NCBI RefSeq assembly: GCF_024498195.1
Contig: NZ_CP101824.1
Coordinates: 868,001-932,000 of the forward strand
Length of the DNA: 64,000 bases
Origin: Halovivax cerinus
Lineage (GTDB): Archaea; Halobacteriota; Halobacteria; Halobacteriales; Natrialbaceae
Direction of reading: 5' to 3'
The first letter of the stretch is position 1. Each line of letters begins with the position of its first letter. A program made the position numbers and the translations under genes. Below are positions 1 through 64,000 of this stretch, piece by piece. A model generated the notes under the pieces. That model was given only the letters and a program-made list of their open reading frames with translations, made no database searches and was not told the DNA's origin.

Positions 1-641
1 ACGTCATCTCGGGTCCCTTCGATGTCGACCTGACGCCCGGCGAGCGCGTCCACGACGTGATGACCAAGCGCTACGTCGCGGAGACCTACGCCCAGTCCGC
101 GGTCGAGGGCGTCGTCGAACTCGCCGAGCGCGAGGGCCTCGATCCGGCCAACGTCTCCGGTATCACGCTCGAGACGTTCCGCGGCGCGAAGCTCATCATC
201 GGCGGCGGCGAGGGCAACCGGTACGAGGTCGAGAATCGAGCCCAGGCGGATCACTCCTTGCCGTACATGCTGGCGGCGGCGCTGCTCGATCGGGACCTCT
301 CGCTCGCCCAGTACGAGCGCGAGCGCATCCTCGCGGCCGACGTCCAGGACCTCCTCCGGGTCGTGGACGTGACGGCGGACCCCGACCTCACTGAGCGCTT
401 CGAGGCGGGCGAGATGCCCGCAGTCGTCGACGTCACGATGGACGACGGCACTACCTACCGCGTAGAGAAGGACGCCTTCAGAGGACACCCGACCGATCCG
501 ATCGGCTGGGACGGCCTGGAGGAGAAGGTCGACACAGTCGCCGGGGAGTCCCTGCCAGACGACGAGCGCGACGAGCTCGTCGAGACGATCCGCACGCTCG
601 AGGAACACGACGTCACGGAGCTGACGGCGTTGCTGGCCTGA
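1..641 (+). CDS. MmgE/PrpD family protein, C-terminal part
   Basis: The gene is cut by the left edge of the window; the frame is open from base 3 and ends in TGA at 641. The visible ~212 residues match the C-terminal domain of the MmgE/PrpD family (2-methylcitrate dehydratase, cis-aconitate decarboxylase and relatives): a conserved Lys-Arg-Tyr segment near residue 22, an Ala-Glu-Thr helix start, a central segment with RAQADHSLPYMLA, and an acidic helical tail. Family members dehydrate citrate-like acids in the cytoplasm, often for propionate catabolism. The substrate cannot be told from this fragment, because the active-site N-terminal domain lies outside the window. No propionate genes follow it here. 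Confidence 0.8.
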   Translation, partial: VISGPFDVDLTPGERVHDVMTKRYVAETYAQSAVEGVVELAEREGLDPANVSGITLETFRGAKLIIGGGEGNRYEVENRAQADHSLPYMLAAALLDRDLSLAQYERERILAADVQDLLRVVDVTADPDLTERFEAGEMPAVVDVTMDDGTTYRVEKDAFRGHPTDPIGWDGLEEKVDTVAGESLPDDERDELVETIRTLEEHDVTELTALLA

Positions 642-913
642 GTGTTCGGACACAACGGCAGTTTCGGGACTGTCGGAGCCGGTGCTCGGAGCGTATAGAG
701 AGAGACGGGGTAGGTCAGTCAACTGTAACCGCACGTGGAAACCACGCGGGTCGAAAGGTAGTTGCCAGACCGTGCCGCCTACCGGGAACTCGGGGCCGTC
801 GCTACAAAACCCCTCCGGTACGCGGGGCGGCGGACAATCGGGTCGCTATCGCCGCGCACGGGTTTGCACCCGCGTGACAGCTTCATGGGTCCGCTCGTGG
901 TGCGACCGGGCGT

Positions 914-1777
914 ATGTCCGACTCGACTGCGAACGCAGACGATATCGACGACCGCGCGTTCGACTTCCTGCACGTCAACGAGCGCGAGGACAAGCCCAGA
1001 GAGACGGGGATCACGGAGATCCGCGGTCCGTACTACGACCCGATGGGACCCAGGGAGCTGCGGGACATCTTAGAGACGATGGGTGCGTACGTCGACATTT
1101 ACAAGTTCTCCGGCGGCTCGTTCGCGCTGATGCCGGAAGACGCCGTCCGCGAGCTGATCGACATCTGTCATGAGTACGACGTGAAGGTCTCGACAGGTGG
1201 CTACGTCGAGAACGTCCTCGTCCGAGACAACGACAAGGTCGAGCGGTACTTCGAGGAGGCGGAGCGCCTCGGGTTCGACATCGTCGAGCTGTCGAGCGGC
1301 TTCCTCGCTATCGGAACCGACGACATGGTTCGGATGACGGAGCTCGTCGCCGAAGAGTACGAGCTCGACCCGAAGCCGGAGATCAACGTCCAGTTCGGCG
1401 CCGGCGGCGCGACCGATCCCGAGATCCTCGAAGAGCAAGGCCAGCAGGATCCCGAGCAGGCCATCGAGGAGGGCCGTCGTCACCTGGATGCGGGCGCCGA
1501 CCTCCTGATGGTCGAAGCCGAGGGGATCACCGAGGAGGTCGTCGAGTGGCGAACCGACGTCGCCTACCGGATCGCGAACGCACTCGGGATCGAGAACCTC
1601 GTCTTCGAGGCGCCCGGCCCCGAGATGTTCGAGTGGTACGTCAAGAACTTCGGCCCCGAGATCAACCTGTTCGTCGACAACTCACAGATCGTCGAACTGG
1701 AGTGCATGCGCTCGGGTCTCTGGGGGAAGGCGACCACCTGGGGCCGGACCGTCACCTGGAAGGGCGATCGCGATTGA
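914..1777 (+). CDS. Phosphosulfolactate synthase (ComA) family protein
   Basis: The protein has 287 residues in a TIM-barrel arrangement. Motifs match the ComA family, which adds sulfite to phosphoenolpyruvate to form (R)-phospho-3-sulfolactate, the first step of coenzyme M synthesis in methanogens: an early GITEIRGPYYDP loop, a DIYKFSGGSFALMP strand-loop, STGGYVENVL, an ELSSGFLAIG barrel strand and INVQFGAGG. Haloarchaea do not make coenzyme M for methanogenesis, so the role is probably sulfolactate or another sulfonate, which is an inference. The ATG at 914 lies about 270 bp after the preceding gene. A small CGTGG-AAA-CCACG hairpin near 740-752 is the only structure I see in that gap. It appears to be a single-gene unit. 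Confidence 0.8.
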   Translation: MSDSTANADDIDDRAFDFLHVNEREDKPRETGITEIRGPYYDPMGPRELRDILETMGAYVDIYKFSGGSFALMPEDAVRELIDICHEYDVKVSTGGYVENVLVRDNDKVERYFEEAERLGFDIVELSSGFLAIGTDDMVRMTELVAEEYELDPKPEINVQFGAGGATDPEILEEQGQQDPEQAIEEGRRHLDAGADLLMVEAEGITEEVVEWRTDVAYRIANALGIENLVFEAPGPEMFEWYVKNFGPEINLFVDNSQIVELECMRSGLWGKATTWGRTVTWKGDRD

Positions 1778-1890
1778 GGCGCGTCTCGGCGGGAGTTCGG
1801 TCACCGGCAGACTGCTGACCAGCGAACGTACATCTACGGGATGGATCGATGATTCGACTACGCCCCTGGAAATAGACGAAAATCGGGTTT

Positions 1891-1921
1891 GACATCCTCT
1901 CACGGCTGCTGCCGTAGGCAG
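1891..1921. mobile_element. Possible remnant of an IS200/IS605-family end (subterminal hairpin)
   Basis: The sequence GACATCCTCTCACGGC followed by a 4-nt loop and GCCGT forms a perfect 5-bp stem at 1902-1915. The wording resembles the ends of haloarchaeal IS200/IS605 (TnpA/TnpB) elements, where a CACGGCT-type hairpin lies near the right end. No transposase or TnpB reading frame is nearby, so at most this is a scar. The call rests on recalled similarity. Confidence 0.3.
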
Positions 1922-1993
1922 TCTCCTCGTATCGCTGTAACTTCGTGGCGGCGATTCCACAGGCTATTTACGTACTGGAGAGTATACCTATCC

Positions 1994-2671
1994 ATGGAGA
2001 GTGAAAGTATCCACAGGGGCGCGTCAGTCGAGTTGCCGGTCCCCGTCCCCTCCACGGACCTCTTCAGTCACACCTGTACCGACGAGATTCTCGCCGTGCT
2101 CGTCGACAATCCCTACACGGCGTTCGGAATTCGGGAATTGAGTCGAGCGACGGACCACCCGCACCGAAGTATCTCGTCGGCCATCGACGACCTCGAGGCG
2201 GTGGGCTTCGTCGACACCGAGCACGCCGGCCGGAAACGGCTCGTTCGCATAAATCGCAGTCGGCTCAGCAAACCCGACGATCCGATCGTACAGATTCCAC
2301 AGGACGAGTTTCACGCCCCGGTCCGGGAACTCGTCGCGAGGCTGACCGACGACGTCGACGGGATCGACGGAATCGTCCTCTTTGGCAGTGTTGCCCGTGG
2401 GAACGCCGATCGACGGAGCGATATCGACTGTTTCGTACTCGTCGACGACGCGCAAGCGACGGCCCAGCAAACCGTCGACGAACTGACGGCGGAGTTGAAC
2501 GAGGAATCGTTCGATGGTGACCGCTACAAGTTCCACGTCCTCGTCGAATCCGTCGAAAGTGCACGCCGATACGGGGACCGCTTACGCGAGATCTTCGCCA
2601 CCGGCCTGACACTCGACGAAACCGAGACGCTCACGCAACTCAAAGCGGAGGCGCTCACGAATGGACGATAG
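1994..2671 (+). CDS. Winged-helix and MNT-type nucleotidyltransferase protein (partner of a HEPN protein)
   Basis: The protein has 225 residues. Residues ~28-92 form a winged helix (FGIRELSRATDHPHRSISS, then a wing with arginines). Residues ~105-215 form a minimal nucleotidyltransferase of the polymerase-beta fold with GSVARG at 131-136 and SDID at 142-145, the two catalytic signatures. In MNT-HEPN toxin-antitoxin pairs the MNT protein AMPylates and silences a HEPN ribonuclease; the fused DNA-binding domain suggests autoregulation (inference). I chose the ATG at 1994 because the in-frame codons upstream encode an Arg-rich, non-acidic stretch overlapping the hairpin and promoter, and a purine-rich GGAGAG lies just before. 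It overlaps the next gene by 11 bp, so the two are translationally coupled. Confidence 0.8.
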   Translation: MESESIHRGASVELPVPVPSTDLFSHTCTDEILAVLVDNPYTAFGIRELSRATDHPHRSISSAIDDLEAVGFVDTEHAGRKRLVRINRSRLSKPDDPIVQIPQDEFHAPVRELVARLTDDVDGIDGIVLFGSVARGNADRRSDIDCFVLVDDAQATAQQTVDELTAELNEESFDGDRYKFHVLVESVESARRYGDRLREIFATGLTLDETETLTQLKAEALTNGR

Positions 2672-3158
2672 TTACGTCGACGAGGCCCTCACTGACGCCG
2701 AAGCGGCCTTTCAACGAACCCACGGGCAAACTGGCGAATCCGATCTGGACGTCTCTGACTCCGCACTCGTCCAACTGCGGAAGGCCTGTCGACTCCTCGA
2801 GGCAGCGCGGACACTCCGCGAGCAGAACGGGTATTACACCGTCGTCATCGAGGCTTCATTCGTGGCCATCGAGCGTAGCATTCAGTTCTATCTCCTGCAC
2901 CGGGGACACGTATCCGGGGAAGACTTGCGCTACGAACACACGGCGGTGTATCGGCAAGGTGCAGAGGTGAACGTGTTCAGCGAGGCGTTCGCCGATCGGT
3001 TGACGCAACTCTGGAAGCGGAACAGGGCCGAGGTGTACTACCGTGAGACGGTCGCCAGCGCCGAGCAAGCGGACGCAATGCTGTCGCTCGCCGAAGCCGC
3101 CCACAGATACGTGCTGGATTTTGCGTCACTACGGTACGAGTGCGTCTGTTCGAGTTGA
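2661..3158 (+). CDS. HEPN-domain protein (putative toxin partner of the MNT protein)
   Basis: The protein has 165 residues, all-helical, and starts inside the end of the nucleotidyltransferase gene. It matches HEPN: a helix with VVIEASFVAIERSIQFYLL (~62-79) and a C-terminal helical pair. The ribonuclease signature of HEPN toxins is R-x4-H-x-Y; here residues 120-127 read RNRAEVYY, so Arg120 and Tyr127 align but the catalytic His position is Val125. Either the His is replaced and the RNase is inactive, or the His is supplied elsewhere. The Tyr that HepT-type toxins have AMPylated is kept. The order antitoxin-toxin and the overlap are typical of defence-linked pairs. Confidence 0.72.
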   Translation: MDDSYVDEALTDAEAAFQRTHGQTGESDLDVSDSALVQLRKACRLLEAARTLREQNGYYTVVIEASFVAIERSIQFYLLHRGHVSGEDLRYEHTAVYRQGAEVNVFSEAFADRLTQLWKRNRAEVYYRETVASAEQADAMLSLAEAAHRYVLDFASLRYECVCSS

Positions 3159-3177
3159 TACCTCTACGCCCCGAATC

Positions 3178-3423
3178 GTGACGGAGACGGACGGTGAATA
3201 CTGCGCCGTCGAAGCGCCCGGTCCCGAGACGTTCGAGTGGGACGTCACGACCGTCGTCGGCGATCCGGTATCGGTCGAAATCGAGTCGGGGGACTCTCTC
3301 GAACGACCCTACGAGATCCGCCATTCGGCGCTCGTGGACGGATTGCCAGAGGGTATCGACGAACAGTTCGACGTGGCGGGAGACGTACGAATCGACACTG
3401 ATACGGACGGTGAGACTACGTGA
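3178..3423 (+). CDS. Small hypothetical acidic protein
   Basis: The likely product has 81 residues from GTG at 3178, 19 bp after the HEPN gene. It is acidic and beta-rich (pattern DVTTVVGDPVSVEIE, then DEQFDVAGDVRIDT), unlike the Arg/Ser-rich translations of shadow frames, which is why I regard it as coding. No family is recognised. It could be a third member of the MNT-HEPN operon or an independent gene. The start is uncertain, since no ATG gives an acidic N-terminus. Confidence 0.45.
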   Translation: MTETDGEYCAVEAPGPETFEWDVTTVVGDPVSVEIESGDSLERPYEIRHSALVDGLPEGIDEQFDVAGDVRIDTDTDGETT

Positions 3424-3556
3424 AACGTGAGATCCAGACTGTACGATGGGAACGATACGAGGGGGAGAAACGGTCGGTCGAGTGACCGGTATTCGATCGT
3501 CCAGCAGGGTGTTTCGACGGGATGACCGTCCAGGGCGAGCGGTGACGAACCGTCTC

Positions 3557-5203
3557 TCACCTGGAGTCCGGCCGCTCAGAATCCGTTGGGTCTCGTCCAT
3601 CGGGAGTACCCGCCAGTCGTATCTCGATCAATGCCAGGTCGTCCGAGGGCACGGCCGCCGCGAACGCCGCATCCACCGCGTCCCACGTTTCGGGGCGGTA
3701 CGCGTCGATCCCGAAACTCTCGGCGAACGTCCCGAAGTCGGGGTTCGACAGACCCGTTCCGGTTGACTCACCGCGGTGGTCGACCTGCTTTTCGGAGATC
3801 AGGCCGTAATCGTCGTCGGTGAAGACGACGACCGTGAAGCCGCAGTCGAGTCGCGTCGCCGTCTCGAGCTCCGCGGCGTTCATGAGGAAGCCGCCGTCGC
3901 CGGTCGCGGCGACGACGTTCGAATCGAGGGCGCGATCGGCGGCGAGCGCGCCGGGAACGGCGATGCCCATGCTCGCCAGGCCGTTCGAGACGATGCAGGT
4001 GTTCGGCTCGTAGGTGGGGAACGACTGCGCGATCGCCATCTTGTGACTGCCGACGTCGGAGACGAGGACGTCCGCGTCGGCCATCGCCTCGCGCAGGAGC
4101 GGGAGGGCGTTCCTCACGGTGATCGGGTCGTCGGTGTCGGGTGGTGCCGTCGCCTCCGCCAGGATGCGGTCGTGGCGGTCTGCACACCACAGCGAGCAGG
4201 CGCCGACCGGCACCTGCTCGCCGACGGCTTCGAGGGCGGCGCCGACGTCGGCGACGATCTCGACGGCCGGCGTGTAGTGACGGTACACTTCGGCCGGTTC
4301 GTGATCGACGTGGACGATCGCGGTGTCGAGGTCGGGGTTCCACGCCTGCGGGTCGTGCTCGGCGATGTCGTACCCCACTGCGATCACGCAATCGGCACGT
4401 TCGATCGCCCGCTCGGCCTCGCCCTCGGGGCCCGAGTCGAGCGTCATCAGCGAGGCCGGATCGCGGTCCGAGATCGCACCCTTGCCCATGTACGTCGCGA
4501 CGACGGGGATGTCGAGTCGATCGACGAACGCCCTGAGTCGATCGGACGCACGGGTCCGGACGGCACCGTTGCCCGCGAGGACGATGGGGCGCTCGGCGGC
4601 CTCGATCACCGACGCGGCCCGTTCGACCGAGGCGTCGTCGGGGTCCGGCCGGCGAACTTGCTCCGGTTCGAAGATCGGCGTCGCGTCGACCGAATCCGTC
4701 TCGACCGCCTCGGCGGCGACGTCCTCCGGCAGTTCGAGGTGGGTCGCACCCGGCTTCTCGTACTCGGCAAGCTTGAACGCCTTGCGGACGGACTCGGGGA
4801 CGGTTTCCGGCGCCGCGATCTGCGTGTTCCAGGTGACGACTGGCTCGAAGACGTCGACCACGTCCAGCGCCTGGTGGCTCTCCTTGTGCAACCGCTCGCG
4901 CCCACCCTGACCGGTGATCGCGACGAGCGGACTCTTGTCGAGTTCCGCGTCGGCGACGCCCGTGATCAGGTTGGTCGCGCCGGGGCCCAGCGTCGCGAGG
5001 CAGACGCCGGCTTCGCCGGTCACCCGGCCGTGGACGTCCGCCATGAACGCCGCTCCCTGCTCGTGTCTGGTGGGGACGAACTCGATCGACGACGCCCGGA
5101 GCGAGAACAGCAGATCCTCCACTTCCTCGCCGGGAACCCCGTAGACGGTTTCGACGCCCTCCGCCTCGAGGCAAGCGACGAGGAGATCGGATGCGGTGCT
5201 CAC
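3557..5203 (-). CDS. Thiamine-diphosphate enzyme, acetolactate synthase large-subunit type
   Basis: The 548 residues have the three-domain ThDP decarboxylase layout. The N-terminal Pyr domain contains GVPGEEVEDLL and the catalytic Glu in RHEQGAAFMAD. The central domain (~190-330) has LAGNGAVR. The PP domain has GDGGFLMNAAELETA followed by VFTDDDYGLI. The best match is the acetolactate synthase/AlsS group, condensing two pyruvates to acetolactate, although other 2-oxoacid decarboxylases share this fold. No small regulatory subunit (IlvN) is adjacent, which favours a catabolic or non-standard enzyme. In the GDG-x25-N metal motif the usual Asn appears to be Thr. The gene overlaps the 86-residue ORF upstream by 4 bp (ATGA). 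Confidence 0.78.
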   Translation of the reverse strand: MSTASDLLVACLEAEGVETVYGVPGEEVEDLLFSLRASSIEFVPTRHEQGAAFMADVHGRVTGEAGVCLATLGPGATNLITGVADAELDKSPLVAITGQGGRERLHKESHQALDVVDVFEPVVTWNTQIAAPETVPESVRKAFKLAEYEKPGATHLELPEDVAAEAVETDSVDATPIFEPEQVRRPDPDDASVERAASVIEAAERPIVLAGNGAVRTRASDRLRAFVDRLDIPVVATYMGKGAISDRDPASLMTLDSGPEGEAERAIERADCVIAVGYDIAEHDPQAWNPDLDTAIVHVDHEPAEVYRHYTPAVEIVADVGAALEAVGEQVPVGACSLWCADRHDRILAEATAPPDTDDPITVRNALPLLREAMADADVLVSDVGSHKMAIAQSFPTYEPNTCIVSNGLASMGIAVPGALAADRALDSNVVAATGDGGFLMNAAELETATRLDCGFTVVVFTDDDYGLISEKQVDHRGESTGTGLSNPDFGTFAESFGIDAYRPETWDAVDAAFAAAVPSDDLALIEIRLAGTPDGRDPTDSERPDSR

Positions 5204-5460
5204 GCGTACTCACGCCCGCTCGTCGGAACGGCGTCGGTTTCGGCGTCCGGGGTCCGGATACGGACCGTCTCTCGGTCGTCCAGACCAGTGATTTCCGCCA
5301 TAGTAAGTTCACGTCCATCACCCGCGACCTTCAAGTCGACGGCGGTCTCGCGACGGACGACAGGGTCGAAGGACCTGGCTGTCGCCTCGATCGCGCGGAC
5401 GACCACCCGCCATCCGCGTGGGACCGTCTCCGCGGACCGCTCGCGCGTTCGAACGATCAC
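5200..5460 (-). CDS. Small hypothetical protein overlapping the ThDP enzyme gene
   Basis: The frame has 86 codons and its stop codon overlaps the ThDP enzyme start (ATGA), a sign of translational coupling. The C-terminal half is acidic (MAEITGLDDRETVRIRTPDAE) as expected of a halophile protein; the N-terminal half is Arg-rich and less convincing. An internal ATG at the MAEITG segment, preceded by an AT-rich TTACT stretch, could be the real start of a ~34-residue peptide or mark the promoter of the enzyme. No family is recognised. Confidence 0.4.
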   Translation of the reverse strand: MIVRTRERSAETVPRGWRVVVRAIEATARSFDPVVRRETAVDLKVAGDGRELTMAEITGLDDRETVRIRTPDAETDAVPTSGREYA

Positions 5461-5597
5461 GACGGTCCGTAATCGCCCCTCGTCGGCGAGAGTCGCCGGT
5501 GGCGGTGGTAGTACAGCTCCAGGACGGGGCGACAGACCACCTCACGAGAGAACGAACCCCGATCGTGTACCCTGGAAGGAACACGACAGGACGAACG

Positions 5598-5954
5598 ATG
5601 GACGAATTCAACCGGATTTCTGACGTAATCCGCTACGCCGAGGACGTCGAGCGCCTGGCGGCGTTTTACTCTGACGTCTTCGACCTCGAGATAGCCGGCG
5701 GCGATCCCAGCCACGGTTTCGTCCGCTTCGACACGGGGGAGTGCAGCCTCTGCCTGCACGCCGGCCGGGACGGCGACCTCGGCGAGTACCCCACGACGGT
5801 GGTTTTCGCGGTCGACGACATCGACGACGCCCGGGCGGACCTCCTCGATCACGACGTCGAAATGGGCGAAATTCGGTCGCCGGCGCCCGGGAAACGGGTC
5901 TGTGACGGCCGCGATCCCGAGGGAAACCCGTTCTCGATCGAGTCGGCAGACTAG
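5598..5954 (+). CDS. VOC (glyoxalase/bleomycin-resistance) family protein
   Basis: The 118 residues form one pair of beta-alpha-beta-beta-beta modules typical of the vicinal oxygen chelate fold. The first module has VIRYAEDVERLAAFYSDVF and the second has TVVFAVDDIDDARADLLDHDV, ending in RDPEGNPFSIES, the classic DPxGN signature of the last strand. Proteins of this size dimerise and bind a metal at the interface; substrates range from glyoxalase-type adducts to antibiotics and cannot be inferred here. The ATG at 5598 aligns with the usual N-terminus. It converges on the histidine kinase with only 6 bp between stops. Confidence 0.85.
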   Translation: MDEFNRISDVIRYAEDVERLAAFYSDVFDLEIAGGDPSHGFVRFDTGECSLCLHAGRDGDLGEYPTTVVFAVDDIDDARADLLDHDVEMGEIRSPAPGKRVCDGRDPEGNPFSIESAD

Positions 5955-5960
5955 TCTGGA

Positions 5961-7511
5961 TCAGGCCGGACCGGACTCGGCGCCGGCGAATTCGAAGCGG
6001 GCGCCGCCCTCCCGGCTTTCGGTCACGGAGACGTTCCACCCGTGCGCCCGGGCGATCTCCGAGACGATCCCCAGTCCGAACCCCGTCCCGTCGGCAGCAC
6101 CCGTAAATCCCATTTCGAGGACCTGATCGCGATCGTCCAGGTCGATGCCCTCGCCGTCGTCGGCGACGAAGAAGCCGGCGTCGACGGCGCCCTCGATCGA
6201 CCCGACCGTGACCGAAAGCGGCGGCTCGTCGACGGCGTCCGACGACCGATCGTCGCCCTCGTCCGGCCGTTCGAGACTCACGTCCGGCGACCCGTGCTCG
6301 ATCGCGTTCCGGTAGAGGTTTTCGAACACTTCCTCGAGTCGCGGGCGGTCGGCTTCGATCGTCGTCTCGGTTTCGACGACCAGTTCGGCCGCACCGGTCT
6401 CGACGTGGTCCCAGGCCGAGCGAGCGGCCTCGTCAAGCGAAATGGGCTCGGTCTCGCCGACCACCTCGCCTTTCTTCGCCAACGTCAGTAGTTCGTCGAT
6501 CATCTGATCCATGCGTTCGAGTTCACCGACGACCGTCGAGAGGTGATCGGCCGACGGATCATCGACGGCCAGTTCCGCGTAGCCCATCGCGATGGAAAGC
6601 GGGTTGCGCAGGTCGTGGCTCACGACGCTGGTGAACGACTCGAGGCGTTCGTTCTGCCGTTCGAGTTCGCGTTCGCGATCCTTCAGCGTCGAGATATCGG
6701 TGTATATCAAGTACCCACGTCGCACGTCATCGGCCCCCGTCGGGACCGTCCGAAGCAGAAAGGTACGCGGCCCCTCACCGGTCTGTCGAACGACTTCGGT
6801 GTCGTGACGCTCGCCCGCGTTCATCGCCGCCTGATATTCGATCGGCGCCGAATCCAGTTCGGGAACGAGCAGGGTTTGGACGCTCCGGTCGATCGCCTCG
6901 GATGGTTCGTACTCGAAGTGACGGACGAAGGAGGCGTTTACCCGCTCGATGCGGACCGTCTCCTCCTGGACGCGGTACTCGATAACCGCGTCGGAGACGT
7001 TCTCGAAGAGCGCGGCGAACCGATCGCGTTCCCGCGTGATAGCCGACTCGTGAGAGATCCGTTCGAGCGACCGTTCGACGTGCGTAGCCAGCCGTTCGAC
7101 CATCTCGCGATCGCGGTCGTCGAACGCGCCGACGGCATCCGACAGGATCTGAAGGACGCCGTGCTCGCCGATCGAAACCGAAAGCACCGAGCGGTACGCG
7201 TCGCTCGTCGGTCGGGCGGTCGTAACGTCTCGCACGTCGTCGATCACCTGCGACTCGCCCGTACGGTACGTCCGACCGGCGATACCCTCCTCGACGCCGA
7301 GCGGCGTCACGTTCGCCTGGAGAGTGCGGGCGCGGGCCGCCGCCGGGACGAATCGGTTCTCATCGGGAACCAGGACGCCACAGTCGGCGTACCCCAGTTT
7401 CTCGGCCACCCAGTCGACGGCGAGTTCGTAGACGTCGGCACTCGCTTCGGCCGTTTCGAGGTCGGCCACGAGATCGTAGAGTTGCGCACGAGCCTCGTCC
7501 GTACTCGCCAT
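5961..7511 (-). CDS. GAF-PAS sensor histidine kinase
   Basis: The 516-residue cytoplasmic kinase contains a GAF domain (~10-150, including VLVPDENRF and VLQILSDAVGAFDDRD), a PAS domain (~165-275), a linker coiled coil (~276-292), HisKA with the phospho-acceptor His299 in VVSHDLRNPLS, and HATPase_c with N-box FENLYRNAIEHG (~396-407), then DDGEGI and GTGFGLGI. It has no membrane segment, so it senses an internal small molecule or redox state. The open frame continues far upstream, but that part is the shadow of the next gene; ATG at 7511 gives a proper acidic N-terminus, and a CCATAAAGGTG promoter-like element lies ~35 nt before it. No response regulator is adjacent, as is common in haloarchaea. 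It lies downstream of the pseudo-CHAT genes in the same orientation (88 bp gap). Confidence 0.87.
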   Translation of the reverse strand: MASTDEARAQLYDLVADLETAEASADVYELAVDWVAEKLGYADCGVLVPDENRFVPAAARARTLQANVTPLGVEEGIAGRTYRTGESQVIDDVRDVTTARPTSDAYRSVLSVSIGEHGVLQILSDAVGAFDDRDREMVERLATHVERSLERISHESAITRERDRFAALFENVSDAVIEYRVQEETVRIERVNASFVRHFEYEPSEAIDRSVQTLLVPELDSAPIEYQAAMNAGERHDTEVVRQTGEGPRTFLLRTVPTGADDVRRGYLIYTDISTLKDRERELERQNERLESFTSVVSHDLRNPLSIAMGYAELAVDDPSADHLSTVVGELERMDQMIDELLTLAKKGEVVGETEPISLDEAARSAWDHVETGAAELVVETETTIEADRPRLEEVFENLYRNAIEHGSPDVSLERPDEGDDRSSDAVDEPPLSVTVGSIEGAVDAGFFVADDGEGIDLDDRDQVLEMGFTGAADGTGFGLGIVSEIARAHGWNVSVTESREGGARFEFAGAESGPA

Positions 7512-7599
7512 CGGGATGGTCGACCAATGGCCCGGTGGGTATTCACCTTTATGGCAATACACGTCCGCCGGGATCGAGAAGCGACAACGGAACCGACGC

Positions 7600-9603
7600 T
7601 CACGCGGCCGGATAGAACGGTTCGAGGTCGTCGGTGAAGTAACACTCCCCCTCGTAGACGACGACGGCTGGCGTCGCGGCCGACACCAGCGTTCGCAGGT
7701 CGCTCGCGTCGATGACCTGATCGCCCGGGTTTCCGACGAGATTCGCACCGGACTCGGGGAAGTCGGGTGACCACAACACGCCAAAGTCCGGGTACTGGAT
7801 GTCGCCCGAAAACAAGAAGTTCCCGTCACCCAGCGACGTGAGGCGGTATACGAGGACGTACATTTCAGACGGGTTTCCGACCTGGCAGAGGCCGTCACCG
7901 ACCGTGAGGAGTCCATCCGACGCGCCGAGGTACAGACGAGCGAGCTGAACCACGTGGTCGACGGCCATTCCCTCACCCAGCAATTCGAGCAGCGTTCGTC
8001 GGGTCTCGGGTTCGAGACGCTCCTGGCCACGCTGGGCCACCACCGCCACCGCCCCCTGGTCGACGAGCGCCGCGGCCGCCAGCAGCGAGGTAGGCGCGTC
8101 CAACAAGACCGCCCGGCCGGCACACGCCGTCTCCTCGATCGCCAGCCGCCCGTCCGTACAGACGAACGCCTCGCCGTCGACCTCGCCGACGTAGTGAACG
8201 AACTCGCCACCGGCTTCGAGGACCGATCGGAGTTCCGCGACGGTCGCGGCCTCGTAGAATTCGACGTCCGTGGGATAGGCCGGTCGGTGGCGATAGGCCT
8301 CGAGGGCGGCCTCGGCGGCGTCCGACCGTCGGTCGTCAGTGACGACGAGTGCAACCCGCTCCGGTATCTGTTCCTTGGCGTATCGGAATCGGTTCTTGTA
8401 GGCTGCAGGTCGCGACAGGAACGGACCGGCGGGGGATCCCGGGGCCAGCCAGCCGGTGAACGGACGGGTATAGCCGTCAGCGCCAGCGGTTGGGTCGCCA
8501 GGCGTCGGACCGACGCGGTCGGCACCGTCCGCTGCGTCGGACAGGTAGACCCGTGCGAGACGATTGGCGAAAAACGGCAGCGATGGCACGTTGTCGAACG
8601 TCGGTTCGACGTACATCGTGTAATGCCACGGCGGCAGGACCGGCTCGAGGCGGTCGTACGCCAGGTCGGGGTCGAGATAGACCGCGATGCGTTCGTCCAT
8701 GTCCATCCCCTGCAATTCGGTGACGTCGGGGCCGAGTGTCTCGAACGCCTCGAGTTCGGCCAGGTTCGCATCCTGGGTGGCCCACCGGCCGAGATTGTCG
8801 AGGAAGACGATCCGTTCAAGCAGATCGGCGGCCTCGTGCTGCAGCGCTGGCAACGGCGACAGTTCTCGTTCGAGGTCGACCGATGGAGCCCGAAGCGTAG
8901 CGCCATCTCTGTCCGTTACAGTCACGGTCGCACCGAGGTAGAACGCGAGTGACGCGAGCGGGATCAGTGCGTCGAGGCGGTCCGGGACCCGCAGTTCGAT
9001 CCCCGTCTGACCGATCGACTCGCGAACCGCCTCCGGAACGTCGGTCTCGTCGCCGAATCGGATCCGTGGCGGGTGGCCGCGACCGAGCGGTGAGGCGAGT
9101 TCTGGGTCAGTGGTCCGACGAGCGACGGCGAACGACTCGAGCGCTCGCGCAACGCCGGTAGCGGTCCGCGGGATCGTGACGGTGTGCGTCGGAGCGTCGG
9201 TGTACGACCGAAACCCGACCGTAACCGCCGTCGGATGGGGAAACGAGACGTCGACCGAGTGATCGGCTCCCCGCGTGAGCGTCGCGGTGCCGTCGAACTC
9301 GATCAGGATCTGAATCGCCGTCTCGAAAATCAGATGATAGAGGCCCGCCTCGAGCTGGATTTCGGTCCGATCGTTGGAGAGTTGCGTTTCGAACGACTTG
9401 TGGCCGTCCCGCAGGGTCCAGACCCACGCGTTTACCACCGGAAGCGAGAGTCCGTTCACCCGACCGGAAACCGTCAAGTCGACGGGTTCCGAGAGGCCGT
9501 CGCCGTCGGCCTGCCGGTCCCACCCGTTCGTCTCGACGGTGGCGACGTTGCCCACCGCGTCGGTCGCTCGAATGGTCGTATCAACGATGTCGAGGTCGAC
9601 CAT
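7600..9603 (-). CDS. CHAT-like protein, copy 1, with both catalytic residues replaced
   Basis: The protein has 667 residues. An N-terminal beta-sandwich (~1-150, opening with VDLDIVDTTIRATDAVG) is followed by a helical middle domain (~205-355, with LASLAFYLGA and PPWHYTMYVEPT) and a caspase-like C-terminal domain (~412-600). These blocks match my recollection of haloarchaeal CHAT-domain proteins. In active members the last domain carries a GH and an NAC motif. Here the lines read FVHYVGEVDG (Glu474 at the His position) and LLDAPTSLL (Asp502-Ala503-Pro504 where N-A-C is expected), so it should lack peptidase activity. The final ~60 residues (DASDLRTLV...FTDDLEPFYPAA) are shared by all three copies. 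It is paired divergently with the 75-residue gene at 9783 across 179 bp. Confidence 0.7.
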   Translation of the reverse strand: MVDLDIVDTTIRATDAVGNVATVETNGWDRQADGDGLSEPVDLTVSGRVNGLSLPVVNAWVWTLRDGHKSFETQLSNDRTEIQLEAGLYHLIFETAIQILIEFDGTATLTRGADHSVDVSFPHPTAVTVGFRSYTDAPTHTVTIPRTATGVARALESFAVARRTTDPELASPLGRGHPPRIRFGDETDVPEAVRESIGQTGIELRVPDRLDALIPLASLAFYLGATVTVTDRDGATLRAPSVDLERELSPLPALQHEAADLLERIVFLDNLGRWATQDANLAELEAFETLGPDVTELQGMDMDERIAVYLDPDLAYDRLEPVLPPWHYTMYVEPTFDNVPSLPFFANRLARVYLSDAADGADRVGPTPGDPTAGADGYTRPFTGWLAPGSPAGPFLSRPAAYKNRFRYAKEQIPERVALVVTDDRRSDAAEAALEAYRHRPAYPTDVEFYEAATVAELRSVLEAGGEFVHYVGEVDGEAFVCTDGRLAIEETACAGRAVLLDAPTSLLAAAALVDQGAVAVVAQRGQERLEPETRRTLLELLGEGMAVDHVVQLARLYLGASDGLLTVGDGLCQVGNPSEMYVLVYRLTSLGDGNFLFSGDIQYPDFGVLWSPDFPESGANLVGNPGDQVIDASDLRTLVSAATPAVVVYEGECYFTDDLEPFYPAA

Positions 9604-10010
9604 TAGTGGGGATTATAACAGGAAGGGGAAATGCGTGCCGGCCGGCGTTCTGATAGATCGGCGCGAGCCGACGCGATCGGTCGACCGGCCCGATCGAGGA
9701 CGGAGCTGTCGCGGATCCGAGATCCCGTCAAATCGTTCCGGTGTGGGTCGGGTTCATTCCGGGCGATCACGTCTCTGTAGGCATGCCCGTCACCATCGAA
9801 CCCGTCGATCCGAGCTACCTCCGGCCGGACGCGACGATTCGCGATTACGACGAACTCGACGAAGCCACCCAGACCGAGTTCGCACGCGCAGTCCGAGACC
9901 CGGAGGGCTGTCTCGACGGCGTCGAACCGGTCGAAGAGTACGTCAAATTCGTCGGATACTACCGTGTGACGACGTGTCGACGCGACAATTCGATCGCCGA
10001 TCGGGAGTGA
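9604..10010. repeat. Duplicated unit A: divergent promoter region plus small gene
   Basis: This segment is closely similar to 12062-12470 over its whole length: the divergent intergenic region (179 and 181 bp, sharing for example CCGATCGAGGACGGA and CGTCAAATCGTTCCGGTGT) and the following 75-codon gene. The duplication therefore copied regulation together with both genes. Confidence 0.85.
9783..10010 (+). CDS. Small partner protein of the pseudo-CHAT locus, copy 1
   Basis: The protein has 75 residues, is acidic and soluble, with blocks MPVTIEPVDPSYLRPDATI, DELDEATQTEFARAV and EYVKFVGYYRV. It is about 84% identical by eye to the product of 12243-12470. It resembles a small haloarchaeal family of unknown function that I recall as DUF7979, though that name needs checking. 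The ATG at 9783 is chosen because the paralogue starts at the same residue while upstream residues are not conserved. It is transcribed away from copy 1 and converges on copy 2 with 20 bp between stops. A regulatory or binding partner of the CHAT-like proteins is a reasonable guess from position only. Confidence 0.75.
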   Translation: MPVTIEPVDPSYLRPDATIRDYDELDEATQTEFARAVRDPEGCLDGVEPVEEYVKFVGYYRVTTCRRDNSIADRE

Positions 10011-10030
10011 CGGGCCGACGGGTCTGACGC

Positions 10031-12061
10031 TCAGGCGGCCGGGTAGAACGGCTCGAGGTCGTCGGTGAAGTAACACTCGCCCTCGTAGACGATGACGGCC
10101 GGCGACTCGTTCGACACGAGCGTTCGCAGATCGCTCGCGTCGACGACCAGATCGCCCGAGTTACCCGCGATGTTCGCCTTCGCACCCGGAAACCCGGGCG
10201 TCCACATCGCACCCACGTCGGGGTACTGGACGTCGCCCGATAGGGAGAACGTTCCGTCTCCGAGCGCTTCGAGGCGGTAGACGAGCGCGTACACATTCGG
10301 CGCGTTTCCGACCTGTGAAAGACCGTCGCCGACCGTGACGAGATCGTCCGACGTGCCGAGGTACCGGCGAGCGAACCGAACCGCGTGGTCGACGGCCATC
10401 CCGTCACCCAGTAGTTTGAGCACGGTGCGACGGACCTCGGCCCCCAGGCGATCCTCGCCACGTTGGGCAAGCACCGTCACCGACCCCCGGTCGACGAGCG
10501 CCGCAGCTGCTGGCAGCGAATTGGGTGCGTCGAGCAGGACCGTCCGGCCGGCACACGCCATCTCCTCGGTCGCCAGTGTCCCGTCGGTGCAGACGAACGC
10601 CTCGCCGTCGACCTCGCCGACGTAGTGGACGAATATCCCACCGTCTTCGAGGACCGAGCGAAGTTCCGCGACGGTCGCGGCCTCGTAGACGTCGACGTTC
10701 GCGGGGTAGGCCGGTCGACCGCGATAGGCCTCGCGAGCGATTTCGACTGCGTCCGCCCATCGGTCGTCGGTGGCGACGAGTGCGACGCGGTCTGGCGTCT
10801 GATCGTTCAGGTATCCGGTCCGATTCTCGTAGGCTGCGGGTCGCGACAGGAACGGGCCGATCGGCGTGCCCTGCGCCAGCCAGCCGGTGAAGGGGCCGCT
10901 ATCGCCGTTAGCGCCATAGGCCGAGTTGCCGGGCGTCGGCCCGACGCGGCCGGCCTCGTCGACGGCGCTCGGCAGGTAGATCCGAGCGAGGCGGTTGGCA
11001 AGAGCCGGCAGCGATGGAACGCGATCGAACGTCGGCTCGACGTACATCGTATAATGCCACTGCGGCAGGACCGTTTCGAGGCGGTCGTACGCGAGATCGG
11101 GATCGAGGTACGCCTGCAGCCGCTCGTCCAGGTCAGCTTCGTACAGGTGACCGACATCGAGATCGAGCGTCGCGAATTCGTCGAGTTCGGCCAGATCCGT
11201 ATCCTGGGTGGAGAATCTGAGGAGATTGTCGAGTGAGACGATCCGTTCCAGCATGGCAGCGACTTCGTGTTGCAGCCCTGGAAACGGCGACAGCGCTCGT
11301 TCAAAATCAACCGACTGCGCCCGGAGCGCCACCCCGTCTTCGTCCGTGACAGTCACGGTCGCGCCGAGGTAGAACGCGAGCGACGCGAGCGGTATCAGTG
11401 CATCGAGGCGATCCGGAACCCGAAGTTCGATCCCCGTCTCGCCGATCGACTCGCGAACCGCCGCCGGTATGTCGGTCTCGTCGCCGAATCGGATGCGTGG
11501 CGGATGGCCGCGCTCGAGCGGTGAAGCGAGGTCCGGCCCGTTCCAGTGGCGAGCAACGGCGAACGACTCGAGCGCTCGCGCGACGCCGGTAGCGGTTCGT
11601 GGAACCGTGACAGTGTGTTTGGGTGCGTCGACGAACGACCGAAACGCGATCCTGACGAGCGTCGGTTGGGGGAACGAGACGGTGACGGTCTGGTCGGGCT
11701 GGCGCGTGATCCGCGCTCGGCCGTCGAACTCGATCCGGACCTGTATCTCCGAGTCGAACGTGAAGCGATAGGTACCCGGCTCTAGCCGCCGGTCGATCCG
11801 ATCGTCGGTGAGTTTGGTCTCGAACGTTCGGCGCCCGTCCTCCAGTTTCCAGACCCACGTGTGGACCCAGGGAAACGAGAGAGTATTCACACGGCCGGCC
11901 ACCGCCGCGCCTCCCGAACCAGAGCCATCGCGGCCGACCGCCGAATCCGGAAGGTCGCCGACGTCGGCCAGCCGGTCCCAGCCACTCGTCTCGATGGCCG
12001 CGGTGTTGCCCGCCAGGTCGGTCCCGAGAATTGTCGTATCAACGACCTCGATGTCGACCAT
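10031..12061 (-). CDS. CHAT-like protein, copy 2, with both catalytic residues replaced
   Basis: The 676-residue protein is a close paralogue of copy 1 along its entire length, with a ~10-residue Gly/Ser-rich insertion near residue 45 (GRDGSGSGGAAVAGRV). Domain order is the same: beta-sandwich, helical middle domain with PQWHYTMYVEPT, pseudo-caspase domain, and the DASDLRTLV...FYPAA tail. The His motif reads FVHYVGEVDG and the Cys motif reads LLDAPNSLP, so the presumed catalytic dyad is replaced exactly as in copy 1. The loss predates the duplication or is selected. The start ATG at 12061 is at the same MVD(I/L) as in the other copies. It is divergently paired with the small gene at 12243. 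Confidence 0.7.
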   Translation of the reverse strand: MVDIEVVDTTILGTDLAGNTAAIETSGWDRLADVGDLPDSAVGRDGSGSGGAAVAGRVNTLSFPWVHTWVWKLEDGRRTFETKLTDDRIDRRLEPGTYRFTFDSEIQVRIEFDGRARITRQPDQTVTVSFPQPTLVRIAFRSFVDAPKHTVTVPRTATGVARALESFAVARHWNGPDLASPLERGHPPRIRFGDETDIPAAVRESIGETGIELRVPDRLDALIPLASLAFYLGATVTVTDEDGVALRAQSVDFERALSPFPGLQHEVAAMLERIVSLDNLLRFSTQDTDLAELDEFATLDLDVGHLYEADLDERLQAYLDPDLAYDRLETVLPQWHYTMYVEPTFDRVPSLPALANRLARIYLPSAVDEAGRVGPTPGNSAYGANGDSGPFTGWLAQGTPIGPFLSRPAAYENRTGYLNDQTPDRVALVATDDRWADAVEIAREAYRGRPAYPANVDVYEAATVAELRSVLEDGGIFVHYVGEVDGEAFVCTDGTLATEEMACAGRTVLLDAPNSLPAAAALVDRGSVTVLAQRGEDRLGAEVRRTVLKLLGDGMAVDHAVRFARRYLGTSDDLVTVGDGLSQVGNAPNVYALVYRLEALGDGTFSLSGDVQYPDVGAMWTPGFPGAKANIAGNSGDLVVDASDLRTLVSNESPAVIVYEGECYFTDDLEPFYPAA

Positions 12062-12470
12062 TAGTGGCAGTACTAATAGGATCGCAAAATGCGTGCTGGC
12101 CGGGGTCTCGATCGATCGACGCTGGCCGACGCGTTCGGTCGACCGAGCCGATCGAGGACGGAACTGTCGCGGAACCGAGATTCCGTCAAATCGTTCCGGT
12201 GTCGGCCGGGTTCATCCCGTCCGATCGCGTCGATGTACACATATGCCCGTCACCATCGAAGCCGTCGATCCGAGCCACCTCCGTGCGGACGCGACGATTC
12301 GCGATTTCGACGAACTCGACGAAGCCACCCAGATCGAATTCGAACACGCAGTCCGGGACCCGGAGGGCTGTCTCGACGGGGTCGAACCGATCGAGGAGTA
12401 CGTCAAATTCGTCGAGTACTACCGTATGACGGCGTGTGGGCGAACCGATTCGAACGCCAAGCGGGAGTGA
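12062..12470. repeat. Duplicated unit B: divergent promoter region plus small gene
   Basis: This is the second copy of the unit at 9604-10010. Both gene starts (the CHAT-like gene leftwards, the small gene rightwards) and the ~180 bp between them are conserved, so this is a segmental tandem duplication of a divergent gene pair rather than of single genes. Confidence 0.85.
12243..12470 (+). CDS. Small partner protein of the pseudo-CHAT locus, copy 2
   Basis: The 75-residue paralogue of the protein encoded at 9783 has the same start (MPVTIEAVDPSHLR), the same EGCLDGVEP block and the same EYVKFVEYYRM end of the fold, followed by a variable polar tail. It has no signal peptide or membrane segment. 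It is transcribed divergently from CHAT-like copy 2 and ends 68 bp before the stop of copy 3, with which it converges. Function is unknown; conservation of pairing suggests it acts with the neighbouring large protein. Confidence 0.75.
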   Translation: MPVTIEAVDPSHLRADATIRDFDELDEATQIEFEHAVRDPEGCLDGVEPIEEYVKFVEYYRMTACGRTDSNAKRE

Positions 12471-12538
12471 CGGACTACCCCCTTCGAACTGGCAGTTTCG
12501 AGAGACGGGACGGCCCGGCTGGCCGACGACACCGACGC

Positions 12539-14539
12539 TCACGCGGCCGGGTAGAACGGCTCGAGATCGTCCGTCCAGTAGCACTCGCCGTCGTAGACGA
12601 TGACGGCCGGCGACGAGTCCGCAACCAGCGTCCGGAGGTCGCTCGCGTCGACGACGACGTCGCCCGGGTTCCCCACGAGGGTCGCCGTCGCCTCCGGGAA
12701 ATCCGGCGACCACAGCACGCCCGCGTCCGGGTACTGGGCGTCGCCCGCGAGCGAGAAGGTCCCGTCCCCGCGGGCGGTGAGCCGGTAGGCGAGCACGTAC
12801 AGGTCAGTGGCGTGCCCGACCCGACACAGTCCGTCGCCGACGACGACGAGTTCGTCCGTCGCACCGAGATACCGGCGAACGAATCGAACCGCGTGATCGA
12901 TCGCCATACCGCCGCCCAGCAGTTCGAGCAGGAGGCGACGCGCGTCGGCTTCCAGTTCGTCGTCTCCCCGGAGGGCGACCGCTGCCACCGCACCACGGTC
13001 GACGAGTTCCGTGGCCGCCGACAGCGAGTCGGGGACGTCGAGCAGGACCGCTCGGCCGCCCCACTTCGAATCCGTCGGCGACACCGTCCCGTCGGCGCAG
13101 ACGAACGCCGACCCGTCGAGCTCGCCGACGTAGTGGACGAACTCGCGACGGGGTTCGACCGCCGCCCGGAGGTCGTCGACGGTGGCGTTCTCGCAGACGT
13201 CGACCTCGGCCGGATACGCCGACCGATCGCGGTAGACGTCGCGGGCGGTCTCGACGACGGCCGATCGCCGGTCGTCGGCCACGACGAGCACGGATCGGTC
13301 CGAACCCCGCTCGTCGACGTACGCCGTTCGGTTCTCGTACGCTGCGGGCCGCGACAGGAACGGCCCCGACGGCTCACCCTGGCCCAGCCAGCCGGTAAAC
13401 TGGCCGCTGCCGCCGTCGGGATCGGGGCGCTCGCCCGGAATCGGTCCGACAGAATCGATCCCGTCAGCGGCGCTCGGCAGGTAGACCCGCGCCAGTCGAT
13501 GGGCGAACGACGAAAGCGGGGGGACGTGCTCGTAGGTCGGCTCGACGTACATCGTGTAGTGCCACGGCGGCAGGGCCGGCTCCAGACGGTCGTACGCCAG
13601 ATCCGGGTCGAGATACGTCTCGAGGCGCTCGGCGAGGTCCGACTCGTACAGGCGATCGACGTCGAGGGCGAGCCGCTCGAACGCCTCGAGTTCGGCCAGG
13701 TTGGCCTGCTGGGCGGCCAACCGGACGAGGGTATCGAGGGAGACGACGCGCCGGAGCACGTCGGCGGCCTCGTGCTGGAGGGCCGGCGCTGGCCGAAATC
13801 GCCGGTCGATATCGACCGACGGGATCCGAAGCGCCACGTCGTCGCGGTCCGCGACGGTCACGGACGCGCCGAGATAGAACGCCAGCGAGGTGAGGGGAAC
13901 GAGCGCGTCGAGGCGGTCTGGAACCCAGAGCTCGACCCCCGTCTCGCCCATGGATTCTCGAACTGCATCCGGAATCTCGGTCTCGGCCCCGAACCGGATC
14001 CGGGGCGGGTGGCCGCGCCCGATCGGCGACGCGATGCCCGGTCCGTCGTCCCGCCGGGCGACCGCGAAAGACGAGAGCGCACGTCCGACGCCGGCGGGGG
14101 TTCGCGGGACCGTGACGGTGTGTTCGGGAATGTCGACCAGCGACCGGAAGCCGATCGTGACGACCGTCGGCTGCGGAAACGACACGGTGGCGCGTCGGTC
14201 GGCCCGGCGTTCGATCGTCGCGTCGCCGTCGAATTCGATCACCACCTGGATCGCGTCGTCGAACGTCAACTGATAGGCGCCCGGTTCGAGCCGACGCTCG
14301 GTTCGCTCGTCGGTGAGTTTGGTGCAGAACGTGCGCCGACCGTCGTCGAGATTCCACACCCAGGTGTGGACCCACGGAAACGACAGTTCGTTCGCTCGGC
14401 CCGAGATCCTGGTGTCGACGGGTTCTGAAAGGGCACTCTCGTCGTCGAGTCGATCCCACCCGCTGGTATCGACGGTCGCCTCGTTCCCCGCCGCATCCGT
14501 CGCTCGGATAGCGGTGTCGACGACGTCGATGTCGACCAT
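12539..14539 (-). CDS. CHAT-like protein, copy 3, with both catalytic residues replaced
   Basis: The 666-residue third paralogue is somewhat more diverged and richer in GC than copies 1 and 2. The same four blocks are present, including PPWHYTMYVEPTYEHV. The His motif reads FVHYVGELDG and the Cys motif LLDVPDSLS, so again neither catalytic residue is present. A Cys that precedes the motif in copies 1 and 2 (ETACAG, EMACAG) is not conserved here (DSKWGG), so it is unlikely to substitute. Unlike the other two it has no small gene divergent from its start; the 176 bp upstream hold no plausible ORF. It may be the ancestral or the solitary copy. Confidence 0.7.
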   Translation of the reverse strand: MVDIDVVDTAIRATDAAGNEATVDTSGWDRLDDESALSEPVDTRISGRANELSFPWVHTWVWNLDDGRRTFCTKLTDERTERRLEPGAYQLTFDDAIQVVIEFDGDATIERRADRRATVSFPQPTVVTIGFRSLVDIPEHTVTVPRTPAGVGRALSSFAVARRDDGPGIASPIGRGHPPRIRFGAETEIPDAVRESMGETGVELWVPDRLDALVPLTSLAFYLGASVTVADRDDVALRIPSVDIDRRFRPAPALQHEAADVLRRVVSLDTLVRLAAQQANLAELEAFERLALDVDRLYESDLAERLETYLDPDLAYDRLEPALPPWHYTMYVEPTYEHVPPLSSFAHRLARVYLPSAADGIDSVGPIPGERPDPDGGSGQFTGWLGQGEPSGPFLSRPAAYENRTAYVDERGSDRSVLVVADDRRSAVVETARDVYRDRSAYPAEVDVCENATVDDLRAAVEPRREFVHYVGELDGSAFVCADGTVSPTDSKWGGRAVLLDVPDSLSAATELVDRGAVAAVALRGDDELEADARRLLLELLGGGMAIDHAVRFVRRYLGATDELVVVGDGLCRVGHATDLYVLAYRLTARGDGTFSLAGDAQYPDAGVLWSPDFPEATATLVGNPGDVVVDASDLRTLVADSSPAVIVYDGECYWTDDLEPFYPAA

Positions 14540-14715
14540 CGCCAGACACTGGAACTGAACGGGTAAAGACGTGACGGCCGTTATCGGCCGGGTTCGAGAG
14601 TGTGAGCGTGTGACGAGGGGTTCAGTCGAGGCTGGCGACGGGGAAACGAACCGCTCGTGGACGACTCGGATCGCCGCATCGCGTATCGAATCCGTTCGCG
14701 CGTTCGAACGCCCCG

Positions 14716-15801
14716 CTACGCCTCGACGGTCTCCAGGACGCCCTCGCGGATGCGCAGCGCCTGCGGGAGGTAGAAGTCTTCGAGTGTCGAGAGCGGGACC
14801 GGCGTGTCGAAGCCCGTCACGCGGGTGACCGGCGCCTCGAGGTGGTACAGCGCCTCCTCGTTGATCGTGGCGACGATCTCGGCACCCACGCCGGCTGATT
14901 TGGGCGCCTCGTGGACGACGACGGCGCGGCCAGTCTTCTGGACCGACTCGGCGATGGTATCGACGTCGAGCGGCGAGAGGCTCCGCAGGTCGACGACCTC
15001 GACGTCGAGTCCGTTCTCTGCTGCGAGGTCTTCGGCGACGGCGAGGGCCGGCTGGGTGCTTGCCCCCCAGGTGAACAGCGAGAGGTCGTCACCCGCCCGG
15101 CGAATCGACGCCTCGCCGATCGGGACGGTGTAGGACTCCTCGGGGACGTCCTCGCGGAACGCGCGATAGAGGCGTTTCGGTTCGAGGACGATCACGGGGT
15201 CCGGATCGCGAATCGCGGCCGCGACGAGCCCCTTCGCGTCGGCCGGCGTGCTCGGCGTGACGACCTTGAGGCCGGGTTCGTGGACCAGTGCGGCCTCCCT
15301 GGACTCGGAGTGGTGTTCCGGGGCGGCGATGCCGCCGCCGTAGGGCATACGGACGACCATCGGGAGTGTGTACTGACCGTGGCTGCGACTGCGCATCCGG
15401 GCGGCGTGGCTCACGAGCTGGTCGTACGCGGGCGAGGCGAAGCCCATGAACTGCATCTCCGCGACCGGCCGCATGCCCGATATCGCGAGACCGATCGACG
15501 AGCCGACGATCGCCGACTCGGCGAGCGGCGTGTCGATCACGCGGTGCGGGCCGAACTCGTCCTGTAAGTGCTCCGTCGCCCGGAAGACGCCACCGTTGGT
15601 TCCGACGTCCTCACCGAGTACGAGTACGCTGTCGTCGCGAGCCAGCTCCAGCCCGAGGCCGTCGCGCACCGCTTCGACGAGCGAGAGCGACTCGGTCGGA
15701 CCGTCGTAGGTATCGAGGTCGATCGCATCGGCCGCCACGTCGGGTTCCACCTCGACCGTATCGTCGTCGGCCGATTCGGACGGGTCGGCCGCGGTGCTCA
15801 T
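14716..15801 (-). CDS. 2-oxoacid dehydrogenase E1 component, beta subunit
   Basis: The 361 residues carry E1-beta motifs: a ThDP-binding Glu region VLGEDVGTNGGVFRAT, IDTPLAESAIVGSSIGLA, EMQFMGF, RMPYGGGIAAPEHHSES, VVTPSTPADAKGL and a C-terminal transketolase domain ending FYLPQALRIREGV. With the alpha subunit it forms the alpha2-beta2 E1 that decarboxylates pyruvate or branched-chain 2-oxoacids and transfers the acyl group to lipoyl-E2. The start ATG overlaps the alpha stop by 4 bp, so the pair is translationally coupled. The N-terminal ~30 residues are an acidic extension. No E2 or E3 gene follows, so the remaining subunits are elsewhere or missing. Confidence 0.9.
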   Translation of the reverse strand: MSTAADPSESADDDTVEVEPDVAADAIDLDTYDGPTESLSLVEAVRDGLGLELARDDSVLVLGEDVGTNGGVFRATEHLQDEFGPHRVIDTPLAESAIVGSSIGLAISGMRPVAEMQFMGFASPAYDQLVSHAARMRSRSHGQYTLPMVVRMPYGGGIAAPEHHSESREAALVHEPGLKVVTPSTPADAKGLVAAAIRDPDPVIVLEPKRLYRAFREDVPEESYTVPIGEASIRRAGDDLSLFTWGASTQPALAVAEDLAAENGLDVEVVDLRSLSPLDVDTIAESVQKTGRAVVVHEAPKSAGVGAEIVATINEEALYHLEAPVTRVTGFDTPVPLSTLEDFYLPQALRIREGVLETVEA

Positions 15802-16946
15802 TCGCCCACCTCCGCGAACGCGTCGTCGCCATGGCGCTCGCGCAAGCCGTCGAGGTCCGCCAGTTGTTCCCGCAGGCGGTCGGTCGGCTCCTCGTAGACG
15901 TGCTCGAACATCCGCGTCGGGTCGGTCTCGGTGGCCTCGGCGCGGTCGATCGCCGTCGCGAGGCAGTCCTCGACGCGGTCGGCGATCTCGTCGGCGAGGT
16001 CGTCGTCCAGGATCCCCTCGTGGTAGAGGTACCGTTCGAGACGCTCGATTGGGTCCTGATCCTCCCAGTCCTCGCCGTCGTCCTCGCTGCGGTAGGCCGA
16101 TGGGTCGTCGGCGGTCGAGTGCGCGCCGAGGCGATACTGACACGATTCGATGAGCGTGGGCCGACGCTCGCCCTCCGCGGGGTGTTTCGCCTTCTCGACG
16201 GCCGCCCGGGTCACGGCGTAGACCGCGAGCGGGTCGGTCCCGTCGACGCGGACGCCCTCGACGCCGTACGCGTCGGCCTTCTCGACGATCGTCTCCGTCG
16301 CCGTCTGCGCTTCGAACGGCGTCGAGATGGCCCACTGGTTGTTGTTACAGACGAAGATCGTCGGGACGTCGTAGACGGACGCGAAGTTGAGCCCCTCGTG
16401 GAAATCGCCGGTCGAGGTCGCCCCGTCACCGAAGTGACAGAGGACGGCGCGGTCGTGCGGGTCCTGCATGGTGAACCCCCAGGCCAGCCCCATCGCCTGC
16501 GGAACCTGCGTACCGATCGGGATGTACTCCGGCAAGGCGTTCACGTCGTCGGGGACGGCGTACCCCTCGCGATAGCCGGAGAGATGCGTGAGTAACGCCT
16601 CGTAGGAGCGTCCGTGGGCGTGTTTCGCGGCGTGGTCGCGGTAGGTAGGGACGAGCCAGTCCTCGTCGTCGAGGGCGAAACTGGTCGCGACCTGCGACCC
16701 CTCCTGTCCGCGCATGGGTGCGTACGTGTCGATCCGACCCTGCCGCTGCAGCCCCGTCGCTCGCTCGTCGAACCGTCGGGCGAGGACGAGCTCCTCGTAC
16801 ATCTCTAGCAGCGCCTGGTCCGTGAGGGCCGGTCGCTGGGCGCCCGGTAGCAAGGTGCCGTCCGTGTCGAGTACCTGGACCGCATCGTCCGGCGGGCTGG
16901 TCGATTCGGATCGGTGCGTCGGTTCGGGTTCGTCGTATGTGCTCAT
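15798..16946 (-). CDS. 2-oxoacid dehydrogenase E1 component, alpha subunit
   Basis: The 382-residue protein is of the single-domain E1-alpha type. Visible motifs are MYEELVLARRFDERATGLQRQG, the ThDP motif GDGATSTGDFHEGLNFASV ending in CNNN, and the phosphorylation-loop equivalent YRLGAHSTADDPSAYRS. The DRLREQLADL tail is typical of the bacterial/archaeal PdhA and BkdA family. Substrate (pyruvate or branched-chain oxoacid) cannot be decided by eye. The ATG at 16946 gives an acidic leader of ~45 residues before the core. First gene of a two-gene operon with the beta subunit. Confidence 0.9.
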   Translation of the reverse strand: MSTYDEPEPTHRSESTSPPDDAVQVLDTDGTLLPGAQRPALTDQALLEMYEELVLARRFDERATGLQRQGRIDTYAPMRGQEGSQVATSFALDDEDWLVPTYRDHAAKHAHGRSYEALLTHLSGYREGYAVPDDVNALPEYIPIGTQVPQAMGLAWGFTMQDPHDRAVLCHFGDGATSTGDFHEGLNFASVYDVPTIFVCNNNQWAISTPFEAQTATETIVEKADAYGVEGVRVDGTDPLAVYAVTRAAVEKAKHPAEGERRPTLIESCQYRLGAHSTADDPSAYRSEDDGEDWEDQDPIERLERYLYHEGILDDDLADEIADRVEDCLATAIDRAEATETDPTRMFEHVYEEPTDRLREQLADLDGLRERHGDDAFAEVGE

Positions 16947-17548
16947 CGTTTCCGTGGGTGTTCGGTGGCGTGGGTTCGTGTTCTACATCTTACACATCGT
17001 CGGCCACCCGCCAGGCTGACGGGCAGCGAGTCGGCCCGGTCCCGCTGACTACGGGAACCCGGGAACGGACGAGAACGCCTCGGACACGGTGTCAACGTGC
17101 CGAGACGGGTGTCCGCCGATCAAAATGTCGGTCGAATAAGCCAGGTAAATGTCAGTACACGCCGTGGAGACTGCTTGGCGGGCGAACGTGACTCGGACTG
17201 GCTGGCGGACGCCATACACAACAGATGGAGGGGGTTCTACATAATTCTTCGTGAGTGACGTTGTCATACGCCATCCTCGCCAAATCCACGGTGTAGATCG
17301 GTCGCTTTCTGGATGAACGTCGAAAAATATCGGCAAATGTCGACATGGTCCGTCGAGAGGCCGGCCAATATACGGGGGAGGGTGTGCATGCGTACAGCGA
17401 GATCGTCGCCAATCCAGCACCAACTGCCGTTCGAGATTTGTATCGAAGATGCGTATCGTCGGTTCCGGAAGTGATCGCCCGTGTACGGAGACCGTACCGA
17501 TCCTATGAGTCCGAGTAACGATGGGGAGGGCCGTGGCAGCGGTATCCA
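16947..17548. other. 600-bp gene-poor stretch with lower GC
   Basis: I see no convincing gene in this stretch. It has more A/T than the flanks, with runs such as TCGAAAAATATCGGCAAATG near 17316. Short minus-strand frames exist (for example 17152-17412), but their translations are rich in Arg, Pro and Cys and lack the acidic bias of this genome. The E1 promoter must lie at the left end and that of the acidic-tail membrane protein at the right end. It could be a decayed insertion. Confidence 0.4.
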
Positions 17549-18010
17549 GTGGTTCACCCGACCCTCGACCACACCGGCACCGCTCCGTCAGTCGCGTACG
17601 TCCTCGTACTCGCGTCACTGGTCGGACTCGCGGTCGGGCTGACCGCCTGGACCGTCGCCGGCGGTGCGGGACTATCGTTGGACGGGACTGCCGACGCCGA
17701 TCCACACGGAACCGAGGACGGAATCGATGGGCTCGCGACCGACGCCCCGGTCGAAAACGAGACCGGGGACGACGGCGGAGACGCACCCGACGGATCGGGA
17801 TCGGAAGACGACGGGCCTGAGGAACGGGACGACGAAGACGACGACTCTGACGAAAGGGGAGACGAGGACGAGCGGGACGACGAAGACGACGACTCTGACG
17901 AAAGGGGAGACGAGGACGAGCGGGACGACGAAGACGACGACTCTGACGATCTGCTAGATGCACTCTTGGAGGCGTTCGAGGACGAATCGGTCGAGGACGA
18001 CGGCGAGTGA
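17549..18010 (+). CDS. Small membrane-anchored protein with acidic repeat tail
   Basis: The 153 residues from GTG at 17549 hold one hydrophobic segment (~15-38, SVAYVLVLASLVGLAVGLTAW) and then an extremely Asp/Glu-rich tail. The tail contains a 16-residue repeat of the form RDDEDDDSDERGDEDE, 2.6 copies, and ends in a short amphipathic helix (DDLLDALLEAFED). The layout suggests an anchor with an acidic exposed domain, perhaps cation-binding; that is inference. An ATG at 17505 in another frame encodes MSPSNDGEGRGSGIQWFTR before the frames would need to switch, so a frameshift near 17550 that hides a longer N-terminus is possible. No family is recognised. Confidence 0.5.
   Translation: MVHPTLDHTGTAPSVAYVLVLASLVGLAVGLTAWTVAGGAGLSLDGTADADPHGTEDGIDGLATDAPVENETGDDGGDAPDGSGSEDDGPEERDDEDDDSDERGDEDERDDEDDDSDERGDEDERDDEDDDSDDLLDALLEAFEDESVEDDGE
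17825..17948 (+). repeat. 48-bp tandem coding repeat, 2.6 units
   Basis: Units at 17825-17872 and 17873-17920 are identical and a third, partial one runs 17921-17948. Each encodes the 16-residue acidic repeat of the membrane-anchored protein. Identity at DNA level indicates recent expansion. Confidence 0.9.
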
Positions 18011-18452
18011 CGGCCGGCCTCGATCCCGAAACCCGCGACGGGTGAGATCGGACCAGGTCGAACCGGCTCCGTACGGCGGTTCGACGGCCCGGTCGGCCAA
18101 TCGGCACCCGAGCGGGCGGACGGGCGGCCCACCAGCCCGTGCTCCGGTCGCTCAGCGGTCTCGGTCCGACTGTCGTCGGACCGTACACTCCTAGGGTCCC
18201 CAGGAAAATGGATGGTCGCCCTGACCGTCGCAAGCCACGCCGGCCCCGGTGGAAAACGAAAATCGGTCGAGACCCGCGGGTTCGGCCGACCGCAAACGGC
18301 CGTCGACCGTCGTGACAACCACTACGATTATGGCAGTCCCGGCCCATTCGCCGGTCGAAATCGGTACCCAGCGGCCGGAGCGGGACCGTCGCACACCGGT
18401 TCGTCCCGCCAGAGGAAGGCGTCGCGCTGGCCGCGAGGTGGCAGATACAACG

Positions 18453-18707
18453 ATGATCGATCTCACGATTCCACCGCGTCCGTGGCTCACCAGAACACGC
18501 CTCTACCACGTGGTAGGGTGGGGAATCCGCATCTACGTCGCCTGCCTCCTCGTCGTGGGCCTCTACAGCGTGCTCTGGCTCGCCGAGGTCGCCGGCTACC
18601 TCGATCAGCGTACCCTCGCCGTCATCTGGCTCGCCGTCGCCGGCATGGGCAGTACGTTCCTCGTCCTCCTCGTCCCCCTGTATTACTCGAGTCGTCTACG
18701 GAGTTGA
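18453..18707 (+). CDS. Small two-helix membrane protein
   Basis: The product has 84 residues with two hydrophobic segments (~21-45 RIYVACLLVVGLYSVLWLAEV and ~55-79 LAVIWLAVAGMGSTFLVLLVPLYY) and a short Arg-rich start. The ATG at 18453 begins the acidic/hydrophobic coding pattern; longer in-frame starts add an Arg-rich stretch typical of non-coding sequence. No family is recognised. It lies alone between the acidic-tail protein and the queuosine-precursor transporter. Confidence 0.55.
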   Translation: MIDLTIPPRPWLTRTRLYHVVGWGIRIYVACLLVVGLYSVLWLAEVAGYLDQRTLAVIWLAVAGMGSTFLVLLVPLYYSSRLRS

Positions 18708-18969
18708 TCGACGGCGGATCCGTCCCCGTCTCGGTCCGACCGGCGTGAGCAGTACCGGATGGTCACGGACGACGCGTGCAGGCTCTCACCGCCGTGATCG
18801 GCCGACAGCGAGACGTCTGCCAGGTCGACGTCACGTCGCACCACCGAACTGGTTCTCCAGGGAGCGGTCGGCCCTGATGCGGTTCGGACCGGTTCGGGAA
18901 TTATCGAAAGAGCTCTCAGGTGCTCTCTCGATAGCATCACTTAGGTGCCTCCGGTCGATACGACCGACC

Positions 18970-19692
18970 ATGAGTGAGTCACCCGGCACACCGACGCTCC
19001 CACAGGTGGCACTGATCGCCGTCTTCGTCACGGCGCTGGTGACCGCCCAGTTGACCGCCGCGAAGATCCTCGCGTTCTCGATCCCGCTCTCGTTGCCGCT
19101 TACGGGCAGCGAACTCGTCATGCCGGGGGCAGCCCTCGCGTACGCACTCACGTACTTCGCGAGTGACTGCTACACTGAGCTGTACGGCAAACGCGCCGGC
19201 CAGATCGTCGTCAACGCCGCGTTCGCCATGAACTTCGTCGCGCTCGCGCTGGTCCTCTCGACAGCGGCCGCTCCGGTGTATCAGTTTTCCCCCGTCGGCG
19301 CCGGCGAGTTCGAATCGGTACTGTTGCCGGCCGGTTCCATCGTCGCCGGGAGTTCGATCGCCTACCTCGTCAGCCAGAACTGGGACGTCTGGCTATTCCA
19401 CCGGATCCGCGAGGAGACCGGCCGCGAAAAGCTCTGGCTTCGCAATATCGCCTCGACAGGGACGAGTCAAGCGATCGATACCGTCATCTTCGTCTCCGTC
19501 GCGTTCTACATCGCACCATCCGTCATCGGCGGCGATCCCATGGAGTTCACGCCACTCGCCGCTCTCATGATCGGCCAGTACATCCTGAAACTGGCCATCG
19601 CGCTCGTCGATACGCCGATCGTCTACGCCGTCGTCCGACTCGTCCGCGAGCGATCCACGACGCCGACGAGCGGCGCCGTCGCCGCCGAGTAA
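18970..19692 (+). CDS. Queuosine precursor transporter family (YhhQ/VUT) protein
   Basis: The 240-residue membrane protein has ~6 hydrophobic segments. Family marks are the N-terminal AAKILAFSIPLSLPLTGSELVMPGAALAYALTYFASDCYTELYGK region, with the conserved D-x-x-x-E-x-Y-G after the second helix, and LWLRNIASTGTSQAIDTVIFVSVAF with its conserved Ser-Gln-Asp. The family imports queuine or 7-deazaguanine precursors such as preQ0; in archaea the likely use is archaeosine modification of tRNA (inference). ATG at 18970 is chosen because it directly precedes the acidic start of the family; the CACTTAGG promoter-like element is ~25 nt upstream. Confidence 0.87.
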   Translation: MSESPGTPTLPQVALIAVFVTALVTAQLTAAKILAFSIPLSLPLTGSELVMPGAALAYALTYFASDCYTELYGKRAGQIVVNAAFAMNFVALALVLSTAAAPVYQFSPVGAGEFESVLLPAGSIVAGSSIAYLVSQNWDVWLFHRIREETGREKLWLRNIASTGTSQAIDTVIFVSVAFYIAPSVIGGDPMEFTPLAALMIGQYILKLAIALVDTPIVYAVVRLVRERSTTPTSGAVAAE

Positions 19693-19787
19693 GCACCCGA
19701 CGATCGGTTTCCGGCGGGCAAACGTCCGCCCAACAGCCGGCGACCTGAACCGACGCGGGTTTGTGTTCTCACGGGAGACCCTGCGGT

Positions 19788-20882
19788 ATGGATCCACGCG
19801 TCCGCGAGCACGCCGCGGTGCTCGTCGACTGGAGCGCTCGCGTCGAGGCCGGCGACGACGTCGTCCTGTCGGTCGGCCCCGACGCGCACGAACTGGCCGT
19901 CGCCGTCGCCGAAAAACTGGGTGAGCGCGGCGCGAATCTCCTGGCGACGTACGATTCCGGCGACCTCACTCGCGCCTACCAGCGCGCCCACGACGGCGAC
20001 TTCGAGGAATCGACCCACGAACTGGCACTGTACGAGGCCGCCGACGTCTACCTGTCCATCGGCGGCGCCCGTAACACGAGCGCGACGGCCGACGTCCCCG
20101 GCGAGACGCGCCAGGCCTACCGCAGCGCCCACCAGGATGTCCGCGAGACGCGCTACGACACGCGCTGGGTGTCGACCGTCCACCCGACGCGCTCGCTCGC
20201 CCAGCAGGCGAACATGGCCTACGAGGCGTACCGCGACTTCGCCTACGACGCCATCCTCCGCGACTGGGAGTCGCTCGCCGACGAGATGGCCAAGCTGAAA
20301 GAACGCCTCGACGCCGGCAGCGAGGTCCGCCTCGTCGGCCCGGGCACCGACCTCACGATGGCGATCGAGGGCCGAACCGCGGTCAACAGCGCCGCCTCCG
20401 TCGCCTACGACTCGCACAACCTCCCGAGCGGCGAGGTCTTCACCGCCCCGTACGCGGCCGACGGCGAGGTGACCTTCGACGTCCCGATGACGATTCAGGA
20501 CCAGCCCGTCCGCGACGTCACCCTCCGCTTCGAGGACGGCGAGGTCGTCGACTACGACGCCGAACAGGGCGAATCCGTGATCGCGGACGTGCTCGACACC
20601 GACGAGGGCGCACGCCGCCTCGGCGAACTCGGCATCGGGATGAATCGCGGTATCGATCGCTTCACGGATAGCATCCTCTTCGACGAGAAGATGGGCGACA
20701 CCGTCCACCTGGCGCTGGGTCGCGCCTACGACGCCTGCCTGCCCGACGGCGAGTCGGGCACCGAATCGGCCGTCCACGTCGACATGATCACCGACGTCAG
20801 CGAGGGCTCGCGACTGGAGGTAGACGACGACGTGGTGCAGCGAAACGGCACCTTCCAGTGGGAAGACGGCTTCGGCGAGTAG
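19788..20882 (+). CDS. M29-family metal-dependent aminopeptidase
   Basis: The 364 residues match the M29 (thermophilic aminopeptidase T/AmpS) family. The N-terminal domain begins [15 protein letters not shown], followed by [12 protein letters not shown] with the metal-ligand Glu, then HLALGRAYD and HVDMITD carrying further His/Asp ligands. These enzymes hold two divalent metal ions and cleave N-terminal residues from peptides in the cytoplasm as large dimers. The length is somewhat shorter than the ~410 typical of bacterial members, as is usual in haloarchaea. It is transcribed alone, 95 bp after the VUT transporter and 82 bp before L40e. Confidence 0.87.
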
Positions 20883-20964
20883 TCGGTCCGGCCCGCCGCG
20901 TCAGGAACCGATCCGGAACGGACGGATCACCAGATTCAAATGCGCGAGGCGCCAGAGGGCGGGT

Positions 20965-21114
20965 ATGGCCAGTTTCGACGCCGCCGAGTCGCGGACGCTA
21001 GAGAAGCTCATCTGCATGAAGTGTAACGCCCGGAACTCCCCGGGCGCAGACCGCTGTCGCAAGTGCGGCTACGGAAACCTCCGTCCGAAGGCGAAAGAAC
21101 CGCGCGCCGCCTGA
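20965..21114 (+). CDS. rpl40e: 50S ribosomal protein L40e
   Basis: The 49-residue zinc-ribbon protein reads [20 protein letters not shown] and continues with NARN-P-A and [12 protein letters not shown]. The four zinc ligands are Cys17, Cys20, Cys31 and Cys34. This is the canonical length and pattern of archaeal L40e, a small component of the large ribosomal subunit. An AT-containing ATTCAAATG lies ~28 nt before the start, consistent with a leaderless promoter. Confidence 0.95.
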
Positions 21115-21233
21115 CAGGGGCCGCCTTCTCGACTATATCCAGTGCGCCCCCGAGCGACGGCGTCGTGATGTGAATTCGTGGTTCGCCGACCGCCGAGGTG
21201 TTAGTACCTGCCACGGTGTACGACGCCCCGGGG

Positions 21234-21704
21234 TCACCCGAGGAGGATCACGGCGACCGGGAGACCGACGACGAAACACAGGAGCAGTCCGACGATGATG
21301 CCGACCTGACGCATCGACGGATCGGCGGAGTCGTGCGGCGTGGCCACCTCCCGGTAGGCGAGCGCGCCGAGGAGCAAGATCCAGCTCACCGGAACCAGGA
21401 CGCCGGGTTCGACGCGCGCTCGCGGGGCGTACACCAGTGCGACGGCGACGGCCAGCAGGCCGTACCCGACGCCGGCTCGCTGGAACGGGTCGAACGGATA
21501 GCCGGCGACGCTGATGTCGACCGAGAGGAAGACGCTGAAGAGCGCGCCGCCGGCGACGAGCGCCAGGACCGGTGCGACGACGACCGGGGCCGAAACGCCC
21601 TCTAGGACGAGCGCAGAGAGTGCCAGACCGAAGAAGACGACCCAGAGGAGTGTCCCGCCGATGATCGTTCGCCGCCGAAGCGCGCGAACGGCATTCGACT
21701 CCAT
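21234..21704 (-). CDS. Haloarchaeal integral membrane protein of unknown function
   Basis: The 156-residue protein starts with a positive segment (VRALRRRTI) and has about five hydrophobic helices (~13-35, 38-60, 80-96, 104-118, 132-155). There is no recognisable active-site motif. A strong TATA box (TTTATATTATAT on the minus strand, 21723-21734) lies 30 nt before the ATG, so the transcript is leaderless. It converges on L40e. Confidence 0.7.
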   Translation of the reverse strand: MESNAVRALRRRTIIGGTLLWVVFFGLALSALVLEGVSAPVVVAPVLALVAGGALFSVFLSVDISVAGYPFDPFQRAGVGYGLLAVAVALVYAPRARVEPGVLVPVSWILLLGALAYREVATPHDSADPSMRQVGIIVGLLLCFVVGLPVAVILLG

Positions 21705-21807
21705 AGCCTTCGAGTTACCACGATATAATATAAAAGTACGGATGGTGATTCGAGTCGGTCAGACCCGTTCGGACGCGACGGCGCCGCGAGGTGGCCTGCG
21801 AGGCGAT

Positions 21808-22482
21808 TCACGCCGTACAGAGCGACACGAAGTTTCGCAGGATCCGCAGGCCGGTCTCGCCGCTCTTCTCGGGATGGAACTGCGTCCCGAACACCGTGCC
21901 GGACTCGTCGGCGATCACGGCCGGGAATCGGGTGCCGTACTCGGTCGTGGCGACGACGGCCGACTCGTCGTCCGGGACGGCGTAGTACGAGTGGACGAAG
22001 TAGGCGTACTCGCCGTCGACTGAGCCATCGGTGCCGGAGACGAGCGGATGCTCGCGCTCGACGCGGAGGTCGTTCCAGCCCATGTGGGGCACCTTCTGGC
22101 CCCCGTCGAACCGGACGTTGGTCCCCGGGATCAGGTCCAGTCCGCGGACGGCCGATTCACCGGCCGCGCCCTCCTCGCTGTCGGTGAGCAGCATCTGCAT
22201 GCCGAGACAGATCCCGAACAGCGGCGTGTCGGACTCGGCGACGGCGAGGAGGTCCTCACGAAGTGGGTCCGCGTTCTCGACGCCCTCGCGGAAGGCACCG
22301 ACGCCGGGGAGGACGACGCCGTCGGCGGCGTGGAAGTCATCGGGATCGTCGGTGACGGCGACGGTCGCTCCGGCGCGTTCGAGACCGCGCGTGACGCTGT
22401 GGAGGTTGCCGAGGCCGTAATCGACCACGGCGACGGTTGCGTCGACCGTCTCGAGCGACGGTCGGCCTGCCTGCTGGCTCAT
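21808..22482 (-). CDS. hisH: Imidazole glycerol phosphate synthase, glutamine amidotransferase subunit HisH
   Basis: The 224-residue class-I glutamine amidotransferase shows AVVDYGLGNLHSVTRGLERAG at the N-terminus, the oxyanion strand LPGVGAF, the nucleophile in FGICLGMQML, and the His-Glu end in FGTQFHPEKSG. HisH releases ammonia from glutamine for the HisF cyclase that makes IGP and AICAR in histidine synthesis. ATG at 22482 is preferred over an upstream start that would add nine residues. No other his gene is adjacent, which is normal in haloarchaea where his genes are scattered. Confidence 0.94.
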   Translation of the reverse strand: MSQQAGRPSLETVDATVAVVDYGLGNLHSVTRGLERAGATVAVTDDPDDFHAADGVVLPGVGAFREGVENADPLREDLLAVAESDTPLFGICLGMQMLLTDSEEGAAGESAVRGLDLIPGTNVRFDGGQKVPHMGWNDLRVEREHPLVSGTDGSVDGEYAYFVHSYYAVPDDESAVVATTEYGTRFPAVIADESGTVFGTQFHPEKSGETGLRILRNFVSLCTA

Positions 22483-22585
22483 GGTGGGAACTCGGAGCGG
22501 GTCGTGCATGGCCCTTTCGTTCGAGCGAATCTGTTCGGGACGACGTCGTCGTCCGATCGTGCGGTCACGGTTGACGGTCGTGCGG

Positions 22586-22909
22586 TCACGTCGGCATCCG
22601 GATCGCGTAGAGGACCGTGAGCAGACCGAGTACCTGACTCGTTTGCGACGCGATCACCGCCGCGCCGACCGGAACGCCCGGGACGATCGAGTACACAACG
22701 AGCACGCAGAACGGCACCGCGAAAGCGAGGACAAAGCCGGCCGCAAGAAACAGCATCGGGCGGCTCTCGTTTCGGCGGTAGCCGCGGTAGGCGTAGTACG
22801 CGATGACGAGTCCGACGCAGACGCTGACCAGCTGCGTGACCTGCTGGAAGCCGAGCACCCACTCCGGCGGCAGTTCGGATCCCCACACCGAAAGCGGCGT
22901 CGACCCCAC
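22586..22909 (-). CDS. Three-helix membrane protein co-transcribed with a winged-helix regulator
   Basis: The 107 residues begin at GTG 22909, one base after the regulator's stop. Three hydrophobic segments are visible (~22-44, 50-72, 76-100), separated by the polar motif AYRGYRRNESRPML. Such proteins next to ArsR-type regulators are frequent in haloarchaea; I recall them as the DUF7521 family, unverified. Coupling to the DNA-binding gene suggests a membrane sensor or a partner of the regulator (inference). Confidence 0.65.
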   Translation of the reverse strand: MGSTPLSVWGSELPPEWVLGFQQVTQLVSVCVGLVIAYYAYRGYRRNESRPMLFLAAGFVLAFAVPFCVLVVYSIVPGVPVGAAVIASQTSQVLGLLTVLYAIRMPT

Positions 22910-22910
22910 G

Positions 22911-23255
22911 TCACATCCCCTCGATCAGGCGGGTGAATCGATCGGACGGGTCCTCTCGCCGGTCGACCTGGAGCGCTAACGTGCCGTCCCGGAGCGTGAC
23001 CGTGAGTCGATCGAGATCGGTCGCGTACACGGTCCGGTGGTGCCCGTGCTCGGGGTCGGGTCGCGTCTGCTCTACGAGCAGGTCGCACTCGCGCAGTCGC
23101 TCGAGGCGTCGGTACACCGTCGGTTCGGAGACCGCACAGCGGTCGCTCAACGTGCTCGCAGTCATGGGTTCCTGGCTCGTTTCGACGAGGATGTGCCGGG
23201 CTGTCGGGTCGGCCAGCACGGCGCCGACGGCTTCGATCCGGTCCTCCTCGCTCAC
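22911..23255 (-). CDS. Winged-helix transcriptional regulator (ArsR-like)
   Basis: The protein has about 114 residues from GTG 23255. The helix-turn-helix is clear: DPTARHILVETSQEPMTASTLSDRCAVSEPTVYRRLERLRECDLL, then a wing with HGHHRTVYATDLDRL. A TTTATG TATA-like element at ~23281-23286 lies ~28 nt before this GTG and inside the longer open frame, which argues against an upstream start and for a leaderless transcript. It is the first gene of a two-gene unit with the three-helix membrane protein. Confidence 0.8.
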   Translation of the reverse strand: MSEEDRIEAVGAVLADPTARHILVETSQEPMTASTLSDRCAVSEPTVYRRLERLRECDLLVEQTRPDPEHGHHRTVYATDLDRLTVTLRDGTLALQVDRREDPSDRFTRLIEGM

Positions 23256-23359
23256 GGTCTCCGCGTTTACAGGGACCCCACATAAACCGAGCGGCACCGC
23301 TACAGATCGTGAAGCCGTGGTCCAGGGCCTTTCGTTCGGCCGCTCCTCGGTCGACTCGT

Positions 23360-23722
23360 ATGTCCACCGAACGACCTCCGACCGGTCGTCGCTCCCGGCT
23401 CAATCCGGCGACAGTGACCGGTCCGCTCCTCGTTCTCACGAGCATCGTCACGAGTCTGATCGCCGCGCGCGTCCTCGGTCCATCCGTTCGAATTCGCTGG
23501 AGCGTCGGGACGCACTATGGACCCGAGTACGCGTCGACCGGTCCCGTAATGCTCGCGTTCACCGTGACCGTCGCGGGGGCGGTCGTGACCTGCTTGTGGA
23601 TCGCGAAACGGGTAGCCGGTGACGGCCGGCCCGATGCTCGACTCGTCATCGAACTCGTCGGAGCCGCTGTCGGAGCGTTGCTCGTCGCGACGCAGGTACT
23701 CGTCGTTGGCCTGAACCTGTAG
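23360..23722 (+). CDS. Small haloarchaeal membrane protein
   Basis: The 120-residue protein has three hydrophobic segments (~16-37, 61-82, 95-118) and a polar loop with RIRWSVGTHYGPEYASTG after the first. That loop recalls the HW-x-x-x-G region of DUF1648/SdpI-like membrane proteins, only weakly. ATG at 23360 precedes an acidic/Arg start; the 17 upstream codons are Arg/Ser-rich and probably non-coding. It is divergent from the regulator pair. Confidence 0.5.
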   Translation: MSTERPPTGRRSRLNPATVTGPLLVLTSIVTSLIAARVLGPSVRIRWSVGTHYGPEYASTGPVMLAFTVTVAGAVVTCLWIAKRVAGDGRPDARLVIELVGAAVGALLVATQVLVVGLNL

Positions 23723-23809
23723 CCCGAGCGTCGAATCGGCCCGGGCATCGCTCGGCATCGGCGGGCCACCTGATCGCGGTGTCACCACCGCGGCGTGACC
23801 ACCAGCCGA

Positions 23810-24424
23810 TCAGTACTCCCCGAGGCGAGACTGGCCGCCCGAATCGGTCGGCGAGACGCCGGCGATCGCCGCGGCCTCCGCGATCGTCTCGGCGAAGGCG
23901 GACTCCTGGCTCCGGTCGTACAGCGTCGCGGCCGGGTGGAGACAGACGAGGACCGGCCGGGGCGTGCCAGCGATGCGAACCTCCTCGACGGAGCCCGTCT
24001 CACTGGTCACCGCCACCGACCGGCCGAGGAGGTGTTCGCCCGGCACCTTCCCCAGGGTGACGATCACGTCCGGATCGACGCGGTCGATCTCGGCCTCCAG
24101 GTAGCCGCGGCAGTTCTCGAGTTCGTCCGTCGTTGGATCCCGGTTCTCCGGCGGCCGGCAGCGCACGCAGTTGGTGATACGGACGGTCTCGCGTTCGAGG
24201 CCGACGGTCCGGAGCTGGTCGTCGAGGACGCTCCCGCTGCGGCCGACGAACGGTTCGCCCTCGGCGTCTTCCTGCCCGCCGGGCGCCTCGCCGACGAACA
24301 GGACGTCGGCGTCGGACGGTCCCGTTCCGTTTACGATCCGGCTCCGCGAGTCGACCAGCGCGGGACAGCGTCGACAGTCCGAGACGCAGAGTCCCTCCAT
24401 GTTCTGTGGCCGGGTATCGTCCAT
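23810..24424 (-). CDS. Type-4 uracil-DNA glycosylase
   Basis: The 204 residues match family-4 UDG, a [4Fe-4S] enzyme that excises uracil from DNA in base-excision repair. The cluster-ligand cysteines are in CVSDCRRCP (13-20) and NCVRC (~85), with another in ELENC. The active-site motif is GEAPGGQEDAEGEPFVGRSG and the C-terminal motif is LHPAAT (HPS/A type). ATG at 24424 (MDDTRPQNMEGL) is chosen over a GTG seven codons upstream because it gives the usual family start. Confidence 0.93.
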   Translation of the reverse strand: MDDTRPQNMEGLCVSDCRRCPALVDSRSRIVNGTGPSDADVLFVGEAPGGQEDAEGEPFVGRSGSVLDDQLRTVGLERETVRITNCVRCRPPENRDPTTDELENCRGYLEAEIDRVDPDVIVTLGKVPGEHLLGRSVAVTSETGSVEEVRIAGTPRPVLVCLHPAATLYDRSQESAFAETIAEAAAIAGVSPTDSGGQSRLGEY

Positions 24425-24572
24425 GTGGTGACGGTCGACCGGCACCCACGTACGGCTTTCGGACGAGGGACCGGTGACGGTCGGCTCGGCGTTCGTCTCT
24501 GGCCCAAACTCCGGTTGCGGCCGGAAGTATTACTTGCATCTACTCCCCACTGGTGATAACGAGCGTGATTTC

Positions 24573-24911
24573 GTGAAACTGAGACAGCCCACCGACTTTC
24601 TGATCCTGGAAGCACTCAAGGAGACGGGTCGGAACGTCGCGCCGAACCTCGCCTCCCACACGGGAAAGAGCCGCAAGAACATCAACACTCGATTGCCCGT
24701 CCTGGAGGATTACGGCCTCGTCCGGAAGGTCGGCCCGGCCGACCGATCGGGTCTGTACGAGGTGACCCCGCTCGGCAAGACGGCGCTCATCCACCAGGAC
24801 GAGTACGACGAGGTCGACGACTTCGAAGAACGCATCCAGGAGGCGTCTCCTGCGACTGACGGCGGCACACCGGTGACGGCGATGGCCCGCGGCGAGGAGA
24901 CCGAAGAGTAG
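24573..24911 (+). CDS. Haloarchaeal winged-helix DNA-binding protein (PhiH1-repressor-like)
   Basis: The 112 residues from GTG 24573 begin KLRQPTDFLILEALKETGRN and contain a winged helix (NVAPNLASHTGKSRKNINTRLPVLEDYGLVRKVGPADRSGLYEVTPLG) and an acidic tail. This is a strongly conserved haloarchaeal regulator family resembling phage PhiH1 repressors; its targets are unknown. The GTG start is chosen because the family starts at (M/V)KLRQPTDF. An AGTATTACTT promoter-like element lies ~45 nt upstream. It is divergent from the UDG gene. Confidence 0.85.
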   Translation: MKLRQPTDFLILEALKETGRNVAPNLASHTGKSRKNINTRLPVLEDYGLVRKVGPADRSGLYEVTPLGKTALIHQDEYDEVDDFEERIQEASPATDGGTPVTAMARGEETEE

Positions 24912-25081
24912 CGGACGGACCGACCACGAGTAGCGGCCCTCGCGACCGATCGATCCGAACGGGGCGCTCGCACCCGCCGATCCGTCTGAGTCGTCTGGTA
25001 CCCGCCACGGTGAGCCGTCGGTACGGACCCGTCGACAGGTGTCGGTCGACCACTGGGGTGTCGATCGGCCACGGATATCCG

Positions 25082-25678
25082 CTAGCGGTCCGATCGGTCC
25101 GGGCGATCGGCGTCGCGCTCTCGGTCCAGGTACGCAGCGCCCGCACGGGCGAGCTGTCGCGCTACCCTGATAGGTTCAGGTCGGCCGCCTTCGGGCGTGA
25201 ACGTTCGGACGATGTCGGCCGCCTCGGCTGGCGACGCGCCGAGTGCCCTGACGTACACCGTCTCGTCGTTGACGGTCACCGGTCGACGAGGTGGCAGCCG
25301 ACGGTACCGTTCGAGGCGCTCGGAACGGTCGTCACCGGAGAACGAGTCCCGAATCGCCGGTTCGAGCCCGTCGCTGGGGTCGAACGTGACCGCGATCGTC
25401 GGACCGTCGACGCCCTCGTAGAGTCGGGAGAGGTCGATCACGTTGAACCGCGCCGGGGCGATCGTCCCGATCACGAGGGAGGCAACGTCCTCGCGATCGA
25501 GTGCTGTGACGATTCGAAGAACGGCGTCGGTCGCGTCGAGGCCGCCGACCGTCGCCGTCGCGAACCCCGCACCGTCTACGACGCGATCGCCGCGAACGAC
25601 GGCGCCCGCGAGCGTACACCGGTCGCCGACCGAGGAATCCGCGATGCCGAGCGCACGCCTCCCCCGACGGTCGGACAT
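25082..25678 (-). CDS. DUF99 (UPF0215) family protein
   Basis: The 198 residues begin with RALGIADSS and continue with LAGAVVRGDRVVDG, VIGTIAPARFNVIDLSRLYEGVDGPTIAVTF and RALGASPAEAADIVRTFTPEGGRPEPIRVARQLA. These match DUF99, a family related in fold to endonuclease V; archaeal members are presumed nucleic-acid-binding but have no established activity. It follows the DUF5786 gene by 9 bp and is probably co-transcribed. Confidence 0.88.
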   Translation of the reverse strand: MSDRRGRRALGIADSSVGDRCTLAGAVVRGDRVVDGAGFATATVGGLDATDAVLRIVTALDREDVASLVIGTIAPARFNVIDLSRLYEGVDGPTIAVTFDPSDGLEPAIRDSFSGDDRSERLERYRRLPPRRPVTVNDETVYVRALGASPAEAADIVRTFTPEGGRPEPIRVARQLARAGAAYLDRERDADRPDRSDR

Positions 25679-25687
25679 ACCGGTGGC

Positions 25688-25861
25688 TCACTCCTCGCTC
25701 TTGATCTCCGAGAGACGGTCGATCAGTTCGTCGCTCGAGGCCCCGTTGTCGAACTCCATCGTCCCCTGATGGGCGTTCTCTTCCGACTCGACGGCGTCGT
25801 CGTCGTCGAAATCGGCGTCGATGTCCTGTTGTTCGGACTCGTCGTAGCTTCCAAAACCCAT
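25688..25861 (-). CDS. DUF5786 family small acidic protein
   Basis: The 57-residue protein starts MGFGSYDESEQQ, then has an Asp-rich middle (DADFDDDDAV), a core MEFDNGASSDELIDRL and a short helical end. This is a small, highly acidic haloarchaeal family of unknown function. The longer open frame upstream is discarded because the MGFGSYDESEQ start is invariant in the family as I recall it. First gene of an apparent operon with DUF99. Confidence 0.85.
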   Translation of the reverse strand: MGFGSYDESEQQDIDADFDDDDAVESEENAHQGTMEFDNGASSDELIDRLSEIKSEE

Positions 25862-26048
25862 ACGTGAGTAGGTAATGGGATCGACGCCCAAAAATCCACT
25901 GCTGGACATATACGGCACAGTCGGTCGTAGAGCGTCGTACCGCGGTGATGGCGGATTCCCCACGGGTCGGACGATGACGGGTTCCGTACGAATCGGCTCC
26001 GCCCCGTTCGAGAGATTTAGGGCGGTTCGTCCCGTCGGGTTCGAGAAG

Positions 26049-26660
26049 ATGGACGTCCACACCGTCACGGCAGCCGCCGAGTCGTTCACCTGTAACGCCT
26101 ACCTCGTCCCGGGTGAGCGAACGACCATGGTCGACGTCGGGACCTACCACGACGTCATAAACGCGATCAGAGACCACGTCGAGACGATCGACGCCGTGGT
26201 CCTGACCCACCAGCACGGCGACCACGTCGACCGGTTGTCGGCCGTCTCCGGCACGTTCGGCCCGGAGATATACGCGTTCGCCGACCACCCACTCCGGACG
26301 CGGACGATCGTCGACGGGGACGAGGTCCTGATCGGTGACGAGACGTTCGAGGTCGTTCACACCCCCGGACACGCCGACGATCACGTCTCGTTCGTCTCGG
26401 ACGAGACGCTCTTCTCCGGCGACGTTGTCGTCCACGACGACGGCGCGTTCGACGACGGGAGTTTCGGACGGACGGATCTGCCGGGCCAGTCCAGGGAGAC
26501 GCTCGTCGAGAGCATCGAGACGCTGCTCGATCGGATGCCCGACTCGGTCGAGCACATGTACGCCGGCCACGGCGGCGAGTTCCACGGCGACGTCCGCGCG
26601 ATCGTCGAACGGGCGCTCGAACGGGCAGCGCGTCACGAACCGAAGTATCCGGACAAATGA
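26049..26660 (+). CDS. MBL-fold metallo-hydrolase (glyoxalase II-like)
   Basis: The 203-residue single-domain metallo-beta-lactamase-fold hydrolase carries the metal motif THQHGDHVD (HxHxDH), a downstream His in HTPGHADDHVSF, the bridging Asp in LFSGDVVVHD, and the last His in YAGHGGEFHGD. The family includes hydroxyacylglutathione hydrolases and lactonases; haloarchaea use gamma-glutamylcysteine rather than glutathione, so the substrate is open. ATG 26049 follows a TTTAGG TATA-like element at ~26018 by ~30 nt, consistent with a leaderless transcript. Confidence 0.88.
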   Translation: MDVHTVTAAAESFTCNAYLVPGERTTMVDVGTYHDVINAIRDHVETIDAVVLTHQHGDHVDRLSAVSGTFGPEIYAFADHPLRTRTIVDGDEVLIGDETFEVVHTPGHADDHVSFVSDETLFSGDVVVHDDGAFDDGSFGRTDLPGQSRETLVESIETLLDRMPDSVEHMYAGHGGEFHGDVRAIVERALERAARHEPKYPDK

Positions 26661-26711
26661 CCGGTCTGTGGCGGGAACGGGCGCGACGGGACGGGGCCGG
26701 GCCCCGGTCGA

Positions 26712-27089
26712 TCACCGACTGGCCGGCGATCCGGATGCCGTGGCGTCGCGCGGTATCTCCACCGTGACGGTCGTCCCATCGTCGCCCGTCTCGAAGGAGA
26801 CGGTCACCGTCGCGTGTTCGGCGATCCAGTAGACGATCCAGAGCCCGATGCCGCTCCCGTGTTCGAGCGGCGTCTCTTCGCCGCGTTCGAGCACCTCGAG
26901 TTCGTGTTCCGGTATCCCGGGGCCGTTGTCGGAGACGGCGACGGTAACCGTGTCCGCCTCGATCGATCCCGATACCCGGACGAGCGGGGAAGTTCCGGGC
27001 GAGTCGTCCGATTGCTGCCGCGCGCCCGGTGTCTCCGTCCGCTCGTCTACCGGTTCCGACCCGCTCCCAGACGATGCATCCAGCGTCAC
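26712..27089 (-). CDS. Histidine kinase ATPase fragment (C-terminal piece of a split kinase)
   Basis: The ~125 residues from GTG 27089 hold the second half of a HATPase_c domain: G1 box SDNGPGIPEHELEV, G2 box HGSGIGLWIVYWIAEHA and the last strands. It lacks the N-box and any phospho-acceptor domain; these are at the end of the upstream frame, whose TGA overlaps this GTG (GTGA). Read together they give one complete kinase with a single-base frame break. The GTGA overlap could permit coupled re-initiation giving two chains. Confidence 0.75.
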   Translation of the reverse strand: MTLDASSGSGSEPVDERTETPGARQQSDDSPGTSPLVRVSGSIEADTVTVAVSDNGPGIPEHELEVLERGEETPLEHGSGIGLWIVYWIAEHATVTVSFETGDDGTTVTVEIPRDATASGSPASR

Positions 27090-28525
27090 TGATTACTGGA
27101 CAGCCGACTGTGTTCGGCGGCGTTTTCGACCAGGTTCTCGAACGCGAAGGAGAGTGTGTCCGCCACCACGACGGCACAGTCGTCGGGGCAATCGAGGACG
27201 AACTCGACGGTCGGATACCGGCGCCGATACCGCTCGACGATCGACGTGAGGAGGGGCCTCAGTTCGGTTCGCCCTGCTGTCGTGTCGCTGGCGACGAGTC
27301 GTTCGATCGTCGCGGCTTTCTCGCTCGTTCGCGTCAGGTCATCGCTCCGATCGACGATGGCCCGAGCGAGCGTCTCGGTGTCAGAATCGGGGTCGTTCGC
27401 GATCGTCTCCGCGTAGCCGCGAATCACCGACAGTTCGTTCCGGATGTTGTGTCGGAGGACGCGCGAGAGTACCTGTCGGAGGAGATCGAGTTCCGCCTCT
27501 CGTTCGGTGAGGGCCCGCTCCCGACGCTTGAGTGGCGTGATGTCCCGAAGAACGAGGAGTTTCCCAGTGGGCCGCGCGTGTCGTGAGATCGTGTCGACGT
27601 CGAGATCGTAGTGTCGGTCACCGATAGTGAGTTCCGTCGATACTTCGGCGGTCGGCTCCGGGCCGTCGAACTGGGATCGAACGGCTGGCACGTCGGCGAA
27701 GAATTCACGGACGGACAGTCCAGTAACGTCGTCCACGCCGGCGATCCGGCGAGCGGCCGGATTCGAGTCGACGACTCGATCGTCGAGATCGAGCGTGACG
27801 ATTCCGTCGTCGATCGCCTCCACGGTGTGATGGCGACCGACGAGGCCGAGCTGGAGGAGATCGATGCGAAACAGCGCCCACGCGTAGAAAAACACGCTGA
27901 CGAGGACGGTTGCCGGAGCAATGGGAAAGGAAAGGCCGGGGAAGACGAACGCGCCGAGCGCGCCGAGCAACAACGGCGGCAAGCCCGCGCCGAGCAACAC
28001 GATCCCCTGAAGGCGCCGAACGCCGTCGTCGATCAGTACCTCACGGACGATGAGAGCGAATCCGATGGCAGCGACGATCACGATGACGAGTACGTACCCG
28101 AAAAAGACCGGCCCTGGTGAGGCGACGTCGACGTTTCCTGGCATCTCACCGCCCCAGACGAGCCCGTGGTAGCGGTCCGTCAGCGCGAGCAATTGAACGG
28201 CGATCACCGGAAGGACGAACGGCCCGATAGTCCGTCGGGAGACGGTGAGAACACCGCTGTACTCCCCGGCGAGGACGAAGTAGCCGACGCCACCGAACGC
28301 CATGCCCAGGAAGAAAACGACCATCGACGCCAGTCGGCTCCAGTAAGCGCCAGACAGCGCAAGCGCCGCCACCGAGAACGACCACAGTGAGAGTCCGACG
28401 ATCGTCATCAGCAACCCCCTCGACCCCGGTTTTTCCGGCCTTGAGGCGATATACGGGACGAACAACAGCGATAGGACACCACAGACGAGCGAGATTGCGA
28501 CTGTCGTGATCGTCGGATAGTCCAT
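27086..28525 (-). CDS. 7TM-PAS sensor histidine kinase, N-terminal piece, interrupted in the ATPase domain
   Basis: The 479 residues have seven hydrophobic segments (~5-26, 38-60, 64-86, 101-116, 139-162, 173-197, 202-222), like the 7TM histidine-kinase N-domain. A PAS domain (~232-330), HisKA with His359 in RVLRHNIRNELSVI, and the beginning of HATPase_c with N-box FENLVENAAEHS (~462-473) follow. The frame then ends RLSSNQ-stop. The G1/G2 boxes continue at once in another frame (26712-27089). A one-base deletion in the CAGTGACG stretch would explain this. Whether it is genuine, an assembly error or an expressed two-part kinase cannot be told here. Confidence 0.8.
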   Translation of the reverse strand: MDYPTITTVAISLVCGVLSLLFVPYIASRPEKPGSRGLLMTIVGLSLWSFSVAALALSGAYWSRLASMVVFFLGMAFGGVGYFVLAGEYSGVLTVSRRTIGPFVLPVIAVQLLALTDRYHGLVWGGEMPGNVDVASPGPVFFGYVLVIVIVAAIGFALIVREVLIDDGVRRLQGIVLLGAGLPPLLLGALGAFVFPGLSFPIAPATVLVSVFFYAWALFRIDLLQLGLVGRHHTVEAIDDGIVTLDLDDRVVDSNPAARRIAGVDDVTGLSVREFFADVPAVRSQFDGPEPTAEVSTELTIGDRHYDLDVDTISRHARPTGKLLVLRDITPLKRRERALTEREAELDLLRQVLSRVLRHNIRNELSVIRGYAETIANDPDSDTETLARAIVDRSDDLTRTSEKAATIERLVASDTTAGRTELRPLLTSIVERYRRRYPTVEFVLDCPDDCAVVVADTLSFAFENLVENAAEHSRLSSNQ

Positions 28526-28712
28526 CAGACTACGTTCGTAGCGCCGCTACGAGTGACATAAAGATACTGGCCATACTCCACGTACATTCGTCACCGGGTC
28601 GGCGCCGACAGCGTCGGTTCCCGACGGAACGGCGACTGCTCGCCTGGCGTCGTGAGTGGATCGTGTGGTCGGCCGGTGCACGATTCGGAGTTCGGCACGG
28701 ACGAAGCCTGCG

Positions 28713-30044
28713 CTACTCGTCTGCGGTATCCGGGCGCGAACGCGTTCCGTCCGTGTCGTCGCCAGTGCCCTCCCGGTCCGTCGATCGCTCGTCGCCAGCA
28801 GCGTCGTCGCCAGTCACGCCCGCGTCGGGGTCAGAATCGGCGCCACCAGTCGCTTCGCGTCCGTCGTCGACGCCCTCGTCGCCTCCGTCAGTGTCGTCGT
28901 CGGCGTCGCGGTCGGATACGTCCTCGTCACCTGCGTCAATATCGCCGTCGGCATCGCGGTCGGGTACGTCCTCGTCACCTGCGTCAGTGTCGCCGTCGGC
29001 ATCGCGGTCGGGTACGTCCTCGTCTCCATCGTCGGCACCGTCGTCGGCGTCCTGCTCCAGGTCCTCTCGCTCGCGCAGTTGTTTGCTCGCTTCGCGAACC
29101 TCCCGCATGACGCTCGAGATGCGCTCTTCGGCCTCGAGTTCGTCCTCGATGGAGAGGTCGACGCCCTCGACCTCCAGGAGGAACTTCGAGACCTCCGTCA
29201 CCTCGTACATCACGTCGTCGAGTTCCTCGGCGGTGTAGAAGTCGCACATCGCGCCGTAGAGGAAGGTCGCGCCGGCTTTCCGGACCTTATCGTCGAACGA
29301 CGAGCGTGCCTGGTTGACCGCCTGGGGCGTGTACGTGTCGGTCATGAAGGGGACGAGCTCCGGCAGGTTCTCGCCGATCTTGGTCATCTCGACGCCCGTC
29401 TCGGTGCGAAAGTCCGCACACAGGCGGGCGATCGCCCACTCCCGGGCAGTGATGTAGGTCCGATCGCGCAAGAACTCGTTCACCCGGTCGTACTGCGCGC
29501 CGTCCATCTTCGTGAAGCGGGCGTACTTCCGGACGTCCTCCGGGACGGATCGGTCGTCGGCGTCCGCAGTCGCCTCCGGATCCGGCACGCCGGGTGTCGG
29601 TCCGTCGGTATCGGTCGCCGCGTCGGGTCGGTCCCCGTCACTGTCGTCGCCGCTCGCTCCACCGTCGTCCGTCACCGTTCCGCTGTCCGTCGACCCCCGG
29701 TCTGGATCGTCACGGTCACCGCCGGCAGGGGTGGCGTTGCCGTCGTCGGTTTCGGGAGATGCGCCGTCTCGGCTGTCGATTCCGGACGAGGAATCGTCAC
29801 GACTCTCGGTCCGGTTCCCTCCTCGCCCAGCGTCGCCGCCCTGATCGGGATCCGTCTCCGTCACCCGTGGCGAGGCGGTCGAGTCGTTCTCTTCGGCCGT
29901 CTGGCCTGTCGACGCGCCCTCGTCCTCCCGGTCGGTCGACGATCCGGCGTCGGTCTCGGTGTCGACTGGGGTACCATCGGGTGCGTCCGAAGCGTCCGCA
30001 GGCGGTCGGTCGGAATCGTCGCCTGCCTCGGCTCGGTCATCCAT
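28713..30044 (-). CDS. DUF5806-type haloarchaeal protein with acidic low-complexity flanks
   Basis: The 443-residue protein has a conserved core (~165-325) reading KYARFTKMDGAQYDRVNEFL, then REWAIARLCADFRTETGVEMTKIGENLPELVPFMTDTYTPQAV and EAEERISSVMREVREASKQL. I recall this core as DUF5806, a cytoplasmic haloarchaeal family of unknown role. Exceptional are the long flanks: ~160 residues of Asp/Ser/Thr/Gly before the core and ~115 after it, including a 16-residue repeat DEDVPDRDADGDTDAG in three copies. There is no signal peptide. The start is the ATG at 30044 (MDDRAEAGDDS). Confidence 0.75.
   Translation of the reverse strand: MDDRAEAGDDSDRPPADASDAPDGTPVDTETDAGSSTDREDEGASTGQTAEENDSTASPRVTETDPDQGGDAGRGGNRTESRDDSSSGIDSRDGASPETDDGNATPAGGDRDDPDRGSTDSGTVTDDGGASGDDSDGDRPDAATDTDGPTPGVPDPEATADADDRSVPEDVRKYARFTKMDGAQYDRVNEFLRDRTYITAREWAIARLCADFRTETGVEMTKIGENLPELVPFMTDTYTPQAVNQARSSFDDKVRKAGATFLYGAMCDFYTAEELDDVMYEVTEVSKFLLEVEGVDLSIEDELEAEERISSVMREVREASKQLREREDLEQDADDGADDGDEDVPDRDADGDTDAGDEDVPDRDADGDIDAGDEDVSDRDADDDTDGGDEGVDDGREATGGADSDPDAGVTGDDAAGDERSTDREGTGDDTDGTRSRPDTADE
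28881..29024 (-). repeat. 48-bp tandem coding repeat, three units
   Basis: Three units (28881-28928, 28929-28976, 28977-29024) encode the acidic repeat in the C-terminal tail of the DUF5806-type protein. The two right-hand units are nearly identical; the left one has diverged. Copy number is likely variable between strains. Confidence 0.85.
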
Positions 30045-30214
30045 GGCGAGTCATTGCCAAACCGCCGAGATAAGACTGTCCCTCCGAGACGGTCACGGGC
30101 GCGAATCACGCACCGCACGCACAGATTGCGATCGGCCAGAACGGGCGGCGGCAGCCGACTGCGGCGTATCGATCGGTCGACCGCGCGACTCCGAAAACCG
30201 ACGGAGCGATCGCC

Positions 30215-30832
30215 TCACGTCGTCGGACGAGCGACCGCCGAATCGGTCGACGAACCAGCGAGCGAAACGGTCGATTCAGGGCGTGAGGTCGTATATTCGT
30301 CGGATCCGGTCGCCGTCGACGATGGGCTTCTGCCCGATTCGATAGCCGACGGGGACGGACCGTCGCCCGATTCGGCGTCCACCGTCGTGTTACCACCCGT
30401 CTCGTCACCCGGGTCCGTCGTGTTACCACCCGTCTCGTCACCCGGGTCCGTCGTGTTACCACCCGTCTCGTCACCCGGATCCGTCGTGTTTCCACCCGTC
30501 TCGTCACCCGGATCCGTCGTGTTTCCACCCGTCTCGTCACCCGGATCCGTCGTGTTTCCACCCGTCTCGTCACCCGGATCCGTCGTGTTTCCACCCGTCT
30601 CGTCACCCGGATCCGTCGTGTTTCCACCCGTCTCGTTGCCTGGATCGTCGGGCGTCGTCGCGTTGTCACCGGGTGGGCCGGTCGGGGCGTCCGACGACGG
30701 CGGTACATCGGCCGAGATCTCGACCGGAACCGTCTCCTCGTCGGACAGGAGCGCGACGGTCGCCGAGCCGGACGCCACCGCCACCAGGACCGCGACGAGA
30801 ACGCAACAGACGACGAGGAACCGGCTACGCAT
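30215..30832 (-). CDS. Exported Thr/Asn-rich repeat protein of the SipW cluster
   Basis: The 205 residues begin with an N-terminal export signal (RSRFLVVCCVLVAVLVAVASGSATVALLSDEET) of the SipW-substrate type: a hydrophobic run ending just before a L-L-S-D-E-E motif. A repeat region follows with eight copies of an 11-residue unit (DPGDETGGNTT; the first reads DPGNETGGNTT), then a Ser/Thr/Asp tail. Every unit has an N-T-T sequon, so up to eight or nine N-glycans are possible. It overlaps the signal peptidase gene upstream by 8 bp and is the last gene of that operon. It may be a glycosylated surface spacer or filament component (inference). Confidence 0.7.
   Translation of the reverse strand: MRSRFLVVCCVLVAVLVAVASGSATVALLSDEETVPVEISADVPPSSDAPTGPPGDNATTPDDPGNETGGNTTDPGDETGGNTTDPGDETGGNTTDPGDETGGNTTDPGDETGGNTTDPGDETGGNTTDPGDETGGNTTDPGDETGGNTTVDAESGDGPSPSAIESGRSPSSTATGSDEYTTSRPESTVSLAGSSTDSAVARPTT
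30383..30646 (-). repeat. 33-bp tandem coding repeat, eight units
   Basis: Seven near-identical units of 33 bp plus one diverged unit (30614-30646) run without interruption. Variation is confined to a few third-codon positions (GGGTCC versus GGATCC, GTTACC versus GTTTCC), showing recent stepwise expansion. They encode the NTT-containing repeat of the exported protein. Confidence 0.95.
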
Positions 30833-32813
30833 CCCGATCACCCGTGTTCGGCTCCGGCCGGTCCCCGGCCTCGGACCACCCGCCGTCGTGGGTCGGCGGC
30901 CCATCACGGGTCGTCGTGTCGGGGTGGTGTTCCTGGTCGCTATCCGGTCGGTCGGTTCCGTCGGACGCAACGTGTTTTCGTACCTGCGCAAACGCCGCCT
31001 GTCCATCGTTGAGCGCGCGACCGTCGAGCGCCGCCTCGGCGGCACGCAGGTCGACCGTTCCGGAACCGGAGTGGACCCCGCGCGCGAACGACGTCCGACC
31101 GGTACTCGATCCGGTCCCGTCTACCGGTTCGGAGCCGACCGCTTCGGTCCGTCCCGTGGCGGTAGCTGCGTTCCTCGACCGGCCGCGCCCGGAATCGGCT
31201 CCCAGCCCCCGATGTGGATCGGAATCCGCCCGCCGGCGATCGGCGTCGTCGGTCACCGGCCAGCGATCGGCGTCGTCGGTCGTCGGACGGGGTTCTCCGG
31301 TATCGATGGTCGACACGGGCTCCGTCCCATCGGCGACCGGTTCGGTGATCAGGTCCTCGACGGACCGTTCCCCCGACGACGGTTGGAGTGTCGTGGACGC
31401 TACGGACGCGTCTGCAATTCCGCTCCGGAGGCCGACGCCCGATTCGGCACGTCCCGTGTCACGGTGCGTGAGTGACTCGACCGATCGACCGCCGGCAGGT
31501 CCGGTGGCCGACACCCGAGGAGCCCGGTCGTCGGGGCGTCGGTGGGACCCCTTCGACGACGAGTCGTCTTGCTGCCGATGGCGTACGTACATCGTCCCCA
31601 GCAAGAAGAGCGCAGTCGCCACGCCGGCCGTCACGCCCATCGCCCACGGTTCGATCGTCCCGGCGGTCGCGTACTGATCGTAGACCACCCAGACGCAGTA
31701 GACCAAAAACGCGGCGAGGGCGACGAGGGCGAGTCCGAGGTCTGCTGGCCGTATCGTCATCCAGGCCTCCGACGCGACCTGGTCCGACGCTCCGGGGGCA
31801 GTCGATTCCGATGGCGCAGCGTCGCCCGATGCGACTGGTGGTTCCGACGGCGATGCGGCACCAGCCGCAGAGACGGCGGCCACGGCGCCCGGCCCGGTGC
31901 GAGGTGACGACTCGGTGATATCTGTGCGGCGCGTCGAGTCACCCTCCTGAGCGTCCCCGTCGGAGACGAGGTCGTACGCCTCGGAGAGGACGAGAGCGAC
32001 GATCGGGACGACGACGAGGGCGACGAAGCCGACACGCGTCCCGACGATCGAGACGACGGTGCCGACGAACGGCAGGGTAAACGGCTGCCCGCCGATGGAG
32101 ACGACCCGACCACGGACCTGTGAGGCCACCACGAGTTCCTGGTCCGGATCCTCGTTCGCGTCCCCTTTCGTCTCGTAGGCCAGTTCACCGTCCTGCTGGG
32201 TGACGTCCAGGACGCGATGTGTCGTCGGCGGGGTCGTCTCGGTCCGGTCGAACGTGATGATGTCGCCGTCGTCGATCGCCGCTGGATCGACCGAGTCGAC
32301 CACGATGGCGTCGCCAGTCTCGATCGCCGGCTCCATACTCCCCGAGAGGACGACGTAACTCTGATCGGCGCCGACGACCTGTGGAACGGCGTAGATGACG
32401 AACGGGAGGACGATCGCGATCAGTACCAGGACGCCGACGGCGTGTCCAACCTGTCGCCACGAGAGATCGGCCACACGGGAGCGGACGGCGTCGACAGCGA
32501 CCGATCTCGGGTCCCCATCTCGGGTGGCCCCGGATCGGCCCGCGAGCACCGACCCGGTTCGATCGACGAGCCGCCGCCCGACGTCGACCGCACGCTCCGA
32601 GATGGGCTCCCCCGATCGTCGCTCCTCGACCGTCGACCGTTGCGGGGGCGCGTCGGCGGAACGTACTCCGTCCCCGTCGGCGGACTGCGATCGGTTCACG
32701 GCATCGGGCTGCGATCGGTTCCCGCCGAGGGGTCGCGATCGCACATCGTCCGTCTCTCGCGAAGCGTGTTCCGCCGCGGTATCGGCCGGGGAGTCACCGT
32801 CCGACGGCGTCAT
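30825..32813 (-). CDS. sipW: Archaeal/SipW-type signal peptidase I with long C-terminal extension
   Basis: The 662-residue protein has a disordered ~115-residue start, a transmembrane helix (~124-146), the catalytic Ser159 in VVLSGSMEPAIETGD, and an archaeal/ER-type His199 in TTHRVLDV where bacterial enzymes have Lys. A box E-like KGDANEDPD and a second helix (~248-277) follow. Instead of ending there it continues for ~385 residues with Ser/Pro-rich linkers and two more helices (~358-405). SipW-type peptidases process TasA-like exported proteins, several of which are encoded around it. The start overlaps the upstream TasA-like gene by 4 bp (ATGA) and the stop overlaps the repeat-protein gene, making a three-gene operon 33835 to 30215. 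Confidence 0.85.
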   Translation of the reverse strand: MTPSDGDSPADTAAEHASRETDDVRSRPLGGNRSQPDAVNRSQSADGDGVRSADAPPQRSTVEERRSGEPISERAVDVGRRLVDRTGSVLAGRSGATRDGDPRSVAVDAVRSRVADLSWRQVGHAVGVLVLIAIVLPFVIYAVPQVVGADQSYVVLSGSMEPAIETGDAIVVDSVDPAAIDDGDIITFDRTETTPPTTHRVLDVTQQDGELAYETKGDANEDPDQELVVASQVRGRVVSIGGQPFTLPFVGTVVSIVGTRVGFVALVVVPIVALVLSEAYDLVSDGDAQEGDSTRRTDITESSPRTGPGAVAAVSAAGAASPSEPPVASGDAAPSESTAPGASDQVASEAWMTIRPADLGLALVALAAFLVYCVWVVYDQYATAGTIEPWAMGVTAGVATALFLLGTMYVRHRQQDDSSSKGSHRRPDDRAPRVSATGPAGGRSVESLTHRDTGRAESGVGLRSGIADASVASTTLQPSSGERSVEDLITEPVADGTEPVSTIDTGEPRPTTDDADRWPVTDDADRRRADSDPHRGLGADSGRGRSRNAATATGRTEAVGSEPVDGTGSSTGRTSFARGVHSGSGTVDLRAAEAALDGRALNDGQAAFAQVRKHVASDGTDRPDSDQEHHPDTTTRDGPPTHDGGWSEAGDRPEPNTGDRDA

Positions 32814-33835
32814 GGAGCACCACCGCCCGTCGTCGGTGCCAGCAGCGGTCCGTCGGTCGCGCTCCCGTCGAACGCGTCGGGGTCGTCGTACGTGACGATC
32901 CCGGGACCACCTTTGACGTCGACGCGACAGAGGTCGGGCGGGGCGTCGCCGCTCGCCGTCCCCAGTTCGAATTCGATGCCGACCGCCTCGCCGCCGGTCT
33001 TCTCGACGACGTCGACCACGTGGAGCTGGTAGTCGGTCGGCGTACAGTCGTCGCCGTCGTCGAAGAGCGGGTACGTCCCGCGTTCGATCGCGTTCTCGTC
33101 GATCCCGTCGACGCCGCAGTAGCCCGATTCGAGTTCGAGTTTCCCGAGTCGCACCGCCGTCCCGTCGGCCGGATCGCAGGCGTACGGGACCAGGTAACTG
33201 ATTCCGTGTCGGGTCGGACCGTCCGACGGTGGGTCCGCACACGAGGCTCCGGGAAACGGATTCGTCGGATCGGCTGTCCACCGACACTGTTCGGCGACGA
33301 CCTGGAGGTCGAACGCGATCGAGTCTCGACCGGTGTAGCCGTCGGCGAGCGCCCACGCCACGGTGAGACACCGCCTGGCACCAGCGTCGAGACAGGCCGA
33401 CAGTAACACGCCATCGGCGAGCGTCTCCGTGACCGAGCGAAGTGAACCGGACGCGATCACGTCGGCCGATCCGGACGAACAGTCACCGACCGAGACCGTC
33501 ATCGAGAGGGCTTCGACCAGCGGCGACGCTGGCGGACACGTTCCGCCCAGCCAGAGCGTCGCGGGATTGTTCGTCTCGCCCGGGAGCGAGACCGAGAGCG
33601 TCTCGGTTCCGGACCGACGATCGGCGGTCGGTTCGATCACGAGTGAGACGGTCCCGTCTCCGGTCGCGGATCCACCGTCGACCTGTACGTCGAGCGTGCC
33701 AGCACCGACGTCGTTCGCGCCTGACTCCCGGTCGGACAGCAGCGCACCGGTACCCGTCCCCACGGCGGCTCCGGTCCCGCCAGCGATGACGAGACTCCGC
33801 AGTACTCGCCGTCGATTCACCCCGTCCCCGGTCAT
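32810..33835 (-). CDS. SipW-associated TasA-like exported protein
   Basis: The 341 residues begin with a Tat-like signal (NRRRVLRSLVIAGGTGAAVGTGTGALLSDRES) that resembles TasA/camelysin-type precursors: a hydrophobic core, then LLSD-x-E-S and VGAGTLDVQVDG. The exported part is beta-rich and has about ten cysteines, including pairs near TCPPAS, DCSSGS, CLDAGARRC and CDPADG, so disulfides are likely. It opens the operon that continues with the signal peptidase and the repeat protein. It is presumably cleaved by that peptidase and assembled at the cell surface (inference from context). The C-terminus is Pro/Gly-rich. Confidence 0.75.
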   Translation of the reverse strand: MTGDGVNRRRVLRSLVIAGGTGAAVGTGTGALLSDRESGANDVGAGTLDVQVDGGSATGDGTVSLVIEPTADRRSGTETLSVSLPGETNNPATLWLGGTCPPASPLVEALSMTVSVGDCSSGSADVIASGSLRSVTETLADGVLLSACLDAGARRCLTVAWALADGYTGRDSIAFDLQVVAEQCRWTADPTNPFPGASCADPPSDGPTRHGISYLVPYACDPADGTAVRLGKLELESGYCGVDGIDENAIERGTYPLFDDGDDCTPTDYQLHVVDVVEKTGGEAVGIEFELGTASGDAPPDLCRVDVKGGPGIVTYDDPDAFDGSATDGPLLAPTTGGGAP

Positions 33836-34219
33836 CCGCGTTCTCCGTACATATCCATCTCGGACGCCTCGTTCGATCGGTCGTCTCCACTCGGTCCCGC
33901 TCTGCTATCCCGTCCGGCGCCCGTCCATCCGACCCTCGTACGGTACTCGACGCGAGCCGTCGGATTCGTTCGCGCGCCGGGCCCGTCCCCCCATTCGACG
34001 CAAGATTGTTCGAATTATCACCCGTATACGGGTTATGTATTGAAATATTTTTCGTGTTAATTTTCCATATTTCGGTCCGAATCGTCCCTCCGTTGCTCTC
34101 GCTTCGATCGGTGGGTTGTCCCACGAAGTGCGGTTGGCGGCCTCGGCCGCCGACGAACCGGTCGAACAGGCGGCGAACACGCCGTCGAAGCGGTTTCGGG
34201 CCGGTACCGTCGGTGGGAC
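33836..34219. promoter_or_regulatory. Intergenic control region of the sipW operon
   Basis: This stretch of 384 bp contains no gene. An AT-rich island at ~34003-34075 (GAAATATTTTTCG and TTAATTTTCC) stands out from the GC-rich surroundings and probably holds the promoter of the minus-strand operon, giving a leader of over 150 nt. The perfect palindrome at 34020-34033 lies within it. Confidence 0.5.
34020..34033. promoter_or_regulatory. Perfect 14-bp palindrome ACCCGTATACGGGT
   Basis: This is a perfect inverted repeat inside the AT-rich promoter island upstream of the sipW operon. Size and placement fit a dimeric repressor or activator site. The regulator is unknown; the divergent winged-helix membrane protein at 37253 is one candidate by location. 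Confidence 0.45.
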
Positions 34220-35674
34220 TTACACGCCGGCGCCGTCGTTGTGTCGGGCCTGTTCGGCGTAGAACCCGACGTCGAACCCGACGGTATCGGACTGGACCTC
34301 GTTTCCGACGTCGATCGGAAGTTCCCAGCTGAGTCCAATGCAGTGGGTCTGGCCGGGCTGGAACGGCTCGCGGCCGTCGTCCACGCCGTCGTCCGCCGAT
34401 CCGTTTTCGATCTCCGCGTAGTTCGTCTCGCGGTCGCCGTCTAACGGGATGCCGCTGTCCGTCGAGAGGAGCGACATCAGTTCGGCGAGCGAGCCCTCGA
34501 AGATGAGGCGTTCTCCGGCGATAACCTGGCCGATCTCTCCGAAGACCTCGATGAGTTCGTCCTCGTCGGCGGCCTCGAAGAAGTGGGCGTCCCAGGGGTC
34601 GCTGGCCATGGACTGGAGCGTGTACTCGTTCGCGTCACCGAAGGCGACCGTGAAGACCTCGGTCCCGGCGTCCTTGGCGAGATCGGCGGCGACGATCGGG
34701 TCGCCGGCCTGGTTGTGTTCGCCGTCGGACATCACGACCATGATCTTTCGCGCCCCGCTTCGGGCGTTCGCGCCGTTTTCCAGTTCGTCCTGTGCGGTCT
34801 CGACGCCGTCGGTGATGTGGGTCTGGCCGTTCGCCGAGAGGCCGTCGACCGCCGATTTGACGTCGGCGTGCGTGCTCGTCAACCCCTGATCGAGCGTCGC
34901 CGACGTGGAGTAGCTCACGAGGCCGACGTTGGCGACCGACTCGTCGAGTTCGTCGACCAGTCCCTTCGCCGCGTCGCGCATGCCGCCCATCGATCCCGCC
35001 ATGGAGCCGGATCGGTCGAGGACGAGACAGACGTCGACCGGTTCGCCGGTGCCCTCCTGGTCCAGTTCGCAGTCGCAGTTCTCGTCGTACCAGACGCGCG
35101 TCTGGATGGCGTCCGCCAGTTCGCCCTCGCCCTCGCCACCCGTGTCGTCGACCTCGGACTCGGGATCGGTGAGGCCGTTGTCGTCGTTGACCGTCAACTC
35201 GCCGTCGAGCCAGACGTAGCTCGGGTTGTCACAGAGGTGCAGGCTCGTCGTGAGACAGCCCGAATCGCCGGGTTTGACGTCGGAGAGGTGGATCGGCGCG
35301 ACTTCGTCGCCGTTGATCAGTTGTTCGCGCGCGTCCGGGGCGCAGAAGCCGTTCTCCAGGACGTACTCGTCCCAGTCCTCGATCTCCCCGGTGTCCGGAA
35401 CCTCCTCCAGGAGGTAGTGACCGTCACCGAGGTCCTCGACGTCGTCGTAGCCCATCGCCTCGATCGCGTCGAGGCGACCCGGGCCGCCGTGGTAGGTGAC
35501 CTGGTAGTCGAGCAAGAGGTCGAGCTCGCCGGCCGAGACCGTGTTGTCGTCGAACGATTCGCCGTCGCTGAAGTACGCCGTCGTCCCGAGTCCGGCACCG
35601 GCGCCGGCGGCACCGACCGCGGCGATACTTCCCAGAATCTTCCGTCTCGTCAGGTTTATTCCGTCGTTTGTCAT
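34220..35674 (-). CDS. Exported von Willebrand A-domain protein of the SipW cluster
   Basis: The 484 residues begin with a twin-arginine signal (LTRRKILGSIAAVGAAGAGAGLGTTAYFSDGESFDDN), a TasA/SipW-type precursor with Y-F-S-D at the end of the hydrophobic core. A beta domain (~45-200) with Cys pairs follows, then a VWA domain (~213-410) with the MIDAS motif DRSGSM at 220-225 and supporting THITDGV and SDGEHN. A C-terminal beta region ends VGFDVGFYAEQARHND. The last motif is shared with the neighbouring TasA-like protein, indicating common ancestry of the outer domains with a VWA inserted between. The likely role is metal-dependent adhesion at the cell surface. The start ATG 35674 has GGAGGGG just before it, a strong Shine-Dalgarno match. 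Confidence 0.85.
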   Translation of the reverse strand: MTNDGINLTRRKILGSIAAVGAAGAGAGLGTTAYFSDGESFDDNTVSAGELDLLLDYQVTYHGGPGRLDAIEAMGYDDVEDLGDGHYLLEEVPDTGEIEDWDEYVLENGFCAPDAREQLINGDEVAPIHLSDVKPGDSGCLTTSLHLCDNPSYVWLDGELTVNDDNGLTDPESEVDDTGGEGEGELADAIQTRVWYDENCDCELDQEGTGEPVDVCLVLDRSGSMAGSMGGMRDAAKGLVDELDESVANVGLVSYSTSATLDQGLTSTHADVKSAVDGLSANGQTHITDGVETAQDELENGANARSGARKIMVVMSDGEHNQAGDPIVAADLAKDAGTEVFTVAFGDANEYTLQSMASDPWDAHFFEAADEDELIEVFGEIGQVIAGERLIFEGSLAELMSLLSTDSGIPLDGDRETNYAEIENGSADDGVDDGREPFQPGQTHCIGLSWELPIDVGNEVQSDTVGFDVGFYAEQARHNDGAGV

Positions 35675-35856
35675 GGTATCCCCTCCTGGGGACGCCCACC
35701 GGCGGAGTCGAACCGCCGGCACGCGGCGATCGTCCCGAACGGACGACCGATTCCGCGAACGCGCCAGCGTGGGTGGTGTTCGTCGAACGATGTATCGGTG
35801 CGAGACGGTCGGGCGCCGGCGTGACCGCACCGCGATCGGTCGCCAGCTCGACCGCG

Positions 35857-36840
35857 TTACCAGTACGGATCCGGAATCGGCAGTTCCGCCGGATCGTCCC
35901 ACGGAATCTCGTCGACGCGCGGGCGCGTCGCCATCCCCGCGAACGGGTAGTCGTTGTGCCGCGCCTGCTCGGCGAGGAACTCCAGGTCGAAGCCGAGCTG
36001 GGCACCCTGCAGTTCGTTGCCGGCTTCCTCGGCGACGGAAATCTCGGCACAGACCGCGACGGCCGGGTAATCGGCGCCGTCGACTGGATTGCCGTCGCCG
36101 TCGTCTCCGATCAGGACGTAATCGGCGCGACCCTGGTCCAGATTGCCGTCCGCGCGATGGCCGACGCCGTCGTGCGAGCCGATCGGCACGCCGTCCTGGC
36201 GGGAGTTCTCCTCGTCCCAGAGGCTGGAGACGAAGTTGCCGAGGCCGCCGTCCCAGTCGTAGTCGCCGCCCTGGTCGGGTTCGTACGAGACGGTCTCTTT
36301 GAGCTTGTCACCGACGAGCTCGTCCTCCTCGACCTCGCAGACGTAGAGGTCCTTCTCCACCGTTACGTGCTCCGAGCCCAGCAGGGTCTCGAACTCGTCG
36401 TTCGAGTCGATATCGTGGATGTCGTCTGCGTCGACCACGCCCGCCTCGGCGCCCGTCTGGTTCGTCACCGAGTCCGAGGGGACGAACGCCCGCACGACGC
36501 CCGGGTTGTCGTAGACCCGGATACACCAGCAGAATCGGTAGGTGTCGCCCGGTTTCAGGTCGCCGATCTGGATGGGCGCGCCCACGAGCCCGCTGTCGCC
36601 GTCGGCTTCCCCGTACCAGTCGTCCTCGTCGGGACCCATCCCGTCCTGGTCGACGGCCCCGTCTAGGTCTAGCAGCTCGACGTCCATCGAGAACGTCCCC
36701 GCCTGGACCGAGTTGTCTTCGAACGTTTCGCCGTCGCTGAAGTACGCCGTCGTTCCCGCCCCGGCGGCAGCACCCGCGACGCCGATCGTCCCGAGTCCCG
36801 CGAGCACTTTCCGCCTGGAGAGGTCGTATCCGTCTGTCAT
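35857..36840 (-). CDS. SipW-associated TasA-like exported protein
   Basis: The 327 residues begin with the Tat-like signal SRRKVLAGLGTIGVAGAAAGAGTTAYFSDGETFEDNSVQAGTF, near-identical in its last part to that of the VWA protein. The mature part is very acidic, with a DLKPGDTYRFCWCIRVYDNPG strand pair and a C-terminal LGFDLEFLAEQARHNDYPFAG block. The DLKPGD segment and the AEQARHND motif match the VWA neighbour. It probably forms a surface layer or filament subunit processed by the SipW-type peptidase. It lies first in the cluster with a 182-bp gap to the VWA gene. Confidence 0.8.
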   Translation of the reverse strand: MTDGYDLSRRKVLAGLGTIGVAGAAAGAGTTAYFSDGETFEDNSVQAGTFSMDVELLDLDGAVDQDGMGPDEDDWYGEADGDSGLVGAPIQIGDLKPGDTYRFCWCIRVYDNPGVVRAFVPSDSVTNQTGAEAGVVDADDIHDIDSNDEFETLLGSEHVTVEKDLYVCEVEEDELVGDKLKETVSYEPDQGGDYDWDGGLGNFVSSLWDEENSRQDGVPIGSHDGVGHRADGNLDQGRADYVLIGDDGDGNPVDGADYPAVAVCAEISVAEEAGNELQGAQLGFDLEFLAEQARHNDYPFAGMATRPRVDEIPWDDPAELPIPDPYW

Positions 36841-37252
36841 GGTTTCGGTGTCCGCACCGCCGATGGCGGCCCGAACGTACCCACACCCTGAACGGGACCC
36901 CAGTTAGATAATCACCAAATCAGACAGTACTAACGAGATGTGGTGAGAAATATTCCCTCAATTGGCGTGAAAAATGACGCGTTCGACCGAGCGGCGTGAG
37001 CGGTACCCGATAGCAAGTGGCGTTTGGCCCCACGGAGTCGAACCGGCCGGTAGAGACTGCCACGCGGACCTCAAGGGTAGCCTGTAACAACAGATTCACT
37101 CGTTAGACGGTAAAATATCTCATTCAATCCGGATGCAGGTGGCAGTTTTACCAAAGGTAATAAAATATCAAGCGGTTTTATATTGATCTAAAAACCAGTA
37201 CTGGACGAGGCGGACGGTCGCCGTCACCTCGCGGGACGAACGAGGGAGGGGA
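36841..37252. promoter_or_regulatory. Divergent AT-rich control region of the exported-protein cluster
   Basis: This region of 412 bp lies between the leftward TasA-like gene and the rightward regulator gene. Two AT-rich islands, 36902-36960 and 37095-37200, hold likely promoters. The second island contains TTACC-AAA-GGTAA (37148-37160), GGTTTT-N11-AAAACC (37174-37196) and the octamer TAAAATAT twice. These dyads are candidate operator sites. I see no coding sequence. Confidence 0.5.
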
Positions 37253-37825
37253 ATGTTAGGGACACACCAGCAGACGAGTCGCATCGATCCGCAGGAGATT
37301 CACGACATCCTGCGCAACAGCCGTCGGCGTAACGTGATCAAACACCTCGAGAGTCAGCTCACGCCGGTCTCGGTGCGAGAGCTCTCCGAACGGATCGCCG
37401 AGATCGAGACCAGCGAGTCGCCGGCCCCGCGGAACGTCCGCGAGAGCGTCTACAACTCGCTCCACCAGACACACCTGCCGAAGCTCGACGCGGTCGGCGT
37501 GATCCGGTACGACGAGGACCGAAAGACGGTCGAACTGCGCGAACCGGCGAGACAGGTCGACGTCTACATGGAGGTCGTCACACGCTACGGGTTCACCTGG
37601 GCAGGGTACTATCGAACGCTCGGCGTCCTCGCACTGGTCACCATCGTCGCGACGACCGTCGAGGTCTCCCCGCTCTCGCCGGTCCCCACAGTCCTCTGTG
37701 CGAGCGCGTTCCTGCTCGTCTTCGCCGCCTCGACCGCGTACCAGCTCTGGACGCACCGGTGGTTCTACCTCCGGTCGCTGGTGGCGAACGTCTCGCCCGC
37801 GAGCGACGACCTCGGGAACGAGTGA
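37253..37825 (+). CDS. Winged-helix regulator with two C-terminal membrane helices
   Basis: The 190 residues comprise a DNA-binding domain (~10-105: IDPQEIHDILRNSRRRNVIKHLES, SVRELSERIAEIETSE, then a recognition region VRESVYNSLHQTHLPKLDAVGVIRYDEDRKTVEL) followed by two helices (~122-141 and 145-163). This layout, which I recall as DUF7344-type, is common beside haloarchaeal surface-protein clusters. Being membrane-tethered and divergent from the exported-protein genes, it is the natural candidate to control them (inference). A GAGGGAGGGGA purine tract just before the ATG is a strong ribosome-binding site. Confidence 0.8.
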   Translation: MLGTHQQTSRIDPQEIHDILRNSRRRNVIKHLESQLTPVSVRELSERIAEIETSESPAPRNVRESVYNSLHQTHLPKLDAVGVIRYDEDRKTVELREPARQVDVYMEVVTRYGFTWAGYYRTLGVLALVTIVATTVEVSPLSPVPTVLCASAFLLVFAASTAYQLWTHRWFYLRSLVANVSPASDDLGNE

Positions 37826-37831
37826 GGAGTC

Positions 37832-39820
37832 TTACAGATCGACCCTGTTCTCGACCGTCCAGCTCCCACGGTCGAGGACGACGAGTTCGTCCTCACCGAC
37901 GACGTAGAGGTAGTCCTCGATGTACATCGAGCGCACGCCCTGCCCGCCGATGTCGATCTCGGCTTCGCGCGTCAGGTCGCCGTCGGCGTAGGAGTAGACG
38001 TAGCTCGACTCTCCGGCCGGGACGAAGAACGCCCCGTTGTCGGCGTCGTGGAGGAACGCCCGGTGGTTCTGGACGGCCTCGGAGAAGCGCTCGTCGTCGA
38101 GTATCTCCGCGTCGAGTTCGTCGGGGGTCTCGCGATCGCTCACGTCGAACGTGGAGAGTTTGACGTTGCCGTCTTGTTCACCCACGCCGAGGACGAGGTC
38201 GCCGTCGTCGGCGAGGGGGTGGAGGTACGTCGAGAACCCGGGGATCTTGAGCTCGCCCTCCATGGCCGGCTCGTGCGGGTCGGAGAGGTCGAGCGTGTAG
38301 AACGGATCGATCTGACGGAAGGTGACGACGTAGCCCTCGTCGCCCGTAAAGCGGACGGCGTAGATCCGCTCGGTCTCGCCGAGTCCCTCGACGGAGCCCG
38401 TGACCTCGAGGGCGTCGTCGAGAACGTAGACGTCGTTCACCGAGTCGGCGCCGTGGAGACCCGGGATAGTCGTCGCGATCCGGAGGTGGCCCTCGTGTTC
38501 GTCGAGCGACCACTGGTTGAGCGGCGTCCCGGGTACCTCGCCGCTGTCGGTCACCGCGAGATCGCCCGACAGCGAGATCCGCGCGATGCCGGTTTTCGTC
38601 AGTTCGCGCTGGTTCGACGTGGCGTACTCGGCCATCCCAGTCTCCATGGTCTCGTACGCATCGCGGCGCGCGTCCTCGTCGAGACTCGCGACCCAGGACT
38701 CGACGATCTCGCGGAGTTCGACCGCCTTCGCCCGGTCCGAGATGTTCATCGCGTCCAGACGTTCCAGCCGGTCGATCGTCCCGGCGTCGAATCCGAGGTC
38801 GGCCGCGCCAGGACCCAGCAGGTAGCCCGAACGTACCTCGTACTCGGAGACAGAACGCGTGTACGTGAGGTAGACCGCGTTCTCCGAGACGTACGTCGCG
38901 GAGTCGTACGACGAGCCGACGACGCTGGTCTCCGACTCGAGCGAGCCGGTCGCCGGGTCGACGCGAGCGGCCGTATAGACGGCGTCTGCGTTCGTCCGAA
39001 CGCCGGGACGGTACACCTCGGTACACGCGATCGCGTCGTCGCCGTAGCCGGCGATCGAACACGGCTCCCCGACGTCGGGCCGGTCGGCGAGTATCAGTAG
39101 CAGGTCGCCATCGACGAGTCGGGCGGTCTCCAGGTCGGCCTCGAGCGGTTCGTTCCAGACCTGGTCCGGGTTCGCGGGGTCGCTCACGTCGTAGCCCCAG
39201 ATGCGATCGCCACCGAAGACGACGAGCGTGTCGTGTTCGGCGACCAGCAACAGTTCGCCTGAGGCGGGGATCGTCGCCACGGGGTCGGGCTTCGCCGGGT
39301 CGGCGAGGTCGAAGATGGTCGTCTCGCCCCCGGTCCGCTGGAACCGGTGGCCGGCGTAGTACGCCGACTTGCCGTCGGTCTTCAGCACGTCGGGTTCGTC
39401 GATACCGGCCTCCTGGACGTTCGTCCCGGAGACGTCGCGGGCGTCAGCACTACCCGATCGGTCTGCATCGGTCCCAGTGTAGCCCGCATCCCCGTTCCCA
39501 CCGGCACTGTCCCCGCCGCCGTCGTCCCCGGCGGGGGCGGCCGACTCCTCCATCTCGACGGCGGCGCCGTCGAGCGAGACGGTCTGGGGCATCCAGCCAC
39601 CGCCCCTCCGGTCGGCCGCTGCGAAGTACGATTCGAACTCGTCCGCGGAGTCGAACTGTTCGAGGGACGGCGTTCCGTCACCGGTCCAGTCGGCCGTCGA
39701 ACCGCGGGCGGTCGTCGGATCCGGCGACTCGGAGAGGGCCACCGAAACCGCCCCGCCGACGGCCGCCCCGACGACCAGGGCGACGACTGCGACGACGAAC
39801 GTCGGACGTTGTTGCACCAT
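37832..39820 (-). CDS. Membrane-anchored beta-propeller domain protein
   Basis: The 662 residues from ATG 39820 start with an uncleaved-looking hydrophobic anchor (~6-28 TFVVAVVALVVGAAVGGAVSVAL), then a Gly/Asp-rich linker and a large domain that matches the beta-propeller family PF09826. Its typical start is TNVQEAGIDEPDVLKTDG, with later blocks SGELLLVAEHDTLVVFGGD, RFTGDEGYVVTFRQIDPFYTLDLSDP and ENRVDL at the end. The family is extracellular and its activity is unknown. The palindrome at 39861-39880 lies 40 nt before the start codon. The gene converges on the winged-helix regulator with 6 bp between stops. Confidence 0.87.
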   Translation of the reverse strand: MVQQRPTFVVAVVALVVGAAVGGAVSVALSESPDPTTARGSTADWTGDGTPSLEQFDSADEFESYFAAADRRGGGWMPQTVSLDGAAVEMEESAAPAGDDGGGDSAGGNGDAGYTGTDADRSGSADARDVSGTNVQEAGIDEPDVLKTDGKSAYYAGHRFQRTGGETTIFDLADPAKPDPVATIPASGELLLVAEHDTLVVFGGDRIWGYDVSDPANPDQVWNEPLEADLETARLVDGDLLLILADRPDVGEPCSIAGYGDDAIACTEVYRPGVRTNADAVYTAARVDPATGSLESETSVVGSSYDSATYVSENAVYLTYTRSVSEYEVRSGYLLGPGAADLGFDAGTIDRLERLDAMNISDRAKAVELREIVESWVASLDEDARRDAYETMETGMAEYATSNQRELTKTGIARISLSGDLAVTDSGEVPGTPLNQWSLDEHEGHLRIATTIPGLHGADSVNDVYVLDDALEVTGSVEGLGETERIYAVRFTGDEGYVVTFRQIDPFYTLDLSDPHEPAMEGELKIPGFSTYLHPLADDGDLVLGVGEQDGNVKLSTFDVSDRETPDELDAEILDDERFSEAVQNHRAFLHDADNGAFFVPAGESSYVYSYADGDLTREAEIDIGGQGVRSMYIEDYLYVVGEDELVVLDRGSWTVENRVDL

Positions 39821-39860
39821 GCACTGGGCCACGGTCCTCGGCTACATGATAGCGGCGTAA

Positions 39861-39880
39861 GGTGAAAGACGGTTTTCACC
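39861..39880 (-). promoter_or_regulatory. Palindrome GGTGAAA-N6-TTTCACC, site A
   Basis: A 7+7 bp perfect inverted repeat with 6-bp spacer lies exactly 40 nt upstream of the start codon of the beta-propeller gene. The same motif at the same distance lies before the lipoprotein gene at 57162-57827. The position, just upstream of where BRE/TATA should lie in a leaderless promoter, suits an activator site. Confidence 0.65.
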
Positions 39881-40038
39881 GTTAGGCCGTGCGAAATACA
39901 CCCGTCGGTGCGGAGAAACGGACCGTTTCGATTCCCAACGTATTCGGCCTGTTCCAGGCCGTCACGACCGATTACGGACGGGTCAGTGATCGAACGGCGT
40001 CGGTTCGGGCCGGAGCGAGACCGGCCGTCCCCCGGCAC

Positions 40039-40479
40039 CTACCAGGCCCACCCGTCGTCGGGATCGACGGGCGAATCGGCATCGGGTCCCCACGCCCAGC
40101 CGTCAGCCGGAACCGGCTCGCCGTCGGTCGACCGCCACGCCCAGCCGTCCATCGGCCGTTCATCACTGCCCCGTGTCTCCCACGCCCAGCCGTCCATCGG
40201 CCGTTCATCACTGCCCCGTGTCTCCCACGCCCAGCCGTCCATCGGCCGTTCATCACTGCCCCGTGTCTCCCACGCCCAGCCATCCATCGGCCGTTCGTCG
40301 CCGCCTCGTGTCTCCCACGCCCAGCCGTCTTCTGGGGCGGTACGATCCTCGTGAGTGGGGACGTCGGACTGCGATTCGGTGGCAGTAACCGACGAAAAAC
40401 CGGTCACTACTGCAAGGGTCGCGGCGGTCGCCCGGAGCACACCTCGTCGAGTCGAACTGGCAGGTTCGTGTCGAACCAT
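40039..40479 (-). CDS. Exported DGWAW-repeat protein of unknown function
   Basis: The 146 residues begin with an N-terminal Tat-like signal (TRRGVLRATAATLAVVTGFSSVTA, 10-33), after which almost the whole mature protein is repeats. DGWAW occurs seven times (51-55, 66-70, 81-85, 96-100, 111-115, 126-130, 142-146), spaced mostly 15 residues apart by ETRGSDERPM, and the last DGWAW is the very C-terminus. The protein is thus an Asp/Glu-rich, Trp-rich repeat peptide of ~110 residues. No known family is recognised. Possibilities are a surface repeat, a multi-core secreted peptide precursor or a cell-wall-binding repeat. A TATA box at 40500-40508 lies 29 nt before ATG 40479, so the gene has its own leaderless promoter. 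Confidence 0.75.
   Translation of the reverse strand: MVRHEPASSTRRGVLRATAATLAVVTGFSSVTATESQSDVPTHEDRTAPEDGWAWETRGGDERPMDGWAWETRGSDERPMDGWAWETRGSDERPMDGWAWETRGSDERPMDGWAWRSTDGEPVPADGWAWGPDADSPVDPDDGWAW
40135..40314 (-). repeat. 45-bp tandem coding repeat, four units
   Basis: Units start at 40135, 40180, 40225 and 40270; the first three are essentially identical and the fourth has about six changes. They encode the ETRGSDERPMDGWAW repeats. Near-identity at synonymous sites implies recent expansion or gene conversion. Confidence 0.93.
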
Positions 40480-40499
40480 GTGCCATGTCCCCACCCCAC

Positions 40500-40508
40500 A
40501 AATATAGG
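40500..40508 (-). promoter_or_regulatory. TATA box of the DGWAW gene
   Basis: The minus-strand sequence CCTATATTTG lies 29 nt upstream of the start codon, the standard distance for a leaderless haloarchaeal transcript. It is also evidence that ATG 40479 is the real start. Confidence 0.6.
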
Positions 40509-40685
40509 TAACCACCATCAACGTCTTCGGCCGGCGTCGGACGATCACCCCAACGTCGAAACGATCACTCCTTCGGCCGGTTCGCGGGGGCGATCACCGC
40601 GTCGAGGATACCGGCGAGCGTGAACTCCACCCGCATTCCTGCCCGTTCTCGGCCATTTATATGGCTCTCGCCCGTTCGTCCGGCT

Positions 40686-41822
40686 ATGCCACCGACGCCA
40701 GTCATCGCGAAGGCGGTCCGAACGCCGCAAGGGAAAGACGGCGGCGTGTTCGCCGACGTCCGGAGCGAGGATCTCTCGATTCCGTTGATCGACCACATCC
40801 TCGAGGAGACCGGGCTCACGGGCGAGGACGTCGACGACCTCATGTGGGGGGTCGCCGGCCAGCGGGACGAACAGGACAACAACCTGGCCCGGGTGCTCTC
40901 GCTCCTCTCGGACCTCGGCGAGGGCGTTCCGGGGACGACGATCAACCGCTGGTGTGCCTCCTCGATGCAGGCGGTGATGTCCGCGTCGGACGCGATCCGG
41001 GCGGACCAGCGCGACTGTATCATCGCCGGCGGCGTCGAGAACATGTCACGCGTCCCGATGCAGGGCGCCGACCGGGCGCTCCACCCGCGCCTCACCGAGG
41101 AGTACGTCATCACCGACCTGATGATGGGGATGACTGCCGAGGAAGTCGCCGAGCGCTACGATGTCTCCCGGGAAGCACAGGACGAGTACGCCGCGACGAG
41201 CCAGCAGCGCGCGGTCGAGGCCACCGAGGAGGGGCGCTTCGACGAGCAGATCGTCCCGATCGAGACCGAGGAGGGGACGATCACCGAGGACGAAGGACTA
41301 CGCCCGGGCACCACGGCCGAGAAGCTGGCCGAACTCCCGCCGGTCTTCACCGGCGACGGCTCCGTCACCGCCGGTAACTCCTCACAGATCTCCGACGGTG
41401 CCGCCGCGCTCCTCGTCACGAGCGAGGCGTTCGCCGACGAACACGATCTGGAGGTCTTGGCCGAAGTCGGCGACAACAACGTCGCCGGCGTCGACCCGAC
41501 GGTGATGGGCATCGGTCCCGTTCCCGCCACCCGCGGCCTCCTCGAACGAACCGGCCGCGACATCGACGACTACGACCTCGTCGAACTAAACGAGGCCTTC
41601 GCCAGCCAGACCGTCTACGCGCGCGACGAACTCGGTATCGACCCCGAGATCTACAACGTCAACGGCGGCGCCATCGCCATCGGCCACCCGCTCGGGGCGT
41701 CCGGCGCCCGCTTGCCGGTCACGCTGATCCACGAACTCGCCCGGCGCGGGGGCGGCCGCGGCCTCGCGACGCTCTGTGTCGGCTTCGGACAAGGTGCGGC
41801 GATCGACTTCGTGGTTCGGTGA
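40686..41822 (+). CDS. Acetyl-CoA C-acyltransferase (thiolase)
   Basis: The 378 residues match thiolases. They show the nucleophile Cys90 in [12 protein letters not shown], the covering-loop region MSRVPMQG, the Asn-Glu active-site motif ELNEAFA, the His in [17 protein letters not shown] and the second Cys in CVGFGQGAA. The enzyme condenses or cleaves acyl-CoA plus acetyl-CoA in fatty-acid degradation or in mevalonate/PHA supply; the neighbourhood does not decide which. A TATA box TTTATAT at 40656-40662 is 30 nt before the ATG at 40686, so the transcript is leaderless. It is divergent from the DGWAW gene. Confidence 0.92.
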
Positions 41823-42098
41823 GGTAGCCGGCACGGTCATCTGTTGGTCCAGATTTTGCGAGCGGCGAGCCGGTTGGTCGTGACCGACCGACTCGAGTGA
41901 CGAGCGGGGAGGAACGACCCGCGAGTATCGAAGAGCGGGAGGCCGGCACGTAGTGGCGGTTACGCCGCCGAGCGAGACGAACGATGGTCGCGACAGGGTA
42001 CAGCGATCGACATCGTGGGGCAGCCGAGGGGCGAGGACACGAGCGACCGGGTACGAGTAGCGGCACCTGCTCACCCGTGGTACGTCCCCCGCGGCCGG

Positions 42099-43643
42099 TC
42101 ACACCGACTCGACGAGCGGTAGCGTCAGCGCCACGCGCGAGCCTTTCGCCGTGTTCTCGATCGACAGATCGCCGTCGCTGACGCGCATCAGGAACGACAT
42201 GAGCCAGAACCCGACGCCGCTACCGTGAGCGAGCGGCTCCTCGGTGTGTTCTCGCACCGGCGTGATCTCGGCCGGCGGGATCCCCGCCCCCGTGTCCTCG
42301 ACGACGATCGACGCGGTCTCGTCGGCCTCGTCCACCGCGGCAGAGACCGTCACCGACACGGGATCGTCGGTGTGGACGACGGCGTTCTCGACCGCGTTCG
42401 AGATCGCGATCGAGAGCTTCGGATGGGCGGTGACGAACCGATCGTCGGGGACCGATTCGACCGCGATCCGGGCGCCGGGGTGATCCGATTCGACGCGCTC
42501 GACGGCCTCGGCGACGACCGACGCGAGGCGGTGTCGCGTCGTCTCCCGGCTCTCCATCACGTCGTCGATCACCCGCGTCTTCTCCGCGTGCGCGAGCATC
42601 GTCTCGGCCACCTCGATCAGGCCCTCCGTCGCCGACTGCAACTGGTCGTCGTCGTACCGGCGCGCCCGCTCGCGGGCCGCCGTCGCGTGCCCCTTGATCA
42701 CGGTGAACGAGTTCCGGAGATTGTGCCGGAGCACGCGACTGTACACCGCCTTGAGCGTCTCGAGTTCCGACGAGCGCTCGGCGAGTTCCCGCTCTCGCTC
42801 GATGCGACGCAATGCCTCCTCGCTGTGGGCGGCGACGATGGAGACGAGTTCGACGTCCGTCTCGTCGAACGCGTACGTCGACTCGGATGGCGTCTGGATG
42901 ACGCCGTAGTCGCTGATCGGGACGAAGATGATCGATTTCCAGGGGTAGTCGTCCCGCATGACGGGGTGTTCGTCGCCGTCGTCGAGCCGGATCGCTTCGT
43001 CCCGTTCGTAGGCCCGGATGGCCAGAACGTCCTGCTCGTCGATCGTCGGTTCGATGTACCCGTCCGACGGAAATCCCGCCGATGCAGCGCCACGCACCAG
43101 TCGTCCATCCTCGATCAGCCCAACCATACATCGCTCCATGTTCAGGACGTCTTCGATCGCCGTGACGATGCGTTCACAGACCTCTCGGGCGTCGGTGCTC
43201 GCGTTGATCCGAATCGCCGCGTTGTGCAGCCCCTCTATCTGACGGCTGCGCGTCGCCAGCTCACGTTCCGTCTCGTCGCGTCGGGTGACGTCTCGCAACA
43301 TCACCAGCACGCAGTCGTCTCCGGGTAGCGGTGCGATCGAACCGGTGGCCGACTTCGTGACGCCGGTCCCGGTGACGAAGTCGTACGATCGTTCGGGAAC
43401 CGACTCGCCGGTGTCGACGACACGGTCGAAGCGAGATTTCGCTCGCGGTCGTTCTCGCGGCGGAAGGTACTCGAGGACGGACGTCCCGATCACCGACTCG
43501 ACCCCGCTCGCCTCGACGGCGTCGACCCACCGACGATTGCAGTGACGAACCTCGAACGTCGAATCCACGATCGCGTTGGCGAACGGAGCGCCGTCGACTA
43601 TTCGTTCGACGGCCTCGAACGACACGTCCCGGGAACCCGTCAC
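42099..43643 (-). CDS. PAS-GAF sensor histidine kinase
   Basis: The 514-residue soluble kinase has a PAS domain (~12-122), a GAF domain (~138-280), HisKA with His307 in SRVLRHNLRNSFTVIKGH, and HATPase_c with an N-box ISNAVENAVVHT, then EDTGAGI and HGSGVGFWLM. The HisKA/ATPase pair resembles the haloarchaeal HTR-like kinase group. It has no membrane segment; the signal is probably an intracellular ligand or redox state. No response regulator lies nearby. ATG 43643 gives an N-terminus that leads directly into PAS. Confidence 0.88.
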   Translation of the reverse strand: MTGSRDVSFEAVERIVDGAPFANAIVDSTFEVRHCNRRWVDAVEASGVESVIGTSVLEYLPPRERPRAKSRFDRVVDTGESVPERSYDFVTGTGVTKSATGSIAPLPGDDCVLVMLRDVTRRDETERELATRSRQIEGLHNAAIRINASTDAREVCERIVTAIEDVLNMERCMVGLIEDGRLVRGAASAGFPSDGYIEPTIDEQDVLAIRAYERDEAIRLDDGDEHPVMRDDYPWKSIIFVPISDYGVIQTPSESTYAFDETDVELVSIVAAHSEEALRRIERERELAERSSELETLKAVYSRVLRHNLRNSFTVIKGHATAARERARRYDDDQLQSATEGLIEVAETMLAHAEKTRVIDDVMESRETTRHRLASVVAEAVERVESDHPGARIAVESVPDDRFVTAHPKLSIAISNAVENAVVHTDDPVSVTVSAAVDEADETASIVVEDTGAGIPPAEITPVREHTEEPLAHGSGVGFWLMSFLMRVSDGDLSIENTAKGSRVALTLPLVESV

Positions 43644-43827
43644 TACCTACTGCCGGTGGTAGTCGGGGTAAAGTAGTTTCTGGCCGACGAACCCTGTGCA
43701 CGCCCGATATTCACAGTGTGCACCTCGACCAGTGTGGACCTCGACCATCGCCACGGGCAGCCTGAGTGGGCGGCCCAGGGTCGTAGCCGGTGAGAAGGGT
43801 TTACCGACCACGGGTCGAACGAGGCGC

Positions 43828-44160
43828 ATGGTCGATCCGCTGGTCGTCTTCCTGATCGCAGTCCCCGTCTGGATCCAGCTCCTGCTGGCTGCGTTCGTCC
43901 ACTACGACGCGGGCGACATCGGGATGAACGCACGCAAGTGGGCGGCGATCGTCGGGGTGATCCCGATCGCCGGCCTCGCGGTCTACCTGCTCGCACGCAG
44001 CGAGCACTTCTACGATCCCGCGTCGGACCCGTACCGCGAACGCACGCACGAGATCCACCCGTCTAGGCGGGACGAGCCCCCAGATCCGGCCACCAACGGA
44101 CGTCGAGCGGAGCCGGCGCGAGGGCCGAACGACGAACGCGACGACGGACCCGATCGGTAA
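43828..44160 (+). CDS. Small two-helix membrane protein with polar tail
   Basis: The 110 residues have two hydrophobic segments (~3-24 PLVVFLIAVPVWIQLLLAAFVH and ~37-56 WAAIVGVIPIAGLAVYLLA) joined by YDAGDIGMNARK, then a hydrophilic, Arg/Asp/Pro-rich C-terminal tail of ~50 residues. The layout resembles phospholipase-D N-domain-like or YqjK-type small membrane proteins in haloarchaea; no function is assignable. ATG 43828 directly precedes the hydrophobic start. Confidence 0.65.
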   Translation: MVDPLVVFLIAVPVWIQLLLAAFVHYDAGDIGMNARKWAAIVGVIPIAGLAVYLLARSEHFYDPASDPYRERTHEIHPSRRDEPPDPATNGRRAEPARGPNDERDDGPDR

Positions 44161-44271
44161 CGCCGGCGACGGCCGGCCGGCGCGGTTCTCGGCCACGACG
44201 CCAACCGAAACGGCAGATAGCGTCCGCCACGGCCGGGAGTTTCATCCGGTCGCCGGTCCGATCCGGGTACG

Positions 44272-45234
44272 ATGGCCGAGTCCCTCACCTGGTCGTTCGA
44301 CGCGACGACCAACCGGACGCTCCGGGTGCTCGGCTGGAGCCAGCTCGTCCTGGTCGACGCGTGGGTGCTGCTCGGAACCGGACTGCTCCTCGGTTCCGCC
44401 GTCGTCCCCGTCGAGATCGGGCCAGTCGCCGGGTTCGTCACGGTGCTCCTCGCGATCGGTCGGACGGCGGCGTGGCTCGACTCCGACGGCGTCTGGCTCG
44501 ACGGCGTCGAGCGCGACCTCGCGACGATCGACAGTCAGCTCGACGCTCGGGCCCGATTCGAAGATCGACGACCGGCCGCGGACAGCGCCGTCGACGCACT
44601 CGTCGGAACGGTCCACGAGAGACGACGGGTACTGGCACCGATGGCCGCCGTCCTCGCCGGCGTCGGCGCGTACGCGGTCGGCTACGCGCTCGTCGGCACT
44701 GCGGTCGTCGCCGTGGCCGCGATCGCCGCCATCGGTGGCGGCCTCCTCGGGGTGCTGCTGGATCACGGACGCGCTCGCGGCGCGGTCGATCCCGACGTCG
44801 GACGGGTGACCTACCGCGGCCGGAGCCGGTCGCTGTCGTCGATCACGGGCCAGGTGACGATCCCCCTGGGCGCGATCACGCTGCTTCGTTGCCGGGGACC
44901 GGCCGGGCTCGACGAACCGACGTGGCTCGCCGTCCCGACGAACCGGCTCGCGGACGGGAAAACGGCCCTCACAACCGATCCGGACGGAACGGGCGCATTC
45001 GATGACGACGGTACACGGAGGGGTCGCTGGCAACACAGGTTCGGGCCGAGGCTGGCGCTTCTCGCGAGCGGCGTCTCGATCGTAGTACTCGTCGTCGCGT
45101 TCGGCCGAGCGACCGTTCGACCCACGCTCACCACCGGACTCGCCGCCGTCGCGGTGGTCGTGACCGTCGCCACGATCGTGCTGGCACTCGTGCTGGTGCT
45201 CGGCGGTCTTCGCGAACGGGCGCGTCGGCAGTGA
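44272..45234 (+). CDS. Haloarchaeal membrane protein of unknown function
   Basis: The 320-residue protein has hydrophobic segments at ~22-42 and 46-66, a soluble helical loop (SDGVWLDGVERDLATIDSQLDARARFEDR), a further pair at ~120-160, a soluble domain (~165-255) with RVTYRGRSRSLSSITGQV, and two final segments (~262-312). No catalytic motif is visible. It lies between a small membrane protein and the M20 hydrolase, all rightward, but gaps of ~90-110 bp leave operon membership uncertain. Confidence 0.65.
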   Translation: MAESLTWSFDATTNRTLRVLGWSQLVLVDAWVLLGTGLLLGSAVVPVEIGPVAGFVTVLLAIGRTAAWLDSDGVWLDGVERDLATIDSQLDARARFEDRRPAADSAVDALVGTVHERRRVLAPMAAVLAGVGAYAVGYALVGTAVVAVAAIAAIGGGLLGVLLDHGRARGAVDPDVGRVTYRGRSRSLSSITGQVTIPLGAITLLRCRGPAGLDEPTWLAVPTNRLADGKTALTTDPDGTGAFDDDGTRRGRWQHRFGPRLALLASGVSIVVLVVAFGRATVRPTLTTGLAAVAVVVTVATIVLALVLVLGGLRERARRQ

Positions 45235-45321
45235 CGATGCCCGTTCGTCGCGGCCCGCGATCGGCGGCGTCTCGGCTGCCGTCGACCCAACGGTCAATGT
45301 GTCGGAGTGCGAAGTCCGCGT

Positions 45322-46575
45322 ATGACCGTCGAACAGGACCGACTTCGGGCGGACATCGAGGCGAACGCGACGTTCGGAGCGGTCGAGACCGAAGCGGGGC
45401 ACGGCCGGACGGTGTACGCGGGAACGGAGGCCAATCGACGGGCGCGAGACCGACTCGTCGAACGAATGGAAGACGCAGATCTCGACGTCGTCGTCGATCC
45501 TGTCGGGACTATTCTCGGCGTCTGGACGCCACCGACGGCGGATCCGGACGCCGCCCCAGTCGTCGCGGGCAGCCACCTCGATTCGGTGCCGCAGGGCGGC
45601 ATCTTCGACGGCCCGCTCGGCGTCTACGCGGCCCTCGAGGCGGTCAGATCGCTGCAGGCGCGCGAGGTCGCCGTCGAGCGGCCGATCGGCGTCGTCTCGT
45701 TCACCGAGGAGGAGGGCGCCCGCTTCGGCGGCGGCATGCTCGGGTCCGCGGTCGCGACCGGACAGCGACGCGTCGAGGACGCGCTCGCGCTCGAAGACGA
45801 CGAGGGGGTGACGCTCGCCGACGCCCTCGACGGGATCGGCTACCGCGGCGAGACGGCGATCGACGCGAGTGAGTGGGACGCCTTCCTCGAACTGCACGTC
45901 GAACAGGACACGCGCCTCGAGGCCGCGGACGTTCCCGCCGGGATCGTGACGACGATCACGGGCATCGCCCAGGCCGACGCACGGTTCGATGGGGAGGCGA
46001 ACCACGCCGGGGCGACGCCCATGGACGCGCGCCGCGACGCCCTCGCCGCCGCCAGCGAGTTCGTCCTGGCAGTCGAGGAAGCGGGGCGGACCGAGGCCGA
46101 CGCGGGCGACAACACGGCCGTCGCGACCGTAGGATCGGCCGCAGTGGCGCCCAACGGGACGAACGTCGTCCCCGGCGCGGTCGACCTGGGCGTCGACGTC
46201 CGCGACGTGGAGCGGGGGTCGATGGAACGCATCTTCGCACGACTCGACGACGCGCTCGACAGTATCGCCGACGAACGGCTCGTCGACACGTCCTTCGAAC
46301 GCGTCCTCGACGTGGACCCAGCGCCGATGAGCGACCGCTGTCGAGACGCGCTCGAATCCGGTGCGGAGGCGGCGGGGGTCGAGACGATGGCGATGCACTC
46401 GGGTGCCGCACACGACGCGATGCGCGTCTCACGGGTGACCGACGCCGGAATGCTCTTTGCCCCCTCGCGCGACGGGCTCTCGCACAACCCGCGCGAGTGG
46501 ACCGACTGGGCCGACTGCGCGGCGGCGACGCGGGTGCTAGAACGGGCGATTGGCGTCCTCGGCTCCGCGGAATAA
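45322..46575 (+). CDS. M20-family amidohydrolase (N-carbamoyl-amino-acid hydrolase/allantoate amidohydrolase type)
   Basis: The 417 residues belong to the M20/hydantoinase-carbamoylase group. The di-metal site is visible in GSHLDSVPQGGIFDGPLG (His and Asp ligands), FTEEEGARFGGGMLGS (catalytic and ligand Glu), ELHVEQDTRLEA (His ligand) and SGAAHDAM (last His). The dimerisation domain is in the middle (~215-330) with FDGEANHAGATPMDARRDA. Family members release ammonia and CO2 from N-carbamoyl-amino acids or allantoate. The exact substrate is unresolved. ATG 45322 is used; an in-frame start five codons upstream is less likely. Confidence 0.88.
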   Translation: MTVEQDRLRADIEANATFGAVETEAGHGRTVYAGTEANRRARDRLVERMEDADLDVVVDPVGTILGVWTPPTADPDAAPVVAGSHLDSVPQGGIFDGPLGVYAALEAVRSLQAREVAVERPIGVVSFTEEEGARFGGGMLGSAVATGQRRVEDALALEDDEGVTLADALDGIGYRGETAIDASEWDAFLELHVEQDTRLEAADVPAGIVTTITGIAQADARFDGEANHAGATPMDARRDALAAASEFVLAVEEAGRTEADAGDNTAVATVGSAAVAPNGTNVVPGAVDLGVDVRDVERGSMERIFARLDDALDSIADERLVDTSFERVLDVDPAPMSDRCRDALESGAEAAGVETMAMHSGAAHDAMRVSRVTDAGMLFAPSRDGLSHNPREWTDWADCAAATRVLERAIGVLGSAE

Positions 46576-46728
46576 CGCACTCGTCACCGACCGACACGGA
46601 ACGGGAGGCACGACAACTGCCGGTGGGCGATTGGCGCCCAAATCGACGAGCACAGTGCAGTCGCTGCGATGCGACGCCAGCAAAACGTCTGGACGACGGT
46701 ACGCGGCCGATACGCACCAGTACCTACG

Positions 46729-47766
46729 TTAACACGTCACGGTCGATATTTCCCACGTGTGACTCTCCTCGTCGTACGGCATCCCCCCGCCGCCGATCCA
46801 TTCGGCTTCGGCCGACAGCTGGACGATCGTCTGCTTGGACGAGCAATCTGCCCGGTCGGAGACGACGTGACTGCCGGGATGTAACCAGTGGGTACCGCCT
46901 CCGAGGCCGCCGATAATACCGCCTTGCGTCCAGGTGATCGTCGGTCCGTCGTTGTCCAGCGACTGGGTGATGCCGTTGTCGACGGTGAAGGACCACGACA
47001 ACGGATCGAGTACGTCTCCGAGCGAGACGTCGAACGATCCGCTGCCGCTGGAGGTCGGTTCGGCAGTGTGGACGTCTTCGTCCCCTAGCTCGCTTACGTC
47101 CCAGTCGTGGGCGACCTCGAACTTCGAGGTCGCCATACTCTGTTCGGGTGCCGTCGCCGACCGGGATCGGAAACTGTTGTGCTCGTCGCCATCTTCTCGA
47201 ATCCGATACCACTCGTAGTTGTTTATCACCGTCCCAAACGTACTGTCGGCGCTCGCCTGATTGTCCTTGACGAAGTTCCAGTCGCCACCGTAGTCCGTCT
47301 CCGATGCCAGTGGAGACACGTCGGCGATGGTTCCCTCGTCCTCGAAGGCGGCCCGTTTCATCTCGCCACGCGTATGCGCCTTCGCCTCCCGGTCCTTCGT
47401 CGCACCGCCGTAGAATTCGCTCAGGTGACCGCGGCCGTCGATCCTGGCGACGTACTCCACGATGCGGACGTCGTCTCCAAAAACGGGCCTGGACCGCGTA
47501 TCGAGTACCGAATCGTCCGCGCGAGCGTGCGAACGAACGGTCCGCCCCAGTTCGTCCTGCGCTTCTTCGAACGTGATCGGACTACCGTACGAGCCTTCGA
47601 GTCGAACGACCGTGTGAGTGTCCGGCGTCGCGGTCCCTGGAATCGCTGCGCCGACCGCGAGCAGGGCCGCCGATCCCGATCCCCGAAGAAGGCTCCTGCG
47701 CGAAACGCCATCCGTCTCCACCGCATCAGTCGATTCGGCACCGCTCTGGTCATTTCTATCGACCAT
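46729..47766 (-). CDS. Tat-exported protein of unknown function
   Basis: The 345 residues begin with a clear twin-arginine signal (VSRRSLLRGSGSAALLAVGAAIPGTATP), and the rest is hydrophilic with a central (ADSTFGTVINNYEWYRIRED) and a C-terminal beta-rich part ending in IVQLSAEAEWIGGGGMPYDEESHTWEISTVTC. There are just two cysteines in the mature part, in DCSSKQT and at the C-terminus, possibly a disulfide. No family is recognised. The ATG at 47766 is chosen; a minus-strand TATA box TTTTTATACT at 47787-47796 lies ~27 nt before it, so the transcript is leaderless. It converges on the M20 gene. Confidence 0.72.
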   Translation of the reverse strand: MVDRNDQSGAESTDAVETDGVSRRSLLRGSGSAALLAVGAAIPGTATPDTHTVVRLEGSYGSPITFEEAQDELGRTVRSHARADDSVLDTRSRPVFGDDVRIVEYVARIDGRGHLSEFYGGATKDREAKAHTRGEMKRAAFEDEGTIADVSPLASETDYGGDWNFVKDNQASADSTFGTVINNYEWYRIREDGDEHNSFRSRSATAPEQSMATSKFEVAHDWDVSELGDEDVHTAEPTSSGSGSFDVSLGDVLDPLSWSFTVDNGITQSLDNDGPTITWTQGGIIGGLGGGTHWLHPGSHVVSDRADCSSKQTIVQLSAEAEWIGGGGMPYDEESHTWEISTVTC

Positions 47767-48083
47767 ATCCAAGTCACAATATCATAGTATAAAAATATTA
47801 CCGAAAGAGAGTATATTGAAGTGGCGACGGTTCGAGTACGAGAGTAGCTGACAGTAGCCGGGCGCAGTGGAAGACACGGTTGGATGGGAGAAGGCGACGA
47901 GACGAAGTGAGATCGGAGTCGCTCCAACGGCGTACGGTTCTAGCCGTGACCGGCACGATGGGCCGAATGAGGCCGATAAATGACACCGTAGCCGGTCGCA
48001 AGGGGACGGTACCGAGACCGAGCCCCGATGCGCGCTCCGTACCGGCACCATAACAACACACTCACGGGACCGCTGAACGGACG
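47767..48083. promoter_or_regulatory. Divergent intergenic region with strong AT-rich promoter at its left end
   Basis: The 317 bp hold no gene I can support. The AT-rich stretch 47775-47820 (ATATCATAGTATAAAAATATTACC) carries the promoter of the Tat-exported protein. The right part, before the YdjM-type gene, contains ATAACAACACAC near 48051 but no obvious TATA. Confidence 0.5.
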
Positions 48084-48683
48084 ATGTGGCCCTGGGAACA
48101 CGTCCTCGTCGGGTATCTCGCCTACTCGCTGTTATCTCACCTGTGGTGGCGCGACCGGCCGGGCGGGACCGAGACGGTGGCCGTCGCCGTCGGCGCGCTC
48201 CTGCCGGACCTCGTCGACAAGCCGCTGGCCTGGGAGTTCGGCGTCTTCGAGTCGGGGTACGCGCTCGGCCACTCGCTCCTCTTCGCCCTCCCGCTCTCGA
48301 TCGTCGCCGGGGTGGTGGCGGGGCGCCTCGGACGAGTGCGAGCCGGAGTCGCCCTCGCAGTCGGCTACCTATTGCACCTCCCGGGAGACCTCCTCTACGG
48401 GTACGTCCAGGAAGGCGTGGTCCACACGAGCAGCCTGCTCTGGCCGATCGAGCGCGGTCCGAACCCGGCCACGCCGCCCGGCTTCCGGGAGCAGGTCGCG
48501 TACTTCCTCGGTGAGTACCGCGACGAACTCGCGAGCGGCGACCTCTCGACGTACGTCCTGATACAATTCGGACTGGCAGGACTCGTCGTGGTCCTCTGGC
48601 TCTACGACGGTGCACCAGTCCTTCGCGAGTTCTTCCGCGCCGCAAAGCGCCTGGGCCACCGGTTTCTGACGGTCATTGGGTGA
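48084..48683 (+). CDS. YdjM-type membrane-bound metal-dependent hydrolase family protein
   Basis: The 199-residue membrane protein has ~5 hydrophobic helices. Family marks are the N-terminal WPWEHVLVGYLAYSLL, GALLPDLVDKPLAWEFGVF, YALGHSLLFALPLS and YLLHLPGDLLYG, with conserved His and Asp residues (H-x11, LPDL-D-K, GHS, H-x-x-x-D) that resemble the LexA-regulated YdjM family. In haloarchaea the function is unknown. ATG 48084 fits the W-P-W-E-H start. Confidence 0.8.
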   Translation: MWPWEHVLVGYLAYSLLSHLWWRDRPGGTETVAVAVGALLPDLVDKPLAWEFGVFESGYALGHSLLFALPLSIVAGVVAGRLGRVRAGVALAVGYLLHLPGDLLYGYVQEGVVHTSSLLWPIERGPNPATPPGFREQVAYFLGEYRDELASGDLSTYVLIQFGLAGLVVVLWLYDGAPVLREFFRAAKRLGHRFLTVIG

Positions 48684-48750
48684 CGTCGGAACGGGAGGAG
48701 ACGTAGCATCCGCAACCGCCAGTGCGGGCAGTGCCTGCGGAGGCGGCTGT

Positions 48751-48824
48751 TTCCTCGAAGTGTTTCGTCGAGGAAGTTCGGGCCAGCGGCCTGCAACTGA
48801 ATGCCGTGGCGGCGTCGCCGCCAC
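48751..48824. terminator. Two hairpins between convergent genes, possible bidirectional terminator
   Basis: TTCCTCGA (48751-48758) and TCGAGGAA (48768-48775) form an 8-bp perfect stem with 9-nt loop. GTGGCGGCG (48806-48814) and CGCCGCCAC (48816-48824) form a second, nearly loopless dyad. Both lie in the 186-bp gap where a rightward and a leftward gene end. Haloarchaeal termination usually needs T-runs, which are weak here, so the role is a guess. Confidence 0.4.
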
Positions 48825-48869
48825 GCGGGTCGCGCGGAGCACGATCCCGTTCACGCAAACCGTTCGTCG

Positions 48870-50864
48870 TTAGTCGTCCGGGTACATCTCCTCGATACGA
48901 TCTTCGAAGCGATCCGAGATCGTGCGACGTTTCTTCTTCATCGTCGGCGTCATGAGGTCGTTTGCTTCGGTGAACTCCGTCCCGACGAGGCGGAATTTCT
49001 TGATGGTCTCGTAGTCCTCGAAGTGCTCGTTGACGCGGTCGACCTCGTCCTGGACGTAGTCGCGAACGCGGTCGTGGGTGCACGCGGCCTCCGGATCGTC
49101 GGGCAGGTCGATGCCCTCCTCGACGGCCCACTCGCGGACGTGTTCCATGTTGGGAACGACCAGCGCGGAGACGAACTTGCGGCCGTCGCCGACGACCATG
49201 CACTGTTCGACGACGGAACTCGCGGCGAAGCGGTCCTCGATGGGCCCGGGTGCGACGTTCTTGCCCGTCGAGAGGACGAGGATCTCCTTCGCGCGCTCGC
49301 GGAACTCGATGTAGCCGTCGGGGCGCCGGTGGACGATGTCGCCGGTGCGGAACCACCGGCCCGCACGCTCCGGGTCGTCGAGTTCGCCCTGGATCTCGCC
49401 TGGCGCCTCGTCGACGAACGCGCGCTCGGTCGCGCCGGGTTTGTGCCAGTAGCCGTCGCTGACGTTCGGGCCGCGGACGACGAGTTCGCCGACCTCGCCG
49501 GGGTCGTCGGCGAACGCCTCGTCGTCGACGACGCTCTCGTCGACGGCCGTCTGGATGTCGACGACCGGCGGGCCGATCGTCCCCACCTTCGGGAAGCCCG
49601 GCGGGTTGACCGAGACGACGGGCGCCGTCTCCGTGAGACCGTAGCCTTCGTAAATCGGCAGGCCCATCGCGTGGTAGAGTGCACAGAGTTCGGCCGAGAG
49701 GCTGCCACCGCCGCTGATGAGCATCTCGATGTTTCCGCCCAGGGCCTCGCGAACGGTCGAGAAGACGAGTTTGTCCGCAAGTTTGCGTTTGACGTCGAGT
49801 ATCGGGCCCGGCGAGTCGGTCTCCTGGTACTGGACGCCGACGTCGACCGCCCACTCGAAGATGCGCTCTTTGACCGCCGACTCGCTCGCTTGCTCGCGGA
49901 TCGCGTCGTAGATCTTCTCGTAGACCCGCGGGACGCTCGTCGCGCTCGTCGGTCCGACGGCGGCGAAGTCCGCCTGGAGCGTGTCGGGTGACTCCGCGTA
50001 GGCGACGCTGGCGCCGCTCCCGAACATCAGGAAGTGACCGGAGGTTCGCTCGAAGACGTGCGCGAGCGGGAGGTACGAGACGACGCGCGTCTCCTCGTCG
50101 ATCGACGGGACGTCGGCCGGGGTGTCCGGTTTGCGCGCCACGCGCTTGCGGATCTGGGTGACGTTCGACCGGAAGTTGCGGTGGGTGAGCTGGACGCCCT
50201 TCGGCTTGCCCGTCGTCCCGCTGGTGTAGATCAGGCTCGCCAGGTCGTCCACGTCGGGTTCGTCGAGCCACTCGCGGTAGGCGTCGGGGTCGAAGACCTC
50301 CTGGCCGCGGTCGTAGACCTCCGCCAGGGTGTAGATATCGTCACGCGTGTGGGTCGCGTCGACGACGTCCATCGTGACGACGACGGAGAGATCGAGTTCG
50401 TCCTCGACTTCGAGGACGCGTTCGAGCATGTCCTCGTTCTCGACGACGACGGCGTCCGCCTCGGCGTCGCCGAGGAGGTAGGATACCTTCGACGACGACG
50501 AACCGGCGTAGACGGTCGAGACAACCGCGCCAGTCGACAGCAGCGCGAAGTCGGTCTGGGCCCACTCCATGCGCGTGTTGGCGAAGATACCGACCCGATC
50601 GCCGACGTCGATGCCCAGGTCGCGAAAGCCGGCGGCGAGTTTACGAACGACGTCGCGCATTTCCCCGTAGGTGATCGTCTCCCACTCACCGGGATCGGGA
50701 CGGGGGAGGATCTCCCCCGTCATCGTCCGGTCGTAGATCCCGCCCTTGTAGAGCTGGGCGGGTCGATCCGGGTAGCGCTCTGCGGCGTCCTCGAACAACC
50801 GCCCGAGGGTCGTCTCCCGGGTCACCTCGTCCTCGTACTCGCGTTCCGTCGCCAGGAGGTCCAT
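48870..50864 (-). CDS. Long-chain acyl-CoA synthetase (AMP-forming)
   Basis: The 664 residues belong to the ANL superfamily: P-loop YTSGTTGKPKGVQLTHRN, then VVSYLPLAHVFERT, the GGGSLSAEL and YEGYGLTETAPVVSVN motifs, hinge WFRTGDIVHRRPDGYIEFRERAKEILVLSTGKNVAP and a C-terminal Lys in LMTPTMKKKRR. The length and hinge match the FadD15/ACSL type, which activates long-chain fatty acids for degradation or membrane use. A start at 50864 (MDLLATEREY) is preferred; a frame-internal ATG seven codons upstream is possible. In context with the thiolase ~7 kb away it may serve fatty-acid breakdown. Confidence 0.9.
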   Translation of the reverse strand: MDLLATEREYEDEVTRETTLGRLFEDAAERYPDRPAQLYKGGIYDRTMTGEILPRPDPGEWETITYGEMRDVVRKLAAGFRDLGIDVGDRVGIFANTRMEWAQTDFALLSTGAVVSTVYAGSSSSKVSYLLGDAEADAVVVENEDMLERVLEVEDELDLSVVVTMDVVDATHTRDDIYTLAEVYDRGQEVFDPDAYREWLDEPDVDDLASLIYTSGTTGKPKGVQLTHRNFRSNVTQIRKRVARKPDTPADVPSIDEETRVVSYLPLAHVFERTSGHFLMFGSGASVAYAESPDTLQADFAAVGPTSATSVPRVYEKIYDAIREQASESAVKERIFEWAVDVGVQYQETDSPGPILDVKRKLADKLVFSTVREALGGNIEMLISGGGSLSAELCALYHAMGLPIYEGYGLTETAPVVSVNPPGFPKVGTIGPPVVDIQTAVDESVVDDEAFADDPGEVGELVVRGPNVSDGYWHKPGATERAFVDEAPGEIQGELDDPERAGRWFRTGDIVHRRPDGYIEFRERAKEILVLSTGKNVAPGPIEDRFAASSVVEQCMVVGDGRKFVSALVVPNMEHVREWAVEEGIDLPDDPEAACTHDRVRDYVQDEVDRVNEHFEDYETIKKFRLVGTEFTEANDLMTPTMKKKRRTISDRFEDRIEEMYPDD

Positions 50865-50998
50865 ACTCCCGTGAGAGTGTCTCACGCATGATAAAGCCTG
50901 AGGATCCGGTTCCCCATTTATCGACGTTTATTCGCCGCCTTCGGGCGATCGGGCTGAGGGAAAATCTGACGCGGTCCGAAACTACTGCCCGACCGCGC

Positions 50999-51901
50999 TC
51001 ACCGGTCCAGGTACCCGAGGACGCCGCGGACGTTCATCGAGACCTCGCCGCGGGCTTTCTCCGTGCCCCAGACGCGGTCGAGATCGGTCGCGTCCGCGAA
51101 GTGCTCGATCACGGCCTCGTCGTCGCCCAGTTCCGCTCGTTTCTCTCGGACCGACTCGACCCAGTCTGAGAGCGTGTCCGCGTAGGCGTCTACGGCGTCG
51201 CCGGTTTCCCGCGGACCGAAGTGGGCGAAACAGAGTGTCGAGGGATCGAGCGCCCGAATCGTCTCCACGTCGTCGAGGCACTGGTCCAGATCGAACTGCG
51301 GCGGCGGCGAGGTCGGTCGGACCTCGCCGATGGCGGGTACCCAGATGCCGGCGCCGTCGGCAGTGAAGACGACGTCGTTCGCTGGGTCCTCGAAGACGAA
51401 GTGGTGCGGGGCGTGGCCCGGCGCGGCGTGGGCGCGCAACTCGTGCGTCCCGAGGTCGATCACGTCGCCGTCCTCGTAGGGCTCCAGTCGGTCTTCGGAC
51501 ACCGGCTTCGGTTCGACGTAGTAGCGCCACTGGTCGCCGACGGCGGCCTCCGTCCCCGCGACGAGTCGCGACGGATCGATCACGTGGCGCGCGCCATTGT
51601 GCGGCGCGTACACCGTCGCGTTCGGACACGCCTCGGCGAGGAAACCCGCCCCGCCGGCGTGATCGAGGTGGACGTGCGTCAGCACGATCGCCGCGAGGTC
51701 GTCGTGATCGATCCCCACCGCCGTCAGCGCGTCGAGGATGCGCTCGTAGTTCGTCCCGATCCCCGAGTCGACGATCGCCGGCCGCTCGTCGTCGACGAGG
51801 TAGACCGAACCGTACTCGGCCGTGTCGTACATTCCCGTGTCGACGTAGTGGAGGTCCGTGCAGTCCCCGACCGTCACCCGGGTCACGTCGCCGATTCCCA
51901 T
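50999..51901 (-). CDS. MBL-fold metallo-hydrolase
   Basis: The 300-residue two-domain hydrolase has the metal motif LTHVHLDHAGG (HxHxDH), then HAAPGHAPHH (third His), FTADGAGIWVP (bridging Asp) and a C-terminal helical part with CFAHFGPRE (last His). The C-terminal extension past ~220 (DALDPST, RETGDAVDAYADTLSDWVESVREKRAEL) is typical of SoxH/lactonase-like haloarchaeal members. The substrate is unknown. ATG 51901 is preferred over longer frames that carry Arg-rich non-coding translation. Confidence 0.85.
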   Translation of the reverse strand: MGIGDVTRVTVGDCTDLHYVDTGMYDTAEYGSVYLVDDERPAIVDSGIGTNYERILDALTAVGIDHDDLAAIVLTHVHLDHAGGAGFLAEACPNATVYAPHNGARHVIDPSRLVAGTEAAVGDQWRYYVEPKPVSEDRLEPYEDGDVIDLGTHELRAHAAPGHAPHHFVFEDPANDVVFTADGAGIWVPAIGEVRPTSPPPQFDLDQCLDDVETIRALDPSTLCFAHFGPRETGDAVDAYADTLSDWVESVREKRAELGDDEAVIEHFADATDLDRVWGTEKARGEVSMNVRGVLGYLDR

Positions 51902-51985
51902 ACGCCGACTGCGGCGCCGCGAGGCAAAAAGACTGGTTTCTCGGTCGGCGGCGCGAACGGCCCCGCTTCGGCGAAAGACTGATGT

Positions 51986-52249
51986 ATGGTACCGTCGAAC
52001 AGTGTGGTAATCGTGTACACGACCGACGTCCGCGAGGAGCCCGATCGAGGACGGACGGCCACGGGACCGCTCGACGGCGAAGGATGCGATCACGAGCGCA
52101 CGGTGTACGTCGAGTCCGACGCCGGGGGGTCGTTGTCCTGCCAGGAGTGTGGGACCGTGATCCCCGCCGCCGACGAACGTGGCGACGCCGAACCGGGGAT
52201 CTCGGCGTCCTGCCGCTGGGTGCTCACCCGCGTCGGCGGGCGATACTGA
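51986..52249 (+). CDS. Small zinc-ribbon-like protein
   Basis: The 87 residues include a potential half-site CDHERTVYVESDAGGSLSCQECGTVI, where one Cys-x-His-type pair at ~34-36 and C-x-x-C at ~52-55 may bind zinc; another Cys lies near 76. This pattern is seen in haloarchaeal small zinc-finger proteins of unknown function. ATG 51986 gives the longest acidic product. It is divergent from the MBL gene across 84 bp. Confidence 0.6.
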   Translation: MVPSNSVVIVYTTDVREEPDRGRTATGPLDGEGCDHERTVYVESDAGGSLSCQECGTVIPAADERGDAEPGISASCRWVLTRVGGRY

Positions 52250-52510
52250 CGAACCGCCGACTCGCTCTCGTTTCGGCTCGTTCACTCGCAAACGCACTCG
52301 AACTCTCGTTCTCGTCCACCTCGGGTTCGGTTACCACGTTCTCGTCCACATCGGTCACGAATCCACCTCAGTCACGCGTCCACAGCCGGGTCGTCCTCTC
52401 CCGGTCACGCGTCCGCCCCTGGGTCCCCCTCCCCCGGTCACGCGACCAGCCGAACGACGCTCTCGGGACCAGTAGTCTCATGTCGTCCATCTGCGAACGT
52501 ACGGGCGACC

Positions 52511-52957
52511 GTGTCGTCAGCATCCGTCCTCGGCCGGCTCGAGACGGCCGCAATCGTCGCCGTCGGCGCCTTCGCAGGGGCGAACCTCCGGTTCGTCGCG
52601 GGAGACGCCGTCGGCTCGCTCGGCGGAACGCTCGCGGTGAACGTCCTCGCGAGCCTGCTGCTCGGGTTTCTCGTCTACGAGGCGCGGTATACGGGTCTAG
52701 TCGACCGGAAGTCGAGGCTGCTCTTTACCACCGGCTTCCTCTCGTCGCTGTCGACCTACAGCGCGTTCGTCCTGGAGACGGCGACGGCGGGTGGATCGGC
52801 GGGAAACGGACTGGCGCTCGCTGATCCGAGGGTCGCGATCGGCTACGTCGGAGTGACCTACGTGCTCGGCTTTGCAGCGGTGCTCGTCGGTAGATGGTTC
52901 GCGGGCGTCGTCAGGAACGGCCGCGAGGACGCGCCGGCGGGAGGTGCGTCGGCGTGA
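52511..52957 (+). CDS. crcB: Fluoride ion transporter CrcB, first subunit
   Basis: The 148-residue small membrane protein from GTG 52511 has four helices. Fluoride-channel (Fluc) marks are GAFAGANLRF at the N-terminus, TLAVNVLASLLLGFL and FTTGFLSSLSTYSAFVLE, the conserved F/T-rich turn lining the pore. Together with the following CrcB it is a heterodimer of opposite topology, exporting fluoride passively. It forms a two-gene operon with the second gene, 22 bp apart. I find no fluoride-riboswitch pattern in the 261 bp upstream. Confidence 0.9.
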   Translation: MSSASVLGRLETAAIVAVGAFAGANLRFVAGDAVGSLGGTLAVNVLASLLLGFLVYEARYTGLVDRKSRLLFTTGFLSSLSTYSAFVLETATAGGSAGNGLALADPRVAIGYVGVTYVLGFAAVLVGRWFAGVVRNGREDAPAGGASA

Positions 52958-52979
52958 GCGGGTATCGGGGTGACGACGC

Positions 52980-53351
52980 GTGATCGAGGGTCTCCTCGGG
53001 TACGAGCCCGCGCCCGCCCACCTCGTGGGGACCGGTGCGGCGGTCGGCGCGCTCCTGCGTCACTGGATCTATACCGAGATCCCCGGCGACGAGTTCCCGT
53101 GGCCGACACTGGCCGTCAACGTCCTCGGGAGTTTCGCGCTGGGCCTCCTGGCGTTCGGCGGGGTCGACGCGGCCGCGACGCAACTCCTCGGCGTCGGGCT
53201 CTGTGGCGCGTTCACCACGTTCTCGACGTTCTCCGTCGAAACCGTCGGGCTGTGGGAGCGTGGCGAACGACGGGCGGCGACGGCGAACGCCGTCGGCAAC
53301 CTGGTTTGCTCACTGGCCGGGATGGGGCTTGCAGCCGTGCTCGTTGGATGA
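52980..53351 (+). CDS. crcB: Fluoride ion transporter CrcB, second subunit
   Basis: The 123 residues from GTG 52980 contain Fluc motifs [32 protein letters not shown] and [17 protein letters not shown]. The positive charges differ in placement from the first subunit, as expected for a pair of opposite orientation. The C-terminal helix ends in GLAAVLVG. It follows the first subunit by 22 bp and precedes hemB. Confidence 0.9.
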
Positions 53352-53457
53352 AGGGAGTCACCGTCACCCGCCAGACGGCCACCCAGCGACCGAGTGCTGG
53401 CCGGTGACCGCCGCAGAGAGCGAGGGATATTTGGGCCGTCTGGCCCTCGATTCGGGT

Positions 53458-54525
53458 ATGAACCTCACGCAACGCCCTCGCCGGCTCCGGAGCGACCCCG
53501 TCCGGGAGCTCGTCGGCGAGACGACGCTCTCGGCGTCGGACCTGATCGCCCCCATCTTCGTCGACGCGACGACGGACGAGCGCGTCCCTATCGAGTCGAT
53601 GCCGGGTCACGATCGCGTCCCCGTCGACGAGAGTGTCACCCGCGTCGAGGAGGTGCTCGCGACCGGCGTCCAGGCCGTCATCGTGTTCGGCATCCCGCGC
53701 TCGAAGGACGGCGTCGGGACCCGCGCCTGGGCCGAGGACGGCGTCGTTCAGGACGCCGTCCGCCGCATCACCGCCGAGACCGACGCGACCGTCTTCACGG
53801 ACGTCTGTCTCTGCGAGTACACCGATCACGGCCACTGTGGACCCCTCGAAGACGGGGTGGAAGGCGACGGATCCAGCACCACGGCCGCCGGTGGAAACAC
53901 CGCGGCGGGCGACGAAGCGGCGACCGGGCACGAGGTGCCGGGCGCCCGCCACGGACAGACGCTCACCGTCGACAACGACGCGGCCATCGAGTCGCTCGCG
54001 CAGATCGCCGTCTCGCACGCCGAGGCCGGCGCGCACGTCGTCGCACCCAGCGCGTCGATGGACGGCATGGTCGGTGCGATTCGCGAGGGGCTCGACCGCG
54101 AGGGCTTCGAATCGGTGCCGATCATGTCCTACGCGGCGAAGTACCGGAGTGCCTTCTACGGTCCGTTCCGCGACGCCGCCGACGGCGCACCGTCCTTCGG
54201 CGACCGACGACACTATCAGATGGATCCCGGGAACGCCCGCGAAGCCCGTCGGGAGGTCGCCCTCGACGTCGAACAGGGCGCAGACGTGCTCATGGTCAAA
54301 CCCGCGCTCCCGTACCTCGACGTGATCGCCGACGTCCGCCGCAAATTCGACCATCCCGTCGCGGCGTACAACGTCTCCGGCGAGTACGCCATGCTCCACG
54401 CGGCCGCGGAGAACGGCTGGCTCGATCTCGAAGAAACGGCGTACGAGTCGCTCCTGTCGATCAAACGCGCCGGGGCGGATCTGATTCTTACCTACTTCGC
54501 GGAGGACGTCGCCGAGCGCCTCTGA
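53458..54525 (+). CDS. hemB: Delta-aminolevulinic acid dehydratase (porphobilinogen synthase)
   Basis: The 355-residue enzyme condenses two 5-aminolevulinate molecules to porphobilinogen. The zinc site is in [13 protein letters not shown] (Cys117, Cys119, Cys127); Schiff-base lysines are Lys228 in [14 protein letters not shown] and Lys281 in [10 protein letters not shown]. It is ~25-30 residues longer than usual because of a Gly/Ala/Thr-rich segment at ~131-168 ([20 protein letters not shown]...) placed just after the zinc cysteines and before [12 protein letters not shown]. First of the haem genes in this window. Nearby hemL, hemC and hemD complete the common tetrapyrrole path to uroporphyrinogen III except hemA. 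Confidence 0.95.
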
Positions 54526-54599
54526 GCGGACGGCGACGGTACTCCTCTCACTCTCCGCACCACGCTTCCAGCCCCGCCGACCGACGCGAACGGCACGTC

Positions 54600-55535
54600 T
54601 CAGTCGTCCGGGGTACGTACGGGGTCGGCGGCGTCGTCCACCCCGTAGCGCGCAGCGAGCGAGCGAAGCGCCTGGCGTTTGACGAGGGCGAAACCGGCGA
54701 GAACGACGACGAAGCCGACGACCGTCGTCGGTTCGATCCCCTCGTTCAGAACGAGCCAGCCGGTCAACGCGGCGACGACGGGGCTGACGTAGTTCACGAG
54801 CGTGAGCTCGACCGAGCCGACCGCGTCGAGCAGGTAGAAGAAGAGCAGGTAGCCGACGACGCCGGCGACGAGGACGAGGAAGGCGAACGCGATCGCGACC
54901 CGAGGCGTCCACGCGACGGTCTGAGACTCGCCGAGGCCGAGGCTGGCGGCGTGCATCACCGCGGCGCCGGCGACCATCATCCACCCCTGGAGGGCGGTGA
55001 CGGGCAGGTCGCTCCGCGTCGACTGGGTGAAGACGGTCCCCAGCGCCATGGCCAGCGCCGATGCGAGCAGGATAGCGACCCCGAGCGCGCGGGATCCGGA
55101 CAGCGTCGCATCGGTGGGGCGGGCCACGATAGCCGCCCCCAGAAAGCCGAGCGCGAGGCCGACGCCGCCGAGGACGGAGAGGCGCTCGTCCGGGAGGACG
55201 AAGCGCGAGAGGCCGGCCGCCAGGATCGGGACGGTGGCGAGGACGACGGCGCCGACGGCACTCGTGACGTACTGCTGGCCGAGGAACCACAAGAGGTTGT
55301 GGACGCCGATCACCAGGACGCCGCCAGCGGCGATGCTCGCCAGGTCCGTCCGGCGGGGCCGGACACGGCCGCCGCCGAGGACGGCGACCGCGAGGACGAC
55401 GAGGGCGATCCCGTCGAAGCGAAGCGCGGCGAACAGAACCGGTGGCGCCGTCTCCAGGCCGATCCTGGCGGCCGGGAACGAACTGCCCCAGACGAGCGCC
55501 AGCACGAGAAACGCCAGCGCGTTTCGCCGACTCAT
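54600..55535 (-). CDS. DMT-superfamily (EamA) transporter
   Basis: The 311-residue protein has ten hydrophobic helices in two EamA halves: AFLVLALVWGSSFPAARIGLE in the first and TVFTQSTRSDLPVTALQGWMM in the second. Typical features are the F-P-A-A-x-x-G turn, the R-F-D-G segment, and NYVSPVVAALTGWLVLNEGIEPTTVVG near the end. Members export amino acids, nucleosides or drugs. The substrate is unknown. It converges on hemB; it is divergent from hemL. Confidence 0.88.
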   Translation of the reverse strand: MSRRNALAFLVLALVWGSSFPAARIGLETAPPVLFAALRFDGIALVVLAVAVLGGGRVRPRRTDLASIAAGGVLVIGVHNLLWFLGQQYVTSAVGAVVLATVPILAAGLSRFVLPDERLSVLGGVGLALGFLGAAIVARPTDATLSGSRALGVAILLASALAMALGTVFTQSTRSDLPVTALQGWMMVAGAAVMHAASLGLGESQTVAWTPRVAIAFAFLVLVAGVVGYLLFFYLLDAVGSVELTLVNYVSPVVAALTGWLVLNEGIEPTTVVGFVVVLAGFALVKRQALRSLAARYGVDDAADPVRTPDD

Positions 55536-55635
55536 GGCCGCCCTTCGTCACGCGATGCCTTACCAATTACCATCGTGTTGATAGTTCTCACCACGGTCAG
55601 GACCGATCGTTCGTGTCGAACACCGACGCGGTGAG

Positions 55636-55697
55636 TTGACGACTCGACGCCTGAGAACGACCGAACTCTTGACGACTCGACGCTTGAGACCGACCGA
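55636..55697. repeat. 29-bp direct repeat, period 33 bp, upstream of hemL
   Basis: TTGACGACTCGACGCCTGAG at 55636 recurs at 55669 with a single change in this part; the 29-bp copies have two mismatches overall. The pair lies 70-130 nt before the hemL start and may be a regulatory repeat or part of a leader. Confidence 0.6.
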
Positions 55698-55767
55698 GCG
55701 GCGGACGATCGACCGCCGACGGTCGAACCTCGATACACCTTTGCCGCCCGAGAAACTAGCCGCGCGT

Positions 55768-57042
55768 ATGAAGCACGATCGCTCGCGCACGCTGTACGAT
55801 CGGGCGCTCTCCGTCATGCCGGGCGGCGTCAACTCCGCCGTCCGCGCGGCGGTGGAACCGTACCCGTTCTTCGTCCGCAAGGGCGACGGCGGGCACGTCA
55901 TCGACGCCGACGACAACCGCTACGTCGACTGGGTGATGGGCCTCGGACCGCTACTGCTGGGCCACGACATGCCCGAGGAGGTGCGCGCGGCGATCCAGCG
56001 GAAGGCGAGTGAGGGGCCGATGTACGGCGCGCCGACGGCGGTCGAGGTCGACCTCGCGGAGTTCGTCACGCGCCACGTCCCGAGCGTCGAGCAGATTCGC
56101 TTCGTCAACTCCGGAACGGAGGCGACCGTCTCGGCCGTCCGCCTCGCCCGCGGTCACACCGGCCGGAACAAGATCGTCGTCATGCAGGGCGGCTACCACG
56201 GCGCCCAGGAGTCGACGCTCGTCGAGGGCGACGCCGACCACCCACGGCCCTCCTCGGCGGGCATCCCGCAGTCGTTCGCCGAGCACACCCTGCCGGTTCC
56301 GTTCAACGACGAAGCGGCGATGCGGGACGTCTTCGAGACGCACGGCGAGGACATCGCCGCAGTCCTCACCGAGCCCATCCTCGGTAACTACGGCATCGTC
56401 CACCCGCGCGAGGGCTACCACGAGTTCCTCCGCGAGCTCACCGAGGAACACGGCGCCCTCCTCATCTTCGACGAGGTCATCACCGGCTTCCGCGTCGGCG
56501 GACTGGGCTGCGCGCAGGGGAGATTCGATATCACGCCCGACCTCACCACCTTCGGCAAGATCGTCGGCGGCGGCTTCCCCGTCGGCGCCGTCGGCGGGCG
56601 CGCAGAGATCATGGAGGACCTCGCACCCGCCGGCGACGTCTTCCAGGCCGGGACGTTCTCCGGGCACCCGGTCACGATGGCCGCCGGCCTGGAGACACTC
56701 AAGTACGCCGCCGAACACGACGTCTACGACCACGTCGACGACCTCGGCGAGCGACTGCGAAGCGGCCTCGCCGACATCGTCGCCGATCAGGCACCCGAGT
56801 ACACCGTCGCCGGGACGGCGAGCATGTTCAAGGTCATCTTCACCCGAAACGGTGCGGAACCGACGTGCGCCGCCGACGTAAAACGCGCCGAAACCGACCG
56901 GTGGCGACGCATCTTCTGGGAGTCGATGCTCGAAGAGAACGTCTTCCTCTCACAGAACCAGTTCGAGTGCCAGTTCGTCAGCGCCGCCCACACCGAAGAC
57001 GACGTCGAGCGAACGCTCGAAGCGTACAAAGAAGCGCTGTGA
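55768..57042 (+). CDS. hemL: Glutamate-1-semialdehyde 2,1-aminomutase
   Basis: The 424-residue class-III aminotransferase-fold enzyme makes 5-aminolevulinate from glutamate-1-semialdehyde in the C5 pathway. Motifs are [11 protein letters not shown] at the N-terminus, [16 protein letters not shown], the GYHG loop, [13 protein letters not shown] with the PLP-binding Asp, the PLP lysine Lys264 in [11 protein letters not shown], and [18 protein letters not shown] 55768 directly starts the family N-terminus. In genomic context it supplies the substrate of hemB. Confidence 0.95.
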
Positions 57043-57161
57043 ACCGGCCAGTGGGCCGGTCGTCGAGCGCGCGGTGTCTCTATCTCGGGCGGCCGCCGAC
57101 ACGGTGACAACGGTTCGGTAGGAGGAAGCGGTTTCGAGCGGCCGGACGGGGACCGACTGCG

Positions 57162-57827
57162 TCACTCCTCGTCCGAGGCGTTCCGCTGTGACCCCTCGTC
57201 GACTTCGGACGCACTGTCGGTCGCCATCCCCATCCCGACAGACGACCCGTCCGAGAGACGAACCGAGATGGATGCGTCGTTCGGCGGGTCGCCGGTCGTC
57301 GTCACCCGGACGACGCAGCCGACGGCCGTGATGGCCTGCGTGCACACGTCACCAGCGTCGTCGGGTTTCATCACGTGGGCCGAGACGGAGATGGTACCGT
57401 CGTCTAACGAGACGTCGTCGACGGCGAGCTCGTGACAGCCGTCCGGGGAGAACGCCTCGATCACGAGCGCGCGTTCGGTCTCGTAGTCGGTCTCGGTCAG
57501 GGTCGTCCCGGCCGGACTCTCCGGCTGGATCGGCGACGATTCGATCCAGGAGCGGGCGTCGTCCGCGTCGGTGAACAGGGACGCGTCCGCGTCGTCGGGC
57601 GGCTGCGGGTGGCTGTACTGGACGAACCCGGCAAATTCGATCCCCTCCGATGCGTCGATCGACGACAGCGAGTCCGCGCTCGCCCCACCGCCGTCCGAGC
57701 CGCCGGCGGCCGGTGAGTCGGCGTCGCCTCCGTCGCCGATGGCACCGCCATCGTTCAGACACCCGGCGCTCACCGCGACGAGTGCCGTCGTTCCCCCGAG
57801 GAGCTCGCGACGTGAGAGCGATCGCAT
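57162..57827 (-). CDS. Tat-dependent lipoprotein of unknown function
   Basis: The 221-residue protein starts RSLSRRELLGGTTALVAVSAGCLND, a twin-arginine signal with a lipobox (AVSAGC) so that the mature N-terminal Cys is lipid-modified. A Gly/Asp/Ser linker and a ~150-residue domain follow, with IEFAGFVQYSHPQPP, ERALVIEAFSPDGCHELAVDDVSLDD and VCTQAITAVGCVVRV; four mature Cys could form disulfides. A domain of this type is common in haloarchaeal surface lipoproteins; no function is known. The palindromic site B lies exactly 40 nt before the ATG. Confidence 0.82.
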   Translation of the reverse strand: MRSLSRRELLGGTTALVAVSAGCLNDGGAIGDGGDADSPAAGGSDGGGASADSLSSIDASEGIEFAGFVQYSHPQPPDDADASLFTDADDARSWIESSPIQPESPAGTTLTETDYETERALVIEAFSPDGCHELAVDDVSLDDGTISVSAHVMKPDDAGDVCTQAITAVGCVVRVTTTGDPPNDASISVRLSDGSSVGMGMATDSASEVDEGSQRNASDEE

Positions 57828-57867
57828 ACCTTCGCATACGTCCCCCTGCAATGAAGTACTATTCGTA

Positions 57868-57887
57868 GGTGAAACGATCGTTTCACC
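57868..57887 (-). promoter_or_regulatory. Palindrome GGTGAAA-N6-TTTCACC, site B
   Basis: This is a perfect 20-bp palindrome (the N6 is CGATCG) lying 40 nt upstream of the lipoprotein start codon. It is the same 7-bp arms, spacer length and distance as at site A before the beta-propeller gene. Between the palindrome and the start codon both promoters share TACG next to the site and a TATA-like stretch ~30 nt before ATG. Confidence 0.7.
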
Positions 57888-58117
57888 GATGGGGATCCGG
57901 TGGATCACGCCGGCCGAACCGTGTGCTCTGGTCGAGGACATCCGTTCTCCGGGCGACGGTTCTCGCCGGATCGAACGGTGACACCGCGCGCCCCCCTACT
58001 CGGTGACGGCACGCGGACTGGCTCTGCGACGGCCGTGACCGCGCCCGGCGAGCCGCGACCACGCTCGATTCCGTTTCCCGATCGGACCGGCGTTCGACGC
58101 TGCACGGTCTCGGCGGG

Positions 58118-58156
58118 CCTTTAAGTGCTTCTCGCGACAACGGTTCGTAGTAGAGG
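58118..58156 (+). promoter_or_regulatory. Promoter-like repeat R1
   Basis: CCTTTAAGT followed by TTCTCGCGACAACGGTTCG and TAGTAGAGG. The TTTAAG block looks like a haloarchaeal TATA box, which would place a transcript start around 58145-58150. The copy R2 at 58411-58449 is identical except for a GC/CG swap. Confidence 0.6.
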
Positions 58157-58410
58157 TTCTCCGTGCGTTCGACTCCCGAGCGTCTGGTATCGACGTGGAC
58201 TCCGTTCCTGCACCAGTGAGAGGCATCGGGTGGGGTCACGGCGGCCACATCGTCCCGCTCGCCACGACGCACCGCCGCCGACGGGACCGCGAGCGTCTCC
58301 GAGTAGGTGGTGAACCGGTTCGCGCGTAGACGCTACTGATGATAATGATGATGAGAGACTGGTGAGAGAGTGGTGAAAGAATGAGAGAGACACTAGTGGT
58401 GAGGGGGGTT

Positions 58411-58449
58411 CCTTTAAGTCGTTCTCGCGACAACGGTTCGTAGTAGAGG
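58411..58449 (+). promoter_or_regulatory. Promoter-like repeat R2
   Basis: Second copy of R1, 293 bp downstream and 243 bp before the RNA polymerase epsilon-like gene. It could be that gene's promoter with a ~240-nt leader or the promoter of a small RNA. Confidence 0.6.
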
Positions 58450-58691
58450 GTTTTCGCGGGCATCTTCCACGGGTAGCCCGGCCGGTGGCGCTCGTGTTCG
58501 CCGATTCCGTCTGCTCTTTCCAGCGTGCTCGTGGCGATATCGGTGCAGTCGTCTCGCACGCAGCAGTCGTCTCGCACTCGCTCCACGTTTTGACGCACGT
58601 CGCGCGACTGTCGCTACCCTCCGCCTCGACGCTACCCGCCACCTCGACGACAACCCGACTTTCTTGAGGCCCGGTCGCCTACGCCGAAGGG

Positions 58692-59480
58692 ATGACCGAC
58701 GGGCCTCCACCAGGAGCGGATCCCCCGTTCGACGAGTCGGGCGATCCGGGAACGGAGCGAGACGAGCGTAGCGTATCACTCCGACGGGGGGACGGGTGGA
58801 GCGGAGGCGCACGGCCGGTGAGCGCGCGCCCGGGCGACGGATCGCTCTCGCGGCTCGAGGCCGTCAAGGACGAACGAACGCGGCGGTGGGACGTGACCAC
58901 GCCGAGCGCGACGCTCATCGGCCGGCCGGACCGCCCCGCCGACGAGGTGGGCGAGACCGTCAGGCGGCTGCACGAGGAGCGCCACCCCGCGATGGCGGGC
59001 CACAGCGCGCGGATGCACCGGCTCGAGAAGGTTCGGATCGCCCACGCACTGTGTAACGCGTGTTCGCTCTCACACTGGGAGCGCGACCGTGTCCTCGGGA
59101 TCGTAGCCGAGCTCGACCTGACGGCGTTCGGGAGCCGGCGTGCGATCCCCACGGTCTCGCTGGTCGTCGTCCAGTACGTGGTCGACCACGAGCGGCGTCG
59201 CCAGCTCGGCCTCCACGACCGCGAGTGGGTCGGTGAGCGGTCGCCGGACGAGCTGGAGGCGCTGTACGATCGCTTCGAGTCGATCACCGAGGACCCCCGA
59301 TTTCGCGACCTGATGGACGTCCACGGGCTGGACACCACCGCCATCAACCGGCTCGACCGTATCCTCCAGGCACAGCTGGACGAACAGGACCTCCACGGTG
59401 CGGCCTTCGGGCGTGCGCCACACCGAGACCCAAATCTGCCCGCGATGGGCGATCGAAGAGCCGCCGAAGGGGAGGCCTGA
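58692..59480 (+). CDS. rpoeps: Haloarchaeal DNA-directed RNA polymerase epsilon-like protein
   Basis: The 262 residues have a disordered start and then a conserved core: RRWDVTTPSATLIGRPD, VRRLHEERHPAMAGHSARMHRLEKVRIAHALCNACSL, WERDRVLGIVAELDLTAFGSRRAIP and a C-terminal FRDLMDVHGLDTTAINRLDRIL with DLHGAAFGRAPHRDPNLP. I recognise this as the haloarchaeal protein annotated as RNA polymerase subunit epsilon (RpoEps). The NALCN-x12-WERDR region and predicted helices recall the transcription factor B cyclin fold, consistent with a transcription role, but biochemical evidence is slight. The start ATG 58692 is used. Confidence 0.8.
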   Translation: MTDGPPPGADPPFDESGDPGTERDERSVSLRRGDGWSGGARPVSARPGDGSLSRLEAVKDERTRRWDVTTPSATLIGRPDRPADEVGETVRRLHEERHPAMAGHSARMHRLEKVRIAHALCNACSLSHWERDRVLGIVAELDLTAFGSRRAIPTVSLVVVQYVVDHERRRQLGLHDREWVGERSPDELEALYDRFESITEDPRFRDLMDVHGLDTTAINRLDRILQAQLDEQDLHGAAFGRAPHRDPNLPAMGDRRAAEGEA

Positions 59481-59642
59481 GCCGACGCGCAACGACGACG
59501 GATCCTCCGATCACGACAGCGCGGCTCACCGGCAGGCGAGGGCCCGGTTTGTGCGCCGGTGACGACTGAGTCACAGCGAAGCGACGCGAGCCACCCGGCG
59601 TCCGGCGAGAGCGGGTGTGCCCCCACGCACACCGAGTCTCGG

Positions 59643-59652
59643 AAGGTTTATC
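59643..59652 (+). promoter_or_regulatory. TATA-like box of the NCS2 permease gene
   Basis: AAGGTTTATCC (near 59642-59652) is the best TATA match in the 287-bp gap before the permease. It lies ~120 nt before the start codon, so a leader of ~90-100 nt is expected. Confidence 0.4.
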
Positions 59653-59767
59653 CGCATTCCATCGCAGGTTGTGCGCAGACCTGTACGCGCAGGCGAGACG
59701 TCATCGACCGTGACCGGGATGACTGGCGGTTCGATGGCGTGAACACGCCGTATACGGGGCGAGAAAC

Positions 59768-61360
59768 ATGACAGGAGACAACACTACGGAGGGCGTCGCG
59801 AAGACGGACGGGGGCAGCGTCACGCGCGAGGAAGCGTCGTTCGTCGAGTACGGCATCGAGGACAAGCCGCCGCTCGGCGAGTCGATCTTCCTCGGGTTGC
59901 AACACTACCTGACGATGGTGGGTGCGTCAGTGGCCGTGCCGCTCATTCTGGCCAACCTGATGGGGATGCCGGACTGGGCGACGGCCCGACTCGTCGGCAC
60001 CTTCTTCGTCGTCTCCGGGATCTCGACGCTCGCGCAGACGACCGTCGGAAATCGGTACCCGATCGTCCAGGGCGGGACGTTCGCGCTCCTGGCCCCGGCG
60101 ACCGCGATCATCCTGACGTACAGCGGCCCCTGGGAGGCGACGATCCTGCAGTTGCAAGGGGCAGTCATCGCGGCCGCACTCGTGCAGGTGTTCCTCGGGT
60201 ACTCGGGGTTGCTCGGACGGTTGACGAAGTACCTCTCGCCGGTCGTCCTCTCGCCGGTGATCGTCTTGATCGGGCTCTCGCTCGTGGGGGCACCCGACGT
60301 CACGCGACCCGACCAGAACTGGTGGCTGCTCGGGTTCACGCTCTTCCTCATCGTCCTCTTTTCGCAGTATCTGGACACGTACAGCCGGTACGCGAAGCTG
60401 TTCCCCGTCTTGCTCGGAGTCGCCGGTGCCTGGGTCGTCGCGGGCGTGCTGACGGTCCTCGGCGTCTTCACGGAGGCGACGCACGTTTCAGGCGCAGACG
60501 GGAGTAGTCTCGGTTACATCGACTTCTCGCAGATCGCCGACGCGACGCTCGTCCAGCCGATCGTCCCGTTCCAGTGGGGTCTGCCCGAGTTCACCGCCGC
60601 GTTCGCGATCGGGATGCTCGCCGGGATCTTCGCCTCGATCTTGGAGAGTATCGGGGACTACTACGCCGTCGCCCGGATCGCCGGCGTCGGCGCGCCGAGC
60701 CAGAAGCGGATCAACCACGGCATCGGGCTGGAGGGGCTCAGCAACATCTTCGCCGGCATCATGGGCACCGGCAACGGGTCGACCTCCTACGGCGAGAACA
60801 TCGGCGCGATCGGCATCACCGGCGTCGCCTCGCGCTACGTCGTCCAGATCGGCGCGGTCGTGATGCTGGTCGTCGGGTTCTTTGGTCCGTTCGGCGCACT
60901 GATCACGACGATTCCGAGTCCGATCGTCGGTGCACTGTACATCGCCATGTTCGGCCAGATCGCTGCGGTCGGGCTATCGAACCTGCGGTTCGTGGACTTG
61001 GACGCCACGCGGAACGTCTTCATCGTCGGAATCGCGCTCTTCCTGGGCCTCGCGCTGCCGAACTACTTCGGCGGGTTCGAAAACGCCAGCGCCTTCCAGG
61101 AGAGCGCCGAGAGCGCCGCGATCGTCGGTCCGATCTTCGCCCAGCAGGTCGTCTCCGATACGATATACGTCGTCGGCTCGACGACGATGGCCGTCGGCGG
61201 CCTGATCGCCTTCATCCTCGACAACACCATCGAGGGAACCCGCGAGGAACGAGGGCTAACCGAGTGGACACGGCTGGCCGAGGACGAGTCCGAATTCCGG
61301 ACGGTGTTCGACCGCCTCCGTTCGAGCGACGACACCGGCGTGGCCGAGACGGCCGACTGA
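59768..61360 (+). CDS. NCS2-family nucleobase permease (uracil/xanthine type)
   Basis: The 530-residue permease has ~14 hydrophobic segments. Family marks are the substrate-contact QH in FLGLQHYLTMVG, QGGTFALLAPATA, ILESIGDYYAVARIAG with the conserved Glu, and NGSTSYGENIGAIGITGVASRYV. The length exceeds bacterial UraA (~430) through acidic N- and C-terminal tails, usual in haloarchaea. It imports a purine or uracil using an ion gradient; which base is unknown. It is a single-gene unit with its own promoter. Confidence 0.9.
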   Translation: MTGDNTTEGVAKTDGGSVTREEASFVEYGIEDKPPLGESIFLGLQHYLTMVGASVAVPLILANLMGMPDWATARLVGTFFVVSGISTLAQTTVGNRYPIVQGGTFALLAPATAIILTYSGPWEATILQLQGAVIAAALVQVFLGYSGLLGRLTKYLSPVVLSPVIVLIGLSLVGAPDVTRPDQNWWLLGFTLFLIVLFSQYLDTYSRYAKLFPVLLGVAGAWVVAGVLTVLGVFTEATHVSGADGSSLGYIDFSQIADATLVQPIVPFQWGLPEFTAAFAIGMLAGIFASILESIGDYYAVARIAGVGAPSQKRINHGIGLEGLSNIFAGIMGTGNGSTSYGENIGAIGITGVASRYVVQIGAVVMLVVGFFGPFGALITTIPSPIVGALYIAMFGQIAAVGLSNLRFVDLDATRNVFIVGIALFLGLALPNYFGGFENASAFQESAESAAIVGPIFAQQVVSDTIYVVGSTTMAVGGLIAFILDNTIEGTREERGLTEWTRLAEDESEFRTVFDRLRSSDDTGVAETAD

Positions 61361-61442
61361 TCCGTCTCGCCGATCGCACTGCGATCTGCGTACCGATTCG
61401 AACCGTGCGCATTCTTTACCCGCCAGATCCGAGGGTGCGACG

Positions 61443-61877
61443 ATGCCGAACAGGTCGGGCCTCGCACTCACGGCGGACGAGCGGTTGCGCTACCGCGGCG
61501 ACCTCCGGCTCGGCGACGAAGTCGCCGTCACCGACGATCGACTGCTCGTCCTGCGCCCCGACGACCGGCTCAGCATCGGGTACGATCGGATCGAGGAAGT
61601 GTCCCACGAGGGCTTCGACTGGTTCCTCGGGCTCCTCAGCGCCGCACTCGTCGCGTTCGGCCTGTACGGACTGACGCGAAACCCGGCCCTGGGCGCGTTC
61701 TTCGTCCTCGCTGGCCTCTGGAGCGCCCACCGATCGTACCGGCACCGTGATCGCGTCCGGATCCACGTGCGGGACGAGGCGAAACCCGTCACCGTACACC
61801 CGACGGCGGTCGAAGACTGTTTTGCGGCGCTCGAGTCCGCGATAGACGCGGCTCGAGACGACGTCGACGCCGCGTGA
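61443..61877 (+). CDS. Small membrane protein with PH-like domain
   Basis: The 144 residues comprise an N-terminal ~55-residue strand-rich part (LTADERLRYRGDLRLGDEVAVTDDRLLVLRPDDRLSIGYDRIEEV) resembling bacterial PH-like domains, a hydrophobic hairpin (~58-95 WFLGLLSAALVAFGLYGL... GAFFVLAGLWSA) and a second strand-rich part with a helical end. Such small proteins bind membrane or peptidic ligands; no function is known. A TTTACC TATA-like element ~30 nt before ATG 61443 indicates a leaderless promoter. It precedes hemC by 76 bp but is probably separate. Confidence 0.65.
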   Translation: MPNRSGLALTADERLRYRGDLRLGDEVAVTDDRLLVLRPDDRLSIGYDRIEEVSHEGFDWFLGLLSAALVAFGLYGLTRNPALGAFFVLAGLWSAHRSYRHRDRVRIHVRDEAKPVTVHPTAVEDCFAALESAIDAARDDVDAA

Positions 61878-61953
61878 CGGCGAGGCGCACGGACCGCGAG
61901 TCGAGGAACTCCATAGCGTGCGGTTTTCGTACCCTCGGCCCGGAGAGGGGCCC

Positions 61954-63090
61954 ATGAAGACACGGGGGACACTTCGGCTGGCGACGCGCGGCTCGCTCCT
62001 CGCGAGGCGCCAGGCCGCGATGGTCGGCGAGCGACTCGAAGAACGGCGCTACGACGTCGACCTCGTCACGGTCGAGACCACCGGCGACCAACTCGCCGAC
62101 GAGTTGATCCACCGGCTGGGAAAGACCGGCGCGTTCGTCCGCGAACTCGACGAGCGCGTCCTGGACGGCGACTGCGACGCGGCCATCCACTCGCTGAAGG
62201 ACGTCCCCACCGAGCAACCGGACGAGCTCGTCACCGCGGCCGTCCCCGAGCGCGGTCCCGCCGAAGACGTCCTCGTCACCCCGGACGGGCAGACGCTCGA
62301 CGGGCTGCCGGACGGAGCCACCGTCGGCACCTCCAGCCTCCGGCGGCGCGCCCTCCTGCTCGACCGGCGGCCCGATCTCACGGTCGAACCCCTCCGCGGG
62401 AACGTCGACACGCGCATCGAGAAACTGCTCGCCCCGAGCCTCCAGGCCGAGCACGAGGCCCGAACCGAGGCGGACAAGGAGCGGAAGGGCCACGCCGGCG
62501 AGGAGGACTTCGAACCCGAGTACGACCGGACCGTCGAGGAGTGGTTCGACGACCGCACGGAACTCGAGAAGGCGGCGCTGGGCCGCGACGTCGAGACGGC
62601 GTACGACGCCATCGTCCTCGCCCGTGCCGGGCTCGAACGCAGCGGGCTCGCCCACGCCGTCGACTTCCACCCCTTGCCGACGACGACCTTCGTCCCCTCC
62701 CCCGGCCAGGGCGCCCTCTGCGTGACGGCGACCGACGGCGAGACCGCCCGCGAGATCCAGTCGGCCATCGACCACCCGCGTAGCCGGGTCGAAGTGACCG
62801 TCGAACGGACGATCCTCGCCACCCTCGGCGGGGGCTGCATCGCACCCCTGGGCATCCACGCCGTCGTGCAGGGCGAGTACGTCCACACCGCGGTTGCCGT
62901 CTACGATCGCGACGGCGAGACGTCCGTGACCGCGACGCGCGACCTCCCGATCGAGACGCACGCGACCGCTGCCCACGAGTTCGCCCAGGAGCTCGCAGAC
63001 CGCGGCGCCGCCGACCTGATCGCGGACGCCAGGCGGGAACTCGAAGACGACGGCGAACCGGGGCCCGAAGACCAGCCGGAGGGGAAATAG
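61954..63090 (+). CDS. hemC: Hydroxymethylbilane synthase (porphobilinogen deaminase)
   Basis: The 378-residue enzyme links four porphobilinogens to hydroxymethylbilane. Marks are LATRGSLLARRQA, ETTGDQLAD, AIHSLKDVP with catalytic Asp83, GTSSLRRRALL, LRGNVDTRIEKL, SPGQGAL and the dipyrromethane-attachment Cys295 in GGGCIAPLG. Between RIEKL and DAIVLARAGLERSG there is an ~55-residue acidic/Lys insertion (~161-216), apparently a haloarchaeal extension. A purine-rich GGAGAGGGG precedes ATG 61954. It directly abuts hemD with no gap. Confidence 0.95.
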   Translation: MKTRGTLRLATRGSLLARRQAAMVGERLEERRYDVDLVTVETTGDQLADELIHRLGKTGAFVRELDERVLDGDCDAAIHSLKDVPTEQPDELVTAAVPERGPAEDVLVTPDGQTLDGLPDGATVGTSSLRRRALLLDRRPDLTVEPLRGNVDTRIEKLLAPSLQAEHEARTEADKERKGHAGEEDFEPEYDRTVEEWFDDRTELEKAALGRDVETAYDAIVLARAGLERSGLAHAVDFHPLPTTTFVPSPGQGALCVTATDGETAREIQSAIDHPRSRVEVTVERTILATLGGGCIAPLGIHAVVQGEYVHTAVAVYDRDGETSVTATRDLPIETHATAAHEFAQELADRGAADLIADARRELEDDGEPGPEDQPEGK

Positions 63091-63870
63091 ATGACCGACG
63101 GCGCGGCATCGGTCCGTCGGACGGCGGGCGACCGCCCGCGCGTCGCCGTCTTCAGGCCCGACGACGAGCGACTCGACCGCGCGTCCGACATCCTCGGCGA
63201 CCTCGGCGCCGAACCCGTCACCGACCCGATGCTCGCCGTCGAACCGACCGGTGACGCGCCCCGATCGGGCGCGGACTACGTCGTCCTGACGAGCAAGACC
63301 GGCGTCGAACTCGCCGCGGAGGCCGACTGGGTGCCCGGCGACGCCACCATCTGCGCCATCGGTCCGGCGACCGCCGACGCGCTCGAAGCGGCGGGCTACT
63401 CGGTCGACGTCGTCCCGGACGAGTACACGTCGAGCGGCCTCGTCGAGGCGCTCGTCGCCGAACCCGCTCTCGACGGGGCGTCGATCGAGGTCGCTCGGAG
63501 CGATCACGGGAGTCAGGTGCTCACCGACGGGCTCGCGGCTGCGGGCGCCGACGTTCACGAGACGATCCTGTATCGGCTCGTCCGACCCGACGGGAGCGGC
63601 GAGTCAGCCGACCTGGCTGCCGACGGGGACCTCGACGCGGCGTGTTTCACCTCCTCGCTCACGGTCGAGCACTTCCTCGCGGCGGCCGACGAACGCGGCG
63701 TGGGAGCGGCCGCTCGCGACGCGCTCGACGAGATCGTCGTGGGCGTCATCGGCGAACCGACCGCCGAGACCGCTCGCGACCGCGGGATCGACGTCGACGT
63801 CGTCGCGAGTGAGGCCACGTTCGAGGCGCTCGCGCGCGAGACGGTTGCGCGCCTCGGCGACCGGGCGTAA
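63091..63870 (+). CDS. hemD: Uroporphyrinogen-III synthase
   Basis: The 259 residues show the two-domain pattern of HemD: N-terminal RVAVFRPDDERLDRA, DYVVLTSKTGVEL, TICAIGPATADALEAAGY and DEYTSSGLVEAL, then IEVARSDHGSQVLTDGLAAAGADVHETILYRLVRP and DAACFTSSLTVEHFL with GVIGEPTAETARDRG. The enzyme closes hydroxymethylbilane to uroporphyrinogen III, the branch point for haem, sirohaem and cobalamin. The ATG starts immediately after the hemC stop. I do not see the uroporphyrinogen methyltransferase gene that often lies between hemC and hemD in haloarchaea. Confidence 0.93.
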   Translation: MTDGAASVRRTAGDRPRVAVFRPDDERLDRASDILGDLGAEPVTDPMLAVEPTGDAPRSGADYVVLTSKTGVELAAEADWVPGDATICAIGPATADALEAAGYSVDVVPDEYTSSGLVEALVAEPALDGASIEVARSDHGSQVLTDGLAAAGADVHETILYRLVRPDGSGESADLAADGDLDAACFTSSLTVEHFLAAADERGVGAAARDALDEIVVGVIGEPTAETARDRGIDVDVVASEATFEALARETVARLGDRA

Positions 63871-63949
63871 CGAGACGCGAAAAACGAACGATTGCCGCGA
63901 TTTTCGAATCAAGTGCGGAACGGATCCGGGCGACCGAGCGCCCGTGCTA

Positions 63950-64000
63950 TCAGCGCTCGTCGGTGAGGTGACCAGTCAGGTACGATGCGGCGGGATCGAC
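63950..64000 (-). CDS. C-terminal end of a gene cut by the window edge
   Basis: A minus-strand frame open to the edge encodes the last 16 residues VDPAASYLTGHLTDER before TGA. The acidic, regular composition fits a real haloarchaeal C-terminus and the position is convergent to hemD with 79 bp between stops. Product unknown. Confidence 0.35.
   Translation of the reverse strand, partial: VDPAASYLTGHLTDER

Follow-up and report, generated by a model that had tools for sequence, protein, structure and literature searches.

The CHAT proteins of Craspase and of SAVED-CHAT systems act as proteases in defence of the CRISPR or CBASS type, and pseudo-proteases, which are already known in animals and bacteria, often regulate active relatives. 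Bacterial pseudo-orthocaspases, like the proteins described here, are catalytically deficient caspase-fold proteins that form conserved clades, with the dyad replaced by Tyr and Ser; they are orthocaspases rather than CHAT proteins, occur mainly in Alphaproteobacteria and Cyanobacteria, and have no kinase partner mentioned in the available part of the source (PMC6426788). That 2019 survey of caspase homologues gives the dyad in 93 of 93 archaeal sequences and calls pseudo-orthocaspases absent from Archaea (PMC6426788). High caspase-like activity has been described in Haloferax volcanii, the gene for which is not known (PMC3615174). A caspase-like domain is also present in a regulatory protein, DdvA (entries 8rw5 and 8rot), which is a transmembrane anti-sigma factor according to its entry title and not a histidine kinase partner.

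We analysed a stretch of 64,000 nucleotides from Halovivax cerinus (the window), in which three pseudo-CHAT genes lie in a row on the minus strand: W1 (667 aa; 7600–9603), W2 (676 aa; 10031–12061) and W3 (666 aa; 12539–14539). A preliminary description of this DNA had seen three tandem paralogues of about 670 residues, and they are indeed 64–69% identical to one another (mean column identity 81%), with the motifs WHYTMYVEPT, FVHYVGE and LLD[AV]P common to all three. The whole unit is repeated, and it takes in a small plus-strand ORF of 75 codons that lies between the copies, at 9783–10010 between W1 and W2 and at 12243–12470 between W2 and W3, the two ORFs being 79% identical. Past the end of W1, and starting 88 bp beyond it on the same strand, is a gene for a cytoplasmic sensor histidine kinase of 516 aa (5961–7511, minus strand) with a GAF-PAS-HisKA-HATPase_c organization and an intact SHDLRNP phospho-acceptor motif; W2 and W3 are 2.5–5 kb away from it. 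A sister species has one copy, to which W3 is the closest of the three (80% identity). All reading frames are intact, dN/dS (NG86) is 0.30–0.40 in every pair among the window copies and the sister-species copy, and it is below 1 in every region, including the CHAT region, where the values for window pairs (0.37–0.51) are somewhat above those of the middle region. W1–W3 are thus under purifying selection.

The fold of these proteins is apparent from structure models. An AlphaFold2 model of W2 (pLDDT 87.1, pTM 0.89, from a 51-row alignment) has an N-terminal beta-rich part (residues 1–153), an alpha/beta middle, a caspase-like region of two subdomains (333–586), and a C-terminal beta part ending in FYPAA. 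From residue 333 onwards the model matches the gingipains RgpB (Z 18.3) and Kgp (Z 17.9), separase (Z 14.1), SAVED-CHAT (Z 13.9; rmsd 2.6 over 162 residues), DdvA (Z 13.4) and the TPR-CHAT protein of Craspase, Csx29 (Z 12.7). W1–W3 are therefore predicted with high confidence to have the caspase/CHAT fold. The assignment depends on structure models because profile searches of PDB sequences were weak, the best CHAT protein being at E 0.66 and a profile of active members giving chance matches. No Pfam model matches W1–W3 at E values up to 10, including CHAT (PF12770), Response_reg, TPR and SAVED; no NCBIfam model matches them; and among the PADLOC models there is nothing convincing, the sole match being a weak one of PDC-S42 to W2 (E 0.07). 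PF12770 does match 19 of the 51 members of the family alignment, with a best E value of 1.9e-5. W1–W3 are also homologous over almost their full length to haloarchaeal proteins in which the dyad is intact (tblastn E values down to 3e-95), with which they share a common tree, full-length architecture and fold at about 30% identity. One such active relative (L114, from Halovivax sp. KZCA124) was modelled with pLDDT 87.2 and pTM 0.87; its caspase-like region is present and matches RgpB (Z 20.7), SAVED-CHAT (Z 18.9) and separase (Z 17.9). W1–W3 differ from the Craspase and SAVED-CHAT proteins in having neither the dyad nor a Pfam TPR or SAVED domain.

Loss of the catalytic residues is evident from a tabulation of 159 distinct haloarchaeal members, of which 118 have the Cys and 41 do not. 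The His, and an Asn two residues before the Cys, are invariant in all 118 Cys-bearing members, and the aligned catalytic positions read HYIGHCE...FFLNACGS in active members and HYVGE[VL]D...LLD[AV]P.S in the window. All three window copies have Glu in place of the catalytic His and Pro in place of the catalytic Cys: in W1 these are Glu474 and Pro504, with Asp502 at the Asn position, and in W2 they are Glu483 (codon 10613–10615, minus strand) and Pro513 (10523–10525, minus strand), with Asp511 (10529–10531, minus strand) at the Asn position. The GE and the DAP or DVP, which had been noticed where CHAT proteins have GH and NAC, thus fall exactly at the catalytic positions. The possibility that His470 and a conserved Cys, Cys491, form the true dyad is rejected, since both are also conserved in active members beside the true dyad; His470 lies four residues before the true His and is retained by 100% of the active proteins and 92% of the dead ones. 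As maintained genes lacking the catalytic residues of their enzyme family, W1–W3 are pseudoenzymes by definition, and their earlier description as a maintained pseudo-protease family agrees with the caspase fold, the missing dyad and the dN/dS values.

The 41 Cys-less members comprise 38 in one clade, a tandem pair from the same genome as the window, and one sequence fragment. Within the clade none of the 38 proteins has Cys at the Cys position, and the His position is variable (D in 17, E in 8, H once, and others including N, P, R, T and S). At the Asn position the residue is acidic in 37 of 38 (D 34, E 3, P 1). Of 15 positions that are invariant in active members and lost in the clade, this is the only one with a conserved replacement, and the entropy at the corresponding W2 position 511 is 0.57 bits, compared to 1.9–3.3 at the other 14. 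The clade also has residues of its own, G27 (100%), D29 (92%), R57 (97%), D75 (89%), Y673 (92%) and P674 (97%), each of which is found in at most 10% of active members.

The family is widely distributed. A profile of the three copies finds at least one member in each of the 125 genomes of the window's family that were searched, and gives 11 matches in the window's own 3.9 Mb genome, some of which are pieces of one protein. A contig scan with the three-copy alignment gave no relatives because its peptide patterns are particular to the window copies; with a broader alignment 309 relatives were found. A scan across Halobacteria yielded 80 loci, in 78 of which the dyad is kept. The class-wide search scored four candidates per genome, and further members of the clade therefore probably exist. 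In a tree built from 76 proteins, a branch with support of 100 has the 38 Cys-less proteins as one of its sides, and the dead or active label changes once, compared to an average of 26 changes for shuffled labels. Clade members are mostly 25–36% identical to W2, and the window copies lie deep inside the clade, with W3 paired with the single copy of the sister species (G031). W1 and W2 pair with each other, and the duplication therefore looks older than the species split. The dyad was lost far earlier than the genes were triplicated. A single loss in the ancestor of the 38-member clade is the simplest reading, as the midpoint root has active members on either side of it, although the root was placed for drawing only. 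The preliminary description had taken triplication with consistent loss to speak against decay; the three copies represent one loss, in the clade ancestor and before they were triplicated, and that argument finds no support.

All 38 clade members fall in 35 arrays, and every array has a directly adjacent gene for a cytoplasmic GAF-PAS histidine kinase on the same strand, with gaps of up to 209 bp between pseudo-CHAT and kinase. The kinase is upstream in 27 arrays and downstream in eight, and the linkage has therefore outlived rearrangement; the remaining clade members of the window's own genome likewise adjoin kinases. Kinases were detected with a profile of the window kinase, which finds the unlinked kinases of the genome at similar scores, and neighbours were called on open reading frames together with profiles, not on curated annotation. 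No kinase occurs in the locus of any of the 118 active members, and for 78 of these the sequence extends at least 4 kb in each direction. The difference between dead and active members gives a Fisher p of 5e-30, uncorrected for shared ancestry; as the arrays share ancestry, the better argument is the persistence of the linkage through divergence and altered gene order. Active members have a conserved neighbourhood of their own, with a tbsP-type gene in 74 of 78 loci examined and glyA- and folD-type genes (names read off the sequences) in many. No receiver gene is prominent among the conserved neighbours of the pseudo-CHAT genes.

The HDLRNP phospho-acceptor motif is intact in all linked kinases, and GAF, PAS, HisKA and HATPase_c are present in all ten kinases scanned. 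Certain GAF-PAS residues are common to the linked kinases and rare among the other kinases of the genome, a comparison set that includes fragments. The pseudo-CHAT and kinase trees are correlated (r 0.80; 0 of 5000 permutations), and four of the five kinases of the window's genome that most resemble the window kinase (itself counted) are linked to pseudo-CHATs. The kinase tree shows some interleaving of linked with unlinked kinases, and the linked kinases do not form one clean clade, there being at least three linked/unlinked label changes on the starred branches. Several observations are counterpoints to a kinase partnership. The linkage may have one main origin, in which case the 35 arrays are non-independent, and agreement between the two trees is expected of linked genes anyway. 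A search for kinase/pseudo-CHAT fusions gave none, one close relative of the window kinase in the genome (G000:C1:1076266) lacks an adjacent pseudo-CHAT, and the interleaving of the kinase tree and the distance of W2 and W3 from the kinase belong here too.

We consider it probable, at roughly 0.6, that W1–W3 are non-proteolytic, dedicated partners of the adjacent histidine kinase, acting as regulatory or adaptor subunits whose binding we infer from the adjacency of intact kinases in 35 of 35 arrays as against 0 of 118 active members, and from the gain by the clade of its own conserved residues (the Asp/Glu before the lost Cys, Gly27, Asp29, Arg57 and FYP). The pseudo-CHAT protein would bind the kinase, probably via the old substrate cleft, a possible protein-binding surface, and/or via clade-specific N- and C-terminal elements, with the conserved C-terminal FYP tail and residues of the N-terminal domain as candidate contacts. 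It may then set kinase activity according to a signal bound by its own N-terminal domain or by the GAF-PAS part of the kinase, and tandem copies could provide several alternative partners for one kinase. A protease fold would in this way be re-used as a part of two-component signalling.

The preliminary description suggested another role, in which the pseudo-proteases are perhaps sensors, decoys or scaffolds and regulate an active CHAT protein elsewhere; in this reading they would hold or inhibit a protease encoded in the same genome. The genome does encode two intact-dyad members (L006 and L009), and regulation of active relatives is common among pseudo-proteases in general, but the active members sit apart in the tbsP and glyA/folD-type neighbourhood, unlinked to the pseudo-CHATs, and each pseudo-CHAT array is beside a kinase instead; we regard this role as unlikely, and as less likely than a kinase partnership. 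A role within signalling but of a different kind, also unlikely, is that the kinase phosphorylates the pseudo-CHAT as a receiver-like phospho-acceptor, the dead site with its newly conserved Asp taking the phosphoryl group or a conformational signal, such that a receiver-like function would have arisen from a protease. The core of the caspase fold has an alpha/beta sheet, receiver domains keep an acidic pocket at comparable strand ends, and in the W2 model two neighbouring strands (475–481 and 505–511) end at or beside Glu483 and Asp511. Also in favour are the acidic Asn position, an acid (Asp or Glu) in place of the His in 25 of 38 clade members, and a kinase adjacent in every array, with no receiver gene prominent among the conserved neighbours; against it, there is no Pfam receiver-domain match at E values up to 10, some members have N, P, R, T, S or H instead of the acid at the His position, and acidic residues are abundant in haloarchaeal proteins generally.

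The same cleft could instead have acquired a new, kinase-controlled enzyme activity using the conserved Asp or the H479/C491 pair. D511, H479 and C491 are all strongly conserved in the clade; however, the latter two are not a new feature, being equally conserved in active members, the His position is variable, and neither NCBIfam nor PADLOC suggests an activity, all of which makes this quite improbable. That the genes are decaying, functionless remnants of an active protease is the least credible reading and is already contradicted by the data: the somewhat raised dN/dS of the CHAT region could be taken in its favour, but reading frames are intact, dN/dS is below 1 everywhere and newly conserved residues extend across the clade. 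Partnership with the kinase is our preferred account of W1–W3.

Within the incomplete coverage of our literature search, by which novelty is judged, there is no description of a pseudo-CHAT/histidine kinase module. If the kinase partnership is true, sensory signalling has taken over a protease fold whose best-known settings are cell death and defence. The states before and after the change would both be defined, as an active family that is widely retained and one derived clade of dead proteins, found together in the same genomes. Haloarchaea are cultivable and genetically manipulable, and the kinase link is thus directly testable. The active haloarchaeal CHAT family is also a candidate worth examining for the caspase-like activity of H. 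volcanii (PMC3615174).

The dyad-less tandem pair outside the clade (L008 and L010; G000:C1:299312-303018) has neither an acidic residue at the Asn position nor a kinase neighbour, and represents a second, independent loss of the dyad within the genome that carries W1–W3.

The pairing of a GAF-PAS histidine kinase gene with a pseudo-CHAT gene, that is, a CHAT-fold relative lacking the catalytic His-Cys dyad, is found on a plasmid (locus L051 on contig C3 of genome G099, 240,954 bases, apparently NZ_CP101460 of Natrononativus amylolyticus), and the module may therefore be able to move. The chromosomal site of one pseudo-CHAT subclade is conserved, and in 16 loci (L044 and 15 others) its members adjoin a purA-like gene, an adenylosuccinate synthase gene by appearance. 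In the window's own genome, one kinase closely related to that of the window has no adjoining pseudo-CHAT gene (L264; G000:C1:1076266–1077786) and is possibly an orphan of the kinase/pseudo-CHAT module.

The same genome contains another two paralogues of the family, in tandem (L045; G000:C1:292000–311000, ORFs at approximately 6824–11637 of the locus, plus strand). Both lack the dyad through an independent loss, with Ala at the Asn position two residues before that of the Cys; no kinase gene is present beside them, and the gene ahead of the pair resembles, judging by its sequence, an HTH_10-type regulator.

Active CHAT genes, which retain the dyad, have a conserved neighbourhood (L043, 10399–11217; flanks of L101–L180), with a TbsP-type transcription regulator gene nearby in 74 of the 78 long-flank loci and glyA/folD-type genes in many.

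Between the pseudo-CHAT copies of the window are small plus-strand ORFs of 75 codons each (9783–10010 and 12243–12470) that share 79% identity (dN 0.11, dS 0.17). They were not found in the sister species, and matches elsewhere are only weak (E ~4e-4 to 3e-3). Directly upstream of W3, the third copy, are minus-strand genes whose products resemble the alpha and beta subunits of a pyruvate dehydrogenase-type E1 (14716–16946), a stretch that also adjoins the single pseudo-CHAT copy of the sister species. A plus-strand ORF at 17549–18010 encodes a possible membrane segment followed by a very acidic, repetitive D/E-rich tail.
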